From Clostridia bacterium (GTDB taxonomy: Bacteria; Bacillota; Clostridia; Peptostreptococcales; Acidaminobacteraceae), in assembly GCA_016937975.1 (NCBI GenBank), contig JAFGVN010000021.1, positions 1 through 64,000 of the forward strand: 64,000 nt of DNA, in the 5' to 3' direction. Shown here piece after piece: positions 1-64,000 of this stretch. Below the pieces are notes generated by a model. The model saw only the letters and a list, made by a program, of their open reading frames with translations, ran no database searches and was not told the origin of the DNA. The position numbers were made by a program, and so were the translations under genes. Within the stretch, counting starts at the first letter, position 1, and the number at the start of each line of letters is the position of its first letter.

Positions 1-46
1 GATTTTTTCTTTTTGTGATAGAAAGCTTTTTAGGGGTAGTAATCAT
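1..46 (-). CDS. 5' end of an unidentified minus-strand gene
   Basis: An ATG on the minus strand at position 46 is preceded by a good Shine-Dalgarno (GAGGAG, plus-strand 53-58) at 6-nt spacing. It opens a frame that reads MITTPKKLSITKRKN and runs off the window edge. Only about 15 residues are visible, lysine-rich and without a signal peptide, so no family can be assigned. It is divergent from prmA; the two starts are about 60 nt apart and would share that short intergenic region. Confidence 0.5.
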   Translation of the reverse strand, partial: MITTPKKLSITKRKN

Positions 47-76
47 TTGAATCTCCTCGTGTTTACAATAGAGTTA

Positions 77-85
77 TGCTATAAT
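77..85 (+). promoter_or_regulatory. Extended -10 promoter element for prmA
   Basis: A TG-N-TATAAT extended -10 lies at 77-85, about 22 nt before the prmA start. No good -35 hexamer sits at the right distance, which is usual for extended -10 promoters. It lies within the short divergent region shared with the minus-strand gene. Confidence 0.5.
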
Positions 86-107
86 ATGGTGAAAAGTGAG
101 GTATGTT

Positions 108-1043
108 ATGAAGTGGTATAAAATCGAAATTAAGACAGAAACAGAAGCTGTTGACGTCTTAACTTATTTGTTAGAAGAATCAGGTATTGAAGGTGCTGTT
201 GTAGAAGATCCTAATGATCCGATGTTTGATGAAAGATACAAAGGTGATTGGGATTACAGTGAGGAAACAGCAAGAACTTTTGATCATGAAGATGTTGTTG
301 TACGGGTTTTTGTAGAAGCAAGTGAGAAAATAGAAGAGATTGTTTTAAATATCAAGCAAATGATTGGAAATATTGCTTCTAATGGTTTAAACACAGGTTC
401 TGGGGTTATTACTTATGATATTGTTGATGATTCAGCTTGGAAAGATAAATGGAAAGAGTATTTTAAACCCTTTAAAATAGGTGACAGAATTGTGATCAAA
501 CCTAGTTGGGAAGCTTATAGTCCGGATCTCAATGATATCGTAATTGAAATGGATCCAGGCTCAGCTTTTGGTTCGGGTACCCATGAAACAACGAGTATGT
601 GTGTGAAGCTAATTGAAAAAGTTGTTAAGCCAGAACATACAGTATATGATATTGGTTGCGGTACTGGCATTTTAGGACTTGCAGCTGCAAAATTAGGCGC
701 AAAAACAGTCCTAGGCGTTGATATTGCTGAAGAAGCTGTAATCGCTACAAAAGAAAATATAGAAAAGAACAATCTTGAAGCTGTTATGAATGTACAACTT
801 GGAAGTTTAACAGAAGAATTTAACGGAAAAGCTGACATCATAGTTGCCAATATTATGGCAGATATTATCATTGGTATGAATGAAACCATAGGTGATTTCA
901 TTTCTGATGATGGTTATTATATTGTATCTGGTATCGTTAATGGTAGAGAAAATGACGTTTTGGCATCTTTGAATGCTCATGGTTTTAAAGTGATTGAGCA
1001 TTTACATGAAGGTGAATGGCACGGCATTATGGTTACAAAATAA
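108..1043 (+). CDS. prmA: Ribosomal protein L11 methyltransferase
   Basis: PrmA trimethylates ribosomal protein L11 using S-adenosylmethionine. The 311-aa protein has the N-terminal substrate-recognition domain (about 1-110), then the class I methyltransferase fold with the family signature DPGSAFGSGTHETT near residue 150, the SAM loop DIGCGTGILGLAAAKLGA near 180, and VANIMADII near 245 (the N/DPPY-like catalytic segment). I chose the ATG at 108 because GTGAGG at 96-101 gives it a 6-nt-spaced ribosome site; the frame is open from a GTG at 96 that overlaps that site. It is followed after 22 nt by rsmE, the usual Firmicutes pair. Confidence 0.95.
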   Translation: MKWYKIEIKTETEAVDVLTYLLEESGIEGAVVEDPNDPMFDERYKGDWDYSEETARTFDHEDVVVRVFVEASEKIEEIVLNIKQMIGNIASNGLNTGSGVITYDIVDDSAWKDKWKEYFKPFKIGDRIVIKPSWEAYSPDLNDIVIEMDPGSAFGSGTHETTSMCVKLIEKVVKPEHTVYDIGCGTGILGLAAAKLGAKTVLGVDIAEEAVIATKENIEKNNLEAVMNVQLGSLTEEFNGKADIIVANIMADIIIGMNETIGDFISDDGYYIVSGIVNGRENDVLASLNAHGFKVIEHLHEGEWHGIMVTK

Positions 1044-1065
1044 CCAGCTATAGGTAGGTGTAAAT

Positions 1066-1800
1066 ATGCATAGATTTTTTGTGAACAAATCAATAAATGA
1101 TCAAGAAACAGAAATTGTTATTGATCATGAATCAGATGTAAGACATATCGTCAAAGCTTTAAGAGTTCAAATTGAAGAAAAACTAGAAATAGTTGATGCC
1201 AATGGTGAAGAATATGTGGTTTCAGTAAAGTCATTAGGGGAAGAAGTTATCTGTGAAATTCTTGAGAAACTAATTATCACAAGAGAAAGCCCAATTGAAA
1301 TAGATTTATATCAGGGTTTAGCTAAAGGCACTAAAATGGAGACCATCATACAAAAGGCTGTGGAATTAGGTGTCCATAAAGTTTATCCTGTAAGTATGAA
1401 ACGTTCTATTGTTAAACTAGATGAAAAATCATCTGTCAAAAAAATAGAAAGATGGCAAGCCATTGCTGATGAAGCTGCAAAGCAATCTAAACGATCCAAT
1501 ATTCCTGTAGTTGAAGCCTTAGTGGATATGAAAAACATTAAAAGCCTTGAATACGATCTCATTCTTATTGCATATGAATTGGAGTCACAAAAAAACTTAC
1601 ATCAAATTTTAGAAAGTTTTTCAGGTAAAAAAATTGCTGTTTTTATAGGACCTGAAGGTGGTTTTGAAGAAGATGAAGTGAACCAAATTTTAAATTTAGG
1701 TGGCAATTCGATTTCATTAGGGAAGAGAATTTTAAGAACTGAAACGGCAGGTATGATGCTTATTAGCATCCTACAATATGCCTTAGGTGATGTCTATTAA
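1066..1800 (+). CDS. rsmE: 16S rRNA (uracil1498-N3)-methyltransferase
   Basis: RsmE methylates N3 of U1498 in 16S rRNA. The 244-aa protein has a small PUA-like N-terminal domain (1-70) and a SPOUT knotted methyltransferase domain. Visible signatures are KGTKMETIIQKAVELGV (about 90), GPEGGFEEDEV (about 195) and RILRTETAG near the C terminus, which forms the trefoil-knot SAM site. A ribosome site TAGGTAGGTG precedes the ATG. It is probably co-transcribed with prmA and is followed directly by a strong terminator. Confidence 0.95.
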   Translation: MHRFFVNKSINDQETEIVIDHESDVRHIVKALRVQIEEKLEIVDANGEEYVVSVKSLGEEVICEILEKLIITRESPIEIDLYQGLAKGTKMETIIQKAVELGVHKVYPVSMKRSIVKLDEKSSVKKIERWQAIADEAAKQSKRSNIPVVEALVDMKNIKSLEYDLILIAYELESQKNLHQILESFSGKKIAVFIGPEGGFEEDEVNQILNLGGNSISLGKRILRTETAGMMLISILQYALGDVY

Positions 1801-1804
1801 AATG

Positions 1805-1844
1805 AACATCCAGATCATTCGCATGAATTGATTTGGATGTTTTT
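1805..1844 (+). terminator. Intrinsic terminator after rsmE
   Basis: A 13-bp stem (AACATCCAGATCA against TGATTTGGATGTT, with one G-T pair) is followed by a short T-run. It starts five bases after the rsmE stop codon and closes the prmA-rsmE unit. Confidence 0.8.
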
Positions 1845-2006
1845 GAATTCATGTGATATACCAAATAACATAAAATTTTTTTGCTTCATTTTAGTGTTTT
1901 ATAACAGCATTTTCATGTAGATATTAAAAATCTTAAAATTTTCTCAAGTATGATTAATATAGATAATAAATAATTTGGGGAAACAAATAAAGATTGGAGA
2001 CGTGTT

Positions 2007-2777
2007 ATGAAAAAATTATTGGTTTTAATTTTGACGGTATTCTTTTTAGTGGGATGTAATCAAAAAATTGAAGACTATATGTCTGTAGAAGGGCTAGGTC
2101 TAAAAGGTGATGTAGTATCGATTAAAGGTGAGTTGACAAGTGCTTTTTCAGGTAAAGTCGAATCAATGGAATATTTTGATATGAACATGAAAATTGTTCC
2201 AAATTATGAAATTAAATTTGAAAATGGCTTGCTAAAAAGTACCAATGAGCTATTACCTAGTGGCTTAAGTATCACAACAAAAGACTATGTTTATAACAAT
2301 GGTAATATTGATTTGATAGAAATGTACTATGAAGGCTATGGCGGCGATGACCATGTGACTATGGATTTTGATTTGGATGATAAAGGAAACATCAACTTAG
2401 TAGATGACACACAAAAGGTAAGCTTTTTAGTGGATGGCAAAAAAGTAGGCAGCTCATATCATGTGAAATTCAAAGAGGGTGAAAGAGTAAATATTGAGCA
2501 GTTCAACAATGGTGAAGGTATTGTTTTGGATGAAGAATATCAATTTGAGAATGGTAAATTATCTCAATATAAAGTAACTTTTGAGCATAAGGAGTTTGTG
2601 ATTACTTTTAAATATCAAAATGACGTGATGATTGAAATGGTGAAAAGTTATAGTGGAGTTGAAGAAATTTATACTTTTGATTATGAATATGATGAAACAG
2701 GCAACTGGATCAAGCAGAATATTTATTTTAACAATGAATTAAAATATATCCTCAACAGAGACATTCAATACAAATAG
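2007..2777 (+). CDS. Predicted lipoprotein with YD-type repeats
   Basis: This 256-aa protein starts with a type II signal peptide (MKKLLVLILTVFFLVGC), so it should be a membrane-anchored extracytoplasmic lipoprotein with the lipid on Cys17. The rest is hydrophilic beta-rich sequence made of short strands with recurring Y-x-Y-D/E-x-x-G-N elements (for example YEYDETGNWIKQ near the C terminus), as seen in secreted proteins with RHS/YD-like or MORN-like repeats. I do not recognise a named family. It has its own upstream region and a downstream terminator, so it is probably monocistronic. Function unknown. Confidence 0.7.
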   Translation: MKKLLVLILTVFFLVGCNQKIEDYMSVEGLGLKGDVVSIKGELTSAFSGKVESMEYFDMNMKIVPNYEIKFENGLLKSTNELLPSGLSITTKDYVYNNGNIDLIEMYYEGYGGDDHVTMDFDLDDKGNINLVDDTQKVSFLVDGKKVGSSYHVKFKEGERVNIEQFNNGEGIVLDEEYQFENGKLSQYKVTFEHKEFVITFKYQNDVMIEMVKSYSGVEEIYTFDYEYDETGNWIKQNIYFNNELKYILNRDIQYK

Positions 2778-2784
2778 CAGTTGG

Positions 2785-2817
2785 AATAGCATCTTATGAT
2801 GCTATTTTACTTTTTTG
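2785..2817 (+). terminator. Intrinsic terminator after the lipoprotein gene
   Basis: A perfect 9-bp stem (AATAGCATC / GATGCTATT, loop TTAT) is followed by a T-rich tract. It lies 8 nt after the stop codon. Confidence 0.85.
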
Positions 2818-2882
2818 GTATACTTTCATTTGCCAAGGGTTCAATCAAGTGGTATAATGCATAGATGAAACTGGAGGTATAC

Positions 2883-4181
2883 ATGAAAAAAGTTGCTGTA
2901 TACACATTGGGTTGTAAAGTCAACCAATATGAATCCGAAGCCATGATAGAGCAGTTTAAGGCTGCAGGATTTGAAGTTGTAGATTACGAAAAGCCAGCAG
3001 ATTACTACGTGATTAACACTTGTACGGTTACAAGTATTAGTGATAAAAAATCAAGACAATTCATGCGTCGTGCGAAAAAAAATAATCCGGAGGCAGTCAT
3101 TGCAGTTGTTGGTTGCTATTCACAGGTTTCTCCCGAAGAAGTAGAAGCCATTGATGAAGTGAATGTGATCTTAGGAACTTCAGAAAAAAAAGATATTTTA
3201 AAATACTTAGAAGGTGCAACAAGCACCAGTAAAATAGTTGCAGTAGAACAAATTATGAAAGTTAAAACCTTTGATGAAATGTCCATTGAAGATACCATGG
3301 ATAAAACCAGAGTCTTTATGAAAATTCAAGATGGTTGTAATCAATATTGTTCTTATTGTATTATTCCTTATGCTCGAGGACCAATTCGATCAAGAATGCC
3401 AGAGAATATCATTGAAGAAGCAAGAAGACTGGTACAAAAAGGTTTTAAAGAAATTGTTTTAACTGGTATTCACTTATCAAGTTATGGTCTAGATATTCAT
3501 AAAAGTTCTTTAATTGAAATCATTGAAGAACTTGATCATATTCCAGGGCTTGAAAGGATTCGTTTGGGTTCATTAGAACCTAAAATTATTACTGAATCCT
3601 TTGTTTCACGTTTGAAAGCTCTGAAACATTTTACCCATCATTTCCATTTGTCTTTACAAAGTGGTTCTGATACAGTTTTGAAAAGAATGAACAGAAAATA
3701 TGATACTGAAGCATATTATAACGCAGTGGAACTGATTAAGACACATCTAGAAAACACTTCATTTACAACGGATATTATTGTAGGTTTTCCTGATGAGACC
3801 GAAGAGGAATTTATTGAGACCGTTGCTTTTGTTCAAAAAGTTGGTTTTTCGAAAGTTCATATTTTCAAATATTCACCTCGTGAGGGGACAAAGGCAGCTG
3901 TCATGCCAAATCAGATTCATGGAGAGGTTAAAAATGAACGTAGCCAAAGACTTCAAGCTGTATGTAATGTTTTAGAACAAAACTATTTGGAGCAGTTTGT
4001 TGGTTCTAAACTACCCGTGCTGTTTGAAGAAGTAGTAAATGGTTATTATGAAGGATTAACAGAAAATTATCTGAGAGTAGGCGCTTTGTCTCTTAAAAAT
4101 ATTATAAATACGATAGAAATAGTAGAGATTCTTGAAGTAAAAGAAAATAAACTGTATGGTAAAATTTTAAATCACGTATAA
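2883..4181 (+). CDS. mtaB: tRNA t6A37 methylthiotransferase MtaB
   Basis: MtaB converts t6A37 to ms2t6A37 in tRNAs for ANN codons, using radical SAM chemistry and two [4Fe-4S] clusters. The 432-aa protein shows the UPF0004 domain with its three cysteines (TLGCKVNQYES, NTCTVT, VVGCYSQ), the radical-SAM motif CNQYCSYC near residue 148, and a C-terminal TRAM-like region. The frame is open from an ATG at 2865, but GGAGGT at 2872-2877 points to the ATG at 2883, which also gives the usual N terminus MKKVAVYTLGCKVNQ. It corresponds to B. subtilis yqeV and sits in the expected place between rsmE and rpsU. Confidence 0.95.
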   Translation: MKKVAVYTLGCKVNQYESEAMIEQFKAAGFEVVDYEKPADYYVINTCTVTSISDKKSRQFMRRAKKNNPEAVIAVVGCYSQVSPEEVEAIDEVNVILGTSEKKDILKYLEGATSTSKIVAVEQIMKVKTFDEMSIEDTMDKTRVFMKIQDGCNQYCSYCIIPYARGPIRSRMPENIIEEARRLVQKGFKEIVLTGIHLSSYGLDIHKSSLIEIIEELDHIPGLERIRLGSLEPKIITESFVSRLKALKHFTHHFHLSLQSGSDTVLKRMNRKYDTEAYYNAVELIKTHLENTSFTTDIIVGFPDETEEEFIETVAFVQKVGFSKVHIFKYSPREGTKAAVMPNQIHGEVKNERSQRLQAVCNVLEQNYLEQFVGSKLPVLFEEVVNGYYEGLTENYLRVGALSLKNIINTIEIVEILEVKENKLYGKILNHV

Positions 4182-4205
4182 GAGCTACTCTTTTACGTGA
4201 TTTCA
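4169..4205 (+). terminator. Intrinsic terminator overlapping the mtaB stop codon
   Basis: A long stem (AAATCACGTA / TACGTGATTT extended by AAGAG / CTCTT, 3-nt loop) spans the TAA stop of mtaB and is followed by TTTCATT. The U-tract is short but the stem is strong. Confidence 0.7.
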
Positions 4206-4247
4206 TTATATAATGATAGTGGAGTTTAAATGAAGGGAGGCGAAATT

Positions 4248-4589
4248 GTGAATTGTATATTTTGTAAGATTGCTGCAGGTGAAATTCCTTGTACGAAAGT
4301 TTTTGAAGATGACCAAATTTTAGCCTTCAGAGATTTGAATCCAGAAGCACCAGAACATGTGTTGATTATTCCCAAAAAACACATTGATTCCTTGGCGTAT
4401 GCAACCCCAGAAGATCACAAATTGCTAGGGCATATTCAGTTAAAGATTGCAGAAATTGCAAAGAATTTGAACTTGCCGGAAGACGGATATCGAGTAGTAA
4501 CCAATGTTGGTGAAGGCGGTGGGCAATCGGTATTTCACTTACACTACCATTTATTAGGTGGTAGACCAATGAAATGGCCACCAGGTTAA
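4248..4589 (+). CDS. HIT family nucleotide-binding protein
   Basis: A 113-aa histidine-triad protein of the HINT/YcfF type, which hydrolyses purine nucleoside phosphoramidates or adenylates. It has the N-terminal zinc-type cysteines (NCIFCKIAAGEIP), the core LIIPKKHI and the catalytic triad HLHYHLLGG near the C terminus. I place the start at GTG 4248, because GGGAGG (4235-4240) is correctly spaced for it and overlaps the earlier in-frame ATG at 4230. It follows mtaB and precedes rpsU, as in many Clostridia. Confidence 0.92.
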   Translation: MNCIFCKIAAGEIPCTKVFEDDQILAFRDLNPEAPEHVLIIPKKHIDSLAYATPEDHKLLGHIQLKIAEIAKNLNLPEDGYRVVTNVGEGGGQSVFHLHYHLLGGRPMKWPPG

Positions 4590-4607
4590 AAAATACGTAA
4601 ATATCTC

Positions 4608-4636
4608 TTGAAATGGTAAAAAAAATAAGGTATAAT
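4608..4636 (+). promoter_or_regulatory. Sigma-A promoter for rpsU
   Basis: TTGAAA (4608-4613), a 17-nt spacer and a perfect TATAAT (4631-4636) make a near-consensus housekeeping promoter. The predicted start near 4643 gives rpsU a 5' leader of about 70 nt. Confidence 0.8.
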
Positions 4637-4654
4637 ACTCTAGTATTCTGTGTT

Positions 4655-4704
4655 CCCTTATAGTTTTTTAACTATTTATCAGGATATGATTCCAAATATA
4701 AGGG
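4655..4704 (+). promoter_or_regulatory. rpsU leader structure that can mask the ribosome site
   Basis: CCCTTAT at 4655-4661 is complementary to ATAAGGG at 4698-4704, which contains the start of the rpsU Shine-Dalgarno (AAGGGGGTG). A small nested hairpin TAGTT/AACTA (4661-4674) lies in between. Pairing would hide the ribosome site and suggests translational control, possibly feedback by S21. This is inferred from base pairing only. Confidence 0.4.
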
Positions 4705-4714
4705 GGTGTAATAT

Positions 4715-4897
4715 ATGGCTGGCGTTGAAGTAAGAAAAAATGAGAATATAGATAGCGCTCTTAAGAGATTCAAGAGAGAAACTGCTAAAGCAGGTACATT
4801 AGCAGAGCTAAGAAAAAGAAGACACTACGAAAAGCCAAGTGTTAAGAGAAAGAAAAAATCAGAAGCTGCTCGTAGAAAGAAGAAAAAATCTTTCTAA
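4715..4897 (+). CDS. rpsU: 30S ribosomal protein bS21
   Basis: The 60-aa, very basic protein [19 protein letters not shown]... is a typical bS21, with [19 protein letters not shown] and a poly-lysine tail. bS21 sits near the anti-Shine-Dalgarno region of 16S rRNA and helps mRNA recruitment. The start is set by AAGGGGGTG seven bases upstream. It has its own near-consensus promoter and is followed after 11 nt by yqeY, the conserved Firmicutes pairing. Confidence 0.97.
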
Positions 4898-4908
4898 GGA
4901 GATGACTT

Positions 4909-5352
4909 ATGAAAATTAATGAACGTTTGATGGCTGATCTTAAGGTCGCTATGAAAGAAAAACAAACGGTGAGAAAATCTGTGATCACTATGCTTCGTGC
5001 TGCAATCAAACAAATTGAAGTTGATCAACGCATTGAATTAGGTGAAGAAGAAATCATCGATGTAATTGCTTCTCAAATCAAACAGAAGAAAAGTGTTATT
5101 GAAGAGTTTTTAAAAGGTGGACGTGAAGATCTTGCCGATGAAGCTCGAGAGGAAATTTCAATATTAGAAACTTACTTACCGGAGCAATTGACAGAAGAGG
5201 AAGTCAAAGCTATTGTTTCTGAAGCTATTGCCGAAACTGGTGCTGAGTCTATGAAAGACATGGGTAAAGTTATGGGCATTTGTACAGCAAAAACAAAGGG
5301 CCGCGCAGATGGTAAATTGGTATCTCAAATTGTAAAGAGTTTCTTACAATAA
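4909..5352 (+). CDS. yqeY: YqeY/GatB-tail domain protein
   Basis: A 147-aa YqeY-family protein (MKINERLMADLKVAMKEKQTVRKSVITMLRAAIK...). The family resembles the C-terminal tRNA-binding tail domain of GatB and is almost always next to rpsU. The motifs EEIIDVIASQIKQKKSVIEEF and SMKDMGKVMG are typical. It may act on tRNA or amidotransferase, but no activity is established. An AAGGAG site sets the start. Confidence 0.93.
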   Translation: MKINERLMADLKVAMKEKQTVRKSVITMLRAAIKQIEVDQRIELGEEEIIDVIASQIKQKKSVIEEFLKGGREDLADEAREEISILETYLPEQLTEEEVKAIVSEAIAETGAESMKDMGKVMGICTAKTKGRADGKLVSQIVKSFLQ

Positions 5353-5371
5353 AATAACAGTGTATTCAATT

Positions 5372-5408
5372 ATAACTGTTCCGACACTATGTTGGAGCAG
5401 TTATTTTA
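5372..5408 (+). terminator. Intrinsic terminator after rpsU-yqeY
   Basis: ATAACTGTTCC pairs with GGAGCAGTTAT (one mismatch) around a loop, followed by TTTTATT. It ends the rpsU-yqeY unit before phoH. Confidence 0.75.
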
Positions 5409-5483
5409 TTGTAGAATTTAAAGACTAGGACGTTACTTTAATATATGATAAAATGAAGTGTACAACACTGTTTGGAGGTGCTA

Positions 5484-6428
5484 ATGGATTATATGCAACA
5501 TCAAATTCCTTCTACAGAAGCATTAATGGCTTTAGCGGGTAATTTAGACGAAAATATACAGTACATTGAAAAAAGGTTAGCTGTAGAGATTCAAGTTAGG
5601 GAAAATAACTTAATCATCTCTGGAAAAAAAGCAGAAATTTGTGATCGTTTGATTAATAATTTGTTTATGCTAATACAAATGGGACATAGAATTGATGGTC
5701 AAAAAATTGACTATGCCATTGAAATGATACAAGTAGATTTAAATAGCGATATTTTAGCTTTGTATCAGCATACAATTTGTGTTACACCTTCCGGTCAAGT
5801 CGTCACACCTAAAACCTTGGGTCAAAAGAAGTACTTGGAGTTAATTGAAAATAAGGATCTTGTATTTGGACTTGGACCAGCAGGTACTGGTAAAACTTAT
5901 TTGGCTGTAGCCATGGCCATAAGAGCTTTTAAAAATAAGCAAGTTAAAAAAATAATCATAACACGTCCTGCCATCGAAGCGGGGGAAAACTTAGGGTATC
6001 TACCTGGAAATCTTCAAATGAAAGTAGAACCTTATTTAAGACCTGTATACGATGCCATGACTCAAATGCTTGGACAGGATGCCTTTGAACATTATAGAGA
6101 ACGTGGGTTTATAGAAATTGCACCTTTAGCTTATATGAGAGGTAGAACTTTAGACAATGCTTTTATTGTTCTAGATGAAGCCCAGAATACGACGATTCAG
6201 CAAATGAAAATGTTTTTAACGCGCTTTGGGTATGGTTCAAAAGTTATTATCAATGGAGATGTGACACAAGTGGATTTGAAATCTGCAGATCAATCAGGAT
6301 TGCAGCATGCAACAAGTATTCTAGGTGAATTAGATGAAATAGGCATTATGAATTTTACGGAACAAGATGTTGTAAGACATGGTTTAGTGAAAAAAATCAT
6401 TAGTTGCTATGAGGAATCTGGAGAATAA
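5484..6428 (+). CDS. phoH: PhoH-like ATPase (YbeZ type)
   Basis: A 314-aa PhoH/YbeZ family P-loop ATPase. The Walker A motif GPAGTGKT lies near residue 130, with IITRPAIEAGENLGYLPG and the Walker B region FIVLDEAQNTT downstream. The family works with YbeY in rRNA processing and ribosome quality control and is fused to RNA-binding domains in some bacteria. GGAGGT at 5474-5479 selects the ATG at 5484; an in-frame TTG at 5472 overlaps that site. The neighbours pgpH and ybeY give the classic phoH-yqfF-ybeY cluster. The sporulation genes yqfC and yqfD that usually precede it in spore-formers are missing. Confidence 0.95.
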   Translation: MDYMQHQIPSTEALMALAGNLDENIQYIEKRLAVEIQVRENNLIISGKKAEICDRLINNLFMLIQMGHRIDGQKIDYAIEMIQVDLNSDILALYQHTICVTPSGQVVTPKTLGQKKYLELIENKDLVFGLGPAGTGKTYLAVAMAIRAFKNKQVKKIIITRPAIEAGENLGYLPGNLQMKVEPYLRPVYDAMTQMLGQDAFEHYRERGFIEIAPLAYMRGRTLDNAFIVLDEAQNTTIQQMKMFLTRFGYGSKVIINGDVTQVDLKSADQSGLQHATSILGELDEIGIMNFTEQDVVRHGLVKKIISCYEESGE

Positions 6429-6438
6429 GGATGATGTC

Positions 6439-8535
6439 ATGAATAGACAAAACAAATCAAAGGAACATCGTTTACCTAAATGGGTTAAGACACTGCAATT
6501 TCAATTAATTCTATCAAGTTTAATCCTTTTTGTGATTGTAAGATTATCCTATCAGTGGTCTCAATTTGAATTGCCTTATGATTATCAAGAGGGAGATGTT
6601 TTAAAAGCAGATTTAGTTTTAAATCAAGACTATTATGATAAGAAAGCGACTGAAGCATTAAAAGAACAAGTAAAATATAATGTGGAGGAAGCTTATACCA
6701 TTGATGCAAGTGTCTATGGCGATGCTAAGAAAATCATTGAGGACTTTTATATAAAGGGTAATGAGGTGCGCGCTGAATATCCTGATGAAGAAGACTTCAG
6801 AATTAGCATGTTTAAATATGTATTAAGAGATTTCTACGATTTAACGGAAGAAGAATTGTCTTATTTGGCTAACGTTGATGAATATGAGTTTAGATTGAGT
6901 CAAAGCTATCTTTATGATGTGTTGAAAAATGTACTGTCAAGTGGTGTAAGTGAAGAAAACGTTATTGAGGCCAAGAACAGTATCGATGCATATTTTAAAT
7001 CTGTGGATCAATTGCCCAATGAGATGAATGCTATTGTTTCTAAAATTGCAAAGAGTCACGTGAAAGTTAATCGTTATGTGGATGAACAAGCTACTCAAAA
7101 GCGAATAGAGGAAAATGTTAAGAAGATTGATGATGTAATTATTTATTCAGGAACTCTAATTGGCAAAAAAGGTGATGTCATAACCACTGATGCTTTAAAT
7201 ATTATTAATGACTTAAATCTAAACAATTTACATACTTTTAAACAGGATCTGCCCTTATATCTGAAAGATGCCGGTGTAATAATCCTTTTGAGTTTGATGA
7301 CCATCATTATGCAGTATCATTATAAAAAGAAGAGTAGGAATATTGATTTCAAAGAAATATATCTTAATTATACTATTCTAATTTTGATGTATCTGATGAC
7401 CTATATTTTTGGTACAATTTCAATCTATTTAATTCCAATTGCTGCAACAGGTATGTTAATTAGTATTTTAGATGATGAATATACTGGAATCTTATTTAGT
7501 GTTTATTTGACTATTTTATATGGTTATGTCCATAATACACCACTAGAAATCTTAGTTTTTACGATCATTGCCTCTATGATTGCGTCGATAATGGTGTATA
7601 GAGTTTACCAAAGAGGACGAATTTTTATTGCAGGGATGAGTGTTTCCGTTTTATATGTTTTAACTGTATTTGGAACAATGACCGTAGCACAGTCATCTTT
7701 TAAGGAAATGGTAGAACCTTTATTGTTTGCCATGGCATCTGGTGTGATATGTTCGATGGTTACAATTGGATCACTGCCATTGTGGGAATTGGTGTTTAAA
7801 ATTCTTACACCACTGAAATTACTGGAATTTGCAAATCCAAATCATCCTTTAATGAAACAACTTTTACTAGAAGCACCAGGCACTTATCATCATAGTGTTT
7901 TAGTCGCAAATTTAAGTGAAAGCGCTTGTCATGATATTGATGCCAATGGTCTTCTCGCACGTGTTGGCGCTTATTTTCATGATATAGGCAAAATTGAAAA
8001 ACCTTATATGTATGTTGAAAACCAATATGATGGTCATAATCCTCATGATGCATTATTACCACAGGTGAGTGCCAATATCATAAAAAAACATGCCAAAAAA
8101 GGAGTTGCTTTAGGCAAGCAATACAAGTTGCCTAAAGAAATCTTAATGTTCGCAGAACAACATCATGGCACTACTTTAATCAAGTATTTTTACCATAAGG
8201 CGAAAGAAGCTGGTGAGGAAGTGGATGAAATTGACTTTAAATATGATGGACCAATTCCTCAAACGAAAGAAATCGCTGTTGTCATGTTGGCGGATAGCGT
8301 AGAGGCAGCTGTAAGAAGCATGAAACAACCAGATAGAAAAGGTATTCATGATTTGATCCAGAAAATTGTACAAAATAAAATGAGAGATCATCAGTTAGAT
8401 GAAAGTGGACTAACGTTGCAAGAAATTGATATTATTACCAATGTTTTTATTAATAGTCTTTCCAGCGCATTCCATGAAAGAATTGAATATCCTGATATGG
8501 AAGAAGCTTCTCATCATCTAACCAGTGTCAAATAG
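6439..8535 (+). CDS. pgpH: 7TM-HD cyclic-di-AMP phosphodiesterase
   Basis: The 698-aa protein has one N-terminal membrane segment (about 20-40), a large extracytoplasmic 7TMR-HDED domain, a block of about seven membrane helices (about 270-450) and a cytoplasmic HD domain. HD residues are visible in YHHSVLVANLSE, YFHDIGKIEKP (about 510) and EQHHGTT. PgpH hydrolyses c-di-AMP to pApA and so tunes potassium and osmotic balance. I chose ATG 6439, 10 nt after the phoH stop and 8 nt after AAGG, over the ATG at 6409 inside phoH. The ybeY gene follows. Confidence 0.93.
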   Translation: MNRQNKSKEHRLPKWVKTLQFQLILSSLILFVIVRLSYQWSQFELPYDYQEGDVLKADLVLNQDYYDKKATEALKEQVKYNVEEAYTIDASVYGDAKKIIEDFYIKGNEVRAEYPDEEDFRISMFKYVLRDFYDLTEEELSYLANVDEYEFRLSQSYLYDVLKNVLSSGVSEENVIEAKNSIDAYFKSVDQLPNEMNAIVSKIAKSHVKVNRYVDEQATQKRIEENVKKIDDVIIYSGTLIGKKGDVITTDALNIINDLNLNNLHTFKQDLPLYLKDAGVIILLSLMTIIMQYHYKKKSRNIDFKEIYLNYTILILMYLMTYIFGTISIYLIPIAATGMLISILDDEYTGILFSVYLTILYGYVHNTPLEILVFTIIASMIASIMVYRVYQRGRIFIAGMSVSVLYVLTVFGTMTVAQSSFKEMVEPLLFAMASGVICSMVTIGSLPLWELVFKILTPLKLLEFANPNHPLMKQLLLEAPGTYHHSVLVANLSESACHDIDANGLLARVGAYFHDIGKIEKPYMYVENQYDGHNPHDALLPQVSANIIKKHAKKGVALGKQYKLPKEILMFAEQHHGTTLIKYFYHKAKEAGEEVDEIDFKYDGPIPQTKEIAVVMLADSVEAAVRSMKQPDRKGIHDLIQKIVQNKMRDHQLDESGLTLQEIDIITNVFINSLSSAFHERIEYPDMEEASHHLTSVK

Positions 8536-8544
8536 GAGAAAAAA

Positions 8545-9006
8545 ATGGAAATTTCAATTATTAATGAGCAATCAGCTTTAGAAATAGACGAAAAAATTGA
8601 AACAATGATTGAGGATTTGGTTCAATTGTGCTTGGAATCTGAATCCATTGAAATGGATGGAGAAGTAAGCATTATGTTTGTTGACGACAAGGAAATACAT
8701 GCATTAAATAAAGTTCATCGTAATAAAGATAGTTCAACGGATGTTTTATCCTTTCCACAATATGATGATTTAAAAAGCTTAGCAATCAATGATCCCTATG
8801 TTATACTAGGAGATGTGGTTATTTCCACTGAAACTGCCATGAGGCAAGCAGAAGAGTACAATCATCCTTTGGAACGTGAAATTGGCTTCTTATTGGTTCA
8901 TAGTATGTTTCATCTCTTTGGTTATGATCATGATACGGAAGAACACACAAAAGAGATGCGTTTAAAAGAAGAACAGGTACTCACACAATACAATTTAACC
9001 CGCTAG
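8545..9006 (+). CDS. ybeY: Endoribonuclease YbeY
   Basis: A 153-aa YbeY protein, a single-strand endoribonuclease needed for 16S rRNA 3'-end maturation and 70S quality control. The zinc site HSMFHLFGYDHD (H-x3-H-x5-H) lies near residue 116, and DVLSFPQ, typical of the family, is near 67. The ribosome site AGGAGA is 10 nt after the pgpH stop, so co-translation with pgpH and phoH is likely. Confidence 0.95.
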   Translation: MEISIINEQSALEIDEKIETMIEDLVQLCLESESIEMDGEVSIMFVDDKEIHALNKVHRNKDSSTDVLSFPQYDDLKSLAINDPYVILGDVVISTETAMRQAEEYNHPLEREIGFLLVHSMFHLFGYDHDTEEHTKEMRLKEEQVLTQYNLTR

Positions 9007-9014
9007 GAGGCACC

Positions 9015-10160
9015 ATGAGAAAAGTTTCAGTTGGTATTTTAATCTTGCTTGTTTCATTATTTCTGTTTAGTTGCAAAAGTAATGATAAAAACACTACAAA
9101 TCAATTTAATGATTCCTTAGATAATCTTGAAGTTACTTTGCCGGAAGAGGATAATATAGAGACTGAAACCAATGATCTTGAAGAAACAACTGATCCTGTA
9201 GAGGCAGTTGGCGAAAATAACGAAATTCCAGTAGTTGATCCTACAGGGAAAATCTTTTCTAAATTAACGGGTTTGGAAATCACAAATGAACAAAGTATAA
9301 GACGTCCTGTTGTAGTGATGTTGGACAATCATTACTTAGCACGTCCTCAAGGATGTTTATCCGATGCTGATGTGATTTATGAAGTCCTTGCTGAAGGTTT
9401 GATTACACGATATATGGCTGTTTTCCAAACCAATGAACCAGATATTATAGGTCCTGTTAGAAGTTCAAGACCCTATTTCATTGAACGTGCTCTGGAATAT
9501 AATCCGTTATATGTCCATGTAGGTGGTTCAATGCAAGCTTTGTCGGATATTATCAAATATGAAATGGCTGATATAGATGGTTTAAGCGTAGGTGGTGGGG
9601 TATTCTATAGAACAGACCATAAAGATATTCCACATAACATGTATTCCAGTACATCAGGTATAAGAAAAGAAGCAGATCGTAAAAAATATAATAAGGAAGT
9701 CGATTTTGAAGGACAGCCAATAGGTTATCAGATTGTGCCTATAAATGGCGAGCTTGCTAATCATATTAAAGTGGTTTACAAAAGTCCTTCTTCAGGAGAT
9801 GCTATAGGTTATTATATTTCTTATACTTATGACGTTGAAAAACAAACTTATTTGCGTTATGTCAATGGTAAAGAACATTTAGATGAGACCACAAAAATTC
9901 ACTTAACTGCAGATAATATTATTGTTCAACAAGTTGGACATCGCGTGATAGATAATGAAGGAAGACGTGATATTGACATGGTAGGATCAGGAAGTGGTTA
10001 TTATTTCAATAGAGGTCAATGGATTTCAATAACTTGGGAGAAAACCGGTGAAAGAACACAGACACGGTATTTCAAATCAGATGGTTCTGAATTGATTTTA
10101 AATCCAGGTATCACATGGATTCAGGTTGTTCCAACCTCAACAGAGCCTATTATAGACTAG
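9015..10160 (+). CDS. DUF3048 lipoprotein (YerB-like)
   Basis: The 381-aa protein has a lipoprotein signal (MRKVSVGILILLVSLFLFSC; lipidated Cys20), an acidic linker, then a DUF3048/YerB-type domain with VVMLDNHYLARPQGCLSDADVIYE and GPVRSSRPYFIERALEY. The family is extracytoplasmic and of unknown function. It occupies the position where dgkA is usual between ybeY and cdd in other Firmicutes. AGGAGGCACC sets the start. Confidence 0.85.
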   Translation: MRKVSVGILILLVSLFLFSCKSNDKNTTNQFNDSLDNLEVTLPEEDNIETETNDLEETTDPVEAVGENNEIPVVDPTGKIFSKLTGLEITNEQSIRRPVVVMLDNHYLARPQGCLSDADVIYEVLAEGLITRYMAVFQTNEPDIIGPVRSSRPYFIERALEYNPLYVHVGGSMQALSDIIKYEMADIDGLSVGGGVFYRTDHKDIPHNMYSSTSGIRKEADRKKYNKEVDFEGQPIGYQIVPINGELANHIKVVYKSPSSGDAIGYYISYTYDVEKQTYLRYVNGKEHLDETTKIHLTADNIIVQQVGHRVIDNEGRRDIDMVGSGSGYYFNRGQWISITWEKTGERTQTRYFKSDGSELILNPGITWIQVVPTSTEPIID

Positions 10161-10170
10161 GAGAGAGACG

Positions 10171-10560
10171 ATGACAAACGAAGCATTGTTAAAATTAGCT
10201 TATGAAGCAACTGAAAAATCTTATGCACCTTATTCAAATTTCAAAGTAGGTGCGGCTTTATTGACAAAAGAAGGTAAAGTCTTTACAGGCTGTAATGTAG
10301 AATGTGCTTCTTTCGGTGGTACGAACTGTGCTGAAAGAACAGCTGTCTTTAAAGCAATTTCAGAAGGCTATCATGATTTTGTGAAAATTGCAGTTGTAAG
10401 TGCTGGTGAAGGATTTACTTACCCTTGTGGTATTTGCCGTCAGGTTTTAAATGAATTTGCACCAGAAATTGATATCATCATGGATGACCATGGTAAAGAA
10501 TTAGTTGTTAATTTAAAAGAGATGTTGCCATATTCGTTTGGTCCAACTGATCTTAAATAG
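10171..10560 (+). CDS. cdd: Cytidine deaminase
   Basis: A 129-aa homotetrameric-type cytidine deaminase that turns cytidine and deoxycytidine into uridine forms for pyrimidine salvage. The zinc and catalytic motif CAERTAVFKAI lies near residue 53 and PCGICRQVLNEF near 86; all three zinc cysteines and the catalytic Glu are present. It lies 10 nt after the DUF3048 gene and 15 nt before era, the normal order in this cluster. Confidence 0.96.
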   Translation: MTNEALLKLAYEATEKSYAPYSNFKVGAALLTKEGKVFTGCNVECASFGGTNCAERTAVFKAISEGYHDFVKIAVVSAGEGFTYPCGICRQVLNEFAPEIDIIMDDHGKELVVNLKEMLPYSFGPTDLK

Positions 10561-10575
10561 AAAGGAGCTCTTAAT

Positions 10576-11466
10576 TTGAGTTTTAAATCAGGTTTTGTAA
10601 CGATCGTCGGCCGTCCCAATGTAGGTAAATCTACTTTATTGAATGCGATTCTTGGAGAAAAAATAGCCATCATGTCTGATAAGCCACAGACAACACGAGA
10701 TAAGATCATGGCCATTCATCAAAGCGATGATTCTCAAGTCATCTTTATGGATACTCCTGGTATGCATAAACCTAAACACAAATTAGGCGAGTTCATGATG
10801 AAAGCAGCTGTTGAAACATTAAAAGATGTAGATTTAGTGCTTTACATGGTAGATGAATCAAAAAAAATTGGTCCTGGTGATCAATGGATTATTGATACAT
10901 TAAAAATGGCGCACGTAAATGTATTCATTATCATCAATAAAATGGATTTATTGACTTTTGAGGAGTATGCTGAGTTAGTTAGAACCTATGAAGCACTTGA
11001 TTTAGCAGACCAAATTATTGGGATTTCTGCAGTGAACAGTAAGAATATCGATGTGTTAATGAAAGAAATCAAAGACAAGCTGCCAGAAGGGCCTATGTAT
11101 TATCCTGATGATATGATTACAGATCAAGCTGAAAAGACAGTTGTTGCTGAAATTATTAGAGAAAAAATACTTCATTATATCAGAGATGAGATTCCGCATG
11201 GTGTTGCAGTTGAAATTGATAAGTTCAAAGTGAGACCTGATGGTACTTTAATTGATATTGACGCGACGATTATTTGTGAGAAAAAATCCCATAAAGGCAT
11301 TATCATTGGTAAAGAAGGCAGAAAATTAAAAGGTATTGGTAAAGCTGCTCGACAAGATATGGAGCTATTTTTAGACAGTAAAGTGTACCTTCAGCTTTGG
11401 GTTAAAGTAAGACCCGGTTGGAGAGACAATGAACAAATTTTAAAAGGATTAGGTTATAAGAATTAA
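10576..11466 (+). CDS. era: GTPase Era
   Basis: Era is a KH-domain GTPase that binds the 3' end of 16S rRNA during 30S assembly. The 296-aa protein has G1 GRPNVGKST near residue 12, G3 DTPGMHKP, G4 NKMD, and the KH signature GIIIGKEGRKLKGIGKAAR near 236. The start is TTG at 10576, supported by AAGGAG eight bases upstream and by the usual N terminus KSGFVTIVGRPNVGKS. No ATG fits. Confidence 0.96.
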   Translation: MSFKSGFVTIVGRPNVGKSTLLNAILGEKIAIMSDKPQTTRDKIMAIHQSDDSQVIFMDTPGMHKPKHKLGEFMMKAAVETLKDVDLVLYMVDESKKIGPGDQWIIDTLKMAHVNVFIIINKMDLLTFEEYAELVRTYEALDLADQIIGISAVNSKNIDVLMKEIKDKLPEGPMYYPDDMITDQAEKTVVAEIIREKILHYIRDEIPHGVAVEIDKFKVRPDGTLIDIDATIICEKKSHKGIIIGKEGRKLKGIGKAARQDMELFLDSKVYLQLWVKVRPGWRDNEQILKGLGYKN

Positions 11467-11495
11467 TCTAGCAAGTCACTTGCTGGATTTCTTTT
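11465..11495 (+). terminator. Hairpin between era and mgtE
   Basis: An 11-bp stem (AATCTAGCAAG / CTTGCTGGATT, loop TCA) with a weak T-tract (TCTTTT) overlaps the era stop codon. It probably ends or reduces transcription before mgtE. Confidence 0.65.
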
Positions 11496-11510
11496 GAGAA
11501 AGGAGAGCTT

Positions 11511-12896
11511 ATGCAAGGTTTATTCGAAGAAGAGCTAAAGGTATTATTAGATCGTATTACACATTATATCGATAAAGGTGATACCGACTCCTTACGGAAT
11601 TTTATAGAGGATGTCCATGCAGCTGACTTAATTGAAATCATAGAGGATTTAACTGACGAGCAAAGAAAAGTAGTTTTTGAATCTTTGGAAACGGAAGAAG
11701 CTGCCAGTGTTATGGAATCCATTGATTCAGAATTATTTTCAGATATTTTAAAGACATTAACCGTAGAAACAAAAAAAGAAATCCTGGATGAAATGGCCCA
11801 CGATGATATCGCTGACCACTTTGGTGAATTGAAGAAAGAGCGCGTGGAAGAAATCATGGGGTATCTGGATGAAGAGGTTGCTGACGATGTTAGAGAACTC
11901 TTAATCTATGAAGATGATACTGCCGGTGGTTTAATGACCTCGGAATTTATTTCTCTTGAGCAAAATATGACTACACGTGAGGCAATAGATTACTTAAGAG
12001 AACATGCTCCTGATGCTGAAACCATTTACTATTTGTTTGTAATCGATGAACATGAAAAATTAGCAGGTGTTATTTCCCTTAGAGACTTAATTCTCGGAAG
12101 AGATGATCAAAGTGTAAAGGAAATAATGAATACAAAAGTAATCAGTGTAAATGTATCTGATGACCAGGAAGAAGTTGCTAAGATTGTATCCAAATATGAT
12201 TTCTTGGCAATTCCTGTTATTGACGATTTTGATCACATGCGTGGTATCATTACAGTCGATGACGTTATCGACATTTTAGAAGAAGAGGCAACAGAAGATA
12301 TCTTCAAATTCGCGGGTGCTTCAGAAGTAGAAGCTGATTATTTTGAGGAATCTCTAGGGTTAAGAATTTTGACTTCAATTCGTTCAAGATTACCGTGGTT
12401 AATCATCACTTTATTTGGTGGTATGTTATCTGCAAGTATTATAAAGAGTTATCAACATACATTAGATGCCAATGCAACCTTAGCGATGTTCATTCCAATT
12501 CTGGCGGGTATGGGAGGTAATGTTGGAACACAATCTTCAACGATTACCGTAAGAAACATTGCTGTTGGTAATGTATATGGTATGGAAGTTTGGAAAACAA
12601 TTGTTCATGAAATGGCAGTGGGCTTAACCGTTGGTGTATTGTGTAGCGGTATTGCCTTAGGTACATCTTTGTTAATTTATGATGTATCACCTCTTATTGC
12701 CCTGGTTGTTGGTTTGGCCATGTGGGCTAATATGTTGACGGCAAGTACCATTGGAACAGTTGTGCCTTTAATTTTTAAAAAGATTGGTGTTGATCCAGCC
12801 GTTGCGTCTGCACCGTTTATTACCATGACAGTGGATATAACAGGTTTAAGTATTTATTTTACATTGGTCATCATTCTGATGGAAAAAGTACTATAA
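11511..12896 (+). CDS. mgtE: Magnesium transporter MgtE
   Basis: A 461-aa MgtE channel that admits Mg2+ and closes when cytosolic Mg2+ is high. The order is: acidic superhelical N domain (about 20-130), paired CBS domains (about 135-255), plug helix and five membrane helices (about 285-461). The pore sequence MGGNVGTQSSTI is clear. No M-box riboswitch is visible upstream. It is inserted between era and recO, which are adjacent in many Firmicutes. Confidence 0.95.
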   Translation: MQGLFEEELKVLLDRITHYIDKGDTDSLRNFIEDVHAADLIEIIEDLTDEQRKVVFESLETEEAASVMESIDSELFSDILKTLTVETKKEILDEMAHDDIADHFGELKKERVEEIMGYLDEEVADDVRELLIYEDDTAGGLMTSEFISLEQNMTTREAIDYLREHAPDAETIYYLFVIDEHEKLAGVISLRDLILGRDDQSVKEIMNTKVISVNVSDDQEEVAKIVSKYDFLAIPVIDDFDHMRGIITVDDVIDILEEEATEDIFKFAGASEVEADYFEESLGLRILTSIRSRLPWLIITLFGGMLSASIIKSYQHTLDANATLAMFIPILAGMGGNVGTQSSTITVRNIAVGNVYGMEVWKTIVHEMAVGLTVGVLCSGIALGTSLLIYDVSPLIALVVGLAMWANMLTASTIGTVVPLIFKKIGVDPAVASAPFITMTVDITGLSIYFTLVIILMEKVL

Positions 12897-12901
12897 GAGA
12901 A

Positions 12902-12933
12902 GGGGGGGACGTTGTTATTAACAACGGCATTCC
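12902..12933 (+). promoter_or_regulatory. recO ribosome site with a hairpin spacer
   Basis: The only Shine-Dalgarno candidate for recO is a run of seven G at 12902-12908, 25 nt before the ATG, which is too far when unfolded. Between them, CGTTGTT (12910-12916) and AACAACG (12920-12926) form a perfect 7-bp hairpin with a 3-nt loop. Folding it leaves an effective spacing of about 8 nt. No alternative in-frame start exists upstream because of a TAA at 12919-12921. Confidence 0.5.
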
Positions 12934-13668
12934 ATGTATATAGTTACAGATGGCATTGTATTGAAAAGAGTAAAAGTTTCAGATTATGATAAAATATTGA
13001 CTTTGTTTACGACAAAAGCAGGTAAAATCAGCGTGAGTGTCAAGGGATCACAAAATCCGAAATCGAAAATGGCTGCTGGTGCACATCCCTTTGTTTATGG
13101 TGAATTTGCCATCAGTAAAAGTGGTAGATTATCACGTGCTACAAGTATTGATGCAAAGGAAACTTTTTATCATTTAAGAGAGGATTTGGATAAACTGACT
13201 GTTGCTTCTTATTTTCTTGAACTCGTGAATATTGTAACCGTAGAAGATGTTGTCAATCAACCTTTGTTTCAAATACTTTTATACTATCTTAGTTATATAG
13301 ATAAAAGTAAAGACATAAAAAAAATGCCTCTTGTGAAAGTTGCATTTGAATTGCAGTTATTAGATACCATTGGTTTGAAACCTGAAATGCACCACTGTGT
13401 TAATTGTCATAAGTTAAGTGAAAATCCAAAGTTTTCAGTGGCTGATGGTGGTATAGTATGTGAAGATTGTTATGAATTTTATCCTGATGATTATAAAATA
13501 GGATCGGTTATTCAAAAGCTCATGACTTATATCTTAAACCATTCTTTATCAGATATTTTGAACCAAGAAATTGATGATATACTTGTAAAAAAGATTGATG
13601 TTTTAAATCAACAGTTTTTAAAACATCACCTTGAAAGAAAAGGTTTTAAAAGCCTAATGCATTTCTAA
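12934..13668 (+). CDS. recO: DNA repair protein RecO
   Basis: RecO works with RecR to load RecA onto SSB-coated single-stranded DNA. The 244-aa protein has the N-terminal OB fold (MYIVTDGIVLKRVKVSDYDKIL), the alpha-helical middle domain and the four-cysteine zinc site CVNCHKLSEN...CEDC near residues 153-180. The start at 12934 matches the family N terminus, but its ribosome site is unusual (see the preceding entry). Confidence 0.93.
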   Translation: MYIVTDGIVLKRVKVSDYDKILTLFTTKAGKISVSVKGSQNPKSKMAAGAHPFVYGEFAISKSGRLSRATSIDAKETFYHLREDLDKLTVASYFLELVNIVTVEDVVNQPLFQILLYYLSYIDKSKDIKKMPLVKVAFELQLLDTIGLKPEMHHCVNCHKLSENPKFSVADGGIVCEDCYEFYPDDYKIGSVIQKLMTYILNHSLSDILNQEIDDILVKKIDVLNQQFLKHHLERKGFKSLMHF

Positions 13669-13743
13669 TGCTTTTCTAATGTTTTTATGGATAAGTTAGT
13701 GGTATTATTAGGATAGAAACATTAGATAGAAAGGATGAATGAA

Positions 13744-14304
13744 ATGATTACATTAGAGCAAGTAGATCAAGTTAGAGAAAGAGCAAATGTGAGTTATCAA
13801 AAGGCTAAAGAAGCTTTGGAAGCATGTAATGGTGATGTTTTAGAAGCAATTGTATATTTGGAAAATGATAAACCAGGACATGAAAAATTCCACCAACAGG
13901 CTTCTGATTTTGGTAATGAAGTGATTAAAACTTTAAAGGAATTCTTAAAAGCTGGCAATGTAAATCGTATTGTTGTTGAGAAAAATAACGAAGTGATTAT
14001 GAACATTCCAGTAACTGTAGGTGCTCTAGGAGCCTTATTGTTAACTTCAGCAACTGTTGTAGGCTTAATTGCTGCATTGGCAACAGGATGCGTTATTAAA
14101 ATTCATAAAGAAGATGGTGAAATCATCAATGTGAATGATAAGGCATCTGAAATGATGAAGAAAACAAAAATGAAAGCGGAAGAAGTTTTTGATGGTGTTA
14201 GAAGACAATCCACAGAAACTGAAGCATCAGAAGAAGAAAAAGATGTTACTGTAGAAGTCACTGAAGAAGATGGCGAAATAAAAGTGAATGTAACAGAAGA
14301 ATAG
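13744..14304 (+). CDS. UBA-like / DUF4342 membrane-associated protein
   Basis: A 186-aa protein with a UBA/TS-N-like three-helix N terminus (about 1-42: ITLEQVDQVRERANVSYQKAKEALEAC), then a DUF4342 domain (about 55-115) with one hydrophobic helix (GALGALLLTSATVVGLIAALA). The tail is charged and acidic. The DUF4342 family has no established role; the UBA-like part resembles the EF-Ts/NAC domain. I chose ATG 13744 because AGAAAGGA is 8 nt upstream; the earlier ATG at 13735 overlaps that site. Confidence 0.75.
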   Translation: MITLEQVDQVRERANVSYQKAKEALEACNGDVLEAIVYLENDKPGHEKFHQQASDFGNEVIKTLKEFLKAGNVNRIVVEKNNEVIMNIPVTVGALGALLLTSATVVGLIAALATGCVIKIHKEDGEIINVNDKASEMMKKTKMKAEEVFDGVRRQSTETEASEEEKDVTVEVTEEDGEIKVNVTEE

Positions 14305-14344
14305 GTTTACAAAACTAAAATGCTATGTTACACTTTATTATATT

Positions 14345-14515
14345 TATACATGCGATGAAAAAGAGGAGTAGCATCAAAGAAACTTTTAGAGAGTCTATGG
14401 TTGGTGAAAATGGACAGTGAACTGATGTGAAGGGCGCTTTGGAGCATTTTTAACTAAGTGGATGCATAGCATCAATTAGGGTGGAACCGCGGAAGATATC
14501 TTTCGTCCCTACTTA
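14345..14515 (+). promoter_or_regulatory. Glycine T-box leader
   Basis: The hallmark T-box sequence AGGGTGGAACCGCG is at 14478-14491, preceded by a long structured stem I region. A GGC at 14433-14435, in the 3' part of stem I, is the likely glycine specifier, which fits the downstream glyS. TAGGG at the core can instead pair with GTCCCTA (14505-14511), giving a terminator followed by a weak T-rich tract. Uncharged tRNA-Gly should favour the antiterminator and raise glyS expression. Confidence 0.9.
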
Positions 14516-14573
14516 TTTTATAGTAGAGGCGGAAGATTTTTTATATTTTTGCCTCAAGAATAAGGAGGTTATT

Positions 14574-15959
14574 ATGAGTAACGTAACAATGGAGAAAATT
14601 GTATCACTTGCAAAATCAAGAGGTTTTGTATTCCCTGGATCCGAGATCTATGGTGGTTTGGCAAATGCTTGGGACTATGGTCCATTAGGCGTTGAGCTTA
14701 AAAACAATGTTAAAAGATTATGGTGGAAAAAATTTATTCAAGAATCACCTTATAACGTAGGTGTGGATGCGGCTATTTTAATGAATACGCAAACATGGGT
14801 AGCGTCAGGACACGTAGGTGGTTTTAATGATCCTCTAATGGATTGTAAGGCTTGTAAAACAAGATACCGTGCTGATCAATTAATTGAAGAATACATGGTA
14901 AGAAAAAATTGTGTCGAGGTTGTTGAAGGTTGGTCTAATGAGCAAATGGAAAACTACATTGCTGAGAAAAATATCAACTGTCCAAATTGTGGAAAACACG
15001 ACTATACGAACATTCGTCAGTTTAACTTGATGTTTAAGACACACCAAGGTGTAACTGAAGACAGTTCTACAGAAATTTACTTGAGACCGGAAACTGCTCA
15101 AGGTATTTTCGTTAACTTCAAATCAATTCAAAGAACCTCAAGAAAGAAAGTGCCATTTGGTATCGGTCAAATTGGTAAATCTTTTAGAAACGAAATTACA
15201 CCAGGTAACTTTACTTTCAGAACTAGAGAGTTCGAACAAATGGAGTTGGAATTTTTCTGTAAGCCTGGTGATGATTTGGAATGGTTTGAGTATTGGAAGA
15301 ACTATTGTATGGATTGGTTAACCAATTTAGGTATGAACAGAGATAATTTAAGATTCAGAGATCATGGTGAGGAAGAGTTGTCTCATTATTCAAATGCAAC
15401 AAGTGATATTGAATACTTGTTCCCATTTGGTTGGGGTGAAGTATGGGGTATTGCGGACCGTACAGATTTTGACTTAAGGAGACATTCTGAACATTCAGGT
15501 ACTGAATTGAATTATCAAGATCCTACAACAAATGAAAAATACATTCCATATTGTATTGAACCATCAGTAGGTGCAGATCGAATTGCCTTGGCATTTTTAA
15601 TTGATGCCTATGAAGAGGAAGCATTAGAAGATGGTACTTCACGTTCTGTATTAAAATTCCATCCGGCTTTGGCACCTATAAAAGCTGCAGTGTTCCCATT
15701 AACTAAGAAGTTAAATACAGAAACTTTAGAAGTTTTTGATTTACTCTCAAAACACTTCAATGTGGAATATGATGATGCGGGTAGTATTGGTAAGCGTTAT
15801 AGAAGACATGATGAAATTGGTACACCTTATTGCATTACTTTTGACTTTGACTCACTTGAAGACAAGTCAATTACTATTCGTGATCGTGATTCTATGACTC
15901 AAGAGAGAGTTAAGATTGAAGATTTAGTACAATACTTGTCAGACCGTATAGCATTTTAA
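14574..15959 (+). CDS. glyS: Glycyl-tRNA synthetase (single-chain alpha2 type)
   Basis: A 461-aa class IIa glycyl-tRNA synthetase of the homodimeric type. Visible are motif 1 ([20 protein letters not shown]), the zinc cysteines ([19 protein letters not shown]), motif 2 [20 protein letters not shown] and motif 3 [12 protein letters not shown], then the anticodon-binding domain. I start it at ATG 14574, seven bases after AAGGAGG. The open frame extends back to 14481, but that part lies inside the T-box RNA and is not coding. Confidence 0.97.
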
Positions 15960-15964
15960 TGAGT

Positions 15965-15987
15965 GGCCCTTATGGGGCCTTTCTTTT
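15965..15987 (+). terminator. Intrinsic terminator after glyS
   Basis: GGCCC / GGGCC stem with a TTATG loop followed by TTTCTTTT, four bases after the stop codon. Confidence 0.75.
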
Positions 15988-16030
15988 GTTATTTCTAGCA
16001 ATAGGATAAATAATGAACCTATTTGATTTA

Positions 16031-16044
16031 TATGATGCATCATA
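16031..16044. promoter_or_regulatory. CcpN-type box 1 (palindrome)
   Basis: ATGATGCATCAT is a perfect 12-bp palindrome inside TATGATGCATCATA. It shares the TGATGCA core with two further sites upstream of the CcpN-like gene. It lies just before a TATAAT hexamer at about 16060-16065. Likely operator by inference. Confidence 0.4.
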
Positions 16045-16163
16045 TCTTTAAAATATGCTATAATATGTATCAGATAAGGTCAAATTTATATTATTTGGCT
16101 AATAATTTAACAAAAAAACCTATACAAAAGATAAATGATGTGACATAATAGGGATAACTTAGA

Positions 16164-16178
16164 ATTGTGATGCACAAT
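16164..16178. promoter_or_regulatory. CcpN-type box 2 (palindrome)
   Basis: ATTGTGATGCACAAT is a perfect inverted repeat around a central ATG and is followed by ATAG. Together with box 3 it brackets the region where the promoter of the CcpN-like gene should lie. Likely autoregulatory operator by inference. Confidence 0.5.
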
Positions 16179-16204
16179 ATAGTGTTAAAATGTAAGTGAA
16201 CATT

Positions 16205-16222
16205 ATATGTGATGCACTATAT
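16205..16222. promoter_or_regulatory. CcpN-type box 3
   Basis: ATATGTGATGCACTATAT repeats the GTGATGCAC core of box 2, spaced 42 nt from it (four helical turns). It overlaps a CATTAT -10-like element, so binding should block transcription. Inferred from repetition and position. Confidence 0.5.
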
Positions 16223-16267
16223 CGGTAGTTATGTCTATTAATGTACCTTTATCTCAAGGGAGGCTTT

Positions 16268-16891
16268 ATGGTTTTTAACGTACGACAAAAGACAATCATA
16301 GAGATTGTCAAAAACCATGAACCGATTACCAGTGAGAAAATTGCCCAGTTGCTTAATGTGACAAGGTCTACATTAAGGACAGACTTATCCATTTTGACCA
16401 AGATGCATGTTTTAGAGGCGCGTCCGAAAGTTGGTTTTTGCTTTGTTGGCGATCAAGTTCCCAGTCAAATGTTGTCTGATATTGAAGCGACGAAAGTCAA
16501 TGACTTAATGGGACGAGCAGTGGCAATCGATGAAAAGGTGTCGGTTTATGATGCAGTTGTAACCATGTTCTTAGAGGATGTGGGGACAATCTTCGTGTTA
16601 TCTGAAGGTTATCTTGCTGGTGTAATTTCAAGGAAAGATTTTATCAAATCTGCCATTGGTGGTGGTGATTTAAAATCTATGCCTATTGGAATGATTATGA
16701 CCAGAATGCCAAATTTATTGGTAACAGAAACCACAGAAAATATTCTTGCTGCTGCAAAGCGTTTAATTGATCATGAGATCGATTGTATGCCTGTAGTAGA
16801 ACGAGAAGAAGATGGTCAAATGAAAGTGGTGGGAAGATTATCTAAAACCAATATAACCCAACACTTTGTGGATATATTCATGCATATTTAA
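16268..16891 (+). CDS. CcpN/YqzB-type HTH-CBS transcription regulator
   Basis: The 207-aa protein has an N-terminal winged helix-turn-helix (about 5-60: KTIIEIVKNHEPITSEKIAQ) and two CBS domains (about 75-200), the architecture of CcpN. CcpN represses gluconeogenic genes in B. subtilis and responds to nucleotides via its CBS pair. Here it directly precedes the PPDK regulatory protein and ppdK, so it probably controls the PEP/pyruvate switch. AAGGGAGG at 16256-16263 supports ATG 16268; an in-frame ATG at 16241 lacks a site. Three related boxes lie upstream, suggesting autoregulation. Confidence 0.88.
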   Translation: MVFNVRQKTIIEIVKNHEPITSEKIAQLLNVTRSTLRTDLSILTKMHVLEARPKVGFCFVGDQVPSQMLSDIEATKVNDLMGRAVAIDEKVSVYDAVVTMFLEDVGTIFVLSEGYLAGVISRKDFIKSAIGGGDLKSMPIGMIMTRMPNLLVTETTENILAAAKRLIDHEIDCMPVVEREEDGQMKVVGRLSKTNITQHFVDIFMHI

Positions 16892-16901
16892 GGAGGATGT
16901 C

Positions 16902-17714
16902 ATGAACAGCAGATATATGATTTACATTGTCTCTGACTCTATTGGTGAAACAGCCGAATATGTAGCAAGAGCAACAGCAGCACAATTTGAAAGAGATTAT
17001 GAAATTGTCAAATTTCCATTTATTAGAGATACGTCAAAAATTGAAGAAATTATAGAAGATGCAGATGCACATCATTCCATTATCTTATATACAACAGTTG
17101 TAGATGAATTTAGAGACTTGTTGAAGAAACGATGTGAAGAAAAGAATATTCCTTCTATCGATGTGATGAGCACAGCAATGTATGCTTTCAAAAGTTTCTT
17201 GAATTTAGAACCAAAACATGAACCTGGTATTATCAGAAGGCTAGACGAAAAGTACTTTAAAAAAGTAGAAGCCATAGAATTTGCTGTTAAATACGATGAT
17301 GGTAAAGATCCAAGAGGCATCAAGAAAGCTGATGTGGTTCTCTTAGGTGTATCGAGAACTTCTAAAACACCTTTAAGTATGTATTTAGCGAATAAGAATC
17401 TAAAAGTGGCAAATGTGCCATTGGTACCAGAAGTTCCAATTCCTAGGGAAGTTTATGAAATACCAAAGGAAAAAATTATTGGGTTAACGACGAATCCTAT
17501 CAAATTAAATGAAATTCGACAAGAACGACTAAAGGCACTTGGCTTAAGTGATACTGCTACCTATGCTAATTTGGATCGTATCCTTGAAGAATTGGATTAC
17601 GCTGATAAAGTGATGAAGGATATAGATTGTCCTATAATCGATGTAGCAACAAAAGCAGTTGAAGAAACAGCCAATATTATCATTGAAATTATGCGAGCTT
17701 ATCAATTAGACTAA
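16902..17714 (+). CDS. ppsR: Pyruvate, phosphate dikinase regulatory protein
   Basis: A 270-aa bifunctional kinase/phosphorylase (PDRP, DUF299; YqfL in B. subtilis). It inactivates PPDK by ADP-dependent threonine phosphorylation and reactivates it by phosphorolysis. The N terminus YIVSDSIGETAEYVARA and the P-loop GVSRTSKTPLSMYLA near residue 149 are diagnostic. The start is set by AAGGAGG 10 nt after the regulator stop. Its target gene ppdK is the next gene, 21 nt away, so the assignment is firm. Confidence 0.95.
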   Translation: MNSRYMIYIVSDSIGETAEYVARATAAQFERDYEIVKFPFIRDTSKIEEIIEDADAHHSIILYTTVVDEFRDLLKKRCEEKNIPSIDVMSTAMYAFKSFLNLEPKHEPGIIRRLDEKYFKKVEAIEFAVKYDDGKDPRGIKKADVVLLGVSRTSKTPLSMYLANKNLKVANVPLVPEVPIPREVYEIPKEKIIGLTTNPIKLNEIRQERLKALGLSDTATYANLDRILEELDYADKVMKDIDCPIIDVATKAVEETANIIIEIMRAYQLD

Positions 17715-17735
17715 GCCCGTATTCGGGAGGTAATG

Positions 17736-20327
17736 ATGGGAAAATTCGTGTACGCTTTTGAAGAAGGCACAAAAGAAATGAAATCAATATTAGGTGGTAA
17801 GGGTGCCAATTTGGCTGAAATGATGAAAATAGGTCTTCCTGTACCACCTGGCTTTACACTAACAACTGAAGGTTGCAAAGCCTATTACGACAATGAAAAG
17901 AAGATGACTGAAGAAATGCTTGTGCAACTAGAAGAGAATCTTCAAGCTTTGCAAATGAAAACGAATAAAGTGTTAGGAGACAAGCATAATCCACTTTTAG
18001 TCTCGGTACGCTCTGGTGCTGTGATTTCAATGCCTGGGATGATGGATACAGTTCTAAACCTTGGTTTGAATGATGAGACAGCTGAAGGGCTAAGTCAATT
18101 AACCAATGAACTCTTTGCTTATGAATCCTATAAAAGATTCATACAAATGTTTTCAGATGTTGTTTTAGGTATTGAAAAGTATAAGTTTGATCAAATCAGT
18201 GCACGATATAGAGAAAAAACTGTTGATCATTTTAAAGCAGCAATTGATGCTTTCAAAGATCTTGTCAGAAAAGAAAAACATATGGAATTTCCACAAGATG
18301 TGCATGTTCAACTTCAAATGGCTATTGAAGCGGTATATGATTCATGGCATAACCATAGAGCCATCATTTACAGAAAAATTAATGAAATCTCAGATGATTT
18401 AGGCACAGCAGTGAATGTTCAATCCATGGTATTTGGCAACTTCAGTGAAAAGTCTGGTACGGGTGTTGCTTTTACGAGAAACCCATCGACCGGTGAGAAA
18501 AAATTATATGGTGAATATCTTTTAAATGCTCAAGGCGAAGATGTGGTAGCTGGTATTCGTACACCAGAATCCATTGATATGTTAAGTCAACAGTTACCAG
18601 AAGTTTATGAAGAGTTTTATAAAGTGTGTGAACTTTTAGAGCAACATTATCAAGATATGCAAGATATAGAATTTACCATAGAAGAAGGACAGTTGTATTT
18701 ACTTCAAACCAGAAATGGTAAACGTACTGCAAAGGCTGCTATTCAAGTAGCAGTAGATTTGGTACACGAAAATGTAATTGACAAAGAAACCGCTTTGATG
18801 CGTATTGATCCTGAACAGATGGACCAGTTATTGCATCCTACTTTTTCAGCTGAAGCTTTGAGTAAAGGGAATATACTGTCTAAAGGATTACCAGCGTCAC
18901 CAGGTGCAGCATCTGGGAAAATATGTTTTGATGCTGAAAAGGTTGTGGCTTTAGCAAAAAATAATGAACCTGCAATCCTTGTACGAACAGAAACTTCACC
19001 AGAAGATATTGAAGGGATGATTCATGCACAAGGTATTTTAACTGCTAGAGGTGGTATGACATCACATGCTGCAGTTGTTGCAAGAGGCATGGGAAAATGT
19101 TGTATAGCTGGTTGTCCAGAAGTGCAGGTTGAAAGTTATTTGAATCAAGTTATTATTGGAAAAGCTATTCTAAAAGAGGGAGATTTTATTTCATTAGATG
19201 GCAATACAGGTGATATCTATGAAGGACATATTCATGCTGGGGATGTACAACTCTTTGATGCTTTTGAAGAATTGATGACCTGGGCAAATGAAATTAAGGA
19301 ACTTGGGATAAGAACCAATGCTGATAATGAAAGAGACGCAAAAGTTGCTGTCAGTTTTGGTGCAGAAGGTATTGGTCTATGTAGAACTGAGCATATGTTC
19401 TTTGATAAGAATAGAATTTTAAATGTAAGAAGATTAATTTTGTCAGATCAATTAAAAGAGCGACAAGCTGCTTTAAATGATCTTTTACCTGAACAAAAAA
19501 GTGATTTCATCTCATTATTTAAAGTTCTGGAAAGTCGTCCTGTGACCATTCGTCTTTTAGATCCTCCACTTCATGAATTTTTACCCCATGATATTGAAGA
19601 AATAAAGGGTCTAGCAGAAATTACCCATAAGACTATTGAACAAGTTAATCAAGCCATTGAAAATGCAAAAGAAGTCAATCCTATGCTTGGACATAGAGGT
19701 TGCAGATTAGCAATTACTTATCCTGAAATATATGAAATGCAGGTTAAAGCAATCTTTGAAGCTGCTTGTGAAGTTAAAAGGTTTGGCATAGATGTTCATC
19801 CAGAAGTTATGATTCCATTAGTAGGTTTTAAATCTGAGCTAAAAGTTTTAAAAGACAATTTGACTCAAGTGGCAGAAGAGGTATTAAATCGCTACCAAAT
19901 GGATATCCATTACAAGTTCGGAACGATGATTGAAGTGCCAAGGGCTGCCCTAACTGCAGATGAGATAGCAGAAGAAGCTGAATTCTTTTCTTTTGGTACC
20001 AATGATTTAACTCAAATGACCCTTGGTTTTTCTAGAGATGACAGTGGAAAATTTATTCAGGTTTATAAGGATAAAAAATTATTTGAAAAAGATCCTTTTG
20101 CATCTATCGATCAAAATGGTGTAGGTAAGCTTATGGAAATGGCAAAGACCTTAGGTCGAAAAACAAGACCTGACTTAAAAATTGGTATTTGTGGTGAACA
20201 TGGTGGTGAACCAAAATCCATTGCATTCTGTCAAAGTATTGGTTTAGATTATGTCTCTTGTTCTCCTTATCGGGTACCTATAGCAAGAATTGCAGCAGCC
20301 CAAGCTGTTATATTACAGAAAAGCTAA
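17736..20327 (+). CDS. ppdK: Pyruvate, phosphate dikinase
   Basis: PPDK reversibly converts ATP, pyruvate and Pi to AMP, PEP and PPi. The 863-aa protein has the N-terminal ATP-grasp domain (GGKGANLAEM at about 20, VRSGAVISMPGMMDT at about 95), the swivelling phosphohistidine domain (GGMTSHAAVVARGMGKCC at about 440, with the catalytic His and the regulatory Thr two residues before it) and the C-terminal PEP/pyruvate barrel (GICGEHGGEP at about 815). Two adjacent ATGs exist; GGGAGG spacing favours 17736 over 17733. Confidence 0.97.
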   Translation: MGKFVYAFEEGTKEMKSILGGKGANLAEMMKIGLPVPPGFTLTTEGCKAYYDNEKKMTEEMLVQLEENLQALQMKTNKVLGDKHNPLLVSVRSGAVISMPGMMDTVLNLGLNDETAEGLSQLTNELFAYESYKRFIQMFSDVVLGIEKYKFDQISARYREKTVDHFKAAIDAFKDLVRKEKHMEFPQDVHVQLQMAIEAVYDSWHNHRAIIYRKINEISDDLGTAVNVQSMVFGNFSEKSGTGVAFTRNPSTGEKKLYGEYLLNAQGEDVVAGIRTPESIDMLSQQLPEVYEEFYKVCELLEQHYQDMQDIEFTIEEGQLYLLQTRNGKRTAKAAIQVAVDLVHENVIDKETALMRIDPEQMDQLLHPTFSAEALSKGNILSKGLPASPGAASGKICFDAEKVVALAKNNEPAILVRTETSPEDIEGMIHAQGILTARGGMTSHAAVVARGMGKCCIAGCPEVQVESYLNQVIIGKAILKEGDFISLDGNTGDIYEGHIHAGDVQLFDAFEELMTWANEIKELGIRTNADNERDAKVAVSFGAEGIGLCRTEHMFFDKNRILNVRRLILSDQLKERQAALNDLLPEQKSDFISLFKVLESRPVTIRLLDPPLHEFLPHDIEEIKGLAEITHKTIEQVNQAIENAKEVNPMLGHRGCRLAITYPEIYEMQVKAIFEAACEVKRFGIDVHPEVMIPLVGFKSELKVLKDNLTQVAEEVLNRYQMDIHYKFGTMIEVPRAALTADEIAEEAEFFSFGTNDLTQMTLGFSRDDSGKFIQVYKDKKLFEKDPFASIDQNGVGKLMEMAKTLGRKTRPDLKIGICGEHGGEPKSIAFCQSIGLDYVSCSPYRVPIARIAAAQAVILQKS

Positions 20328-20350
20328 TGATTTAGCTTTTCTTTATTTTT
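20319..20350 (+). terminator. Intrinsic terminator after ppdK
   Basis: AAAAGCTAA / TTAGCTTTT, 9 bp with a 4-nt loop, followed by CTTTATTTTT; it overlaps the stop codon. A second weaker A/T hairpin follows about 15 nt later. Confidence 0.8.
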
Positions 20351-20478
20351 ACAGAAATCTAATTTATAGATTTTTATTCTTCTTTTATGATTAGCAATTA
20401 TTAAGTTTCACTAAATATTTCTATAAATTAAAGGAATTTTACTATTTATGTAGTATTTATACGTTAGGAGGTGATTCT

Positions 20479-21483
20479 ATGCTTATTCGTGAACTAGCTG
20501 AGCAATTTGAAAAACAACAATTATCTAAATATGCTACTTTATCATCAGAAACCAAAGGTCGTTTAATAGATGAAATACCTTGTGATATTCGTACTGATTT
20601 TCAAAGAGATCGAGATCGGATTATTCATTCAAAAGCTTTCAGACGTTTAATGCATAAAACACAAGTGTTTTTGTCTCCTGAAGGTGATCATTACAGAACG
20701 CGGTTAACGCATACTTTGGAAGTGGCTCAGATTAGCAGAACCATTGCTAGGGCGCTGCGCTTAAATGAAGATTTGACAGAAGCCATCGCATTAGGCCATG
20801 ATCTTGGACATACCCCTTTTGGCCATTGTGGCGAGGTTGCACTAAATGATGTACATCCAAATGGGTTTAAACATAATGTGCAATCTTTACGTGTTGTGGA
20901 TATTATAGAAAGAAGACGTGGTAGAAATGGTTTGAACTTAACCGATGAAGTACGTGATGGGATTTTAAATCATAGTGGTCCAGATGAACCATATACCTTG
21001 GAAGGTCAGATTGTGAGATTGAGTGATCGAATTGCGTATATCAATCATGATATTGATGATGCCATTCGTGCAGGGGTTCTTTCATTCAATGATATTCCTA
21101 AAACCTTCATTGAAGTCTTTGGTGATACCAGTTCAAAAAGAATCAACACAATGATTATCAATGTAATTTCAAATAGCGAAAATCAAACTCGGATTCAAAT
21201 GTCACCTGATATGTACGATTTAATGTTGAGACTGAGAAATTATATGTTTGATCATGTTTATCTAAATGAAATCGCAAAAGGTGAAGAAGGAAAAGCAAAA
21301 AAAATAATAAAGACCCTATATCAATACTTCATTGAAAATCCTAAGGAATTTATTGAATCTTATGATCGATATATGGATACAGAAATCTTTGATGAATGTG
21401 TTAAGGATTATATAGCAGGGATGTCAGATCGTTATATCATTCATAAATATAAAGAGATTTATATTCCTAAATTTTGGACATAA
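20479..21483 (+). CDS. dgt: dGTP triphosphohydrolase-like HD protein
   Basis: The 334-aa protein belongs to the Dgt-like deoxynucleotide triphosphohydrolase family (HD superfamily), which cuts dNTPs to deoxynucleoside and triphosphate. Metal residues are visible in [17 protein letters not shown] (about 75), [14 protein letters not shown] (about 110) and [16 protein letters not shown] (about 180). In Clostridia it often precedes dnaG, as here. AGGAGGTGATTCT precedes the ATG. Confidence 0.92.
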
Positions 21484-21491
21484 TTTACAAA

Positions 21492-21524
21492 ATATTGTAT
21501 GAACTTTAACAGTTCATACAATAT
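21492..21524. promoter_or_regulatory. Perfect 14-bp inverted repeat between dgt and dnaG
   Basis: ATATTGTATGAACT (21492-21505) and its exact complement AGTTCATACAATAT (21511-21524) flank the loop TTAAC. No T-run follows, so it is a poor intrinsic terminator. TTGTAT (21495-21500) and TACAAT (21517-21522), 16 nt apart, resemble a sigma-A promoter, and by symmetry the same elements read on the minus strand. It could be the operator or promoter of dnaG-rpoD. Confidence 0.5.
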
Positions 21525-21626
21525 ATGGTATAAAAATAGAAAAAAGATGAAAATTTTATAAAAAAAGAAGGACTTTTCTATTTGATGAAGAATATTATGT
21601 GAAGGAAAGAGTAAAGGTGGAAAGTT

Positions 21627-23444
21627 ATGGGGAAATATGTAAGCAATATTTCAGAAATAATTTTAGATGCAATTGATCTAGAACAATTAATTTCTGAATA
21701 TGTGCCTTTAAAACGCGCCGGTACAAATCTGAAAGGATTATGTCCCTTCCATAATGAGAAGACACCTTCTTTTGTTGTCAGTAAAGAGAAGCAATATTAT
21801 CATTGTTTTGGATGTGGCGCTTCAGGAAATGCAATTGGATTTATTATGGCAGTGGAAAATCTTGATTTTCTAGATGCCATAGAACGGTTAGCAGATAAGG
21901 GTAGAATCGATTTAAGTCAATATTTAGAACAACCAGAAAAACAAATTAAGACATCAACGCCAATACAGAATCCGTCGCAAAAGAAGAAGTACTATGAGAT
22001 TTCAAAACATGCTGCACGGTTTTTCTATGCGAATCTAAAGAAAAGTGATACAGCAAAAGCTTATATTCAAAAGAGAGGTTTAACAGAAGAAACCATTAAA
22101 ACCTTCGGTTTAGGCTATGCTCCAGATGAGTGGCGCAGTTTATTGGACTATTTAGGCAAACCGCCATATACCCCAGAAGAACTTGAAACTTGTGGTATGG
22201 TCATCAAAAAAGAGAATAAAAATGATTATTATGATCGTTTTAGAGATCGCTTGATATTTCCAATTATTGATGTACAAGGTCGGGTGATTGGATTTGGTGG
22301 TAGAATCATGGGTGAAGGACAGCCTAAATACTTAAATTCACCGGAAACACCAATCTTTAATAAATCTAATACTTTATATAATTTAAATTTAGCAAAAAAT
22401 GTTTTAAATGAAGAAAAAGTTTTAATCGTTGTTGAAGGGTACATGGATGTTATTGCCCTTTATCAGGCGGGCATAAAAAATGTTGTTGCGACACTAGGCA
22501 CTGCGCTTACCAGCCAACATGGTAGGCTTCTAAAAAGATATGCAGATGAAATCATTATTGCTTATGACTCAGATACAGCAGGACAAAAGGCAACGGAAAG
22601 AAGTGTTGAAATTCTTGAAGCAGCAAACTTGCGCGTTAGAGTATTACAATTAACAGATGGTTTAGATCCAGATGAATATTTGAAGAAATATGGTTTGGAA
22701 ATTCTTCAAACAAAACTGAAGAAGGCTTTAAGTTTTACTGATTATAAAATTCATTTGCTTCGACAAAGTTTCAACTTAAATTATGAGGACGATAGAAGAA
22801 GATTTTACGAACAATGTGTTGCTTTAATAAAACCTATGCCAGAAAGTGCTTTAAAAGACAAGTATGTCAAGGACCTAGCGAAGTGGACTAGGTTGTCTGA
22901 AGAATCTGTTAGAAAAGATGTTTTTAAAGCTTCTCAAGACAAAACACAGAATCAAAAATCTGCAACGAGGAACATAAAAAGAAGTAAAACCTTCATTATT
23001 GAAACACGACTTCTATATTTAGCCTTGCTAAATAAAGAAAGTTTTGATAAAATCTTTGAGTTGGTTGATTTTGATGGCATACAAGATTTTAGAGTAAAAA
23101 AGATTTTTAAGTTTTTAATCGGGTATTATCAAGTTCTAGAACGCTTTAGTATAGAAGATTGTATCGATCATTTAAGTATTGATGAAATTAAATTCATACA
23201 ATTGCTTTTAGAAAAATCTATTGCAGCTGAAAATCTGGATAGAGAGATACAACTCAATAGTATAAATTTTAAAATAGAAGTATTAAATCAGGAGATTATA
23301 ATGATTCTGAATGAAATCATGGTTATGAAAGAAACAGATGAAATCTCTGAAATAGAAAGGGAAACTTACTTGAAAGCACTTAATTTAAGACTTGTTGAAC
23401 TGAAGAAGAAACAAGCCGAATTAATTAAAGCTTTAGGTCGTTAA
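21627..23444 (+). CDS. dnaG: DNA primase
   Basis: The 605-aa primase synthesises RNA primers at the replication fork. It has the CHC2 zinc finger (CPFHNEKTPSF...YHCFGCGASGN, about 39-66), the catalytic N-terminal core, the Toprim domain (VEGYMDVIALYQAG near 268 and AYDSDTAGQKA near 310, the metal-binding acids) and a helical C-terminal domain that binds DnaB helicase. It is directly followed by rpoD after 12 nt, the macromolecular synthesis operon; rpsU lies elsewhere in this genome. Confidence 0.97.
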   Translation: MGKYVSNISEIILDAIDLEQLISEYVPLKRAGTNLKGLCPFHNEKTPSFVVSKEKQYYHCFGCGASGNAIGFIMAVENLDFLDAIERLADKGRIDLSQYLEQPEKQIKTSTPIQNPSQKKKYYEISKHAARFFYANLKKSDTAKAYIQKRGLTEETIKTFGLGYAPDEWRSLLDYLGKPPYTPEELETCGMVIKKENKNDYYDRFRDRLIFPIIDVQGRVIGFGGRIMGEGQPKYLNSPETPIFNKSNTLYNLNLAKNVLNEEKVLIVVEGYMDVIALYQAGIKNVVATLGTALTSQHGRLLKRYADEIIIAYDSDTAGQKATERSVEILEAANLRVRVLQLTDGLDPDEYLKKYGLEILQTKLKKALSFTDYKIHLLRQSFNLNYEDDRRRFYEQCVALIKPMPESALKDKYVKDLAKWTRLSEESVRKDVFKASQDKTQNQKSATRNIKRSKTFIIETRLLYLALLNKESFDKIFELVDFDGIQDFRVKKIFKFLIGYYQVLERFSIEDCIDHLSIDEIKFIQLLLEKSIAAENLDREIQLNSINFKIEVLNQEIIMILNEIMVMKETDEISEIERETYLKALNLRLVELKKKQAELIKALGR

Positions 23445-23456
23445 AGGAGGTACTGC

Positions 23457-24563
23457 ATGAGTAAAGCAATATCACAACATGATATGATAGAGCGTATTGC
23501 AAATGAAGGACTAAAGCGTGGCTTTATTTCATATTCAGATATCAATGATCTGTTGGAAAATGTTAAAGTAGATTTGGAAAGTATTGATGATGTTTATGAA
23601 GCTTTAGAGGCTAAAGGGATTGAAGTTGTAACCGATAAAGAGAAAAGAACTCGTATGGATGCACCAGACGATGAAGATGATGAAGAAGAAGATGATGATG
23701 ACTATGTAGAGGATTTATCTGTACCTAAAGGGGTTAGTTTAGATGACCCTGTAAGAATGTACTTAAAAGAAATTGGAAAAGTGCCGCTACTTTCAGGTGA
23801 AGAAGAAATTCAATTGGCTCAAGAAATGGAAAATGGTTCGGATTACGCGAGACAAAAGCTGTGTGAAGCTAACTTAAGACTTGTTGTTAGTATTGCAAAG
23901 CGTTATGTTGGTCGAGGCATGTTGTTCCTTGATTTAATTCAAGAAGGTAATTTAGGTCTGATTAAAGCCGTAGAAAAATTTGATTGGAGAAAAGGTTACA
24001 AATTTTCCACTTATGCAACTTGGTGGATTCGTCAAGCAATTACAAGAGCAATTGCTGATCAAGCAAGAACCATTCGTATTCCTGTGCATATGGTTGAAAC
24101 CATCAACAAATTAATTCGAGTGAAACGTCAATTGATTCAAACATACGGTCGCGATCCAAAACCAGAAGAAATTGCTGAAGAAATGGATATGCCAGTAGAA
24201 AAGGTTAGAGAAATCTTAAAGATTGCTCAAGAGCCTGTATCTCTTGAAACACCAATTGGTGAAGAGGAAGATTCACATTTAGGTGACTTTATTCCAGATA
24301 GTGATGCACCAGCCCCTGCTGATGCTGCTGCCTTTTCAATGTTAAAAGAACAATTGATTGAAGTTCTGGATACCTTAACACCTAGAGAACAAAAGGTTTT
24401 AAAATTACGTTTTGGTCTTGAAGATGGAAAAGCACGTACACTTGAAGAAGTTGGTAAGCGTTTTGAAGTAACTAGAGAACGTATTCGTCAAATTGAAGCA
24501 AAAGCATTAAGAAAGCTTAAGCATCCAAGTCGTAGCAAAAAATTAAAGGATTTCTTGGAATAA
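23457..24563 (+). CDS. rpoD: Primary sigma factor (sigma-70/SigA)
   Basis: The 368-aa housekeeping sigma factor shows region 1.1 (about 1-80), a strongly acidic linker ([12 protein letters not shown]), region 1.2 ([13 protein letters not shown]), region 2 ([29 protein letters not shown]), region 3 and region 4 ([17 protein letters not shown]). It recognises TTGACA/TATAAT, consistent with promoters seen in this window. AAAGGAGGT lies in the 12-nt gap after dnaG. Confidence 0.97.
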
Positions 24564-24568
24564 AATGA

Positions 24569-24597
24569 CGGCAGACTTTGGTCTGCCGCTTTGTTTT
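24569..24597 (+). terminator. Intrinsic terminator after rpoD
   Basis: A perfect GC-rich 8-bp stem CGGCAGAC / GTCTGCCG with a TTTG loop, followed by CTTTGTTTT. Confidence 0.9.
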
Positions 24598-24629
24598 AGA
24601 TAAGTAGTATGATTAATAAAGGAGGTTAC

Positions 24630-25355
24630 ATGAAATTATCCAATCGATTAAAGACTATTGCTGAACTTGTAGAACCCGGTGTAACAGTTGGAGATATTGG
24701 CTCAGATCATGGTTATCTCATAGCAGAATTAGTAAAAAATAATATTATTTCTTATGGTATAGCATCAGATATCAATAAAGGACCTGTTGACAATTGCCAG
24801 CAAACCATTCAAACCTATGGTATTTCAGATCAAGTTGATGTACGTTTAGGTGGCGGTTTTGTTCCTTATCAACCTAATGAAATTAACACTGCAGTGATAG
24901 CAGGTATGGGAGGAGAACTTATTAGAGACATCTTTCTAGAATCTCCTGAAGTGGTGAAATCAATTGATACTTTTATCTTGCAACCGATGACAGGGCAGGA
25001 TGCCTTAAGAATATGGTTGTTGGAAAATGATTTTCAAATTATAAAAGAAAAAATTGCAGAAGAGCAAGATCGATTTTATGAAATCCTTGTCGTAAAGCAT
25101 ATCAGTAAACCCTGGTCATTACCCAATCATTTGAAACATTTTTCGAAAGATGATGCCTTGCTCATGGAAATTGGTATAAAAATGGACGTCGATGCATCCT
25201 ATATTGGTTTTATTGAGAAGAAGATTGGCAAATATGAAGTCATTGCAGATAATTTGAAGAACCATACAGAAAATCATCCGAAGCTCACAGAAGTTGAAAA
25301 GAACATTCAAGCTCTGAAGGAGGTTTTATTATGCATACAAACACCAGAAAAATAA
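24630..25355 (+). CDS. trmK: tRNA (adenine22-N1)-methyltransferase
   Basis: TrmK makes m1A22 in bacterial tRNA. The 241-aa protein carries the Rossmann SAM motif VGDIGSDHGYLIAELV near residue 22 and the catalytic-loop segment AGMGGELIRDI near 95, with a helical C-terminal coiled region. GGAGG at 24620-24625 supports ATG 24630; the in-frame ATG at 24609 is too early. Its 3' end overlaps nif3 by 25 nt, so the two are translationally coupled, as in B. subtilis sigA-trmK-yqfO. Confidence 0.93.
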   Translation: MKLSNRLKTIAELVEPGVTVGDIGSDHGYLIAELVKNNIISYGIASDINKGPVDNCQQTIQTYGISDQVDVRLGGGFVPYQPNEINTAVIAGMGGELIRDIFLESPEVVKSIDTFILQPMTGQDALRIWLLENDFQIIKEKIAEEQDRFYEILVVKHISKPWSLPNHLKHFSKDDALLMEIGIKMDVDASYIGFIEKKIGKYEVIADNLKNHTENHPKLTEVEKNIQALKEVLLCIQTPEK

Positions 25356-26446
25356 TAAAAGTAATGGATCAACTTGCTCCTCAGCATCTGAAAGAAGAGT
25401 GGGACAATGTTGGACTAATGGTTGGCTATCCTAATAAAATGATTGAAAATTTAATGGTTACTTTGGAAGTGACTGAAGCTGTCATTGATGAAGCCATCGA
25501 AAAAAATGTTGACATGATTATTAGTCATCATCCACTGATCTATAAACCTGTCAAAAAAATTATTGAAAATGACCCTATTGGACATATGCTTTTAAGACTG
25601 ATTAAAAATGATATCAATCTTTTTGTAGCCCATACGAATTTGGATACAGCTTATGAAGGGACTTCAAAAAGAGTTTGTGATTTGCTGGAACTAAGAAATG
25701 TAGATTATATCATTAAGGATTTCTCAAATCTTCATTACAAGGTTCAGGTTTTTGTACCTAGAGAAAATACTGATGAAGTAATGGAAGCCATGACAAATGC
25801 TGGTGCAGGATTTTATGGAAACTATGATGCTTGTGGTTTTAAATCTGAAGGGATTGGTCAGTTTAGACCTAATGAATTCTCTAATCCTACTATCGGTACT
25901 CAAGGGGAATTAACCTTCGTTGAAGAAGTAAAACTTGAAGTTTTGGTCTCAAAGGAACATCTACCTCAAGTGATTACTGCAATGATCAATAAACATCCTT
26001 ATGAAACACCAGCCTATGATATTCTTAAACTTGAAAATAAATTTGATGAACAAGGTACTGGCATGTATGGTTATTTACAAAAGCCAATGACCTTAAGAGA
26101 ATTGACTGAAACCGTAAAACAAACCTTAAATTCAAAGATGATTCGCTTCATTGGCAACCCAGACAGAAAAATTTATAAAGTAGGGGTGATCACTGGTGCA
26201 GGAGCTGATTTTATGGCTGATGTAAAGGCTGTAGCAGATGTTCTAATTACTGGCGATATGAAATACCATGAAGCGCAAGCTGCTTTACAAATGGATTTAG
26301 GCGTTATTGATGCTGGTCATTTTGAAACAGAACAGATTTATGTAGAGAAATTAGGGGAGCTTCTTCAGCAAGCATTTGAGGAGAAATCTTATGATGTTAA
26401 TGTCATCATTTCTGAAGTTGATATCAATCCCTTTAATACATTATAA
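25331..26446 (+). CDS. Nif3-like dinuclear metal protein (YqfO)
   Basis: A 371-aa Nif3/DUF34 protein. The core has metal-binding histidines in IISHHPLIY (about 65) and FVAHTNLDTA (about 100) and in GDMKYHEAQAAL and IDAGHFETEQ near the C terminus. Between the two halves is the CutA1/PII-like insertion (about 130-230) typical of YqfO. It may act as a GTP cyclohydrolase I type 2 homologue or metallochaperone; the exact role is unsettled. Its ribosome site AAGGAGG lies inside the trmK coding end. Confidence 0.92.
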   Translation: MHTNTRKIIKVMDQLAPQHLKEEWDNVGLMVGYPNKMIENLMVTLEVTEAVIDEAIEKNVDMIISHHPLIYKPVKKIIENDPIGHMLLRLIKNDINLFVAHTNLDTAYEGTSKRVCDLLELRNVDYIIKDFSNLHYKVQVFVPRENTDEVMEAMTNAGAGFYGNYDACGFKSEGIGQFRPNEFSNPTIGTQGELTFVEEVKLEVLVSKEHLPQVITAMINKHPYETPAYDILKLENKFDEQGTGMYGYLQKPMTLRELTETVKQTLNSKMIRFIGNPDRKIYKVGVITGAGADFMADVKAVADVLITGDMKYHEAQAALQMDLGVIDAGHFETEQIYVEKLGELLQQAFEEKSYDVNVIISEVDINPFNTL

Positions 26447-26451
26447 GATAT

Positions 26452-26479
26452 TTGATTTTATTGTAAAATGATGTATAAT
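26452..26479 (+). promoter_or_regulatory. Promoter of the RNase P RNA gene
   Basis: TTGATT (26452-26457), a 16-nt spacer and a perfect TATAAT (26474-26479). The RNA 5' end predicted from P1 pairing is 6-7 nt downstream, as expected. Confidence 0.8.
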
Positions 26480-26485
26480 AGACTT

Positions 26486-26820
26486 CGAGTCAGACAGATA
26501 ATCGCATGGAAACATGAGGAAAGTCCGGGCTCCATAGAGCAGGGTGCTGGCTAATGACCAGTGAAGGTGACTTTAAGGAAAGTGCAACAGAAAGAAACCG
26601 CCTACTTCGGTAGGTAAGGATGGAAAGGCGAGGTAAGAGCTCACCAGCGCATAGGTGACTATGCGGCTATGTAAACCCCACCTGGAGCAAGACCAAGATA
26701 GGAATTGGAGGGAGGCTGCTCGTTTCCCGTCCGGAATGGTAGGTCGCTTGAGCCTTGTCGGTAACGCAAGGCCTAGATAGATGATTATCAAATACAGAAC
26801 CCGGCTTATAGTTTGACTCG
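26486..26820 (+). ncRNA. rnpB: RNase P RNA (M1-like, type A)
   Basis: This is the catalytic RNA that matures tRNA 5' ends. P1 is formed by CGAGTCAGAC at the 5' end and GTTTGACTCG at the 3' end. Conserved blocks are present: GAGGAAAGTCCGGGCTCC (CR-I), AGGGTGCTGGCTAA, AGGAAAGTGCAACAGAAAG, ATGTAAACCCCAC and ACAGAACCCGGCTTATAG (CR-V). The overall layout resembles the ancestral type A class. Short open frames over this region on the minus strand are not genes. Confidence 0.97.
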
Positions 26821-26833
26821 ATTAACTCAAATG

Positions 26834-26862
26834 AAAACACTTGCAGATGCAGGTGTTTTTTT
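26834..26862 (+). terminator. Intrinsic terminator of rnpB
   Basis: AAAACACTTGC pairs with GCAGGTGTTTT (one G-T pair), followed by a run of T. Confidence 0.9.
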
Positions 26863-27018
26863 TGAGTATCCCTAAATCGAAAGACTGATGTCTTATGGCC
26901 AAGCAATTGTCATTTTTATGTGTTGATACTACATTTTGGTGCTGAAAATGAGCATTAACCTTTAGCGATGTTATAATAAAGCAGAAGTATGAAGAAAAAA
27001 ATGAAAGAAAAGATAAGT

Positions 27019-27144
27019 ATGAAAAAGAGATTAATTTTGGTTTGTATTTTGTTAATGGGGTGATTATTTTTAGGATGTGAGGTTCAAAAGCCTTATGATC
27101 ATACAAGTGTATATCTTACAAATCCGATGACTTCACAGGAGTAA
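27019..27144 (+). pseudogene. Small lipoprotein gene with an in-frame TGA
   Basis: From ATG 27019 the frame reads MKKRLILVCILLMG, then TGA (27061-27063), then LFLGCEVQKPYDHTS... to a TAA at 27142-27144. Reading through the TGA as Trp would give an ideal lipoprotein signal peptide with lipobox LFLGC and a mature part of about 22 residues. The same frame is open back to an ATG at 26989. TGA is used as a normal stop elsewhere here (for example topB), so a TGG-to-TGA nonsense mutation or a sequence error is most likely. It ends 3 nt before the CPBP protease gene. Confidence 0.55.
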
Positions 27145-27147
27145 GCC

Positions 27148-27777
27148 ATGGAGATAATCAAAAAAAGTAAGCAAGAGAGTTTCACTGTTGGTTTAGGCAT
27201 TCTAATCCTTCTGATGGGTTTATTGTTACCAATGTATTTCATGGATAACTTAGCCATAGGTTTGTTGCTGTATGCAGTACATGTTATTTTGGTATTGATC
27301 ATTGGTAAAAGATTTTATCGTATCAAAATCAATGATGGTCCAACCGCAAAATTTTTTAGTATATTAAAGAAAATTGTATTTTTGAAAGTTATTTTAATAA
27401 TACCTGGCATTCTACAGTTTTTAATTGAAGCCATGATTGGTACGGAAAATGTATATGAAGGTATCGCTTATGGTGGCGACTTATTAAGTAACATTATCCA
27501 GTTTATTTTGATTATTGTTTTGACACCTATTATTGAAGAAACTTTCTTTAGAGGAATCTTCTATAAGGTTCTTTACTTAAAATTAAGTGAGGAGGCTGCA
27601 GCTTTTATTACAAGTGTTATTTTTGCCTTGCTTCATCCAGGTGCTCAACTACAAATCTTTGTATTGTCTATGTTTTTATTTAAGTATGTACGTGAATATA
27701 ATCTAAAGACAGCCATGTTTATACATGGAGGTTTTAATTTAATCGGCATGCTTGCAGCGACATTTGCCCTTATGTAA
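27148..27777 (+). CDS. CPBP-family intramembrane glutamic endopeptidase
   Basis: A 209-aa polytopic membrane protein of the CPBP (CAAX/bacteriocin-processing, Abi) family. Catalytic motifs are EETFFRG near residue 130, the F-x3-H motif FALLHPG near 158 and HGGFNL near 193. Family members cleave within or near the membrane and are linked to bacteriocin immunity or protein processing; the substrate here is unknown. GGAG seven bases upstream supports the ATG at 27148 and lies inside the broken small lipoprotein frame, suggesting the two formed one unit. Confidence 0.88.
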   Translation: MEIIKKSKQESFTVGLGILILLMGLLLPMYFMDNLAIGLLLYAVHVILVLIIGKRFYRIKINDGPTAKFFSILKKIVFLKVILIIPGILQFLIEAMIGTENVYEGIAYGGDLLSNIIQFILIIVLTPIIEETFFRGIFYKVLYLKLSEEAAAFITSVIFALLHPGAQLQIFVLSMFLFKYVREYNLKTAMFIHGGFNLIGMLAATFALM

Positions 27778-27778
27778 A

Positions 27779-27810
27779 AAAGACCAAAGGTTATAATACC
27801 TTTGGTCTTT
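27779..27810. terminator. Bidirectional terminator between CPBP gene and ferredoxin
   Basis: A perfect 13-bp stem AAAGACCAAAGGT / ACCTTTGGTCTTT, with A-rich sequence on one side and T-rich on the other, serves the + strand protease gene and the - strand ferredoxin gene. Confidence 0.85.
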
Positions 27811-27836
27811 CACTCTTAACCCTTGTATGGTAAAAC

Positions 27837-28034
27837 TTATTGCATTGAAACTGCACCCATTGGACAGACTCTAACACATTTGTTACAACCGATACACTTT
27901 TGTTTATCAATTTTTGGTGCTTTTGATCGGAAAAATCCACCTTCTTGAGTGACTGCTCCTACTGGACAGATTCTTTTGACTGGACAAAATGGTGAACGAT
28001 CACATTTACTTTCATTAATAACAGCTACTTTCAC
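27837..28034 (-). CDS. Small ferredoxin-like 4Fe-4S protein
   Basis: A 65-aa protein with a complete C-terminal motif CIGCNKCVRVCP (Cys47, 50, 53, 57) and an unusual N-terminal motif C-x5-C-x5-C-P (Cys11, 17, 23). One cluster should be fully ligated, using Cys23, 47, 50 and 53. The other has only three candidate cysteines (11, 17, 57), so it may be a 3Fe-4S or absent. It is a soluble electron carrier, downstream of nqrF on the same strand but separated by a terminator. A GGAGGT site precedes the ATG, with a CCCC/GGGG mini-hairpin just upstream. Confidence 0.85.
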   Translation of the reverse strand: MKVAVINESKCDRSPFCPVKRICPVGAVTQEGGFFRSKAPKIDKQKCIGCNKCVRVCPMGAVSMQ

Positions 28035-28116
28035 ATAAACCTCCCGCTCCCCTACACAGGGGGTTTATGACAGTATAACAGGATACAATTTTAAAAGCAA
28101 GAATATTTGATTAAGA

Positions 28117-28145
28117 AAAAAACTAATTCATTGAATTAGTTTTTC
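28117..28145 (-). terminator. Terminator at the end of the nqr operon
   Basis: AAAAACTAATTC and GAATTAGTTTTT form an A/T-rich stem that gives a T-run when read on the minus strand. It lies about 40 nt after the nqrF stop. Confidence 0.7.
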
Positions 28146-28183
28146 ACGTTCTAATTGGATTAATTGATCTGAATAAGAATTAA

Positions 28184-29284
28184 CTATTCAAATTTATCAT
28201 AGAAAATACGATCTTCTGGAATGCCTTTTTCCTTTAAAAGTGGTGTGACAGAGTCAATCATTTTTGGACTACCACATAGATATGCTTCACTTTCAGGACC
28301 ATCTTCCAAATATTTCTTAATTAAATCTGTTACTCGACCAACTTCACCTGTCCAGTTACAAGATTCAGTAGGTTGAGACAAACAGGTTTTTAATGTGAAG
28401 TTTGGCAATTCCTTTGTAAGTTCAGTAAGTTCATCAATCATATATAAATCTTCAATGGTTCTAGCACCAAAGTAAAAAGTTGCTTTACGATCGATTTTAT
28501 GATCTCTCATATATAAGAGAATACTCATGATTGGAGCCATACCAGTACCTATAGCCACCATCACCATTGGACGATCACCTTCATGATAATAGAAATCACC
28601 ATATGGACCAACAATGGTTAACTTGTCATGTTTCTTTAAATGATGGTGTATATAAGTGGTACATACGCCATTTGGAATGTAACCGATAAAGAACTCCAGA
28701 GAAGTTTTTTCTGAAGGAGATGAAGCAATAGAATATGCTCGATAAACTTCTTCTCGGCTACCTTTATATTTAGGCGCTAGTATTTGAGCATATTGTCCAG
28801 CTTTAAAGTGAATTTCATTCCCTTCAGGCAATTTTGCTTTTAAATGACGAATCTTTGGTGTGACGTCATTCATAAATTCAATGTCAAAGTCATATTGCTT
28901 GACATTAAATAATTCTTCTGGAATCTCAATGGTAATATCGTTCTTAACTTTCAGTTGACATGAAAGTCTTACGCCTTCCGCTTGTTCTTGTTTGTTGACA
29001 TAACCGGCTTCTGTTGGCAGAAAAGGTCCACCACCTTCAATGACCTTCACTTTACAATAACCACAACTGCCTTTACCTCCACAGGCTGAAGGAATAAAAA
29101 TTTCTTGATCAATCAGTGCTCCTAGAAGGGTATCGCCACCATCAACAGTAAGTTCATGCTCTTTATTGATGGTTAGTTTTTTCTCACCATAATTACCAAT
29201 GGTTTTATTGGCTAAAGAAAGTAAATAGGCTAGGATACCTGTCATGGCACTGATAATTGCAACAGTCTTTAATATTGTTGACAT
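28184..29284 (-). CDS. nqrF: NQR-type NADH oxidoreductase subunit F
   Basis: The electron-entry subunit: it oxidises NADH and passes electrons through FAD and a [2Fe-2S] cluster. The 366-aa protein has one N-terminal membrane helix, a plant-type ferredoxin domain (CGGKGSCGYC near 67-76 and LSCQL near 112), the FAD-binding motif RAYSIAS near 200 and an NAD-binding domain (GTGMAPIMSIL near 260; YLCGSPKMI near 340). AGGAGGAG precedes the ATG. It is the last gene of the operon. NqrF is diagnostic for NQR rather than RNF. Confidence 0.93.
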   Translation of the reverse strand: MSTILKTVAIISAMTGILAYLLSLANKTIGNYGEKKLTINKEHELTVDGGDTLLGALIDQEIFIPSACGGKGSCGYCKVKVIEGGGPFLPTEAGYVNKQEQAEGVRLSCQLKVKNDITIEIPEELFNVKQYDFDIEFMNDVTPKIRHLKAKLPEGNEIHFKAGQYAQILAPKYKGSREEVYRAYSIASSPSEKTSLEFFIGYIPNGVCTTYIHHHLKKHDKLTIVGPYGDFYYHEGDRPMVMVAIGTGMAPIMSILLYMRDHKIDRKATFYFGARTIEDLYMIDELTELTKELPNFTLKTCLSQPTESCNWTGEVGRVTDLIKKYLEDGPESEAYLCGSPKMIDSVTPLLKEKGIPEDRIFYDKFE

Positions 29285-29292
29285 AGCTCCTC

Positions 29293-29883
29293 CTATTGAA
29301 TTTGTACAATACCTGAAAAACCTAAGAAGGCAAGGGCCATAATCCCTGTAATGATTAAAGTAATACCAGGACCTTCTAAACCTTTAGGTAATTTGGCATT
29401 TTTTATTTTCTTTCGAATGCCTGCCAATGAAACGATTGCGAGGGTCCAACCGATACCGGATCCTGCACCAAATAACACTGCTTGAATTAAATTATAATCT
29501 CTAATGACCATAAATAAAGATACACCTAGAATTGCGCAGTTTACAGTAATCAGTGGTAAAAAGATACCAAGAGAATAGTAAAGCTGTTCAAAGAACCGTT
29601 CAATAATCATTTCAACAAGTTGAACAAATGCTGCAATGACGATGATAAAGATAATGAATCTTAAGTATTCCAACCCTAATGGTTCTAAAATATAGTTATA
29701 AATTAAATAATTCAGAAGTGAAGTAAATGTTAAAACAAAGGTGACGGCTTGTCCCAAACTTAATGAAGTTTCTATTTCGTTTGAAACGGCTATAAAGGAA
29801 CACATCCCTAAAAAATTGGATAAAATCATATTGTTTGTAAATATTGAAGCGACAAATATAATTAAAGGATTAATATCAACCAT
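29293..29883 (-). CDS. nqrE: NQR-type complex subunit E
   Basis: A 196-aa membrane protein with six predicted helices, homologous to RnfA and NqrE. NqrD and NqrE together hold an intramembrane [2Fe-2S] cluster through conserved cysteines. Cysteines lie at MCSFIAVS (about 27) and TVNCAILG (about 113), the expected two positions. It overlaps nqrD by 8 nt and is followed by nqrF after 8 nt, giving tight coupling. Confidence 0.92.
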   Translation of the reverse strand: MVDINPLIIFVASIFTNNMILSNFLGMCSFIAVSNEIETSLSLGQAVTFVLTFTSLLNYLIYNYILEPLGLEYLRFIIFIIVIAAFVQLVEMIIERFFEQLYYSLGIFLPLITVNCAILGVSLFMVIRDYNLIQAVLFGAGSGIGWTLAIVSLAGIRKKIKNAKLPKGLEGPGITLIITGIMALAFLGFSGIVQIQ

Positions 29884-30490
29884 TTGTTACACCTCCTTCA
29901 TCGTTTTTGAATAAATTCTTTGAAATCCAAATGACAATACCCAGCATGAAGAATGCACCTGGAGGCATGATCATCAAAGTCCAAGGTGTAAAACTTTCAG
30001 GCATCACTTGGAAGCCAAACACTGTACCGAAACCTAACAATTCTCTGAAGAAAGCGATGAACAAAAGAATCATTGTGTATCCTAATCCCATAGTCACCCC
30101 ATCAAAGAAAGAAAGAATAGGGGTGTTGTTTTGAGCATAAGCTTCACATCGGCCCATGATGATACAGTTGGTAATAATTAAGCCTACATATGGTCCTAAA
30201 GCTTTTGACATATCTGGCAAATAGGCTTTTAAGAAAATATCCAAAATAATTACAAATGCTGATATAATCAAAGTCTGTACCATCATACGAATATGCTTCG
30301 GTGTAAATTTTCGTATCATTGAGACTGTAAAGCTTGACAAACCTGTTACGAACATTAAACCTAATCCCATAACCAAAGAGTTCATCATAAGATTGGTCAC
30401 TGCCAATGCAGAACAAATTCCAAGTATTTGCCTGAAAATAGGATTGTCTTTAATAACGCCTTTTATGAAAATCTCTTTAATTGCCTTCAT
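29876..30490 (-). CDS. nqrD: NQR-type complex subunit D
   Basis: A 204-aa membrane protein, paralogue of NqrE and homologous to RnfE. It has six helices with the cysteines at LGICSALAVT (about 25) and ITNCIIMGRCEAYA (about 110). I start it at the ATG at 30490, which has AAGGAGGG upstream; the longer frame to 30559 runs into nqrC. It overlaps the nqrC end by 14 nt and the nqrE start by 8 nt. Confidence 0.92.
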   Translation of the reverse strand: MKAIKEIFIKGVIKDNPIFRQILGICSALAVTNLMMNSLVMGLGLMFVTGLSSFTVSMIRKFTPKHIRMMVQTLIISAFVIILDIFLKAYLPDMSKALGPYVGLIITNCIIMGRCEAYAQNNTPILSFFDGVTMGLGYTMILLFIAFFRELLGFGTVFGFQVMPESFTPWTLMIMPPGAFFMLGIVIWISKNLFKNDEGGVTNG

Positions 30491-31094
30491 AAAAACCCTC
30501 CTTTTTAGCTTCTTCAAGAATCTTTGGAATTTCTCCGTTAAGAATATCTCTGACAGCAAGGGACGTTAATGTAGCTCCTGTAATCGCATCTACATTACCG
30601 CCAATGTCTGTGCCATAGGAAAAATACGGTTCTCGATCTAGAGTAATACTTCTGAATTGGTCTTTAAATTCATCTTCGTCAATACGACCACCTAAACCAG
30701 GGGTTTCAGAATGTGAAATGAAATTTAATCCAAGAATCTTTTCATGGTCTGGACTAAATGCCACATGACCTGTAATAGTTCCCCATAGGCCTTTTCCGCT
30801 TATTTGTACAGCATAGCCTTGAACTTTATTTTCTTTTGTATAAGTATAATATGTACGATCATTTACTTTTGTCTTCTCAAATGAAGCTTCAAATTTATCT
30901 TGTATTTCCTGATCAGATAAACCTTCTAATGAAATATTAAAAGTATAAAAGATTGATTTTTGAATAGAAAGTTCCTGTTGTTCTGAAATGATATCTGTGG
31001 TCACTTCGTTTATTGTTGCTAAAACAAAGGTGAAGATGGCAGTTAACACAACCATGAACAACACAGGAAACAAAATTTGTTTTTTCTTAGCCAT
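30477..31094 (-). CDS. nqrC: NQR-type complex subunit C (FMN-binding)
   Basis: A 205-aa subunit with one N-terminal membrane anchor (about 10-30) and an extracytoplasmic FMN-binding domain. The flavinylation motif DAITGATLTSLAV lies near residue 165, where FMN is linked to the last Thr of the TGATLT segment. Attachment needs the ApbE flavin transferase, which is not in this window. The ribosome site AAGGAG is inside the end of nqrB, which it overlaps by 8 nt. Confidence 0.93.
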   Translation of the reverse strand: MAKKKQILFPVLFMVVLTAIFTFVLATINEVTTDIISEQQELSIQKSIFYTFNISLEGLSDQEIQDKFEASFEKTKVNDRTYYTYTKENKVQGYAVQISGKGLWGTITGHVAFSPDHEKILGLNFISHSETPGLGGRIDEDEFKDQFRSITLDREPYFSYGTDIGGNVDAITGATLTSLAVRDILNGEIPKILEEAKKEGFYEGN

Positions 31095-32025
31095 TTTGTC
31101 TCCTTTCTCTATCTTTAACGAGTTTTACAATCTCATCAATAATTGGAGCAAAGGTATTACCAATTAAAATGGCAAACATCATACCACCAGCAAATAATGC
31201 GAAACCTCTAATGATGACTGTAATAATACCTATGATGGCACCATATATGTATTTTCCTTCAGTGGACTTTGGTGATGAAATTGGATCTGTGGCCATAAAG
31301 AAAGCGCCAAATAATAAACCACCAGAGAATAGTCCGAAAATTGGATTAGGAACTTCACTAACCCCTATGAAATATAATATACCAGAAAGGATAATAAAGC
31401 TGCCTAGTAAGCCGATAACTGTTTCTTTTGAAGCTGTTTTAGTAAAGATAAGGTATAAGCCTGCAATAATAATTAAAATAGCACTTGTTTCACCAATAGA
31501 TCCAGCAATGTTACCTAAAATAACTTTGCTGAGATTTGCCATCTCACCTGTAGAACGGTAATCCAGCATTGGTGTGGATTGGCTAATGGTATCCACAGTA
31601 TAACGTGTTAGGTTTCCTAAAAAGCTCTTTGAAGGCTCAATCCATTCCATTGTCATGACTTTTGGAAAGTTGACATAAATGAAGGCACGACCAACTAAAG
31701 CAGGGTTAAATGGATTTTTTCCAAAACCACCAAAAACCATTTTACCAAAGAGTACACCAAAGACGATTCCTACAATAGCCACATAATATGGTACACTTGG
31801 TGGTAAAGTTAAAGTAAAAAGCATGGATGTAACAATAACTGCTTCAGTAATTTTCTTGGTGGTTTTACGAACGAATATCCACTCGACCAAGGATCCTGCC
31901 AAGGTTACCACTATTAGTAAGGTCAGAACACGCCAACCAAAAAAGTATATTCCTGCTGCCACTAATGGTAGCAAAGAATAGATAACCTTACGCATCATTT
32001 TTTGTTTCATAAAAGATATTTTCAA
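31087..32025 (-). CDS. nqrB: NQR/RNF-type complex subunit B/D
   Basis: A 312-aa polytopic membrane protein, the sodium-translocating flavin subunit. It shows KNPFNPALVGRAF near 102 and a probable covalent FMN site TISQSTPM near 145 (the usual motif is S-G-A-T). It is shorter than typical NqrB (over 400 aa) and close to RnfD in length, so it may be an RnfD-like form. The start is TTG 32025, about 9 nt after AAGGGGG; the next ATG (32010) is too far. It is the first gene of the operon; no nqrA or rnfC precedes it. Confidence 0.88.
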   Translation of the reverse strand: MKISFMKQKMMRKVIYSLLPLVAAGIYFFGWRVLTLLIVVTLAGSLVEWIFVRKTTKKITEAVIVTSMLFTLTLPPSVPYYVAIVGIVFGVLFGKMVFGGFGKNPFNPALVGRAFIYVNFPKVMTMEWIEPSKSFLGNLTRYTVDTISQSTPMLDYRSTGEMANLSKVILGNIAGSIGETSAILIIIAGLYLIFTKTASKETVIGLLGSFIILSGILYFIGVSEVPNPIFGLFSGGLLFGAFFMATDPISSPKSTEGKYIYGAIIGIITVIIRGFALFAGGMMFAILIGNTFAPIIDEIVKLVKDRERRQNG

Positions 32026-32186
32026 ACAATCATTCCCCCTTTTGTAATCCTTATCTATATTCCCATTTTAAACCAAAAAAGAACAAAAAAAGTATTTTTT
32101 TTTATAAAAAAAAGAAAAATTTACATTTTTAGTATAAAATGATTAAAAGGATGAAAAAATGGTATAAGTAATCAGGAGGTATTCTT

Positions 32187-32432
32187 ATGAGAACAATTAT
32201 GGGCATCGAAATACAAAATCGTGAAGAACTTGCAGTAAAAGTACAAGGTTTATTAACAAAACATGGTTGTGTCATCAAAACACGTTTGGGTTTACATGAA
32301 ACAGGAAATTTCTGTAGTCCTTCAGGTTTGATTATTTTGGAATTCGCACCAAATGAATCTGGTGAATATGATGCATTAGAAAATGAATTGAATGACCTTG
32401 AAGGTGTTGTAGCAAGAAGAATGGAATTCTAA
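32187..32432 (+). CDS. TM1266-like iron-only hydrogenase system regulator
   Basis: An 81-aa protein of the TM1266 family (MRTIMGIEIQNREELAVKVQGLLTKHGC...RLGLHETG), an ACT/NikR-C-like ferredoxin fold often found with [FeFe]-hydrogenase genes. It has no DNA-binding domain of its own, so its role as a regulator is only a family label. It is divergent from nqrB, sharing about 160 nt of very AT-rich DNA. AGGAGG precedes the ATG, and a terminator follows. Confidence 0.85.
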   Translation: MRTIMGIEIQNREELAVKVQGLLTKHGCVIKTRLGLHETGNFCSPSGLIILEFAPNESGEYDALENELNDLEGVVARRMEF

Positions 32433-32480
32433 TGTCTTTAAGTGACGAACAAAACTTTAAAATTGGATAAAAATATGATG

Positions 32481-32506
32481 AAAATCGCTAAACTAGCGAT
32501 TTTTTA
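32481..32506 (+). terminator. Terminator after the TM1266-like gene
   Basis: AAATCGCT / AGCGATTT stem with a 5-nt loop and a T-run. Its presence also shows that the long open frame through here is not the true start of proC. Confidence 0.85.
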
Positions 32507-32558
32507 TTGTTTATGGGTAAACATCGTGATATTGTTATACAAAATACAGGAGGTGCAG

Positions 32559-33365
32559 ATGAAAAAGATTGGTGTGATTGGCTATGGTAATATTGGCGAA
32601 GCTATGATTTCTGGCATGTTAAAAAGTAAGTTCACAGTCCCTGAAAAAATTCTTGTAAGCAGTAGAAATGAGAAGAAAATAAAATATGCCATTGATGTTC
32701 TAAAAATAAATGTTACAAGAGATAATTTGAGCGTAGTAGAATTTTCAGATATTTTGATCATTGCTGTAAAACCCATTGCAATGAAAGAAGTTCTAGAGGA
32801 AATTAAAGAATATATAAAAGAAGATCAAATCATTGTCTCAGTAGTTTCTTCAGTAGAGACCAAAGACATTGAAGCGGTTATTGGTAAGCATAAAATTGTT
32901 CGTTCCATGTTGAATACGCCGGTAATGGTCAATGAGGGTATGTCGGCTTTGTCTATTGGAGAAGCAGTAAGCTATGATGAGGAATCCTTAATTGTAGAAA
33001 TGTTCCAAAGTTTTGGACAGGCTGAAATTGTTGATGAAAAATATATGGATGTCATTACAGCCGTTGCAGGAACTTCACCTGCCTATGTTTTTATGATGAT
33101 TGAGGCTATGGCAGATGGTGGTGTGTTAATGGGGCTTCCTAGAAGAAAAGCCTATAAGATGTCTGCCCAGGCTGTTCTAGGTGCAGCAAAAATGGTCTTA
33201 GAATCCGAACAACATCCTGGTGATCTTAAGGATATGGTTTGTTCTCCAGGAGGCAGTACCATTGATGGTGTATACACTTTAGAGACCAATAACTTTAGAG
33301 GTACCATTATGAAGACTATAAAGGATGCCACAAGAAAAGTTATTCGAATTAGAGAAAAGTTATAA
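32559..33365 (+). CDS. proC: Pyrroline-5-carboxylate reductase
   Basis: ProC makes L-proline from pyrroline-5-carboxylate with NAD(P)H. The 268-aa protein begins with the Rossmann motif IGVIGYGNIGEAMISG, has RSMLNTPVMVNEGMSAL near 118, and the ProC signature GSTIDGVYTLETNNFRG near the C terminus. CAGGAGGT at 32548-32554 fixes the start at 32559; the open frame back to 32442 crosses a terminator and is not coding. Confidence 0.94.
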   Translation: MKKIGVIGYGNIGEAMISGMLKSKFTVPEKILVSSRNEKKIKYAIDVLKINVTRDNLSVVEFSDILIIAVKPIAMKEVLEEIKEYIKEDQIIVSVVSSVETKDIEAVIGKHKIVRSMLNTPVMVNEGMSALSIGEAVSYDEESLIVEMFQSFGQAEIVDEKYMDVITAVAGTSPAYVFMMIEAMADGGVLMGLPRRKAYKMSAQAVLGAAKMVLESEQHPGDLKDMVCSPGGSTIDGVYTLETNNFRGTIMKTIKDATRKVIRIREKL

Positions 33366-33378
33366 AATAATTGTTGTC

Positions 33379-33425
33379 AAATCTCGTGCTGTTGTTAAAA
33401 ATATACAACAAATCGAGATTTTTTC
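33379..33425 (+). terminator. Intrinsic terminator after proC
   Basis: AAATCTCG / CGAGATTT with an inner TTGTT / AACAA stem, followed by TTTTT. Confidence 0.85.
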
Positions 33426-33515
33426 ATATTATTTCCAATTGTCTGAATAGTCTGAAAATACACGAGTGTTGAAAAGAATGTGAAAGTATATAGAACAACT
33501 TAACCAAACAAGTAT

Positions 33516-33556
33516 AAAAAAAACTCAATAAACGTTCGGATTATTGGTAAGTTTTT
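33516..33556 (+). other. Leader hairpin upstream of the purine permease
   Basis: AAAAACT-CAATAA pairs with TTATTG-(GTA)-AGTTTTT around loop ACGTTCGGA. The segment loosely recalls a purine riboswitch (GTTTTTAC against GTTTCTAC) but the P3 arm and the closing P1 partner are not visible. It may be an attenuator or a simple hairpin. The rest of the 300-nt gap between proC and the permease shows only the proC terminator and AT-rich promoter-like DNA. Confidence 0.3.
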
Positions 33557-33666
33557 ACGAAAAGTCATTGTATGAAAGAAAGGTTTGAAATGGCGTTGAC
33601 GATTTGTTAAAAGTATATATAAAATGAAGGTAGCGGATTTATTATTTATTAAAAGGAGGCTATCAA

Positions 33667-34989
33667 ATGTTTGAAAAATTATTCAAACTAAAGGAACATA
33701 ATACGAATGCAAGAACAGAGATCATTGCTGGTATTACAACTTTTATGACTATGGCTTACATACTAGTCGTTAACCCATTCATGTTAGGTGATGCAGGGAT
33801 GGATGTTCCAGGTGTGTTTGCTGCTACTGCATTGTCAGCTGCTATAGCAACTTTGGTAATGGCACTAGTTGCTAATTTACCTTTTGCATTAGCACCAGGT
33901 ATGGGCTTAAATGCATTCTTCGTTTATACAGTCGTTATTAAATTGGGTTATACATGGCAAATGGCTTTAACTGCAGTATTCTTAGAAGGTATTATCTTCT
34001 TGGTTTTAACGTTCTTAAACGTTCGTGAAGCCATTCTTAACTGTATTCCAAAGCCAATTAAGCATGCAATATCTGTTGGTATTGGTTTGTTTATTGCATT
34101 CATAGGTTTCGTAAATGCAGGAATCATTGTCCATAAAGATTACAGTACAATTATCGAGATGGGTGACATTTTACATGGAGCAGCATTACTTGCTATTATT
34201 GGAGTTGTCATTACAGGTATTTTAGTCGCTAGAAAAGTTAAAGGCGGCTTACTACTAGGTATTTTCATTACGGCTTTAATTGGTATCCCAATGGGGGTAA
34301 CTGATCTGTCATCATTTGACAGTTCTGGTATGTTTAAAATTCCATCCATGTCAGAAGTATTCTTAAAGTTTGATTTTAGTGAAATCTTTACTTTAAAATT
34401 CTTAACAGTATTATTCACATTTTTATTTGTAGATATGTTTGATACTGTAGGTACATTAATTGGTGTATCAGATAAAGCGGGATTATTAAATGATAAAGGT
34501 GAATTACCAAATGCAAAGAGTGCTTTATTTGCTGATGCGGTTGGTACCACTGCAGGTGCTATTTTAGGTACATCTACTGTTACAACCTATGTAGAATCGG
34601 CTTCAGGTGTTGCAGAAGGTGGTAGAACAGGCTTAACGGCATTCACAACAGGTATCTTTTTCTTGTTGGCATTATTTATTTCACCTATATTCTTGGTAAT
34701 TCCATCAGCTGCTACTGCTCCTGTGTTGATTATCGTTGGTATGTTTATGATGTCTCCAATCGTGAAAATTGATTGGAATGATTATACAGAATCATTACCT
34801 TCATTCTTAACCATTATCATTATGCCATTGGCATACAGTATTTCTCATGGTATTGCATTTGGTGTGATCTCTTACACTGCAATTAAGTTGACTTCTGGTA
34901 AGGGTAAAGAAGTGAGTATTCTAACTTATATTTTAGCAATAGTATTTGTCATTGGTTTTGCAACAGGCGCATTGCATGTTGGAGAGTAA
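33667..34989 (+). CDS. NCS2/AzgA-type purine (guanine/hypoxanthine) permease
   Basis: A 440-aa permease of the AzgA/PbuG branch, a proton-linked importer of hypoxanthine, guanine or adenine. The N terminus (EIIAGITTFMTMAYILVVNP), APGMGLNAFF near 77, FVDMFDTVGTLIGVSDKAG near 255 and GTSTVTTYVESASGVAEGGRTGL near 300 are typical. About 12-14 membrane segments are visible. AAGGAGG precedes the ATG. It stands alone between two terminators. Confidence 0.92.
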   Translation: MFEKLFKLKEHNTNARTEIIAGITTFMTMAYILVVNPFMLGDAGMDVPGVFAATALSAAIATLVMALVANLPFALAPGMGLNAFFVYTVVIKLGYTWQMALTAVFLEGIIFLVLTFLNVREAILNCIPKPIKHAISVGIGLFIAFIGFVNAGIIVHKDYSTIIEMGDILHGAALLAIIGVVITGILVARKVKGGLLLGIFITALIGIPMGVTDLSSFDSSGMFKIPSMSEVFLKFDFSEIFTLKFLTVLFTFLFVDMFDTVGTLIGVSDKAGLLNDKGELPNAKSALFADAVGTTAGAILGTSTVTTYVESASGVAEGGRTGLTAFTTGIFFLLALFISPIFLVIPSAATAPVLIIVGMFMMSPIVKIDWNDYTESLPSFLTIIIMPLAYSISHGIAFGVISYTAIKLTSGKGKEVSILTYILAIVFVIGFATGALHVGE

Positions 34990-35007
34990 TTGATAGTTAA
35001 TCATTAG

Positions 35008-35049
35008 AATGATTTTAAGGTCTTAATTGACTTTAAAATCATTTTTTTG
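35008..35049 (+). terminator. Intrinsic terminator after the purine permease
   Basis: AATGATTTTAAGGTC pairs with GACTTTAAAATCATT (15 bp with one G-T pair, loop TTAATT), followed by seven T. Confidence 0.9.
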
Positions 35050-35165
35050 TTTGTTAAAAACGTCGCCCTATGATGCAGATCTTAAACCTTTGAAATAGAA
35101 CTTTTGAAATCGTTTATTTTTATTAGAATATGGGTATGATAAATTGAGAGTAAAAAGGAGAGAAT

Positions 35166-36401
35166 ATGGCATATAAACAAATCGTAAAAATCTGTCCAAT
35201 TTCAGGATTGGAGATTATCGAAAATGATAGATGGCAAAATCTAAGATTAGCAGAAAATTACTTGATCAGTTTTAGAAAAATAGGTGATCATATTGTCGAC
35301 GTCCATGGTTATGGTAACATGGGCGAATTTGATGCGATTAAATTCCAGAATTATTTAGATCGATTTGTTATCGAGATGGAAATTCAAACGCCTTTTGTTG
35401 AAATGAGAAATTATGAAGATCTAACAGGCATTCTCCCTACGAAAGAGACTTTACAGATTCAGAAGGATTACGCCATTGATAATAAGGATAGAAGAATTGG
35501 TTTTGTAACCTATAATGCAACTAGAGCCATAGATTTACTTTTGAAATCAGCTCAAAGACAATATAAGAAAGTAAATGTAAAGGTGTTTGCAGCAAAGGAC
35601 TATGAAGAAGCTGTGACCCAATCTATAAGTATCCTTTCAAGTCCTGAAAAAATTGGATATGTGTATGATGATAAAAAAAATTATAAAATATTAGCGAGTG
35701 ACCTTGAATGGGTAACCCTTTATAGTGGGCAGTTTTTATGGGAAGAAGATAGTCTTTTTGACATTGAAGATATTCGAATTGATTCAAAGCATCCACTGCA
35801 TGGAATTGTTGAAAATTTGACGATAATCAAAGAGGAATTAAGCAATCTTCGAGCCGATATAAGGCAAAAAGAAAAAAGCTTGGTTGAAGAACGCCACCAA
35901 ACTGAAAAAATAATAGAATCACTTCAAAGTGGCATTATTATTACTGAAGTAGGGACACAAATTATTGTTGATGTCAATCAAACTGCCTGTGAAATGATTG
36001 ATCGGTCTAAGGAAGAATTAATTGGTCTAAATTTAAAAGATATAATTGAAGTAGAAGAAAATTACAATTTAATTTCTTCTCATGGTGGTTTATTGGAATG
36101 TCGACTCATTAGAAAAGATGGCGTTAAAATTCCTGTAAAACGTAGTGTGATTAAAATTAGGCTTAGAGGGATACCCTATTTATTGGAAAATATTCTTGAT
36201 TTAAGTGATGAAAAAACCCATGAAGAAAAGCTACAAAAGACGCTTGCTCATACTAAACAACTTAACAACCTAACATTTAATAGAGAAAAAAGAATTATTG
36301 ATATGAAAATGGAGGTCAATTCATTATTAAAAGAATTGAAAAGACCTCCTAAATATAAGAGTGTCTTAAACCAACAGAGGGATAGCGATGAAGAACAATA
36401 A
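35166..36401 (+). CDS. STAS-like/PAS sensory protein without a kinase domain
   Basis: The 411-aa soluble protein has an alpha/beta N-terminal domain (about 30-165) resembling the STAS-like modules found in some sensor kinases, a linker, a coiled coil (about 215-255) and a PAS domain (about 255-370), ending in another coiled coil and a charged tail. It has no kinase, GGDEF or receiver domain. Its end overlaps the next gene, a hybrid histidine kinase, by 14 nt, so the two are surely co-expressed and it may be that kinase's sensory partner. The STAS-like call is tentative. Confidence 0.7.
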
Positions 36402-39400
36402 TGTAGAAAAGATTTTTGTAGAATATCATGAACCTAGAGACCAGCAAAAACATGTAAGAAGTTTTGCAGCAACACTCGGTAGATTTTTACCATTTATTAT
36501 GGTGTCTTATTTAGTGATTCTTCTTTTTCATACAGAGACAAAATTCACATTGGTACTGCTTTTTTTGATTCTGATTGTCTTGAATATTTATATGGGTATC
36601 AGCACGAGAAAAATTGATATGGATCGCCTCTTTGCGTTAGAACTCTCTAGGATTATATTTAACTCGGTTATGTGTTTTCTAATAGCTGTAGTGGTCGAAA
36701 GTGATATGCCTATTGCTATAGTCGTAGCCATTATATTATTTTCTTCCCAAATGTTTGCCATAGAATCAACTATTTTAAATCGATTGTCCTTATTACCTAT
36801 TATTGCTTCAATAGTAGGTGATGTTTATATGAATCATTATCAATATTACTATGATAATCCAATATTTTCATTCCTTCTTGTCATGATGATTTCCTTTACA
36901 TATTTTGCCGGCACAATCACAAGATACAATGTTAAGAAAAAAGATGACTTCAGTTTGAAGTTACAGGAATCAGAATCCAAGTTCAGAAGTTTATTTGATG
37001 CCAATGCAGATGGTATTTTAATTCTGAAGCGCTCTATTGTTGTAGAATGTAATAATAGTGCGGTAAAGATGTTTGGGTTTTTAACCAAGAATGAACTTAA
37101 CGGCGTGGAACTGATTAAATTATGCCCACCTAATCAATCCTCTGGTGAATCTTCAGAAAAAATGATGAGTCACTATATAAGAGTGGCTCTTCAGGAGGGC
37201 AAAACAAAGTTCGAATGGGAATTTATTGGACAGAATAATTTGATCGTTTGTGATGTCAATTTAAATATTTTTTTTGTTGGGCATTCTCGATATATTCAAT
37301 GTGTTTTAAGAGATATTAGTGAGAGAAAAATTGTTCAAGAAGAATTAATGCATCAGAAGCAACTTGATATGCTACAAGCACAAGAGCTTAAAGCCAATCA
37401 GGAAATTTTATTAAGTATAATGGAAGATGTAGAAGCTTCAAGAAGAGAAGCCGATAAGTTGAATCGCTCTTTGGAAAAAGAAATGAAAAGGGCAAAAGAT
37501 TTAATGGAAAAAGCAAAACAAGCAAGTGTAGCAAAATCTGAGTTCCTCGCCAATATGTCACATGAAATTAGAACACCGATGAATGGTATTATTGGCATGA
37601 ATAGCTTGCTTTTGGAAACTGCTTTAGATGAAGAACAAAGACAATATGCTGATGTAGTAGCCACCAGTGCAAAATCATTACTGGCTTTAGTTAATGATAT
37701 TTTAGATTTCTCGAAAATCGAAGCAGGTAAATTGGAATTAGAATCCATTGAATTTGATTTGGATAATTTGCTTCAGGAAGTTGTGATTGCTTTTGGTTTT
37801 CAAGCACAAAGTAAAAAGATTAATTTGATTCACAAAAGTTCGGTGGAAACTGATCAAATATACAAAGGCGATCCAGGCAGGTTGACTCAAATTATCAACA
37901 ACCTTATTGGTAATGCCATTAAATTTACCCATGAAGGTGAAGTGATTCTATCAGTATCTTTGCTGCATAAAAGTCATTATGATAGTATTTTACACTTTGA
38001 AGTCATTGATACAGGTATTGGCATACATGAAGATAAGCTCATAGGTATCTTTGACAGCTTTTCACAAGTGGAAACTTCCACAACAAGAAACTACGGTGGT
38101 ACAGGCTTAGGATTGGCAATTTCAAGACAATTAGTGGAGCTGATGGGTGGGAAAATTGGAGTGGATTCCATAGAAAATATTGGTTCGACCTTCTGGTTTG
38201 ATGTCAAACTGACAAATGTCGATCATCAACCTGTATTGGATTATGATTTGCTAGAAGATATTAATATCGTCATTTTGGAAAAAAATCATACTTATCGTCA
38301 ATTGTTTCATCAACTCTTAAGTGCATGGAAGATTAACCATATTGTTTTAGACAACGGCCCCGATCTTATTTTGAAACTCTTTGAAAAAGCTATGAATAAT
38401 TACATTTTTATTGTCGATTGTCAGATTGATGATTTACAAGGCGCATCTATTGTACAGAGCATCAGAAATAATCCAAATTGCAAAGGCGCAAAAATAGTTT
38501 CCTTAGCACCAATGCATCAGGTTCAGCAAATGAAGCAATCCTATTTTCATATGTATGACTATTTTCTTAGTAAGCCTTTTTCTAAGCACGATGTTTACAA
38601 GTTATTGTTATCTATAATTGAAAATAGAGAACCCTCATTGGTTCAAGAAGAAGAAAATCAATGGGAAAAATTACATATTCTCATTGTAGAAGATAATGTG
38701 GTTAATCAAAATATTGCTGTCAAAATGCTGGAAAAGAAAAATATAAAGGTTGATGTTGTCGCCAATGGACAAGAAGCTTTGGATATTTTAAAATTTAAAT
38801 CCTATGATTTGGTATTAATGGATTGTCAGATGCCTGTATTAAATGGATTTGATGCTACGAAGATCATACGTGAGACAGAAAGAAAACTTCATTTAGAAGC
38901 AATTCCAATTATTGCGATGACAGCAAGTTCAAAACAAGAAGATATTAATTTTTCAAAGGAAGTGGGCATGAATGACTATATCATTAAACCTCTGACTTTT
39001 GATAATTTTAAGAAGATGGTTGATCTGTGGTATAATATAAAACGGAATTCTTCTCGCGCAGCGTTAGAAGCAAAATACAGTCAATATGAGATTTTTGATT
39101 ACTCTAGATTGTTGAATCTTCTCATTGGAGATGTGGAAGGTGCAGAGGAAATTATTAAAATGGTACTGAATAGTATGCCAGATTATCTTAAGCAGCTAGA
39201 AAGTGGATTTGAAGAGAATAATCATTCCCTTATTGAAAGATTAAGTCATAAAATGAAAGGGATGTTTGCAAATATTGGAGCAATATCTCTGCAACATATC
39301 TGTCAAGATTTAGAAGATAAAATACACGAACAAGGTATTGATCAAACGTGCATCTATTTATTTAAGATGATGAAAAACCATTATTATTTGCTTTTAAAAT

Positions 39401-39471
39401 TGTTAAAGGATAATGAATATAATATGTATTTTGAGGAATGCTCTGTACAGATAAAAGATTTTCAGGTATGA
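36388..39471 (+). CDS. Membrane hybrid histidine kinase (PAS-HisKA-HATPase-REC-REC-Hpt)
   Basis: The 1027-aa sensor kinase has 5-6 membrane helices (about 25-180), a PAS domain (about 190-320), a coiled coil, HisKA ([14 protein letters not shown]; His near 392), HATPase ([15 protein letters not shown]), a first receiver-like domain (about 630-745, IVDCQIDD), a canonical second receiver (LIVEDN, LMDCQMP with Asp near 811, MTAS) and a C-terminal Hpt domain ([14 protein letters not shown]; His near 952). The phosphorelay is self-contained up to Hpt; no partner response regulator is adjacent. The stop is TGA. An orphan cobalamin riboswitch follows 26 nt later. Confidence 0.93.
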
Positions 39472-39496
39472 TGTTTTTAGAACTGCATATGTATTT

Positions 39497-39650
39497 TAGG
39501 TGCCAATACAAATTGGGTAATAGGGAAAGAGGTTAAAATCCTCTACAGCCCCCGCTACTGTAAATGGAATGAAATCTCATAATCCACTGTCGAAAGATGG
39601 GAAGGGAGAAAGTAAGTAGCCATAAGTCAGGAAACCTGCCTAGAATATGC
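39497..39650 (+). promoter_or_regulatory. Cobalamin riboswitch (orphan)
   Basis: The core AGGGAAAGAGGTTAAAATCC, the B12 box CAGCCCCCGCTACTGTAAATG and the distal GTAGCCATAAGTCAGGAAACCTGCCT match the adenosylcobalamin riboswitch consensus closely. An additional hairpin AACTTC/GAAGTT with a GGAGG loop (39659-39675) follows. Downstream on the + strand there is a terminator and then only minus-strand genes, so no target gene is visible. The riboswitch may act on the upstream kinase 3' end, on an antisense RNA to tlpA-ccdA, or as a small RNA. Confidence 0.92.
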
Positions 39651-39721
39651 TCTAATCGAACTTCGGAGGGAAGTTGTGAATTGTTCAGTATATGTATGAC
39701 ATATATGATTTAATGAATGAT

Positions 39722-39749
39722 ACACACCCAAAGACGGGTGTGTTTTTTT
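39722..39749 (+). terminator. Expression-platform terminator of the orphan riboswitch
   Basis: A perfect 8-bp stem ACACACCC / GGGTGTGT with loop AAAGAC and seven T. It lies about 70 nt after the aptamer and would end the RNA after about 250 nt. Confidence 0.9.
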
Positions 39750-39874
39750 GTCCTTCGAGTTCTCGGTCATCTGTGGTACTGCAAACCCTGAGCAGTAACC
39801 TTTACACTGTATTATCCTTCACTTCTATGCGCCAATAGAATTAATCCAGTGGGATGTTCCCTTTCTCAATATGT

Positions 39875-39902
39875 AAAAACCCGAAGGTCTCTTCGGGTTT
39901 TT
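39875..39902. terminator. Bidirectional terminator facing tlpA
   Basis: AAAAACCCGAAG / CTTCGGGTTTTT, 12 bp with loop GTCT, overlaps the stop codon of the minus-strand thioredoxin-like gene. It can also stop any + strand read-through from the riboswitch. Between 39750 and 39874 I see no gene or structure. Confidence 0.85.
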
Positions 39903-40494
39903 ACAATTTATCGTCTCTAATGTCTTGAATAATCGATTCCATTTGCTCTTTTGTCATCATACCATTAATACCTCCGAGAAGGATGCCTTCTTCATTGATA
40001 AAAAAAGTACTCGGTAAAGAGGAAATGTAAAACAAGTTGGAAAAGTAACCTTCTTCATCTAATAAAATATCAAAGTCATAAGGATTTTCGTTAATATATT
40101 TTTCCACTGTACTTTTACTTTCCTGTGCATTCAATGCCAAAACGACTACATCATCATAAGCATTCATTTCCTCAAGTGCAGGCATTTCCTTAACACAATA
40201 TGGACACCAAGTAGCCCAGAAATTTAACATGATGATTTTACCTTCATAATCAGAAATATTTATAGTTTCTCCTGTTAATGTGGTAAACTCAAAAGCCGGG
40301 ATTGTTTTACCAACTGCGATTTCCTCATTAGTTTCTGCCACGGGTGTTTCTTCACCAGTTGTTTCTTCAACGACTTGATTTTCAATTGTATTTGAAACAT
40401 TATTTTGATTTGAGTTTACATTTTCGTCCTTAGATGAGCTACAACCATAAAGAAAAACGAAAGATAAGAGTGTAATGATAACTAACTTTTTCAC
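39901..40494 (-). CDS. TlpA/ResA-like thiol-disulfide oxidoreductase lipoprotein
   Basis: The 197-aa protein has a lipoprotein signal (lipobox LYGC, Cys18), a Glu/Thr-rich linker and a thioredoxin fold (about 65-197) with the active site FWATWCPYCVKEMP. It should reduce disulfides outside the membrane, with electrons supplied by the adjacent CcdA-like protein. The start is GTG, after AGGAGG. It is 9 nt downstream of ccdA and co-transcribed with it. Confidence 0.92.
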   Translation of the reverse strand: MKKLVIITLLSFVFLYGCSSSKDENVNSNQNNVSNTIENQVVEETTGEETPVAETNEEIAVGKTIPAFEFTTLTGETINISDYEGKIIMLNFWATWCPYCVKEMPALEEMNAYDDVVVLALNAQESKSTVEKYINENPYDFDILLDEEGYFSNLFYISSLPSTFFINEEGILLGGINGMMTKEQMESIIQDIRDDKL

Positions 40495-40503
40495 AAAAGC
40501 CTC

Positions 40504-41199
40504 CTAAAAAAATAGTGCATTTAATGCGATTAATTTGTTTGTAAGAATTAATATACCAAAGATCATCAGAATGATTCCACTGATTTTCGGAATGTATTTT
40601 AATGCGGAATTAATCTTTTCAAGCATACGGTTAAAAAAGTTGATAAAGATTGCTGTTAACATAAATGGTATTGCCATGCCTAGAGCATAAATTAATAGAA
40701 GAATAATGCCTTGTGTCGCGGTAGAAGATGCGCCTGCATAAAATACTATAGAACCAAGAACTGGTCCAAAGCAAGGTGTCCATCCAGCACCAAAAGCCAT
40801 ACCCATAATGACAGCACCAAAGAAACTGTTAACTTGATCTGGTGTTTTAATAAAAGTCGGTATTTTAACTTTAATAAATTTAAACAAACCTAACATGTTT
40901 AAACCAAAGAGAATCATTACCCATCCACTCAGTTTCAAGAAAAATTCCTTGTTATGAACAAAGATACGTCCCAAAGCTGTTGCTGATAATCCCATTAATA
41001 CAAAAATAAATGAAAACCCTAAGATGAAACCAAAGGTTCTACTGATGACACGCCATTTGTTTTCTTTCAACTCACTTTCTGCAGTAGAGCCTGTAATGTA
41101 CATAATATAAACAGGTATCAAAGGTAAGATGCAAGGTGAGAAAAAAGATAGAAAACCAGTTGTAAAAGCAAGTGTAAATGATATATGTTCTGCGCCCAT
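40504..41199 (-). CDS. ccdA: CcdA/DsbD-family membrane electron carrier
   Basis: A 231-aa protein with six membrane helices that moves reducing equivalents from cytoplasmic thioredoxin to extracytoplasmic TlpA/ResA-type proteins. The redox cysteines are in FFSPCILPLIPVY (about 22) and GAGWTPCFGPVLG (about 137). AGGAGGTACC precedes the ATG. It forms an operon with the downstream tlpA-like gene. No cytochrome c genes are nearby, so a general thiol repair role is more likely than cytochrome maturation. Confidence 0.93.
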   Translation of the reverse strand: MGAEHISFTLAFTTGFLSFFSPCILPLIPVYIMYITGSTAESELKENKWRVISRTFGFILGFSFIFVLMGLSATALGRIFVHNKEFFLKLSGWVMILFGLNMLGLFKFIKVKIPTFIKTPDQVNSFFGAVIMGMAFGAGWTPCFGPVLGSIVFYAGASSTATQGIILLLIYALGMAIPFMLTAIFINFFNRMLEKINSALKYIPKISGIILMIFGILILTNKLIALNALFF

Positions 41200-41421
41200 A
41201 GGTACCTCCTAAAATTACTATACTAGAAAAGTCTAATATTGCAAGTCGTGTAATAAAAAATTAATATTTAGCATATGCTATATATTGTGAATAAATAAAC
41301 AATAGGCCACATAGGTGGTTAATGTTTTGAAACGTCAGTATGGCAAGGATTCACCAACAAGGTTGTATTATGATATTGCTATAAAACAAAAAAAGTTTAT
41401 AATAATAACAGGAGGATAAAA

Positions 41422-42324
41422 ATGACAAATGATACCTTAGCTCAAAATTATTTGGTCATAGGCAATAGTTATCTTGAAGACGGCAATGTTTTGAAAGCAA
41501 GAAAGTTTTTTAAGAAAGCTTATTTGGCCAATCCTAAAAATATCGATGTTTTATATGAGTTTGCATTATTGTGTGCTTCCAATGACGATGATCAACAAGC
41601 CATACATTATTATGATGAAATTATTTCCTTGGATGAAACTCAAGCAGGCGCTCATTATGGCAAAGCCATTATATATGATGATTCAGGTGATGATGAAAAA
41701 GCAGAAATCAACTATCAGCAAGCTATTAAGCATGATGAAAATTATTTTCATGCCTATTTGTATCTAGCAGATATTTATGATCGCAAAGGTCAATTGGATT
41801 TAGCCCAGGCATATTATGAGAAAGCGCTGATCATCGAACCGGATAATCTATGGGGTTATATTAATTACGGCTCATTTATGGAAATGCAAGAAAAGAATGA
41901 TGAAGCATTGGATCTCTTTCTTAAAGTGAATGCTATTCATCCTGATCATTATTTGGTTCATTTCAACTTAGGTGTTGTGTACAAGAAAATGGGTTTTATT
42001 GAAAAATCAATCAAAGCCTATGAATATGCAGTAGAGTTAAACTTAAAGCACGGCTACTCATTTTTAAATTTAGCAGTGCTCTATAAAGAATTAGGACTAT
42101 ATGAAAAAGCTGCTGAGATATTGTCTCGTGGGATAATCTTTAATGATCATATCAGTGTCCTTTATTATAATCGTAGCATTATGTATGTACAGTTAAATCG
42201 ATATAGAGAGGCCAAAGAAGATTTTATACAATCTTTTACAATAAGTGCAAGTTTAAAGGCTTATGGTATAGAAGATGAAGAACTTAAACCCATGGTTGAT
42301 TTTTATGGAAAAGATAATTTTTAA
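41422..42324 (+). CDS. Tetratricopeptide-repeat protein
   Basis: The 300-aa protein is made almost entirely of about eight TPR units (for example AQAYYEKALIIEPDN, SIKAYEYAVELNLKHGYSFLNLA). There is no signal peptide or membrane segment, so it is probably a cytosolic scaffold. No partner is suggested by the neighbours. AGGAGG precedes the ATG and a terminator follows. The 220-nt upstream gap is AT-rich with no clear structure. Confidence 0.85.
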   Translation: MTNDTLAQNYLVIGNSYLEDGNVLKARKFFKKAYLANPKNIDVLYEFALLCASNDDDQQAIHYYDEIISLDETQAGAHYGKAIIYDDSGDDEKAEINYQQAIKHDENYFHAYLYLADIYDRKGQLDLAQAYYEKALIIEPDNLWGYINYGSFMEMQEKNDEALDLFLKVNAIHPDHYLVHFNLGVVYKKMGFIEKSIKAYEYAVELNLKHGYSFLNLAVLYKELGLYEKAAEILSRGIIFNDHISVLYYNRSIMYVQLNRYREAKEDFIQSFTISASLKAYGIEDEELKPMVDFYGKDNF

Positions 42325-42328
42325 AGTG

Positions 42329-42351
42329 AAGCTCCCCTTGGGAGCTTTTTT
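42329..42351 (+). terminator. Intrinsic terminator after the TPR gene
   Basis: AAGCTCCC / GGGAGCTT stem with a 3-nt loop and six T. Confidence 0.85.
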
Positions 42352-42501
42352 GCAATGGAAAGATTTATAGAATACTGTGATATTACTAGGCCTAGCTATA
42401 AAAAAATACAATGATGATTGAGAAAAAAAAATAGTGGTAATAACCCAAATACATAATATTTTAACGCTCTTATGATGAAAGAAAGCAGTATTTTAAAGGG
42501 T

Positions 42502-42556
42502 TCACAGACGTTGTGACGGAACTTGAAAAAATACGTGACGGAACTTGACAAAATGT
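42502..42556 (+). repeat. REP-like 22-bp tandem repeat with a preceding hairpin
   Basis: Two copies of a 22-bp unit beginning GTGACGGAACTTGA (42513-42534 and 42535-42556) are in tandem with 3 differences near their 3' ends. A small hairpin TCACA/TGTGA (42502-42516) overlaps the first copy. The unit looks like a short genomic repeat associated with RAYT-type transposases, and it lies 36 nt before a RAYT homologue. Confidence 0.65.
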
Positions 42557-42592
42557 TTTTGAAGTGTTATTCTATTCACGAGAGGTGAGGAA

Positions 42593-43228
42593 ATGCCTAG
42601 AGAAGCAAGAGAAAAAAAGTTGTACAGTTATTATTATATTGAACAGAAATGTGAAAAATCCTTAGTGATTTTCAGAACAAAAAAACATAGAATGATGTTT
42701 TTAGAAACGCTGAAAAAAGTCAAAGAAAAATATAATTTCAAATTGTATGGTGTAAGTGTTCATCGCTCAGGCTTTGAAATGATTTTATATGATAATGGCA
42801 GTGATATTTCTAAAATCATGAAGAGTCTAAATATTAGTATTGCCATGCAATACAAATGTGATGATCCTGAATGTGGCGTTGTTTTTAAAGAACGTTATAA
42901 AAGTGAGATGATCACTCCTGCAACAGTATCAGACAGAATAAAAAAATTACCTTTATGCGTCTATATGTCAAAAGATTTGTTGGATACATTTTTAGTAGAA
43001 GAGATTCCAGTAAAGCAATGCATTGATTGTGTAGATAAAGCAGAAGAGAAGCTAAAGGAAATTTTAGAAGCGGAAGGAATGACTTTTGAGGAGATGTTAA
43101 AAAACAAATCCTTCAGAAATGAATTAATTAAGGATTTTAGAAAAACTTCAGTACTGAGTTTAGCTCAGCTTGGAGAGTTATTTGGTCAAATTAGTGAATC
43201 AGGTGTTTCTAAAATATTAAGTAGGTAG
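42593..43228 (+). CDS. RAYT (REP-associated tyrosine transposase)-like protein lacking the HUH motif
   Basis: The 211-aa protein follows the RAYT/Y1-transposase plan: N terminus MPREAREK, a fold matching the region before the catalytic site (FLETLKKVKEKYNFKLYGVS), the downstream VFKERYKSEM that matches the usual LFQDRYKSE, and an HTH-like C terminus (SLAQLGELF...GVSKILSR). Where active enzymes have N-H-x-H-L-L, this one has S-G-F-E-M-I, so the metal-binding HUH pair is lost. It is probably a DNA- or RNA-binding domesticated derivative. It ends 8 nt before trxB and shares its operon. Confidence 0.75.
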   Translation: MPREAREKKLYSYYYIEQKCEKSLVIFRTKKHRMMFLETLKKVKEKYNFKLYGVSVHRSGFEMILYDNGSDISKIMKSLNISIAMQYKCDDPECGVVFKERYKSEMITPATVSDRIKKLPLCVYMSKDLLDTFLVEEIPVKQCIDCVDKAEEKLKEILEAEGMTFEEMLKNKSFRNELIKDFRKTSVLSLAQLGELFGQISESGVSKILSR

Positions 43229-43236
43229 GTGAAAGT

Positions 43237-44178
43237 ATGTTTAATTTCAGTTTATCAAGCAATAAAAATCAACTCAGCAATGAAATCCTTTATGATTTGA
43301 TCATTGTTGGTAGTGGACCTGCAGGTTTATCTTCGGCCATCTATGCAGCGAGAAAAGGTTTGTCCGTGGGAATCATAGGTGATAAGCCAGGTGGTCAAGT
43401 GAATGACACTTCAAGTGTTGAGAATTATATTGGTTTTGAATTTGTAACTGGTGAAGGTCTAGCAGAAGCTTTTAAGAAACATGCAGAATCTTTGGAAATA
43501 CACATGGCTAATGATGTATTGGTCAAAAGTATAGAGAAAGATGATGTTTTCAAGCTTATTGCCAACAATTATATGACTTATCAAAGTAAAACAGTTTTAA
43601 TTGCCACAGGATCCAAATCAAGACAATTAGGTGTTCCTGGTGAAAAAGAGTTTTATGGTAAAGGTGTAACTTATTGCGCAATATGTGATGGACCGTTATT
43701 CAAAGAAAAAACAGTTGTAATTGCAGGTGGTGGTAACTCAGCAGTGGAAGCTGCTATAGACTTATCGAAGATTGCAAATAAGGTATATGTAGTACATCGT
43801 TCAGAGTTTAGAGCGGATAAAATATTAGTGGATAAATTGTATCAATTGCCTAATGTAGAAATTCTTCTTAAAACTCAAATTAAGGAAATCCTAGGCGATG
43901 GACTGGTAAATTCCATTCAAACAACTGGTGAATTGGATGGCAATCTATTAACAGACGGTGTTTTGGTGGAAATAGGCTATGTACCCAATTCTCAATTTGC
44001 AGATGTAGAGAAAAATCAAAGAGGGGAAATCATTATTGATGATCATCATATGACGAGTATCTCGGGCATTTTTGCTGCAGGTGATGTAACAACTGAACCC
44101 TATAAACAAATTGTGGTAGCCGCAAGTGAAGGTGCAAAAGCAGCGCTTGCCATCAACGAATATATTAACAATTTATAA
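43237..44178 (+). CDS. trxB: Thioredoxin reductase-like flavoprotein
   Basis: A 313-aa FAD/NAD(P)H flavoprotein that reduces thioredoxin-type partners. It has GSGPAGLSSAIYAARKG near 28, the redox pair CAIC at about 147-150, the nucleotide-binding GGGNSAVEAAIDL and the C-terminal FAAGDVTTEPYKQIV. The next gene is a two-domain disulfide oxidoreductase with which it should pair, a split equivalent of AhpF. A conserved long N-terminal extension (about 18 residues) precedes the FAD domain. Confidence 0.93.
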   Translation: MFNFSLSSNKNQLSNEILYDLIIVGSGPAGLSSAIYAARKGLSVGIIGDKPGGQVNDTSSVENYIGFEFVTGEGLAEAFKKHAESLEIHMANDVLVKSIEKDDVFKLIANNYMTYQSKTVLIATGSKSRQLGVPGEKEFYGKGVTYCAICDGPLFKEKTVVIAGGGNSAVEAAIDLSKIANKVYVVHRSEFRADKILVDKLYQLPNVEILLKTQIKEILGDGLVNSIQTTGELDGNLLTDGVLVEIGYVPNSQFADVEKNQRGEIIIDDHHMTSISGIFAAGDVTTEPYKQIVVAASEGAKAALAINEYINNL

Positions 44179-44189
44179 GGAGGCTTATT

Positions 44190-44834
44190 ATGGCTTTATT
44201 TAACGCAGACATTACAAAACAATTAACAGAAATTTTCCAAGGATTAAAAAATCCAGTAAAAATCGTATTATTTACAGATGAAAACAATTGTGAATCTTGT
44301 AATGATACAACAGAATTCATGAAAGAAATTGAAGCAATGTCAGACAAAATTGGTTTTACTGGTTTTGATTTAAAGAAAGATGCTGAAGAAGCAAGCAAGT
44401 ATGGAATTGACAAAGCACCAGCAATCAGATTGCTAGATGAAAATGAAAAAGATTATGGTGTAACTTTTTATGGTATTCCAGCTGGTCATGAGATCAATTC
44501 TTTCATAGCAGGTTTAATGGAATTATCAGGTGCTGGAGAAGTGTTGCCTGAAGCAATGAAGAATGATTTAGCAAAAGTAGATAAGAAAGTAAACATTAAG
44601 GTGTTTGTTACTTTAAGCTGTCCACATTGCTCTGGTGCTGTATCAAAAGCGCATAAGTTAGCTTATGAAAACCCAAATGTAGAAGCTGAAATGATTGAAT
44701 GTGGTACATTCCCAGAATTAGCTGACAAATACAATGTTTCAGGCGTACCTAAGATTGTGTTTAACGATACTGAAGAATTAATCGGTAATCAACCATTTGA
44801 TCAATTCTTAAGTGCAGTATTAAAAGCAAAATAA
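44190..44834 (+). CDS. Protein disulfide oxidoreductase (two thioredoxin folds)
   Basis: A 214-aa cytosolic PDO/glutaredoxin-like protein with two fused thioredoxin folds. The N-terminal unit has CESC (about 37-40) and the C-terminal unit CPHC (about 144-147) with a cis-Pro loop GVPKIV. It matches the N-terminal domain of AhpF and archaeal PDOs. It receives electrons from the adjacent TrxB and may feed peroxidases, ribonucleotide reductase or the CcdA pathway. AAGGAGG precedes the ATG 11 nt after trxB. Confidence 0.9.
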   Translation: MALFNADITKQLTEIFQGLKNPVKIVLFTDENNCESCNDTTEFMKEIEAMSDKIGFTGFDLKKDAEEASKYGIDKAPAIRLLDENEKDYGVTFYGIPAGHEINSFIAGLMELSGAGEVLPEAMKNDLAKVDKKVNIKVFVTLSCPHCSGAVSKAHKLAYENPNVEAEMIECGTFPELADKYNVSGVPKIVFNDTEELIGNQPFDQFLSAVLKAK

Positions 44835-44842
44835 TTGAAATC

Positions 44843-44877
44843 AAACTTCTAAGATTCACTTCTTAGAAGTTTTTTTG
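44843..44877 (+). terminator. Terminator after the trxB-pdo operon
   Basis: AAACTTCTAAG / CTTAGAAGTTT (11 bp) plus seven T. Confidence 0.9.
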
Positions 44878-44926
44878 TTGAACTGTTTGAGAATTCTTAT
44901 GTATAATGAATATTGAGGAGGTAATT

Positions 44927-45796
44927 ATGACTGAAATTAAAGATTTTATCAATGATCCTATCAATGCAAATATCATAAAGACAGTACTTGTATTATTAGT
45001 TGGTTATGTTTTTAGAGGTATTATTATTCGCATAGTACATAAAAGTGTTTTAGATACAAAAAAATACTATAGAATCAAAAGGAATATTACATATATTTAT
45101 TTTTCTGTAGTCATTATTTTTTTAGTTGGCATTTGGACTAAGGGAAGTACTTTAACGACTTATCTAGGTCTTGCTTCCGCTGGTCTTGCCATTGCTTTGA
45201 AAGATTTGCTCATCAATGTTGCAGCATGGTTGTTTATTATGATCAAGAAGCCATTTGTTGTAGGAGATCGTATTGAAATTCAAGGTCGTGCAGGAGATGT
45301 TATCGATCAGAGAGTATTTCAATTTACTTTAATGGAAATTGGAGAATGGGTTCATAATGATCAGTCTACAGGAAGAATGATTCACATACCAAACAGTGCA
45401 GTATTTACATATCCTTTGGCTAACTTTACCAGTGGATTTCAATATATTTGGAATGAAGTTCACGTTTTATTAACATTTGAATCCAATCACAAAAAAGCAA
45501 AGGAATTGTTTCTAAAGATTGTAGAAGATTATTCTTTAAAGGATACAGATGAACTTAAAAAGGAATTAAGAAATGCTTCAAAAAAATATATGATATACTA
45601 CAGTGTCATGACACCTATTGTCTACACTGACGTGAAAGACAGTGGCATTATGCTTTCCTTAAGATATCTTTGTCGACCTCATGATAAAAGAAAAACCATT
45701 GAGCAAATTTGGGAAGATATTTTAGAAGTCACTAGAACCCATGATGATATTCAACTGGCATACAACACGATTCGAATGGTAAATATTGGACAATAG
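44927..45796 (+). CDS. MscS-family mechanosensitive channel
   Basis: The 289-aa protein has three membrane helices (about 15-120) including the pore helix LGLASAGLAIALKDLLINVAAW, and a cytoplasmic beta/alpha vestibule (VGDRIEIQGRAGDVIDQ; IPNSAVFTYPLANFT). It releases small solutes on hypo-osmotic shock; PgpH in this window links to the same osmotic theme. GAGGAGG supports ATG 44927 over the in-frame ATG at 44906. Confidence 0.92.
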   Translation: MTEIKDFINDPINANIIKTVLVLLVGYVFRGIIIRIVHKSVLDTKKYYRIKRNITYIYFSVVIIFLVGIWTKGSTLTTYLGLASAGLAIALKDLLINVAAWLFIMIKKPFVVGDRIEIQGRAGDVIDQRVFQFTLMEIGEWVHNDQSTGRMIHIPNSAVFTYPLANFTSGFQYIWNEVHVLLTFESNHKKAKELFLKIVEDYSLKDTDELKKELRNASKKYMIYYSVMTPIVYTDVKDSGIMLSLRYLCRPHDKRKTIEQIWEDILEVTRTHDDIQLAYNTIRMVNIGQ

Positions 45797-45849
45797 ATTG
45801 CATTTGTAAACTTTATTAGTTACAATTAATAAGTATTGGGAAAATCTAA

Positions 45850-47409
45850 GTGTTGGTGGCTAATTTGGGAAATGTACTGTTAATGTTTTTAATTGGCACA
45901 TCATTCATAACTTTATCAATTGGAATTTTCGCTTTATTTAAGAGAGAAGAAGCATCTGCATTGCCATTCAGTATGGTAATGATAGCAGCATCTATACATG
46001 CTTTTGGCTATAGTATGGAACTTTTGTCTGTTGAACCGAAAGTGGTTATGCTATGGGTTCAAATGGAGTATATTGGCATTGCTTTTTTTCCATTCTTATT
46101 GATTTGGATGGTGTTTGCACAAAAAGGTGAAGAAAATCTTCTAAATACGATTATTGGAATCGTATTTTTTGGCGTTGGTTTAACTACCTTCTTTTTAGTT
46201 CAAACTAATTTTATTCATCATTTATATTATCGTGAAATTACAATTGTTTATGATGGTCAGTTTTCAAGAGTCTTCTTTCATAAAGGTCCTTGGTATTTTG
46301 TACATTTAACTGTAACAGGTTTATCTTTCTTAGCAGTTGCAATACATCAGATTCGTTTGTATTTGGCTTCAAGAAATATTTACAGAGATCGTGCACTAAA
46401 TGCATTGATCGCCTTAGGTATTCCGATGTTTGCATCCTTCATTTATGTTTTTCAGTTAACACCTGAAAATTTAGATGTATTACCTTTTGTGTATGCTCCA
46501 ATGGGATTAATGTGGTTATCGGGATTAATGCAGTACGGGATTTTTGATTTGATACCAGTATCTTATAAAAAGGTTTTCGATCAAATTTCAGAAGGTGTAG
46601 TGGTGATTGATGAAAATCACAAAGTTGTCAATTTCAATATTGCAGCTTATCATATTTTCAGAAATACTGAAGAGCTTTATAAAGGAACCGATTTTCAAGA
46701 GATGATTCGAAAAATGATTTTTGTAGAACATGAAGAATATGCCGGACAAGTTTTTGAAATTAATCATAAAAGAAAAATAAGAACTTATCATATGAAAAGA
46801 ACAAATTTGTATGACAAAAAACATCGTCCTATTGGTAAGATTATGGTAGTCAATGATATAACCAAAGAAACCGAAGCCAATAAAATCTTGACCACATTGG
46901 CAACACAGGATGCTTTAACTGGCGTTAACAACAGAAGACATTTCTTTGACCTTTGTCAAACGAGATTGCAACAAGCGAGACTACATCAAAAAGATGTAAG
47001 TTTTGTATTAATGGATATTGACCATTTTAAAAGGGTTAATGATACCTATGGTCATCATGTAGGCGATAAGGTTCTAAGAGAAGTCTCGGAACTTTGCACA
47101 AAAACTTTGCGAGGAACAGATTTAATTGGTCGTTATGGCGGTGAAGAGTTTGCCATTTTGATTTATGATGCAGGTGTTCAAATCACTCATAATATCATTG
47201 AAAGAATGCGTGAAACCATCAGTGAACATGTTTTTAAGGTGGATGAAGAAGATGAAATCAGTTTAACTGTTAGTTTTGGCATCTATCGACCTGAACATAA
47301 TGAAGAAACAGATATCAGCAGTATTTTCAAGAAAGCTGACAAAGGACTTTATAAAGCAAAATCCGACGGACGCGATCGTGTTGTTTTTTATAATGAATAT
47401 ATCAATTAG
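45850..47409 (+). CDS. 7TM-PAS-GGDEF diguanylate cyclase
   Basis: The 519-aa protein has an N-terminal 7TM sensor of the HisKA_7TM type (about 1-230, with the conserved ME-IG motif), a PAS domain (about 235-345) and a GGDEF domain with active GGEEF (near residue 431) and an intact I-site RGTD five residues before it. It should make c-di-GMP and be product-inhibited. The start is uncertain: GTG at 45850 has only a weak site, and a downstream ATG at 45883 is an alternative. Confidence 0.9.
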   Translation: MLVANLGNVLLMFLIGTSFITLSIGIFALFKREEASALPFSMVMIAASIHAFGYSMELLSVEPKVVMLWVQMEYIGIAFFPFLLIWMVFAQKGEENLLNTIIGIVFFGVGLTTFFLVQTNFIHHLYYREITIVYDGQFSRVFFHKGPWYFVHLTVTGLSFLAVAIHQIRLYLASRNIYRDRALNALIALGIPMFASFIYVFQLTPENLDVLPFVYAPMGLMWLSGLMQYGIFDLIPVSYKKVFDQISEGVVVIDENHKVVNFNIAAYHIFRNTEELYKGTDFQEMIRKMIFVEHEEYAGQVFEINHKRKIRTYHMKRTNLYDKKHRPIGKIMVVNDITKETEANKILTTLATQDALTGVNNRRHFFDLCQTRLQQARLHQKDVSFVLMDIDHFKRVNDTYGHHVGDKVLREVSELCTKTLRGTDLIGRYGGEEFAILIYDAGVQITHNIIERMRETISEHVFKVDEEDEISLTVSFGIYRPEHNEETDISSIFKKADKGLYKAKSDGRDRVVFYNEYIN

Positions 47410-47430
47410 CATCTGAAAAGATGCTTTTTT
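47408..47430 (+). terminator. Terminator after the 7TM-GGDEF gene
   Basis: AGCATCT / AGATGCT with a GAAA loop and six T. Confidence 0.9.
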
Positions 47431-47435
47431 GTTTT

Positions 47436-47473
47436 AAAAAACCTCAATAAGAGTTTTTGCCCTAATTGAGGTT
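47436..47473 (-). terminator. Minus-strand terminator after the small membrane ORF
   Basis: AACCTCAAT / ATTGAGGTT with A-rich sequence on the plus strand, which becomes a T-run when read from the minus strand. It indicates a real minus-strand transcript ending here. Confidence 0.75.
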
Positions 47474-47485
47474 GCAATAGACTGA

Positions 47486-47626
47486 TTATATAATGGAATT
47501 CTGTTCAACGTCTTCTTCATAGACTTCAACGGTTTGACAATAGAGCGTCATTGATGACGATATTGTAAAGCTGAAAAATACGATTCCAATAACATTCATC
47601 AGGAAAAAAATTAAGTTTGATTCCAT
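47486..47626 (-). CDS. Small hydrophobic protein (46 aa)
   Basis: The minus strand from 47626 encodes a 46-aa peptide starting MESNLIFFLMNVIGIV and ending EEDVEQNSII, with one probable membrane segment (about 5-27) and an acidic cytosolic tail. It lies 12 nt after the stop of the frame-shifted membrane protein gene and just before a terminator in the same direction, which supports it. No strong Shine-Dalgarno is visible; translation may depend on coupling with the upstream gene. No known family. Confidence 0.45.
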   Translation of the reverse strand: MESNLIFFLMNVIGIVFFSFTISSSMTLYCQTVEVYEEDVEQNSII

Positions 47627-47638
47627 ATTTGATGTGAC

Positions 47639-48302
47639 TTATACGGCTTGATCAAAAATAAGATAATTTTTCAATTGTAGCATGCCATAGGAAATTAGTG
47701 CAATAAATCCTTCGAAAATCAGGACCTTAAAAAAGTGATTAGAGACAAAAGGAATACTATTTATGTTGCTTTTAAAAGCTTTATATTCATGGACTACGAT
47801 GTCATGAATAATGAAAGACAAAAACATGGAGATCAGTAAAAAGATAAAAACAATCATGTAAATTCCTAGAGTTTCAAAATTAATGAGAAGTCCAGTGATG
47901 ATGAGACTAAGGATGAAAACAGGAACAATGAGAATCAGGATAACCGTTAGATTTCTTGGTATATTCTTTAAGCTGTTTAAGAAAATTTCAGAGCGTTGCA
48001 GATCCATTTCAAGATGACTGTCAAAAAACAAATATGAGAGCAAAAGAACCATGAAGAGGTTGTATAAATATTGGGTTATGAGCAGAAAAGCATGGGTTAA
48101 ACCTGAAGTAGAACCGAGATTAAAAAAAGTAGTTGAATCCAATTGAACAATTCTATCGACAGGATGGAAATACACTAATTTCAGTATGCCCACAAAGCCA
48201 TATTTCAACAGCAAATGAATACGCAAAAAAAAAATGGAAGCCAATGTTCTTTTTTAGACCTTCTAAACCTTGTTTGAAGGCGCTGATGATATTTAATTGC
48301 AC
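47639..48302 (-). pseudogene. Membrane protein gene broken by a frameshift in a T10 run
   Basis: A GTG at 48302, with AAAGGAGA 6 nt upstream, opens a frame (VQLNIISAFKQGLEGLKKNIGFH) that leaves the correct frame at a run of ten T on the minus strand (plus-strand A at 48225-48234). With nine T the frame would continue into ...FLRIHLLLKYGFVG and give a 220-aa protein with about six membrane helices. The family is unknown. The shift may be a true mutation, phase variation, polymerase slippage or a sequencing error. Confidence 0.7.
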
Positions 48303-48482
48303 AATAAATCTCCTTTCAACCTCTTTTAGTTTAACATGTCTGTATTGAGGAGACATGCTAAACTAAAATTGTAAAAAAAATTTTAAATTAAATCATGGCA
48401 AAAACAATTAAATTTCTATGAACTCTAGTATTAGACTGTATTCAAAACTTGAAATGTTATATAATGACAGAGAGGTTATGGT

Positions 48483-50624
48483 ATGGAAAAAACATTAATT
48501 TTAGCAGAAAAACCTTCAGTTGCAAGAAACATTGGTGACGCTCTTGGGAATGTCAAAAAAAATGAAGGTTACTTAGAAAATGAGAATTATATTATTACCT
48601 GGGCATTCGGTCATTTGTTAAGCCTATATGATATCAAAGACTATGATGAAACTAAAACATCTTGGCAAATGGCGTATTATCCATTTATTCCGAAGGTCTT
48701 TGAATATAAAGTCAAACCAGATATGAAAGACCCTAAAAAACCGGATTCAGGTGCAAAAAAACAGTTAAATATTATAAGAAATTTGATGAAACGACTTGAT
48801 GTTCATCAGATTATTTCTGCATGTGATTATGATCGTGAAGGACAGATTATTGGAGATATCATCTTTAAGGTTTTAAAGCCCTCTCAGCCGGTTTACCGTT
48901 TGCTTTTAAATGAATGGACACAAAGTGCCATCCTTGAAGGGTTAAGACAGTTAAAATCCAATGAACAAATGATACCTTTAAGAGATGCAGGAATCAGCAG
49001 ACAGTGGGCGGACTGGGTTATAGGTATAAATTTAACGGCTGTATCGACGTTAAAATACGGTCACTCCAAGAAAGTTTTAAACATTGGTAGAGTCTTATTG
49101 CCAACTCTAAAAATTATTTATGACAGAGATCAAAAAATAAAGAACTTTGTAAAAGAAGATTATTTTAAGCTCAGTGGTTTATTTATAAAAGGCAATGACG
49201 CTTTTGAAGCCATATACTTTAATGAGAGTAAAGATAAATTTTCATCGAAGGGTGAATTGGAAAGTATTTTAGAAGATTTGAATTATCCAGATGCTTTAAA
49301 ATCTTTAAAAGGGGTTGTTGCTTCCAAGGAAATCAATGAGAAAAAGGAGTATCCACCTGCTTTATATAATTTAACTCAGCTTCAAGGCGACATCACAAGT
49401 CGGTTTAGAAATTGGACTTCTGACAAAGTTTTAAAAGTAGCACAACAGTTATATGAAAAGAAATTAATAACGTATCCGAGAACTTCCAGTGTGGCATTGG
49501 AAGAAAGTTTAATTTCTAAAACAGAACAGGTTTTAGAGGTCCATAAAAAAGATCTGCCTTATAAGGAGGATGTAACTTTTAAAGTAACAAAGCGAATTTT
49601 TAATAATGATAAAGTCGAAAGTCATAGTGCAATTATGCCAACCTATATGTTGCCTAAAAATCTAACAGAAGATGAATTGACAATTTATTATGCGATTAAA
49701 AATAGATTTATTGCTCAATTTATGCCACCAGCAGTTTATGAAGAAGTTAAATTGGTCTTAGACGTTTCTGGTTATATGTTTCAAGCGTCAGGTAAAGTTG
49801 AACTTGAACGGGGTTGGAAAAAAATCGAACAAAAGAATCACAATGATCATGTTTTACCTCACGTTGAAGAAGGTGAAGCTTTGGATATTCGTGCCTTGAA
49901 TATTACAACCCATGAAACAAAGCCTCCGAATCATCATACAGAAAAAACCTTGTTAAAGGTAATGGAAACCTGTGGCAAGAACATTGAGGACGACGATGAA
50001 TTGATTCAGAGTGTACTTAGTGGTTATAGTATTGGTACGCCGGCAACAAGAGCCGAGACCATATCTAAACTCAAGAGAATTGGCTATATTGAACAGCAAA
50101 ACAAGAGTTTATTAGTAACCGAATTAGGTTGCCAATTGGTTGAAACTTTTCCAATACATGAGCTTTTTGATTTGGAATATACAGGGCGATTAGAAAAAAA
50201 ATTGCAAGATATTCAGAAGGGGCAATTGACAAGAAGTGGTTTCTTAAAAGATATTTTTATTTTTACAGCCCACAGTGTCATGACCATAAAAAATCATGAG
50301 AAAAGTGCTCTAGTCTTGCCTAAGGAAGAAAAAGATATTTTGGGTATATGTCCTTCCTGTGGGGGAAACATCACAGAAAATCCAAAAGGTTTTGGTTGTG
50401 ACCGTTGGAAAGATGGATGTAAATTTACCATCTGGAAAAATGATAAGTTTTTAGCTTCTATGCAGAAAAAACCAACCAAAGCCATGGTTAAAAAAGTCTT
50501 AAAAGATGGAAGGGTCATGGTAAAAGGATTAGTAGGGAAAAATGGTAATAAGTTTGATGCTTACTTAAAATATGAAAAGAAAGAGGACGGACCTTATTAT
50601 CAGTGGAAAATTGAATTTAAGTGA
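48483..50624 (+). CDS. topB: DNA topoisomerase III
   Basis: The 713-aa type IA topoisomerase decatenates and unlinks single strands. It has the Toprim domain (LILAEKPSVARNIGDALG at the start; CDYDREGQIIG near 118), the catalytic Tyr in LITYPRTSS near 330, and a C-terminal zinc-ribbon-like segment (CPSCGGN...CDRWKDGC near 620-645) followed by a TopB-specific tail. A GAGGTT site precedes the ATG. The stop is TGA, and the sulfurtransferase follows after 6 nt. Confidence 0.95.
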   Translation: MEKTLILAEKPSVARNIGDALGNVKKNEGYLENENYIITWAFGHLLSLYDIKDYDETKTSWQMAYYPFIPKVFEYKVKPDMKDPKKPDSGAKKQLNIIRNLMKRLDVHQIISACDYDREGQIIGDIIFKVLKPSQPVYRLLLNEWTQSAILEGLRQLKSNEQMIPLRDAGISRQWADWVIGINLTAVSTLKYGHSKKVLNIGRVLLPTLKIIYDRDQKIKNFVKEDYFKLSGLFIKGNDAFEAIYFNESKDKFSSKGELESILEDLNYPDALKSLKGVVASKEINEKKEYPPALYNLTQLQGDITSRFRNWTSDKVLKVAQQLYEKKLITYPRTSSVALEESLISKTEQVLEVHKKDLPYKEDVTFKVTKRIFNNDKVESHSAIMPTYMLPKNLTEDELTIYYAIKNRFIAQFMPPAVYEEVKLVLDVSGYMFQASGKVELERGWKKIEQKNHNDHVLPHVEEGEALDIRALNITTHETKPPNHHTEKTLLKVMETCGKNIEDDDELIQSVLSGYSIGTPATRAETISKLKRIGYIEQQNKSLLVTELGCQLVETFPIHELFDLEYTGRLEKKLQDIQKGQLTRSGFLKDIFIFTAHSVMTIKNHEKSALVLPKEEKDILGICPSCGGNITENPKGFGCDRWKDGCKFTIWKNDKFLASMQKKPTKAMVKKVLKDGRVMVKGLVGKNGNKFDAYLKYEKKEDGPYYQWKIEFK

Positions 50625-50630
50625 GGTTTT

Positions 50631-51464
50631 ATGTATTTAGTAGATATAGAATTTTTAAAAGAAAACCCAGTTGTCATTGACTGTAGATTTGATATGCAAA
50701 ACCCGAGTTATGGACCAAAGGCTTATGAGAAAAATCATTATCCAGGTGCATACTACATGGATTTAGAAAAAGATATGACCAGTAAAATTGAGGCCCATGG
50801 CGGTAGACATCCGTTGCCGGATTTAAATGAATTTGCCTTGAAAATTGGTTCTTTTGGCGTGATAGATACCTCAAAAATTCTAATTTATGATGATGGTGAT
50901 TTACCTATGGCGTGTCGTCTTTGGGTGATGCTTAAACTATTGGGCTTGAAAGAAGTGTATATTTTAAAAGATGGTTATCAAGCCTTTTTAAAAGCCGAAA
51001 TTCAATTAAGTAATGAGCGTCCAAAACCTGTCATTTCAGAATTGAAATTCGATCTGGACATGTCATATATTTGCTCTATGGAAGAAACTAAAGAAGCGCT
51101 TTCAAAAGAAAACGCTATAGTAATAGATTCAAGAGCGCCAGAACGTTATGCTGGTTTAACAGAACCTTTCGATAAAATAGCAGGTCATATGCCTGGTGCT
51201 GTCAATTACTTTTGGAAGGACTTGTTTGATGAAAAAGGTGTAAAAAGTTATGGTAACATTGAAGCCCATTTCTTGGAAATGCATAACTATGATCAAGTTA
51301 TTGTGCATTGTGGTTCTGGTATTACTGGGGCAGTAAATCAGTTTTTTTTAAGAGAAATGAATATTCCAGCAGTGCTTTATTTAGGAAGTTATAGTGACTG
51401 GTTAAGCTATGATGACAACGAAATTATCATAAAAGACAATCAAAGGATTAAGGTGCATCCATAG
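50631..51464 (+). CDS. Two-domain rhodanese-type sulfurtransferase
   Basis: The 277-aa protein has an inactive N-terminal rhodanese domain (about 1-125) and an active C-terminal domain (about 145-270) with loop HCGSGITG, Cys near 227. This loop is typical of 3-mercaptopyruvate or thiosulfate sulfurtransferases. No signal peptide, so it is cytosolic. It lies between topB and a deacetylase-like lipoprotein with short spacings, probably the same operon without functional linkage. Confidence 0.9.
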   Translation: MYLVDIEFLKENPVVIDCRFDMQNPSYGPKAYEKNHYPGAYYMDLEKDMTSKIEAHGGRHPLPDLNEFALKIGSFGVIDTSKILIYDDGDLPMACRLWVMLKLLGLKEVYILKDGYQAFLKAEIQLSNERPKPVISELKFDLDMSYICSMEETKEALSKENAIVIDSRAPERYAGLTEPFDKIAGHMPGAVNYFWKDLFDEKGVKSYGNIEAHFLEMHNYDQVIVHCGSGITGAVNQFFLREMNIPAVLYLGSYSDWLSYDDNEIIIKDNQRIKVHP

Positions 51465-51471
51465 GAGTTTT

Positions 51472-52614
51472 ATGAAGAGAATAGGGTTTATGTTTCTTAT
51501 GATCATTTTTTTGATCAGTTGTAACCAAGAAACAGTGACAAATAAAGAAAATGACAACCAAATATCTAGTGTAGAAAATAATGTGAACGAAAAAAATGAA
51601 AATGCTTTAAATCATGAAGACAATACTCAAGAAGAAATTATTGAAAATGAAATGAACGAGGATCCAGAAGAACAAGTTGTGACACCGGAAGAAACCATTG
51701 AAGAAGTCATAGATTTTACAGGGATTTATCAAGAACATCATGTGAATGAAGCGGGTCAAATAATGATTTTAATGTATCATGATCTTAAGGAAAAACCAGG
51801 GACTTACGCTACGACCATTGAACTCTTTAAAAAGGATTTGGAAAGATTGTATGAAGAAGGCTATAGAACCATTAGTATGTCCGATTTGATTCATAATGAT
51901 ATCCATGTCCCATTGGGTACGACTCCTGTGGTTCTTACCTTTGATGATGCCACATTAAGCAATTTTTATTATGATGAAGCAGGTGAAATTAGCAAAGACT
52001 CTGTGGTTGGCATTTTAGATGAATTCTATAGGAACCATGAGGACTTTGGTAGAAATGCAATTTTTTATGTCTATGGACAAAACCCTTTTAGAGAAAAAGA
52101 TTTACTTCAGGAGAAGTTATCCTATTTAATTGAAAATGGTTATGAAATTGGCAATCACAGTTGGGATCATGAAAAATTAAATACTTTAGATGAAACAGGT
52201 CTTTTGAAAGCCATTGGGAAAGAACATGGTTTTATCAAAGAGGCTGCAAATTATGAAATGCAACATGTCTCATTACCTTATGGCATTAAGCCTTCTGAAA
52301 GCTTATTCTCATTTGTATTTGATGGTACCTATGAGGGGGTTACATATCATAATGTTTCCGCCGTAAACGTGGGTTGGAATCCTGTTAAGTCACCTATACA
52401 TGCTAATTTTAATCCTCAGAGTTTGAATCGTATAACCTGTGGTGAGGATCAATTTGAATTAAATTATTGGTTGGATTATTTTAAAGACCATCCAGAAAAA
52501 AGATATTATAGTGATGGAGATGCTGAAACAAATGTGATTCCAAGTGTTGAAATGGAAAATATTTCTGATGCATTTATCGATAAAATTACAATATATGATA
52601 AGGAGGAACAATGA
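51472..52614 (+). CDS. Polysaccharide deacetylase-like lipoprotein
   Basis: The 380-aa protein has a lipoprotein signal (MKRIGFMFLMIIFLISC), a long Asn/Glu-rich linker (about 20-85) and a NodB-type deacetylase domain. Catalytic motifs are TFDDAT near 157 (first Asp and metal Asp) and HSWDH near 228 (metal histidines). It probably removes acetyl groups from cell-wall glycans. Its end overlaps the next gene by 4 nt (ATGA). Confidence 0.88.
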   Translation: MKRIGFMFLMIIFLISCNQETVTNKENDNQISSVENNVNEKNENALNHEDNTQEEIIENEMNEDPEEQVVTPEETIEEVIDFTGIYQEHHVNEAGQIMILMYHDLKEKPGTYATTIELFKKDLERLYEEGYRTISMSDLIHNDIHVPLGTTPVVLTFDDATLSNFYYDEAGEISKDSVVGILDEFYRNHEDFGRNAIFYVYGQNPFREKDLLQEKLSYLIENGYEIGNHSWDHEKLNTLDETGLLKAIGKEHGFIKEAANYEMQHVSLPYGIKPSESLFSFVFDGTYEGVTYHNVSAVNVGWNPVKSPIHANFNPQSLNRITCGEDQFELNYWLDYFKDHPEKRYYSDGDAETNVIPSVEMENISDAFIDKITIYDKEEQ

Positions 52615-54305
52615 AATTTAACGATTATCAATACCAAAGACCTGATATGGAACAATTTAAGGTTGCATTTGAAAAACTTTTAAAAGAATTTTCAGAAGGT
52701 CAAAATTTCGAAGCACAAGATGCAGCTATGGTGAAAATCAATGATTTGAGAAATGAGATGGAAACCATGATGACATTGGTTAGTATTCGCCATTCGGTAG
52801 ATACGACTGATGCATTTTACGAAGCAGAGAATGATTTCATTGATGAGAATGGTCCAGTTTATCAAGGTTTGGTAACGGATTATTACAAAGCATTAGTTGC
52901 TTCACCTTTTAAAAAGGAATTAAAGGATAAGTGGGGAAATCAAATCTTCACTGTTGCTGAATTGGCAGTAGATACCTTTAAACCAGAGATTCTTGAACTC
53001 CTTCAAAAGGAAAATAAACTGGGAAGTGAATATGTAAAATTGAGAGCAAGTGCAAAAATCATGTTTGAAGGTGAAGAACGCAACTTGTCTCAAATGGGTC
53101 CTTTTACACAATCCATGGAGCGTCAAACACGATATGATGCACATGTGGCAATATGTAAGTTCTACGAAGATAATGAAAGTGAATTCGACAGAATTTATGA
53201 TGAAATGGTAAAAGTAAGACATGAAATAGCAAACAAATTAGGTTATGAGAACTTCGTGGAATTAGGCTACAAACGTTTATTAAGATCTGATTATGATGCA
53301 AAGATGGTGAAAAACTATCGCGATCAAATCCTAGAGCATCTTGTACCATTGACAACAACATTGTACGACAAACAAGCTAAACGTTTAAAATTGGATACTT
53401 TGTCATTCCATGATGAAAGCCTTAGATTCTTAACAGGCAATGCGAAACCTCAGGGAAAACCAGAGTGGATTATTGAACAAGGTAAGACCATGTACGCTGA
53501 AATGTCTAAAGAAACCGATGAATTCTTTAGTTTTATGTTAGAACATCATTTAATGGATTTAGAAGCAAAAAAAGGTAAAGCGGGTGGTGGATACTGTACA
53601 TTCATTCCTAATTATAAAGCACCATTCATATTCTCAAATTTCAATGGTACTTCAGGTGATGTAGATGTATTGACGCATGAAGCTGGTCATGCTTTCCAAG
53701 TTTATTCAAGTCGTGAATATGCTTTGCCTGAATATATCTGGCCAACCCTTGAAGCTTGTGAAATTCACTCTATGAGTATGGAATTTTTTGCATGGCCATG
53801 GATGGAACATTTCTTCAAGCATCAAACCGCTAAATATAAATATAGTCATTTAACAGATGGTTTATTATTTATTCCTTATGGTGTAACCGTTGACGAGTTC
53901 CAGCATTTTGTTTATGAGAATCCCAATGCTACACCAGAGGAAAGAAAGGCAAAATGGGCAGAAATAGAAAAGAAATACTTGCCACACAGAACCTATGATA
54001 ATCTTCCATTATTGGAAAGAGGTGCATACTGGTATCGACAAGGTCATATATTCTCTGATCCTTTCTATTATATCGATTATACATTGGCTCAAGTGTGTGC
54101 TTATGAATTCTGGCATAAATCGAATCTGAATCGAGAGAAGGCTTGGGAAGATTATTTAAGATTATGTCAGGCTGGTGGTTCTAAGTCTTTCTTGGATTTA
54201 TTGAAAGTAGGACAATTAAATAATCCATTTGAAAATGGCAGTATCAAAAAAGTGGTTGATCCAATTCAGGAATGGTTAAAAACTGTGGATGATGAAAACT
54301 TATAA
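52611..54305 (+). CDS. M3-family oligoendopeptidase (PepF-type)
   Basis: The 564-aa zinc metallopeptidase has the M3 signature HEAGHAFQ near residue 356 and the downstream Glu in LEACEIHSMSMEFF. It degrades short peptides in the cytosol. AAGGAGGAACA lies in the end of the deacetylase gene, and the 4-nt overlap implies translational coupling. A bidirectional terminator follows. Confidence 0.93.
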   Translation: MKFNDYQYQRPDMEQFKVAFEKLLKEFSEGQNFEAQDAAMVKINDLRNEMETMMTLVSIRHSVDTTDAFYEAENDFIDENGPVYQGLVTDYYKALVASPFKKELKDKWGNQIFTVAELAVDTFKPEILELLQKENKLGSEYVKLRASAKIMFEGEERNLSQMGPFTQSMERQTRYDAHVAICKFYEDNESEFDRIYDEMVKVRHEIANKLGYENFVELGYKRLLRSDYDAKMVKNYRDQILEHLVPLTTTLYDKQAKRLKLDTLSFHDESLRFLTGNAKPQGKPEWIIEQGKTMYAEMSKETDEFFSFMLEHHLMDLEAKKGKAGGGYCTFIPNYKAPFIFSNFNGTSGDVDVLTHEAGHAFQVYSSREYALPEYIWPTLEACEIHSMSMEFFAWPWMEHFFKHQTAKYKYSHLTDGLLFIPYGVTVDEFQHFVYENPNATPEERKAKWAEIEKKYLPHRTYDNLPLLERGAYWYRQGHIFSDPFYYIDYTLAQVCAYEFWHKSNLNREKAWEDYLRLCQAGGSKSFLDLLKVGQLNNPFENGSIKKVVDPIQEWLKTVDDENL

Positions 54306-54329
54306 AAATAATTAATTTAAAAAAATAGA

Positions 54330-54365
54330 AAAATAGAGGTAACCCAATGGGATACCTCTATTTTT
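54330..54365. terminator. Bidirectional terminator between pepF and ydcZ genes
   Basis: AAAATAGAGGTA / TACCTCTATTTT (12 bp) with A-tract and T-tract on opposite sides. It serves the convergent units on both strands and overlaps the 3' end of the minus-strand gene. Confidence 0.9.
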
Positions 54366-54792
54366 CTTGTATGGGTTTACTATAAAGCAAGACTGCACTT
54401 ACAATGAGTATGATGCCTATAATTGAAGTGAAGGATAAAACTTCATTAAAAATAAAATAATCCATAAGGACTGCGGCAATGGTCTGTCCCACCAATATCA
54501 GCAGGGTTGAAATCAAAACCTTTGTCTTTGAAAAGGTATAATTGCTTAAAGCAACAAATGTTGCACCGAAAAATCCACCTAACAATGGAAATAGGCCTAT
54601 ATGAAATACTTCTGTTGTAAAGAGAGAACCTTTATGAAAGGTTAAGAGAAGCATTAACGTAACACCTAATAAGCCTGCCACGTGATTGATCACATTGCTT
54701 TGAAAGACACCAACATGTTTTGATAACAACATATTTAAAGTTTTTGTAGAGATGAAAATCATCCCTGTAACAAGACTAAGTAATAAAATCAT
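54358..54792 (-). CDS. YdcZ/DUF606 half-transporter (second copy)
   Basis: The 144-aa, five-helix DMT-superfamily protein belongs to DUF606 (YdcZ). It resembles its upstream neighbour in length and layout, which suggests a heterodimeric half-transporter pair. The substrate is unknown. GGGGAG precedes its ATG; the gap to the first copy is 10 nt. Confidence 0.85.
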   Translation of the reverse strand: MILLLSLVTGMIFISTKTLNMLLSKHVGVFQSNVINHVAGLLGVTLMLLLTFHKGSLFTTEVFHIGLFPLLGGFFGATFVALSNYTFSKTKVLISTLLILVGQTIAAVLMDYFIFNEVLSFTSIIGIILIVSAVLLYSKPIQEK

Positions 54793-54802
54793 AAATACTC
54801 CC

Positions 54803-55243
54803 CTATAGCATTAAACAACAGACACCAGAACTCATCATTGCCATGGCTATAAATTGCTGTTTGCCCATTTTAACTTTCTCAAATCCAAACCAACCAAAAT
54901 GATCAATAAAGAAAGAGGCGAGAAATTGACCTGCAATAATCCCAGTAGAAACTAAAAAAACGCCAACTTGCTGTACTTGATAAGAGATCAAAACCACTGC
55001 AAAAGAGCCTATAAAACCACCTAATAACAAATAGGGTTGTTTTTTGAGGATAGTTCTCACAGAAACATATTTTCCCTTATTAAACCACCTAAAGTAAAGC
55101 AGAGAGGTTGATAAACCAATGAGATGAATCATCAAAACACTGGGCAACAAGCCTAAATGATTTGCGAGTTGTGCATTTGCACCATTAATGGTTGCAGTAA
55201 ATACCCCCATTACTAAAATAATAAGATACAGTTTTTTATTCAT
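54803..55243 (-). CDS. YdcZ/DUF606 half-transporter (first copy)
   Basis: The 146-aa, five-helix DUF606 protein (NGANAQLANHLGLLPSVLMIHLIG) is the first of two tandem half-transporters. Its start overlaps the end of the regulator gene by 8 nt, so regulator and transporter are translationally coupled. AGGAGG is inside the regulator end. Confidence 0.85.
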   Translation of the reverse strand: MNKKLYLIILVMGVFTATINGANAQLANHLGLLPSVLMIHLIGLSTSLLYFRWFNKGKYVSVRTILKKQPYLLLGGFIGSFAVVLISYQVQQVGVFLVSTGIIAGQFLASFFIDHFGWFGFEKVKMGKQQFIAMAMMSSGVCCLML

Positions 55244-55931
55244 AAAAGCCTCCTGATAATGTCTTTAACTGTTCATAGTTGATAATGGTAAAGCTGTTTT
55301 TGTTTTTTTGTATAATTTTTTCATCGCATAATTCTTGTACTACCCTGTTTAAGTGCCTGTAACTGGTACCTAGGAATGTGGCTAAGTCCGTTAAATGTTC
55401 AAAGCGGATTTCATCTATGGTATCTGCATCTATTGGTGTTGCTGTCGATATAAGATAACTTGCTAAACGACTTTTAAAAGGGTATGTTGCGTTAATGGAT
55501 GCTGTATTAGAGCAATTGTGAAGTTTTCTGCTTAATTGTCGAATGATGTATTTATAAAATACCAAATCTTCCTTTGCGTGTTCTTCTAAAGCTTTAAAAG
55601 GAATTTTTATGACTTTACATTGGTGTAATGCTTGAACGTTGCTCGAAACAATTTTTTGTTCCTGCAACAATTCAACGGATCCCAGCTCAGTCAAAGGGTG
55701 GACAATCCTTAGTAACAGGGATTTTCCGTTTTCTAGGGTTAAAAAGATTTTTACTTTCCCTTCGACAACAAAATAGAAATCCTTCATGAGATCCCCTGTG
55801 TTCAGAAGCATTTCGTTATAGGGATACTGGCACAAAGTCATGTAGGGTGTCATATCTTTTTCAAAGAATTGATGAATATTATATTTTGAAACATAATGTT
55901 TTAATTGATTCGAATCTTGGATTATTTTCAT
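55236..55931 (-). CDS. YeiL-like Crp/Fnr-family regulator
   Basis: The 231-aa protein has a cyclic-nucleotide-binding-like domain (about 20-140; LLNTGDLMKDFYFVVEGKVKIF) and a C-terminal winged helix (about 165-225; FEHLTDLATFLGTSYRHLNRVVQEL). It resembles YeiL and lacks the cysteines of an Fnr iron-sulfur cluster at the N terminus. It heads an operon with two DUF606 transporters and probably controls them. A perfect palindrome about 45 nt upstream of its start is a likely operator. Confidence 0.88.
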   Translation of the reverse strand: MKIIQDSNQLKHYVSKYNIHQFFEKDMTPYMTLCQYPYNEMLLNTGDLMKDFYFVVEGKVKIFLTLENGKSLLLRIVHPLTELGSVELLQEQKIVSSNVQALHQCKVIKIPFKALEEHAKEDLVFYKYIIRQLSRKLHNCSNTASINATYPFKSRLASYLISTATPIDADTIDEIRFEHLTDLATFLGTSYRHLNRVVQELCDEKIIQKNKNSFTIINYEQLKTLSGGFYE

Positions 55932-55976
55932 TTCTGCCTCCTAAGGTTATTATATGAATATTTTACCCAATTGATT

Positions 55977-55990
55977 AGGACATATGTCCT
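55977..55990. promoter_or_regulatory. 14-bp perfect palindrome AGGACATATGTCCT
   Basis: The sequence is fully self-complementary and lies in the divergent region between the YeiL-like regulator and gpx, adjacent to the gpx -35. It has the symmetry expected of a Crp/Fnr-type dimer site. Assignment to the neighbouring regulator is an inference. Confidence 0.5.
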
Positions 55991-55992
55991 AT

Positions 55993-56021
55993 TTGACAAT
56001 TAAATTTTATTTGATTATAAT
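55993..56021 (+). promoter_or_regulatory. Consensus sigma-A promoter for gpx-ohrR
   Basis: TTGACA (55993-55998), a 17-nt spacer and TATAAT (56016-56021): both hexamers match the consensus exactly. Such a strong promoter normally needs a repressor, and two OhrR-like boxes flank it. Confidence 0.9.
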
Positions 56022-56042
56022 AGTTGTATAAAATTAAATTGT
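55996..56042. promoter_or_regulatory. Pair of OhrR-like operator boxes
   Basis: ACAATTAAATTTTA (55996-56009, over the -35) and TAAAATTAAATTGT (56029-56042, at the transcript start) are inverted copies with 13 of 14 matches. Both resemble the A/T-rich OhrR operator of B. subtilis (TACAATT-AAATTGTA). The OhrR homologue encoded in the same transcript would give autoregulation. Confidence 0.6.
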
Positions 56043-56066
56043 GCACAATCTATTTTAGGAGGTATT

Positions 56067-56540
56067 ATGTCAATTTATGATTTTGAAGCATTAAACATGG
56101 ATGATGAAGTCGTATCTTTGGAAGCATATAAAGGTAAGGTACTTTTGATCGTCAATACGGCAAGTAAATGTGGTTTTACACCTCAATTTAAGGGATTAGA
56201 ATCCATTTATGAAACTTACAAGGCCCAAGGACTTGAAATCATTGGTTTTCCATGTAATCAGTTTAAGGAACAAGATCCAGGCTCTAACGCAGAAATTAAA
56301 TCTTTTTGTGAATTGAATTATGGCGTTACTTTTGAAATTTTTCAAAAGATTGATGTTAAAGGTCCAAATCAACATCCACTTTATGGCTACTTGACTGAAA
56401 ATACAAAAGGCCTACTGGGTGAAGAAATCAAATGGAATTTTACAAAATTTTTAATAGATCGGGAAGGCAATATTGTTAAAAGGTTTGGACCTCAGGTAAA
56501 ACCTGAAAAAATGATAAAATCCATAGAGGGCTTGTTGTAA
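56067..56540 (+). CDS. Glutathione peroxidase-family thiol peroxidase
   Basis: A 157-aa Gpx-family enzyme that reduces hydroperoxides. It has the peroxidatic Cys35 in [10 protein letters not shown] (Cys rather than Sec), [12 protein letters not shown] near 63 (resolving Cys in thioredoxin-dependent members) and WNFTKFLID near 124. In bacteria without glutathione such enzymes use thioredoxin; the TrxB/PDO genes here could supply it. AGGAGG precedes the ATG. Confidence 0.93.
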
Positions 56541-56541
56541 A

Positions 56542-56967
56542 ATGCATGAATTATTAAAACTGGACAACCAATTATGCTTTCAACTCTATACGGCAAATCG
56601 GTTAATGACCAGATTGTACAAGCCACTATTAGATCCTTATCAACTCACGTATCCACAATATCTGGTTTTACTGGTACTCTTTGAGACGGACAATATTAGT
56701 GTAAAGGATTTAGGAGAGAAGTTGTACTTGGATTCAGGGACCCTAACGCCAGTATTAAAACGTATGGAAAGCTGCGGATTCATTGAAAGAGTCCGATCCA
56801 AAGATGATGAAAGAAAATTAGAGATTGCATTAACTTTCCTTGGCAAGAATCTTGAAGCACAACTATTGGAAGTACCCTTAAAACTCTGTCAGAAATATAC
56901 AATGCCTTTAGAAGAGGCGATAAAATTGAGAGAGACCTTAAAGAAATTAAATCAATGGATGTTATAG
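56542..56967 (+). CDS. OhrR/MarR-family organic peroxide sensor
   Basis: A 141-aa winged-helix regulator of the OhrR subgroup: the reactive cysteine is at Cys12 in LDNQLCFQLYTANR, followed by LTYPQYLVLLVLFE, the HTH LYLDSGTLTPVLKRME and the wing RSKDDERK. Oxidation of the Cys releases DNA and turns on peroxide defence. The ATG is one base after the gpx stop, so the sensor and enzyme are co-translated. Confidence 0.93.
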   Translation: MHELLKLDNQLCFQLYTANRLMTRLYKPLLDPYQLTYPQYLVLLVLFETDNISVKDLGEKLYLDSGTLTPVLKRMESCGFIERVRSKDDERKLEIALTFLGKNLEAQLLEVPLKLCQKYTMPLEEAIKLRETLKKLNQWML

Positions 56968-56988
56968 GCTGAGTTAAGCCTATTTTTC
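56964..56988 (+). terminator. Terminator after gpx-ohrR
   Basis: ATAGGCT / AGCCTAT with a 6-nt loop and TTTTCTT; it overlaps the ohrR stop codon. Confidence 0.8.
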
Positions 56989-57121
56989 TTAGAATAAAAT
57001 CTTGTTCTAAAATATTTTTTACTTGGAATTGCACTGAGTTATCATAGAAATTTATGTAACTTTATTCATGGACTCATATGAAATTACCTTATTTCAGTGT
57101 ATAATTAAATGAGGTGTTCAC

Positions 57122-58459
57122 ATGAATATATTTGTTATTAATGCTAGTCCAAAAAAAGAAAGTAGCATTACTTTCCACCATGTATTGTTCTTACAAAAGC
57201 ACTTTAAGAATCTTCATTTTGAATATTATCATTTAAGAAAAGAAGCTTTGAATGAAAATGAAATAGAAGAATTAATCAACCAAATGGCAGTGAATGATTT
57301 GGTATTATTTGCATATCCTGTTTATACAATGTCTGTGCCATATGGATTAATGCAGTTAATGGGGCAGCTTTTATCCCATACCAGCCGATATAAATTGATC
57401 CATGTGAATGTCAGTCAAATCTCAACCTCCAAGTTTCTCTTTGACAATTTGGCCCATGAATATATGGCAGCTTGTTTTAGAGATATGGATATGACCCTTT
57501 TAAATACGCATTCTGCAGAGCGGGAAGATTTGCTGAGTAATCAAGGGAAAAAGCATTTGATTGCATACATGGATGAAGTGGTTTATCAGATTAAGACACA
57601 GTATAAAAAGACCCATGATCCTTATATACGAGAGGTGAATCAAAATCCATTTGCCTATGAGATTTTACCAGAAAAGCATAAGGAACCTGAAGACATTTTG
57701 GTGATTTACAATGCTGAAGATTACTCGGAATCTTTAAAAAACATGATTGCCGCATTTGAAAATATCTGTAGGTATAGAGTGCATTTGCTGGATTTGTCCA
57801 ATCATTCTTTTAAAAGCGGTTGTTCTGGGTGTATGGTTTGTCAGTTAACCCATAAATGTACTTTAAATGATGGGTTTGAAGCTATGTATCAAGAAAAAAT
57901 TGCAAATTCAAAGGTTGTACTTATAGCATCGGATATTAGATATCATCATTTAGATAAGGTTTTTAAGCTCTTGGATGAGAGATTGTTCTTAAAATCTCAC
58001 TACATTGAAACCAAAAGAAAAGCAATGGGATACTTGTTAACAGGTTCTCTCGACCAAAATCAACACCTGCTAATGGCTCTGAAAGCACATACGTCATTTA
58101 GAAATATCTATAATCTGGGTTATGTTTTGCATAATGAACATACCTTGAATGCAATTGAAAATTTATGTGACCAAGTCACATATTTTATAAAAAAAACCCC
58201 TGAAGCACCTCAAGATTTTTATGGTGTGGCAGGTATGAAACTTTATGAAGATATTGTTTATAGAAATAGAGGCTTCCTAAGAACTGAACATCGTTTTCTA
58301 AAGAAAAATAAATTCTATGATTTTCCAAAGAAGTCTTTCTTTAAGCAGCAAGCTATGAAAATTATGATGAAATCCATTTTACATAAACCGGAAGCCGAAC
58401 AAGGTAGAATGTTGAATGAATTTTTATTACAACCTTATAAGAAAGAAATTGATTATTAG
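57122..58459 (+). CDS. Tandem flavodoxin-fold protein with an Fe-S flavoprotein motif
   Basis: The 445-aa protein has two NADPH-dependent FMN reductase/flavodoxin-like units. The first (about 1-175) starts MNIFVINASPKKESS and has AYPVYTMSVPYGLMQLM near 62. The second (about 195-370) has GCSGCMVCQLTHKCTLNDG near 230, the compact cysteine motif of iron-sulfur flavoproteins (Isf), but lacks the usual NGSPR start. A C-terminal helical tail (about 375-445) is unassigned. It probably transfers electrons through FMN and [4Fe-4S]. GAGGTG precedes the ATG. Confidence 0.8.
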   Translation: MNIFVINASPKKESSITFHHVLFLQKHFKNLHFEYYHLRKEALNENEIEELINQMAVNDLVLFAYPVYTMSVPYGLMQLMGQLLSHTSRYKLIHVNVSQISTSKFLFDNLAHEYMAACFRDMDMTLLNTHSAEREDLLSNQGKKHLIAYMDEVVYQIKTQYKKTHDPYIREVNQNPFAYEILPEKHKEPEDILVIYNAEDYSESLKNMIAAFENICRYRVHLLDLSNHSFKSGCSGCMVCQLTHKCTLNDGFEAMYQEKIANSKVVLIASDIRYHHLDKVFKLLDERLFLKSHYIETKRKAMGYLLTGSLDQNQHLLMALKAHTSFRNIYNLGYVLHNEHTLNAIENLCDQVTYFIKKTPEAPQDFYGVAGMKLYEDIVYRNRGFLRTEHRFLKKNKFYDFPKKSFFKQQAMKIMMKSILHKPEAEQGRMLNEFLLQPYKKEIDY

Positions 58460-58467
58460 GAGCGTAA

Positions 58468-59265
58468 ATGAAAAATAAAAGAAGTGTGATCTGGATATTT
58501 GCAATTAGCTATGGTTTAATCATGCTTTTGTTTTTCAGCACAGAGAAAATTGAGAACAATACATTGCCAAATCTAAAATTAAATTATACAAAATCCAGTC
58601 GTGGGGTAGATGTAAATACTTTCTTTGATAAGACTGCAGTGATGGAATACGCCTCAGGATTAATAAAAAATCCTCATATGCGATTGGCTGAGGATCAGAA
58701 TGATGTCATCTATCGGTTTAGCATGCTTGAATTAGAGCAGGAGGAACTTAAGGATTTGGCAGAGACGGATTTGCATATCACTTATTTTTATGATGGCTAT
58801 CTGGGTTATAACATGCTAATGAACTATTTTTCTAAAAAAAGTGCTTTATTATGGGAACCCAATCAACTAAGGGAATTTAGTGAAATAGTAACCTTGGATA
58901 CTTTAAGTAAAATTGAAGATTTGGCAATCGATGACCAGTTCCTTGGAGCTTATGATGTTTATACAATTGTGGAGGACAACAGCTATAATCCTATGAGTGT
59001 CATTAGAGGTTTTTATGACGAATCAGGTCGATATGGTGTAATGTACCACAAAGCAACTATTTTTATTGATTTGGATTATGATGGCTCTTTAGATTATAGT
59101 TATCATTATGAGAACAAGATGATGGTACAAACCATTTTATTAAATCAAAATAGTTTGTATCAAAACTTCTATAAAGTGATTTATGAAAACAACCTAGAAA
59201 AAAAACGGTGGGATATTACATTTGATGACACCGAGTATATGATTTTAAAACAGGAGGAACAATGA
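58468..59265 (+). CDS. Signal-anchored protein of unknown function
   Basis: The 265-aa protein has one N-terminal membrane anchor (about 7-25, [16 protein letters not shown]) and an otherwise hydrophilic, Tyr- and Asp-rich extracytoplasmic domain without cysteines, repeats or a motif I recognise. It lies 8 nt after the tandem flavodoxin gene and overlaps xth by 4 nt, so it belongs to that operon. Function unknown. Confidence 0.65.
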
Positions 59266-60014
59266 AGTTTGTATCGTGGAATGTTAATGGTTTAAGAGCA
59301 GTTATGACAAAGGGATTTATGGATTATTTTAATTCAGTTGATGCAGATATATTTTGTTTGCAAGAAATAAAACTTCAAGAAGGTCAAATTGAAATGGAAC
59401 TTGAAGGTTATCATCAATATTATAATTATGCTGTTAAAAAAGGGTATTCTGGTACTGCGATATTTACAAAAGAGAAGCCTCTGTCAGTAACATATGGCAT
59501 TCAGATGGAAGAACATGATCAAGAGGGCCGTGTGATTACTGCTGAATATGAAGATTACTATTTTGTCACATGTTATACACCGAATGCGAAAAGAGATCTT
59601 GAAAGACTTGATTATAGACAAGTTTGGGAAGATGATTTCAGAAACTATTTGAATACTTTAAAGGCGACGAAACCAGTCGTGCTTTGTGGAGACTTAAATG
59701 TAGCGCATAAGGAAATTGACTTAAGAAACCCAAAAACCAACAGAAAAAATGCAGGCTTTACAGATGAAGAAAGAGCTAAAATGACAGAACTTCTTGAAGA
59801 TGGTTATATTGACACCTTTAGATATTTTTATCCGGAACTTGAAGGTGCATACTCTTGGTGGTCCTATATGGGGAAGGCAAGAGCCAACAATACAGGTTGG
59901 AGAATCGATTATTTTATTGTTTCTGAAGGGTTGAAGGATCGTATAGAGGATGCTGAGATTCATGCTGATGTTATGGGGAGTGATCACTGCCCAGTGGTGT
60001 TGTATATGAAATAG
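59262..60014 (+). CDS. xth: Exodeoxyribonuclease III
   Basis: The 250-aa AP endonuclease/3'-5' exonuclease has the ExoIII motifs WNVNGLRA (start), [10 protein letters not shown] near 33, [16 protein letters not shown] near 145 and [11 protein letters not shown] at the C terminus, with catalytic Asp and His. It repairs abasic sites and blocked 3' ends. AGGAGGAACA precedes the ATG inside the previous gene end. Confidence 0.95.
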
Positions 60015-60023
60015 GGAGGAACC

Positions 60024-61136
60024 ATGGATTTGAATATTACCACTTATAATCATTATCGAACTGAAATGAAATTTAAAATCACTCTGGTTTATTCCATTGT
60101 GTCTTTACTGGCATGTGTCATGTATGCTATTTCGTTCATTGCTATTGGTGCAAATATTGCAGCTTTTGTCATGATGGTTGGTGGCTTTATTTTTACGACG
60201 GTTGTAGGATTGTTAAGACGTGGTATTACCTTGTTCACAAGATATATTGCAATACTAACATCCATGTCTTTGGTATTCATTCAATCCGTTTTTTTCTTTG
60301 GTAAGGATTTTGGTTTTCATTTTCAGCTGTTTCCACTTTTAGTGGTGATATTCCTCTTAATGGACTTTACACTCATATTTGAAAGATACAGTATCTATAT
60401 CTTAACGTTAATGTCATTACTGTTGTTTTTCTTCTGTGATACAGTCTTCTTTGATTCCTTGTCAATTTCTTACGCAAAGTATGCAGGTTTTCATTATGCC
60501 ATGGTCATTATCATTTCTTTTGGAGGTATGTTGGTTCTATTGTATTATTTGTCCTCTGAAATGTTTTCTACAAAAGATATGCTTTACAATATGGCGACAG
60601 TAGATATGTTGACGGAGCTTTACAACAGAAGAACTTTTATAAAAAGAGGTGAGGAGTTTTTCAAAATAGCGTCAAGAGGTGGCAATGGCTTTTCCGTGAT
60701 TATTTTCGATGTGGACTCTTTTAAATCTGTCAATGATGAATATGGTCATATTGTTGGTGATAAAGTATTAAAAGAACTTTCTGCTTTAGCGAGAAGCCTT
60801 GTAAGAGAAACGGATGTCATTGGGCGATATGGTGGTGAGGAATTCGCAATTCTATTGCCTAATACAAATGCAGAACAAGCTGCAATTGTTGCAGAAAAAC
60901 TTCGCTTTGAAATAGAAAAATATGAGGTTCATGTTCAACCCTATAAAATAAATCGCACCATTAGCTTAGGTATAATGGCATTTGATTTAAAAATAAGTTC
61001 ATTTAGTGATATGATGGACAAAGCTGACAAAGCCATGTATAAGTCCAAATCCAGTGGTAAAAATATGATTACAATATTTGATGGCTCTGATATGTTTTAT
61101 AAAGAGAAAAGAGTGGTTTATGAATTGGATCGTTAA
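60024..61136 (+). CDS. Membrane diguanylate cyclase (GGDEF)
   Basis: The 370-aa protein has about six membrane helices (about 15-185) and a GGDEF domain (about 195-360) with active GGEEF near residue 271 and the I-site RETD five residues earlier. It should synthesise c-di-GMP with product inhibition. The membrane part has no recognised sensor family. It is 9 nt after xth. It is the second cyclase in the window; no EAL or HD-GYP phosphodiesterase is present here. Confidence 0.92.
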   Translation: MDLNITTYNHYRTEMKFKITLVYSIVSLLACVMYAISFIAIGANIAAFVMMVGGFIFTTVVGLLRRGITLFTRYIAILTSMSLVFIQSVFFFGKDFGFHFQLFPLLVVIFLLMDFTLIFERYSIYILTLMSLLLFFFCDTVFFDSLSISYAKYAGFHYAMVIIISFGGMLVLLYYLSSEMFSTKDMLYNMATVDMLTELYNRRTFIKRGEEFFKIASRGGNGFSVIIFDVDSFKSVNDEYGHIVGDKVLKELSALARSLVRETDVIGRYGGEEFAILLPNTNAEQAAIVAEKLRFEIEKYEVHVQPYKINRTISLGIMAFDLKISSFSDMMDKADKAMYKSKSSGKNMITIFDGSDMFYKEKRVVYELDR

Positions 61137-61554
61137 ACACTTTGAAACCTTAACATTAAAGGAATTATATGATTTTCTTACTTTGAGATCAGCGGTATTT
61201 GTCTTAGAGCAGGAATGTCCTTACCAGGATGTTGATGGCAAAGATGAGGATGCCTATCATGTGATGGGATATGAGGGTGATAATCTAGTCGCTTATTGTC
61301 GGTTGTTAAAACCAGGAATTTCATATGAGGAGGCATCTATTGGCAGAGTGATTGTAAAAGCATCTGCTAGAAAATCAGGATTGGGAAAGACACTCATGAA
61401 TCATGCCTTGAATTTTTTAAAGGACGAACATCATATTAGAATCTCAGCACAAGCCTATCTAAAAGAATTTTACTCTGATCTGGGCTTTGAGCAAGTTTCT
61501 GAGATATATTTGGAAGATAATATTCCTCATATAGAGATGTTATATAAAACTTGA
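61120..61554 (+). CDS. ElaA-like GNAT acetyltransferase
   Basis: The 144-aa GNAT protein has the ElaA-like start (LYDFLTLRSAVFVLEQECPYQDVDGKD) and the acetyl-CoA loop RKSGLGKTLM near 98. The substrate is unknown. I use ATG 61120 (MNWIVKHFETLTL), which matches the family; the open frame extends back to 61078. The start overlaps the end of the GGDEF gene by 17 nt and its ribosome site is weak (AGAG). Confidence 0.85.
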   Translation: MNWIVKHFETLTLKELYDFLTLRSAVFVLEQECPYQDVDGKDEDAYHVMGYEGDNLVAYCRLLKPGISYEEASIGRVIVKASARKSGLGKTLMNHALNFLKDEHHIRISAQAYLKEFYSDLGFEQVSEIYLEDNIPHIEMLYKT

Positions 61555-61588
61555 TTTAATAAATAATGTGTGGTATATTAATACAGAT

Positions 61589-61669
61589 AAAAGTCTTTAA
61601 TGAAATGCGAGTCGTTTCAAAGACAGGTGATGTCAATTGGACTTTTGTTACGCGCAAAAGTCTTTTTTT
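61589..61669 (+). promoter_or_regulatory. Attenuator-like leader of uraA
   Basis: Three alternative pairings are visible. A terminator GACTTTTG (61640-61647) / CAAAAGTC (61655-61662) is followed by seven T. AAAAGTC (61589-61595) can take the place of the terminator 3' arm and make an antiterminator. A hairpin GTCTTT (61593-61598) / AAAGAC (61619-61624), with inner GAAA/TTTC, would block that antiterminator. No PyrR-binding consensus is seen in the loop, so the sensor is unknown. Confidence 0.6.
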
Positions 61670-61751
61670 ATGATTTGCGTGCATTTTGATGAAAATCAAA
61701 AAGATAGAATAAGTACTTTAAAATGATCCTGTGAGATCAAAAGGAGGCAAA

Positions 61752-63032
61752 ATGAACGAAAAGTTTTCTGCAAAAAACCTTGTATTAGGTTTACAACATT
61801 TAGTAGCTATGTTTGGTGCTACAGTATTAGTTCCTATTTTAACAGGTTTTAATCCAGCAGTAGCATTGCTGGCAGCAGGTATCGGTACATTAATATTCCA
61901 CGCGGTAACGAAAGGTAAAGTTCCAGTATTTTTAGGATCTTCATTTTCTTTTCTAGGCGTGATTTTTATTGTCCGTGATATGGAAGGTGGCGGATTAGCA
62001 TACGCGCAAGGTGGTATTTTAGTAGCAGGTTTAGTTTATGTTCTTATTTCATTATTTATCGGAAAAGTGTCTATTGAAACCATCAGAAGAATCTTACCAG
62101 CACATGTTATTGGTCCAATGATCATGATTATTGGTTTAACCTTATTACCAGTAGCGATAGACAATGCAAAAGCAAATCTTCTTATCGCAGGCTTGACTTT
62201 ACTATATGTTGTATTAATCAATGTATTTGGTAAAGGCTTAATTAAACAAATGTCAATTTTATTGGCAGTCATCTTAGGTTATGTCACTGCAATGATTTAT
62301 GGTATGGTATCGGGTACGTCTTTAATTGCATTTGATGCAATTAAGGAAGCGAGCTGGTTAGCAATGCCAGAAATGACTTTGCCAAAGTTTAGTTTACCAG
62401 CAATCTTAACGATTGTACCAGTAGTTCTTGCAGTATTTATGGAGCACATTGGTGATGTAACAACGAATGGTGCTGTTGTTGGTCAAGATTTCATGAAAGA
62501 TCCTGGATTAAAAAGAACTTTGTTAGGCGATGGTTTGGCAACTATGTTTGCAGCATTCATCGGTGGTCCTGCAAATACAACTTACGGTGAAAACACAAGT
62601 GTACTTGCTATTACGAAGAACTACAATCCTTTGAACTTAAGAATTGCAGCCGTGTTTGCCATTATCTTAGCCTTGGTAGGCAAAATTGGTGGCATTCTCC
62701 AAACGATTCCATTAGCCGTAATGGGCGGTATCTCAATGGTACTTTTCGGAATGATTGCATGGATTGGTGTACGTCTAATCAAAAATGAAAATGTGAAGTT
62801 TAACTTTAAAAATGTTACGGTAATGGTTGTGATGTTGGCAATTGGTTTAGGCACAAGTTACTTGGCTAAATATGCTGGAATCAACTTAGGCATTACGATC
62901 ACAGAGAGTGTTCAATTAACAGGTTTAAGTTTAGCAGCGATCGTTGGTGTTGTACTAAACTTTGTCTTAGGCTTATTCTTCAAGTCTACTGATGCAGTAG
63001 TTGAATCAGTCGTAACTGAAAAAGCAAACTAG
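61752..63032 (+). CDS. uraA: Uracil permease
   Basis: A 426-aa NCS2 nucleobase:proton symporter. The start is NLVLGLQHLVAMFGATVLVP, and the substrate residues are in FMEHIGDVTTNGAVVG near 230 and GGPANTTYGENTSVLAIT near 278, which are typical of UraA. Fourteen helices are plausible. AAGGAGG supports ATG 61752; a GTG at 61731 upstream is in frame but not needed. It is controlled by the attenuator-like leader. Confidence 0.93.
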   Translation: MNEKFSAKNLVLGLQHLVAMFGATVLVPILTGFNPAVALLAAGIGTLIFHAVTKGKVPVFLGSSFSFLGVIFIVRDMEGGGLAYAQGGILVAGLVYVLISLFIGKVSIETIRRILPAHVIGPMIMIIGLTLLPVAIDNAKANLLIAGLTLLYVVLINVFGKGLIKQMSILLAVILGYVTAMIYGMVSGTSLIAFDAIKEASWLAMPEMTLPKFSLPAILTIVPVVLAVFMEHIGDVTTNGAVVGQDFMKDPGLKRTLLGDGLATMFAAFIGGPANTTYGENTSVLAITKNYNPLNLRIAAVFAIILALVGKIGGILQTIPLAVMGGISMVLFGMIAWIGVRLIKNENVKFNFKNVTVMVVMLAIGLGTSYLAKYAGINLGITITESVQLTGLSLAAIVGVVLNFVLGLFFKSTDAVVESVVTEKAN

Positions 63033-63045
63033 TTATTCAAAACAT

Positions 63046-63077
63046 AAACTTCCAAGTTTTGACTTGGAAGTTTTTTT
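63046..63077 (+). terminator. Terminator after uraA
   Basis: AAACTTCCAAGT / ACTTGGAAGTTT (12 bp) with seven T. Confidence 0.9.
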
Positions 63078-63090
63078 AATTACAATGAAA

Positions 63091-63112
63091 AAAGTGGTCT
63101 TCTGACCACTTT
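63091..63112. terminator. Second hairpin downstream of uraA
   Basis: AAAGTGGTC / GACCACTTT with loop TTCT. A run of A precedes it, so it is a terminator when read on the minus strand, but no minus-strand gene is visible here. Confidence 0.6.
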
Positions 63113-63140
63113 CTCTATATACATTATAGCATAAAAAAAG

Positions 63141-63193
63141 AGGGAATTGTAGTCTGTTAATTTCATAGAGCATGTAATACAATTAAATTCCCT
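63141..63193 (+). other. Leader inverted repeat before the HelD-like gene
   Basis: AGGGAATT (63141-63148) and AATTCCCT (63186-63193) form an 8-bp stem with a 37-nt loop; the repeat ends about 7 nt before the Shine-Dalgarno. It might modulate expression of the HelD-like gene, but no known element matches. Confidence 0.3.
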
Positions 63194-63210
63194 AGGTTGA
63201 AGGAGGTGGC

Positions 63211-64000
63211 ATGGATATTTTAAAATTCGAACAAAAAAGGTACGCTTATACGAAGGAAAAAATAGCAGATGCTTTAGAGGAAGCCAAAAATCTGTTGGAT
63301 TATTATGGCCGTGATGCCATGATGATGAACCGCCAAATGATGAAGGAAACATCAAATGATTTCAGTGATGAAGATGTAAGAGCTGAAATCAGTCAAAATT
63401 TACAGACTTATGCAAACAATGAAAATCGTTTAAAGCAAAGTACAGAATTAAAAAATAAACTGGAACGACTCATTCAGAAACCTTACTTTGGTCGTTTTGA
63501 TTTCCAAGAAGATGGTTATAATAAAGAAACTTGTTATATTGGTATTGGAAATTTTTTGACGAAAGACCCTTTTGAAATTTTAGTTTATGATTGGCGTGCG
63601 CCCATATGCAGTTTATTTTATGAAGGTCATTATGGAAGACTAAGCTATATTGCGCCAGAGAAAATTGTTTCTGGGGAGATTTCCTTGAAAAGACACTTCC
63701 ATATCACCGACACAATAGATGCTTTTTATGATTTGGAAGAACATCCTTCTGATCCTGTTTTATTAGAGGTACTGAGTCAAAAACGGGGAGAAAAAATGTA
63801 TCCCATTGTACAATCCATTCAAAAGAAGCAAAATGAAATCATCCGTTTAAAAGATATTGACATGCTTCTTGTTCAAGGGGTACCTGGAAGTGGGAAATCA
63901 ATTATAGCTTTACATCGTATGGCTTATTTGTTATATCATGGAAAGCAGTATACCCATAACAACATGATGATATTGTCACCAAATGATTTCTTTAAACAAT
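63211..64000 (+). CDS. HelD-like RNA polymerase-associated ATPase, 5' part
   Basis: The frame opens at ATG 63211 after AAGGAGG and runs off the window (263 codons visible, no stop). It encodes a UvrD/HelD-type superfamily 1 protein: a coiled-coil N-terminal arm (about 1-90), the HelD-typical FGRFDF...YIGIGNF and VYDWRAPICSLFYE (near 130), then Walker A GVPGSGKSIIALHRMAYLLY near 225, with Ser instead of the usual Thr after the Lys. HelD removes stalled RNA polymerase from DNA, and in some bacteria confers rifamycin tolerance. Confidence 0.9.
   Translation, partial: MDILKFEQKRYAYTKEKIADALEEAKNLLDYYGRDAMMMNRQMMKETSNDFSDEDVRAEISQNLQTYANNENRLKQSTELKNKLERLIQKPYFGRFDFQEDGYNKETCYIGIGNFLTKDPFEILVYDWRAPICSLFYEGHYGRLSYIAPEKIVSGEISLKRHFHITDTIDAFYDLEEHPSDPVLLEVLSQKRGEKMYPIVQSIQKKQNEIIRLKDIDMLLVQGVPGSGKSIIALHRMAYLLYHGKQYTHNNMMILSPNDFFKQ

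Follow-up and report, generated by a model that had tools for sequence, protein, structure and literature searches.

A riboswitch is nearly always taken to control the adjacent gene. To our knowledge, only a few B12 riboswitches control noncoding RNAs, namely, EutX/Rli55, which act by protein capture, and AspocR, which acts as an antisense RNA, in Listeria and Enterococcus. EutX of Enterococcus faecalis and Rli55 of Listeria monocytogenes consist of a cobalamin riboswitch, a terminator, an RNA element, and a second terminator, with no open reading frame (ORF); a short form is made with B12 and a long form without it, and the RNA binds EutV (PMC5821096, PMC8079631). AspocR of L. monocytogenes runs for 1.4 kb antisense through pocR. 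The small RNAs (sRNAs) LhrC, RsaE, and FsrA carry CU-rich motifs that are repeated in loops and single strands and bind Shine-Dalgarno sequences (PMC4132741; RsaE and FsrA as cited there).

The locus described here lies in a window of 64 kb, the whole stretch of clostridial DNA that was analyzed, and by computational signs it appears to be built like EutX/Rli55, with a new and apparently genus-conserved RNA body. It has in common with EutX/Rli55 a B12 riboswitch upstream of a putative noncoding RNA with two terminators; it differs in the body and is not near eut genes. As in AspocR, the riboswitch precedes a putative noncoding RNA that is convergent with a gene, but the RNA at this locus would end at the second terminator, T2, about 5 nt into tlpA. 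The likeness to LhrC, RsaE, and FsrA lies in several redundant CU-rich loop or single-strand motifs complementary to Shine-Dalgarno sequences; in contrast, those sRNAs are not under riboswitch control, and the motifs at this locus are CCUU/UCCUUC and only partly UCCC. Compared with class-I cobalamin riboswitches of RF00174, the aptamer and its predicted P13-T1 switch are ordinary, whereas the downstream gene is missing. That the locus specifies a B12-controlled noncoding RNA of some kind is, in our judgment, probable.

A cobalamin riboswitch without an adjacent target gene

A first-pass annotation of the window had described a textbook cobalamin aptamer at 39497-39650 and proposed a search with Infernal and the Rfam cobalamin model. 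That search returned a full-length match to RF00174 at 39481-39657 (109.2 bits, E 2e-27, against a gathering score of 31.5), which places the aptamer in this family (Table 1). The annotation had seen only convergent minus-strand genes after the aptamer and no gene for B12 synthesis, transport, or use in the window, and both statements held. No sense ORF with a ribosome-binding site lies 3' of the aptamer, the next genes being the convergent tlpA and ccdA. NCBIfam and Pfam scans of nearly all ORFs of at least 110 aa gave no B12 gene within the window, and a genome search with PF02310 had no match on the window's contig. Given the aptamer, both terminators, the convergent neighbors, and scans that gave no B12 gene in the window, the gene-less cobalamin riboswitch is real and not an artifact.

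Table 1. Coordinates of the features at and around the riboswitch locus (positions in the window)
Feature	Coordinates	Strand	Basis or remarks
Hybrid histidine kinase (PAS, HisKA, HATPase, receiver, Hpt), upstream neighbor	36388..39471	+	Pfam; stop overlaps putative -10
Putative sigma-70 promoter of riboswitch RNA, TGTACA-17-TATGAT	39444..39472	+	Scan, 9/12
Cobalamin riboswitch aptamer	39481..39657	+	RF00174, 109.2 bits, E 2e-27
Predicted P13 hairpin, AACUUC-GGAGG-GAAGUU	39659..39675	+	Fold
Predicted antiterminator 5' arm, GUG-A-AUUGUUCA	39676..39687	+	Minimum free energy fold of RNA ending in T1 loop; GAAUUGUUCA invariant in three species
Predicted antiterminator 3' arm, UGAAUGAU-A-CAC, overlaps T1 5' arm	39714..39725	+	Fold
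Terminator T1	39722..39749	+	Scan; stem 39722-39743 (8 bp), seven T 39743-39749
RNA body, T1 to T2	39750..39871	+	CCUU at 39752, 39799, 39816, 39860; CCCU at 39786
P2 hairpin, CCCU-containing loop	39775..39801	+	Folds, unpaired probabilities
P3 bulged hairpin, conserved asymmetric loop UCCUUCA, core of conserved element	39805..39851	+	Three-sequence alignment; R1 62.7 bits
Terminator T2	39872..39905	+	Scan; 15-bp stem; could also serve tlpA from opposite side
tlpA/resA-like thiol-disulfide oxidoreductase, convergent	39901..40494	-	Pfam and NCBIfam
ccdA/DsbD-TM-like membrane protein	40504..41199	-	Pfam

The whole 4.03-Mb genome (98.7% complete) holds two cobalamin riboswitches, the one at this locus and another that precedes a gene with a lipoprotein-like signal at the start of its product, taken to be a B12-uptake binding protein.

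The aptamer region led to two congeneric relatives, a Clostridiales MAG (G001, contig JAEIOD010000050) and Acidaminobacter sp. JC074 (G002, contig NZ_VANV01000007). All three genomes share the order histidine kinase, promoter-like -10, aptamer, P13, T1, about 115 to 125 nt, T2, and convergent tlpA/ccdA, and no sense gene follows the riboswitch at the locus in either relative. Identity between the window and the relatives is 42 to 43% for the kinase, 46 to 47% for TlpA, and 64% for CcdA; for the DNA of the aptamer it is 89%, and for P13 with the antiterminator 5' arm it is 92 to 97%. These comparisons bear on the suggestion that the locus is a decayed remnant, its B12 gene having been lost or relocated. 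In line with that suggestion, of the other cobalamin riboswitches examined across the family and order, nearly all lie in front of an ORF. However, the synteny comparison revealed no relative with a B12 gene at the locus, and the aptamer, P13, T1, antiterminator, body, and T2 are kept in three species while the kinase and TlpA have diverged to 42 to 47%. A functionless remnant would not survive in this way, and the conserved arrangement contradicts this suggestion, which we consider very unlikely, the least probable of the explanations weighed here. A literature search found no paper joining Acidaminobacter and riboswitches.

Two further riboswitch arrangements were observed. In G001, two same-strand cobalamin riboswitches about 210 nt apart (C36, 21873-22052 and 22262-22463; L008 and L010) form a tandem pair before one ORF. 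A different family of the order has its own gene-less cobalamin riboswitch, unrelated to that of the locus (L030, G046:C1, about 2246408, minus strand), which consists of an aptamer, T1, about 80 nt, and a second terminator, followed by a convergent CAP/SCP-like gene; the DNA between its terminators does not resemble the P3 element.

Promoter, terminators, and the predicted B12 switch

Alone, the promoter match upstream of the aptamer is weak, since shuffled sequences give as many promoter-like sites as the region does. It becomes credible because TATGAT recurs in all three genomes, always 25 to 26 nt 5' of the aptamer core AGGTGC, and falls outside coding sequence in both relatives, even though its position relative to the kinase stop is not fixed (overlapping, 20, and 20 nt). 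The spacing also bears on whether the riboswitch is instead the 3' untranslated region of the kinase mRNA, setting its 3' end or stability, as the first-pass annotation had allowed. Its figure of 26 nt between the kinase stop and the aptamer core was correct (stop 39471, AGGTGC 39498); the distance is 26 to 52 nt across the three genomes, and no terminator lies between the kinase stop and the aptamer. Against this, it is the -10/aptamer spacing that is constant and the kinase-stop distance that varies, which favors an independent RNA and weakens control of the kinase mRNA 3' end. A kinase 3' untranslated region would also leave the body 3' of T1 unexplained, and we view this alternative as improbable.

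A scan of the region found three terminators, compared with 0.6 ± 0.9 in shuffles. They include both terminators that had been reported from the sequence, the 8-bp stem with seven T (39722-39749) and a second one at 39875-39902, recovered here as T2 with its stem at 39872-39905. T1 and T2 are present in both relatives, although the T1 stem of G002 is unrelated in sequence. T2 is central to another earlier proposal, antisense control. In the form weighed here, read-through past T2 into tlpA-ccdA at low B12 would repress both genes, much as in AspocR. The convergent orientation is conserved in the three species, and riboswitch families with an enrichment of antisense orientation include cobalamin (PMC9943018). 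However, T2 (39872-39905, compared with a tlpA stop at 39901) is kept in all three genomes and would end a read-through RNA only about 5 nt into tlpA; the overlap with the convergent gene that marks the antisense type would thus be lacking, and the proposal is weakened. Nor does it account for the conserved body between T1 and T2, and we know of no link between TlpA or CcdA and B12. The chance that this explanation is right appears to be small.

The surrounding genes form a thiol-redox neighborhood, which includes, besides tlpA/ccdA, a protein disulfide oxidoreductase matching NCBIfam PDO_seleno_TRX and a thioredoxin-reductase-like protein beside it, the pair occupying 43237-44175 and 44190-44831. 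The window TlpA (39901-40494, minus strand) has the motif Cys-Pro-Tyr-Cys. In the relatives (L017, 1934-2554, minus strand; L018, 681-1310, plus strand) an in-frame TGA stands in place of the first Cys codon (FWATW-TGA-PYC), which makes these orthologues look like selenoproteins and the window TlpA like the Cys version. A 211-aa protein at 42593-43225 has no Pfam or NCBIfam match, and its start resembles a REP-associated (Y1) transposase.

The predicted folds suggest how the riboswitch could control T1. When RNA ending in the T1 loop was folded, a helix formed from the P13 3' side or the invariant GAAUUGUUCA blocked the T1 5' arm in all three species; once the T1 3' arm was included, P13 and T1 won. 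The P13/T1 and antiterminator folds are thus predicted to be mutually exclusive in the three species. The antiterminator helix differs in detail among them, and the details of the switch are therefore inferred. In class-I B12 riboswitches, the ligand usually favors P13. P13 leads to T1, which implies that B12 would be an OFF signal at this locus. The CCUUC directly 3' of T1 can pair with the P13 loop GGAGG in the window (for the relatives this pairing was drawn by hand), and such pairing might lock the long form.

We propose that the locus is a self-contained noncoding-RNA gene in which B12 would set the length of the RNA. From the candidate promoter at the kinase stop, transcription would start at about 39480. 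With adenosylcobalamin bound, P13 would form, then T1, giving a short RNA of about 270 nt ending at T1. Without B12, 39676-39687 would pair with 39714-39725, blocking T1 and allowing polymerase to reach T2 with a long RNA of about 425 nt.

A conserved RNA body between T1 and T2

The DNA after T1 had been described as about 125 nt of featureless sequence, a description that did not survive the analysis. Positions 39750-39871 together with T2 fold far better than shuffled sequences (z -5.3), and they contain an element whose sequence and structure are conserved in the two other species. The window and G001 share a block, CTGTATTATCCTTCA[C/A]TTCTAT, that is identical at 21 of 22 positions, compared with a longest block of 14 in 400 shuffles. 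G001 and G002 share a block of 17 with one mismatch. The longest block between the window and G002 alone (13) falls among the shuffled values, and for that pair the case depends on structure and position. The 22-nt block is part of P3, which is built from a lower stem, the asymmetric internal loop UCCUUCA, and an upper stem, UUCUAU/AUAGAA. In the alignment of the three P3 sequences, 95% of cells pair and 4 of 14 pairs are compensatory, with none in any slid control; with only three sequences, this covariation rests on few events. The P2 stem is wholly different among the species (ACUGC/GCAGU, GCACG/CGUGU, and ACCUAU/AUAGGU), while its loop keeps CCCU and reads UCCCUUUU in both relatives. P1 is a weaker closing stem in the individual folds.

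Searched with a covariance model of P3 (R1), the three genomes gave 62 to 73 bits, and no other genome among 394 of the order exceeded 27.5 bits. With R3, a less circular model built from the two relatives only, the window element ranked first in 64 kb (21.4 bits, E 0.075); the longer R2 (99 nt, two sequences) did not find it. Rfam at a relaxed E-value gave no known family for the body. In the window's own genome and the family, R1 detected no second P3, and own-genome matches beyond the locus reached at most about 20 bits. Outside the genus, a pattern scan of 84,980 genomes and R1 over the family and the same 394 genomes produced nothing beyond chance-like matches, with R1 scores of up to 31 bits at pattern-selected loci and no riboswitch near the chance-like loci checked. 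One such match, L049, lies inside a transporter gene.

These features also bear on whether the riboswitch controls a small peptide gene. G001 has a 77-codon frame with a GUG start behind the GGAGG of P13, and G002 has a 22-codon frame. But these frames lack conservation: no start is present at P13 in G002, and in the window the frame at the element closes with TAG. Moreover, amino acids differ between the conserved blocks while the RNA pairs covary, and we regard a peptide as highly improbable.

Candidate modes of action of the long RNA

The motif CCUU occurs four times in each body in all three species, compared with 0.65 to 1.1 expected; this enrichment (p 0.01, 0.001, and 0.001) was noticed after looking at the sequences. 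None of the three bodies contains AAGG. The CCUU motifs are mostly predicted to be unpaired, namely, those 3' of T1 and those within the P2 loop and the internal loop of P3; the motif 3' of P1 is only partly unpaired, and at 39799 in the window the CC is paired. The bodies thus have the redundant exposed CU-rich motifs of the CU-rich sRNAs, with the strict form UCCC in some only. Because exposed, repeated CU-rich motifs are found as in LhrC, RsaE, and FsrA, our preferred model is an sRNA that would repress mRNAs at low B12. The conserved body would be present only in the long form, which alone would include the variable CCCU-loop hairpin, P3 and its UCCUUCA loop, and the CCUU motifs that flank them. 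When B12 is short, these motifs could pair in trans with the Shine-Dalgarno regions of mRNAs, for example those of B12-dependent pathways, and repress them. A target search with TGAAGGAT-ATG gave about 50 sites per genome, which was uninformative and singled out no target, and duplex energies at the starts of B12-binding-domain genes showed no pairing consistent across species.

Alternatively, the long RNA could be a decoy for a non-ANTAR RNA-binding protein, with the P3 UCCUUCA loop as the putative site, such that B12 would stop its synthesis and free the protein. The layout is the same as in EutX/Rli55, and a bulged hairpin with an invariant loop and covarying stems is typical also of protein sites. 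On the other hand, there is no second copy of P3 in the window's own genome or the family, and therefore no mRNA carries the same site. EutV-type capture was considered separately. In contrast to EutX/Rli55, the locus lacks the dual hairpins with six-base AxxGxx loops (A1 and G4) that ANTAR proteins bind: the P3 loops are GCGCCA, UUUU, and UUUA, and the P2 loops have 8 to 9 bases. A PF03861 search of the three genomes found no ANTAR protein in the window genome or G002, which counts against the decoy as well. G001 encodes a single ANTAR-domain protein (C8, 454465-454623; L115). We therefore rejected the ANTAR/EutV mechanism; of the EutX/Rli55 precedent invoked by the first-pass annotation, the architecture is retained and the mechanism is not. 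The decoy itself we hold to be unlikely.

The RNA probably acts in trans. Within that, base pairing is a reasonable but tentative proposal, and protein binding is a doubtful one. The B12-regulated small RNA that had been listed among the first options gains support from the synteny, promoter-like -10, switch, and T1-T2 body conserved in three species. We lean, with modest confidence, toward the overall explanation of a noncoding RNA that B12 represses, that has a promoter of its own, and whose body probably acts in trans via its CU-rich motifs. The most specific form of this explanation, in which the riboswitch directly gates a trans-acting base-pairing sRNA and several anti-Shine-Dalgarno motifs become exposed as the RNA grows longer in B12 shortage, is possible but still more tentative than base pairing as such.

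If this model is true, one metabolite aptamer would control many unlinked mRNAs, through a regulator confined to the genus and with no relation to EutX, AspocR, or any Rfam family. As a defined segment of 122 nt, the body offers a tangible starting point for finding targets. "Orphan" riboswitches would merit a search for conserved RNA after the terminator rather than dismissal as relics. The locus would then represent an independent case of B12 control over a noncoding RNA, in an amino-acid-fermenting clostridium and with a different RNA output.
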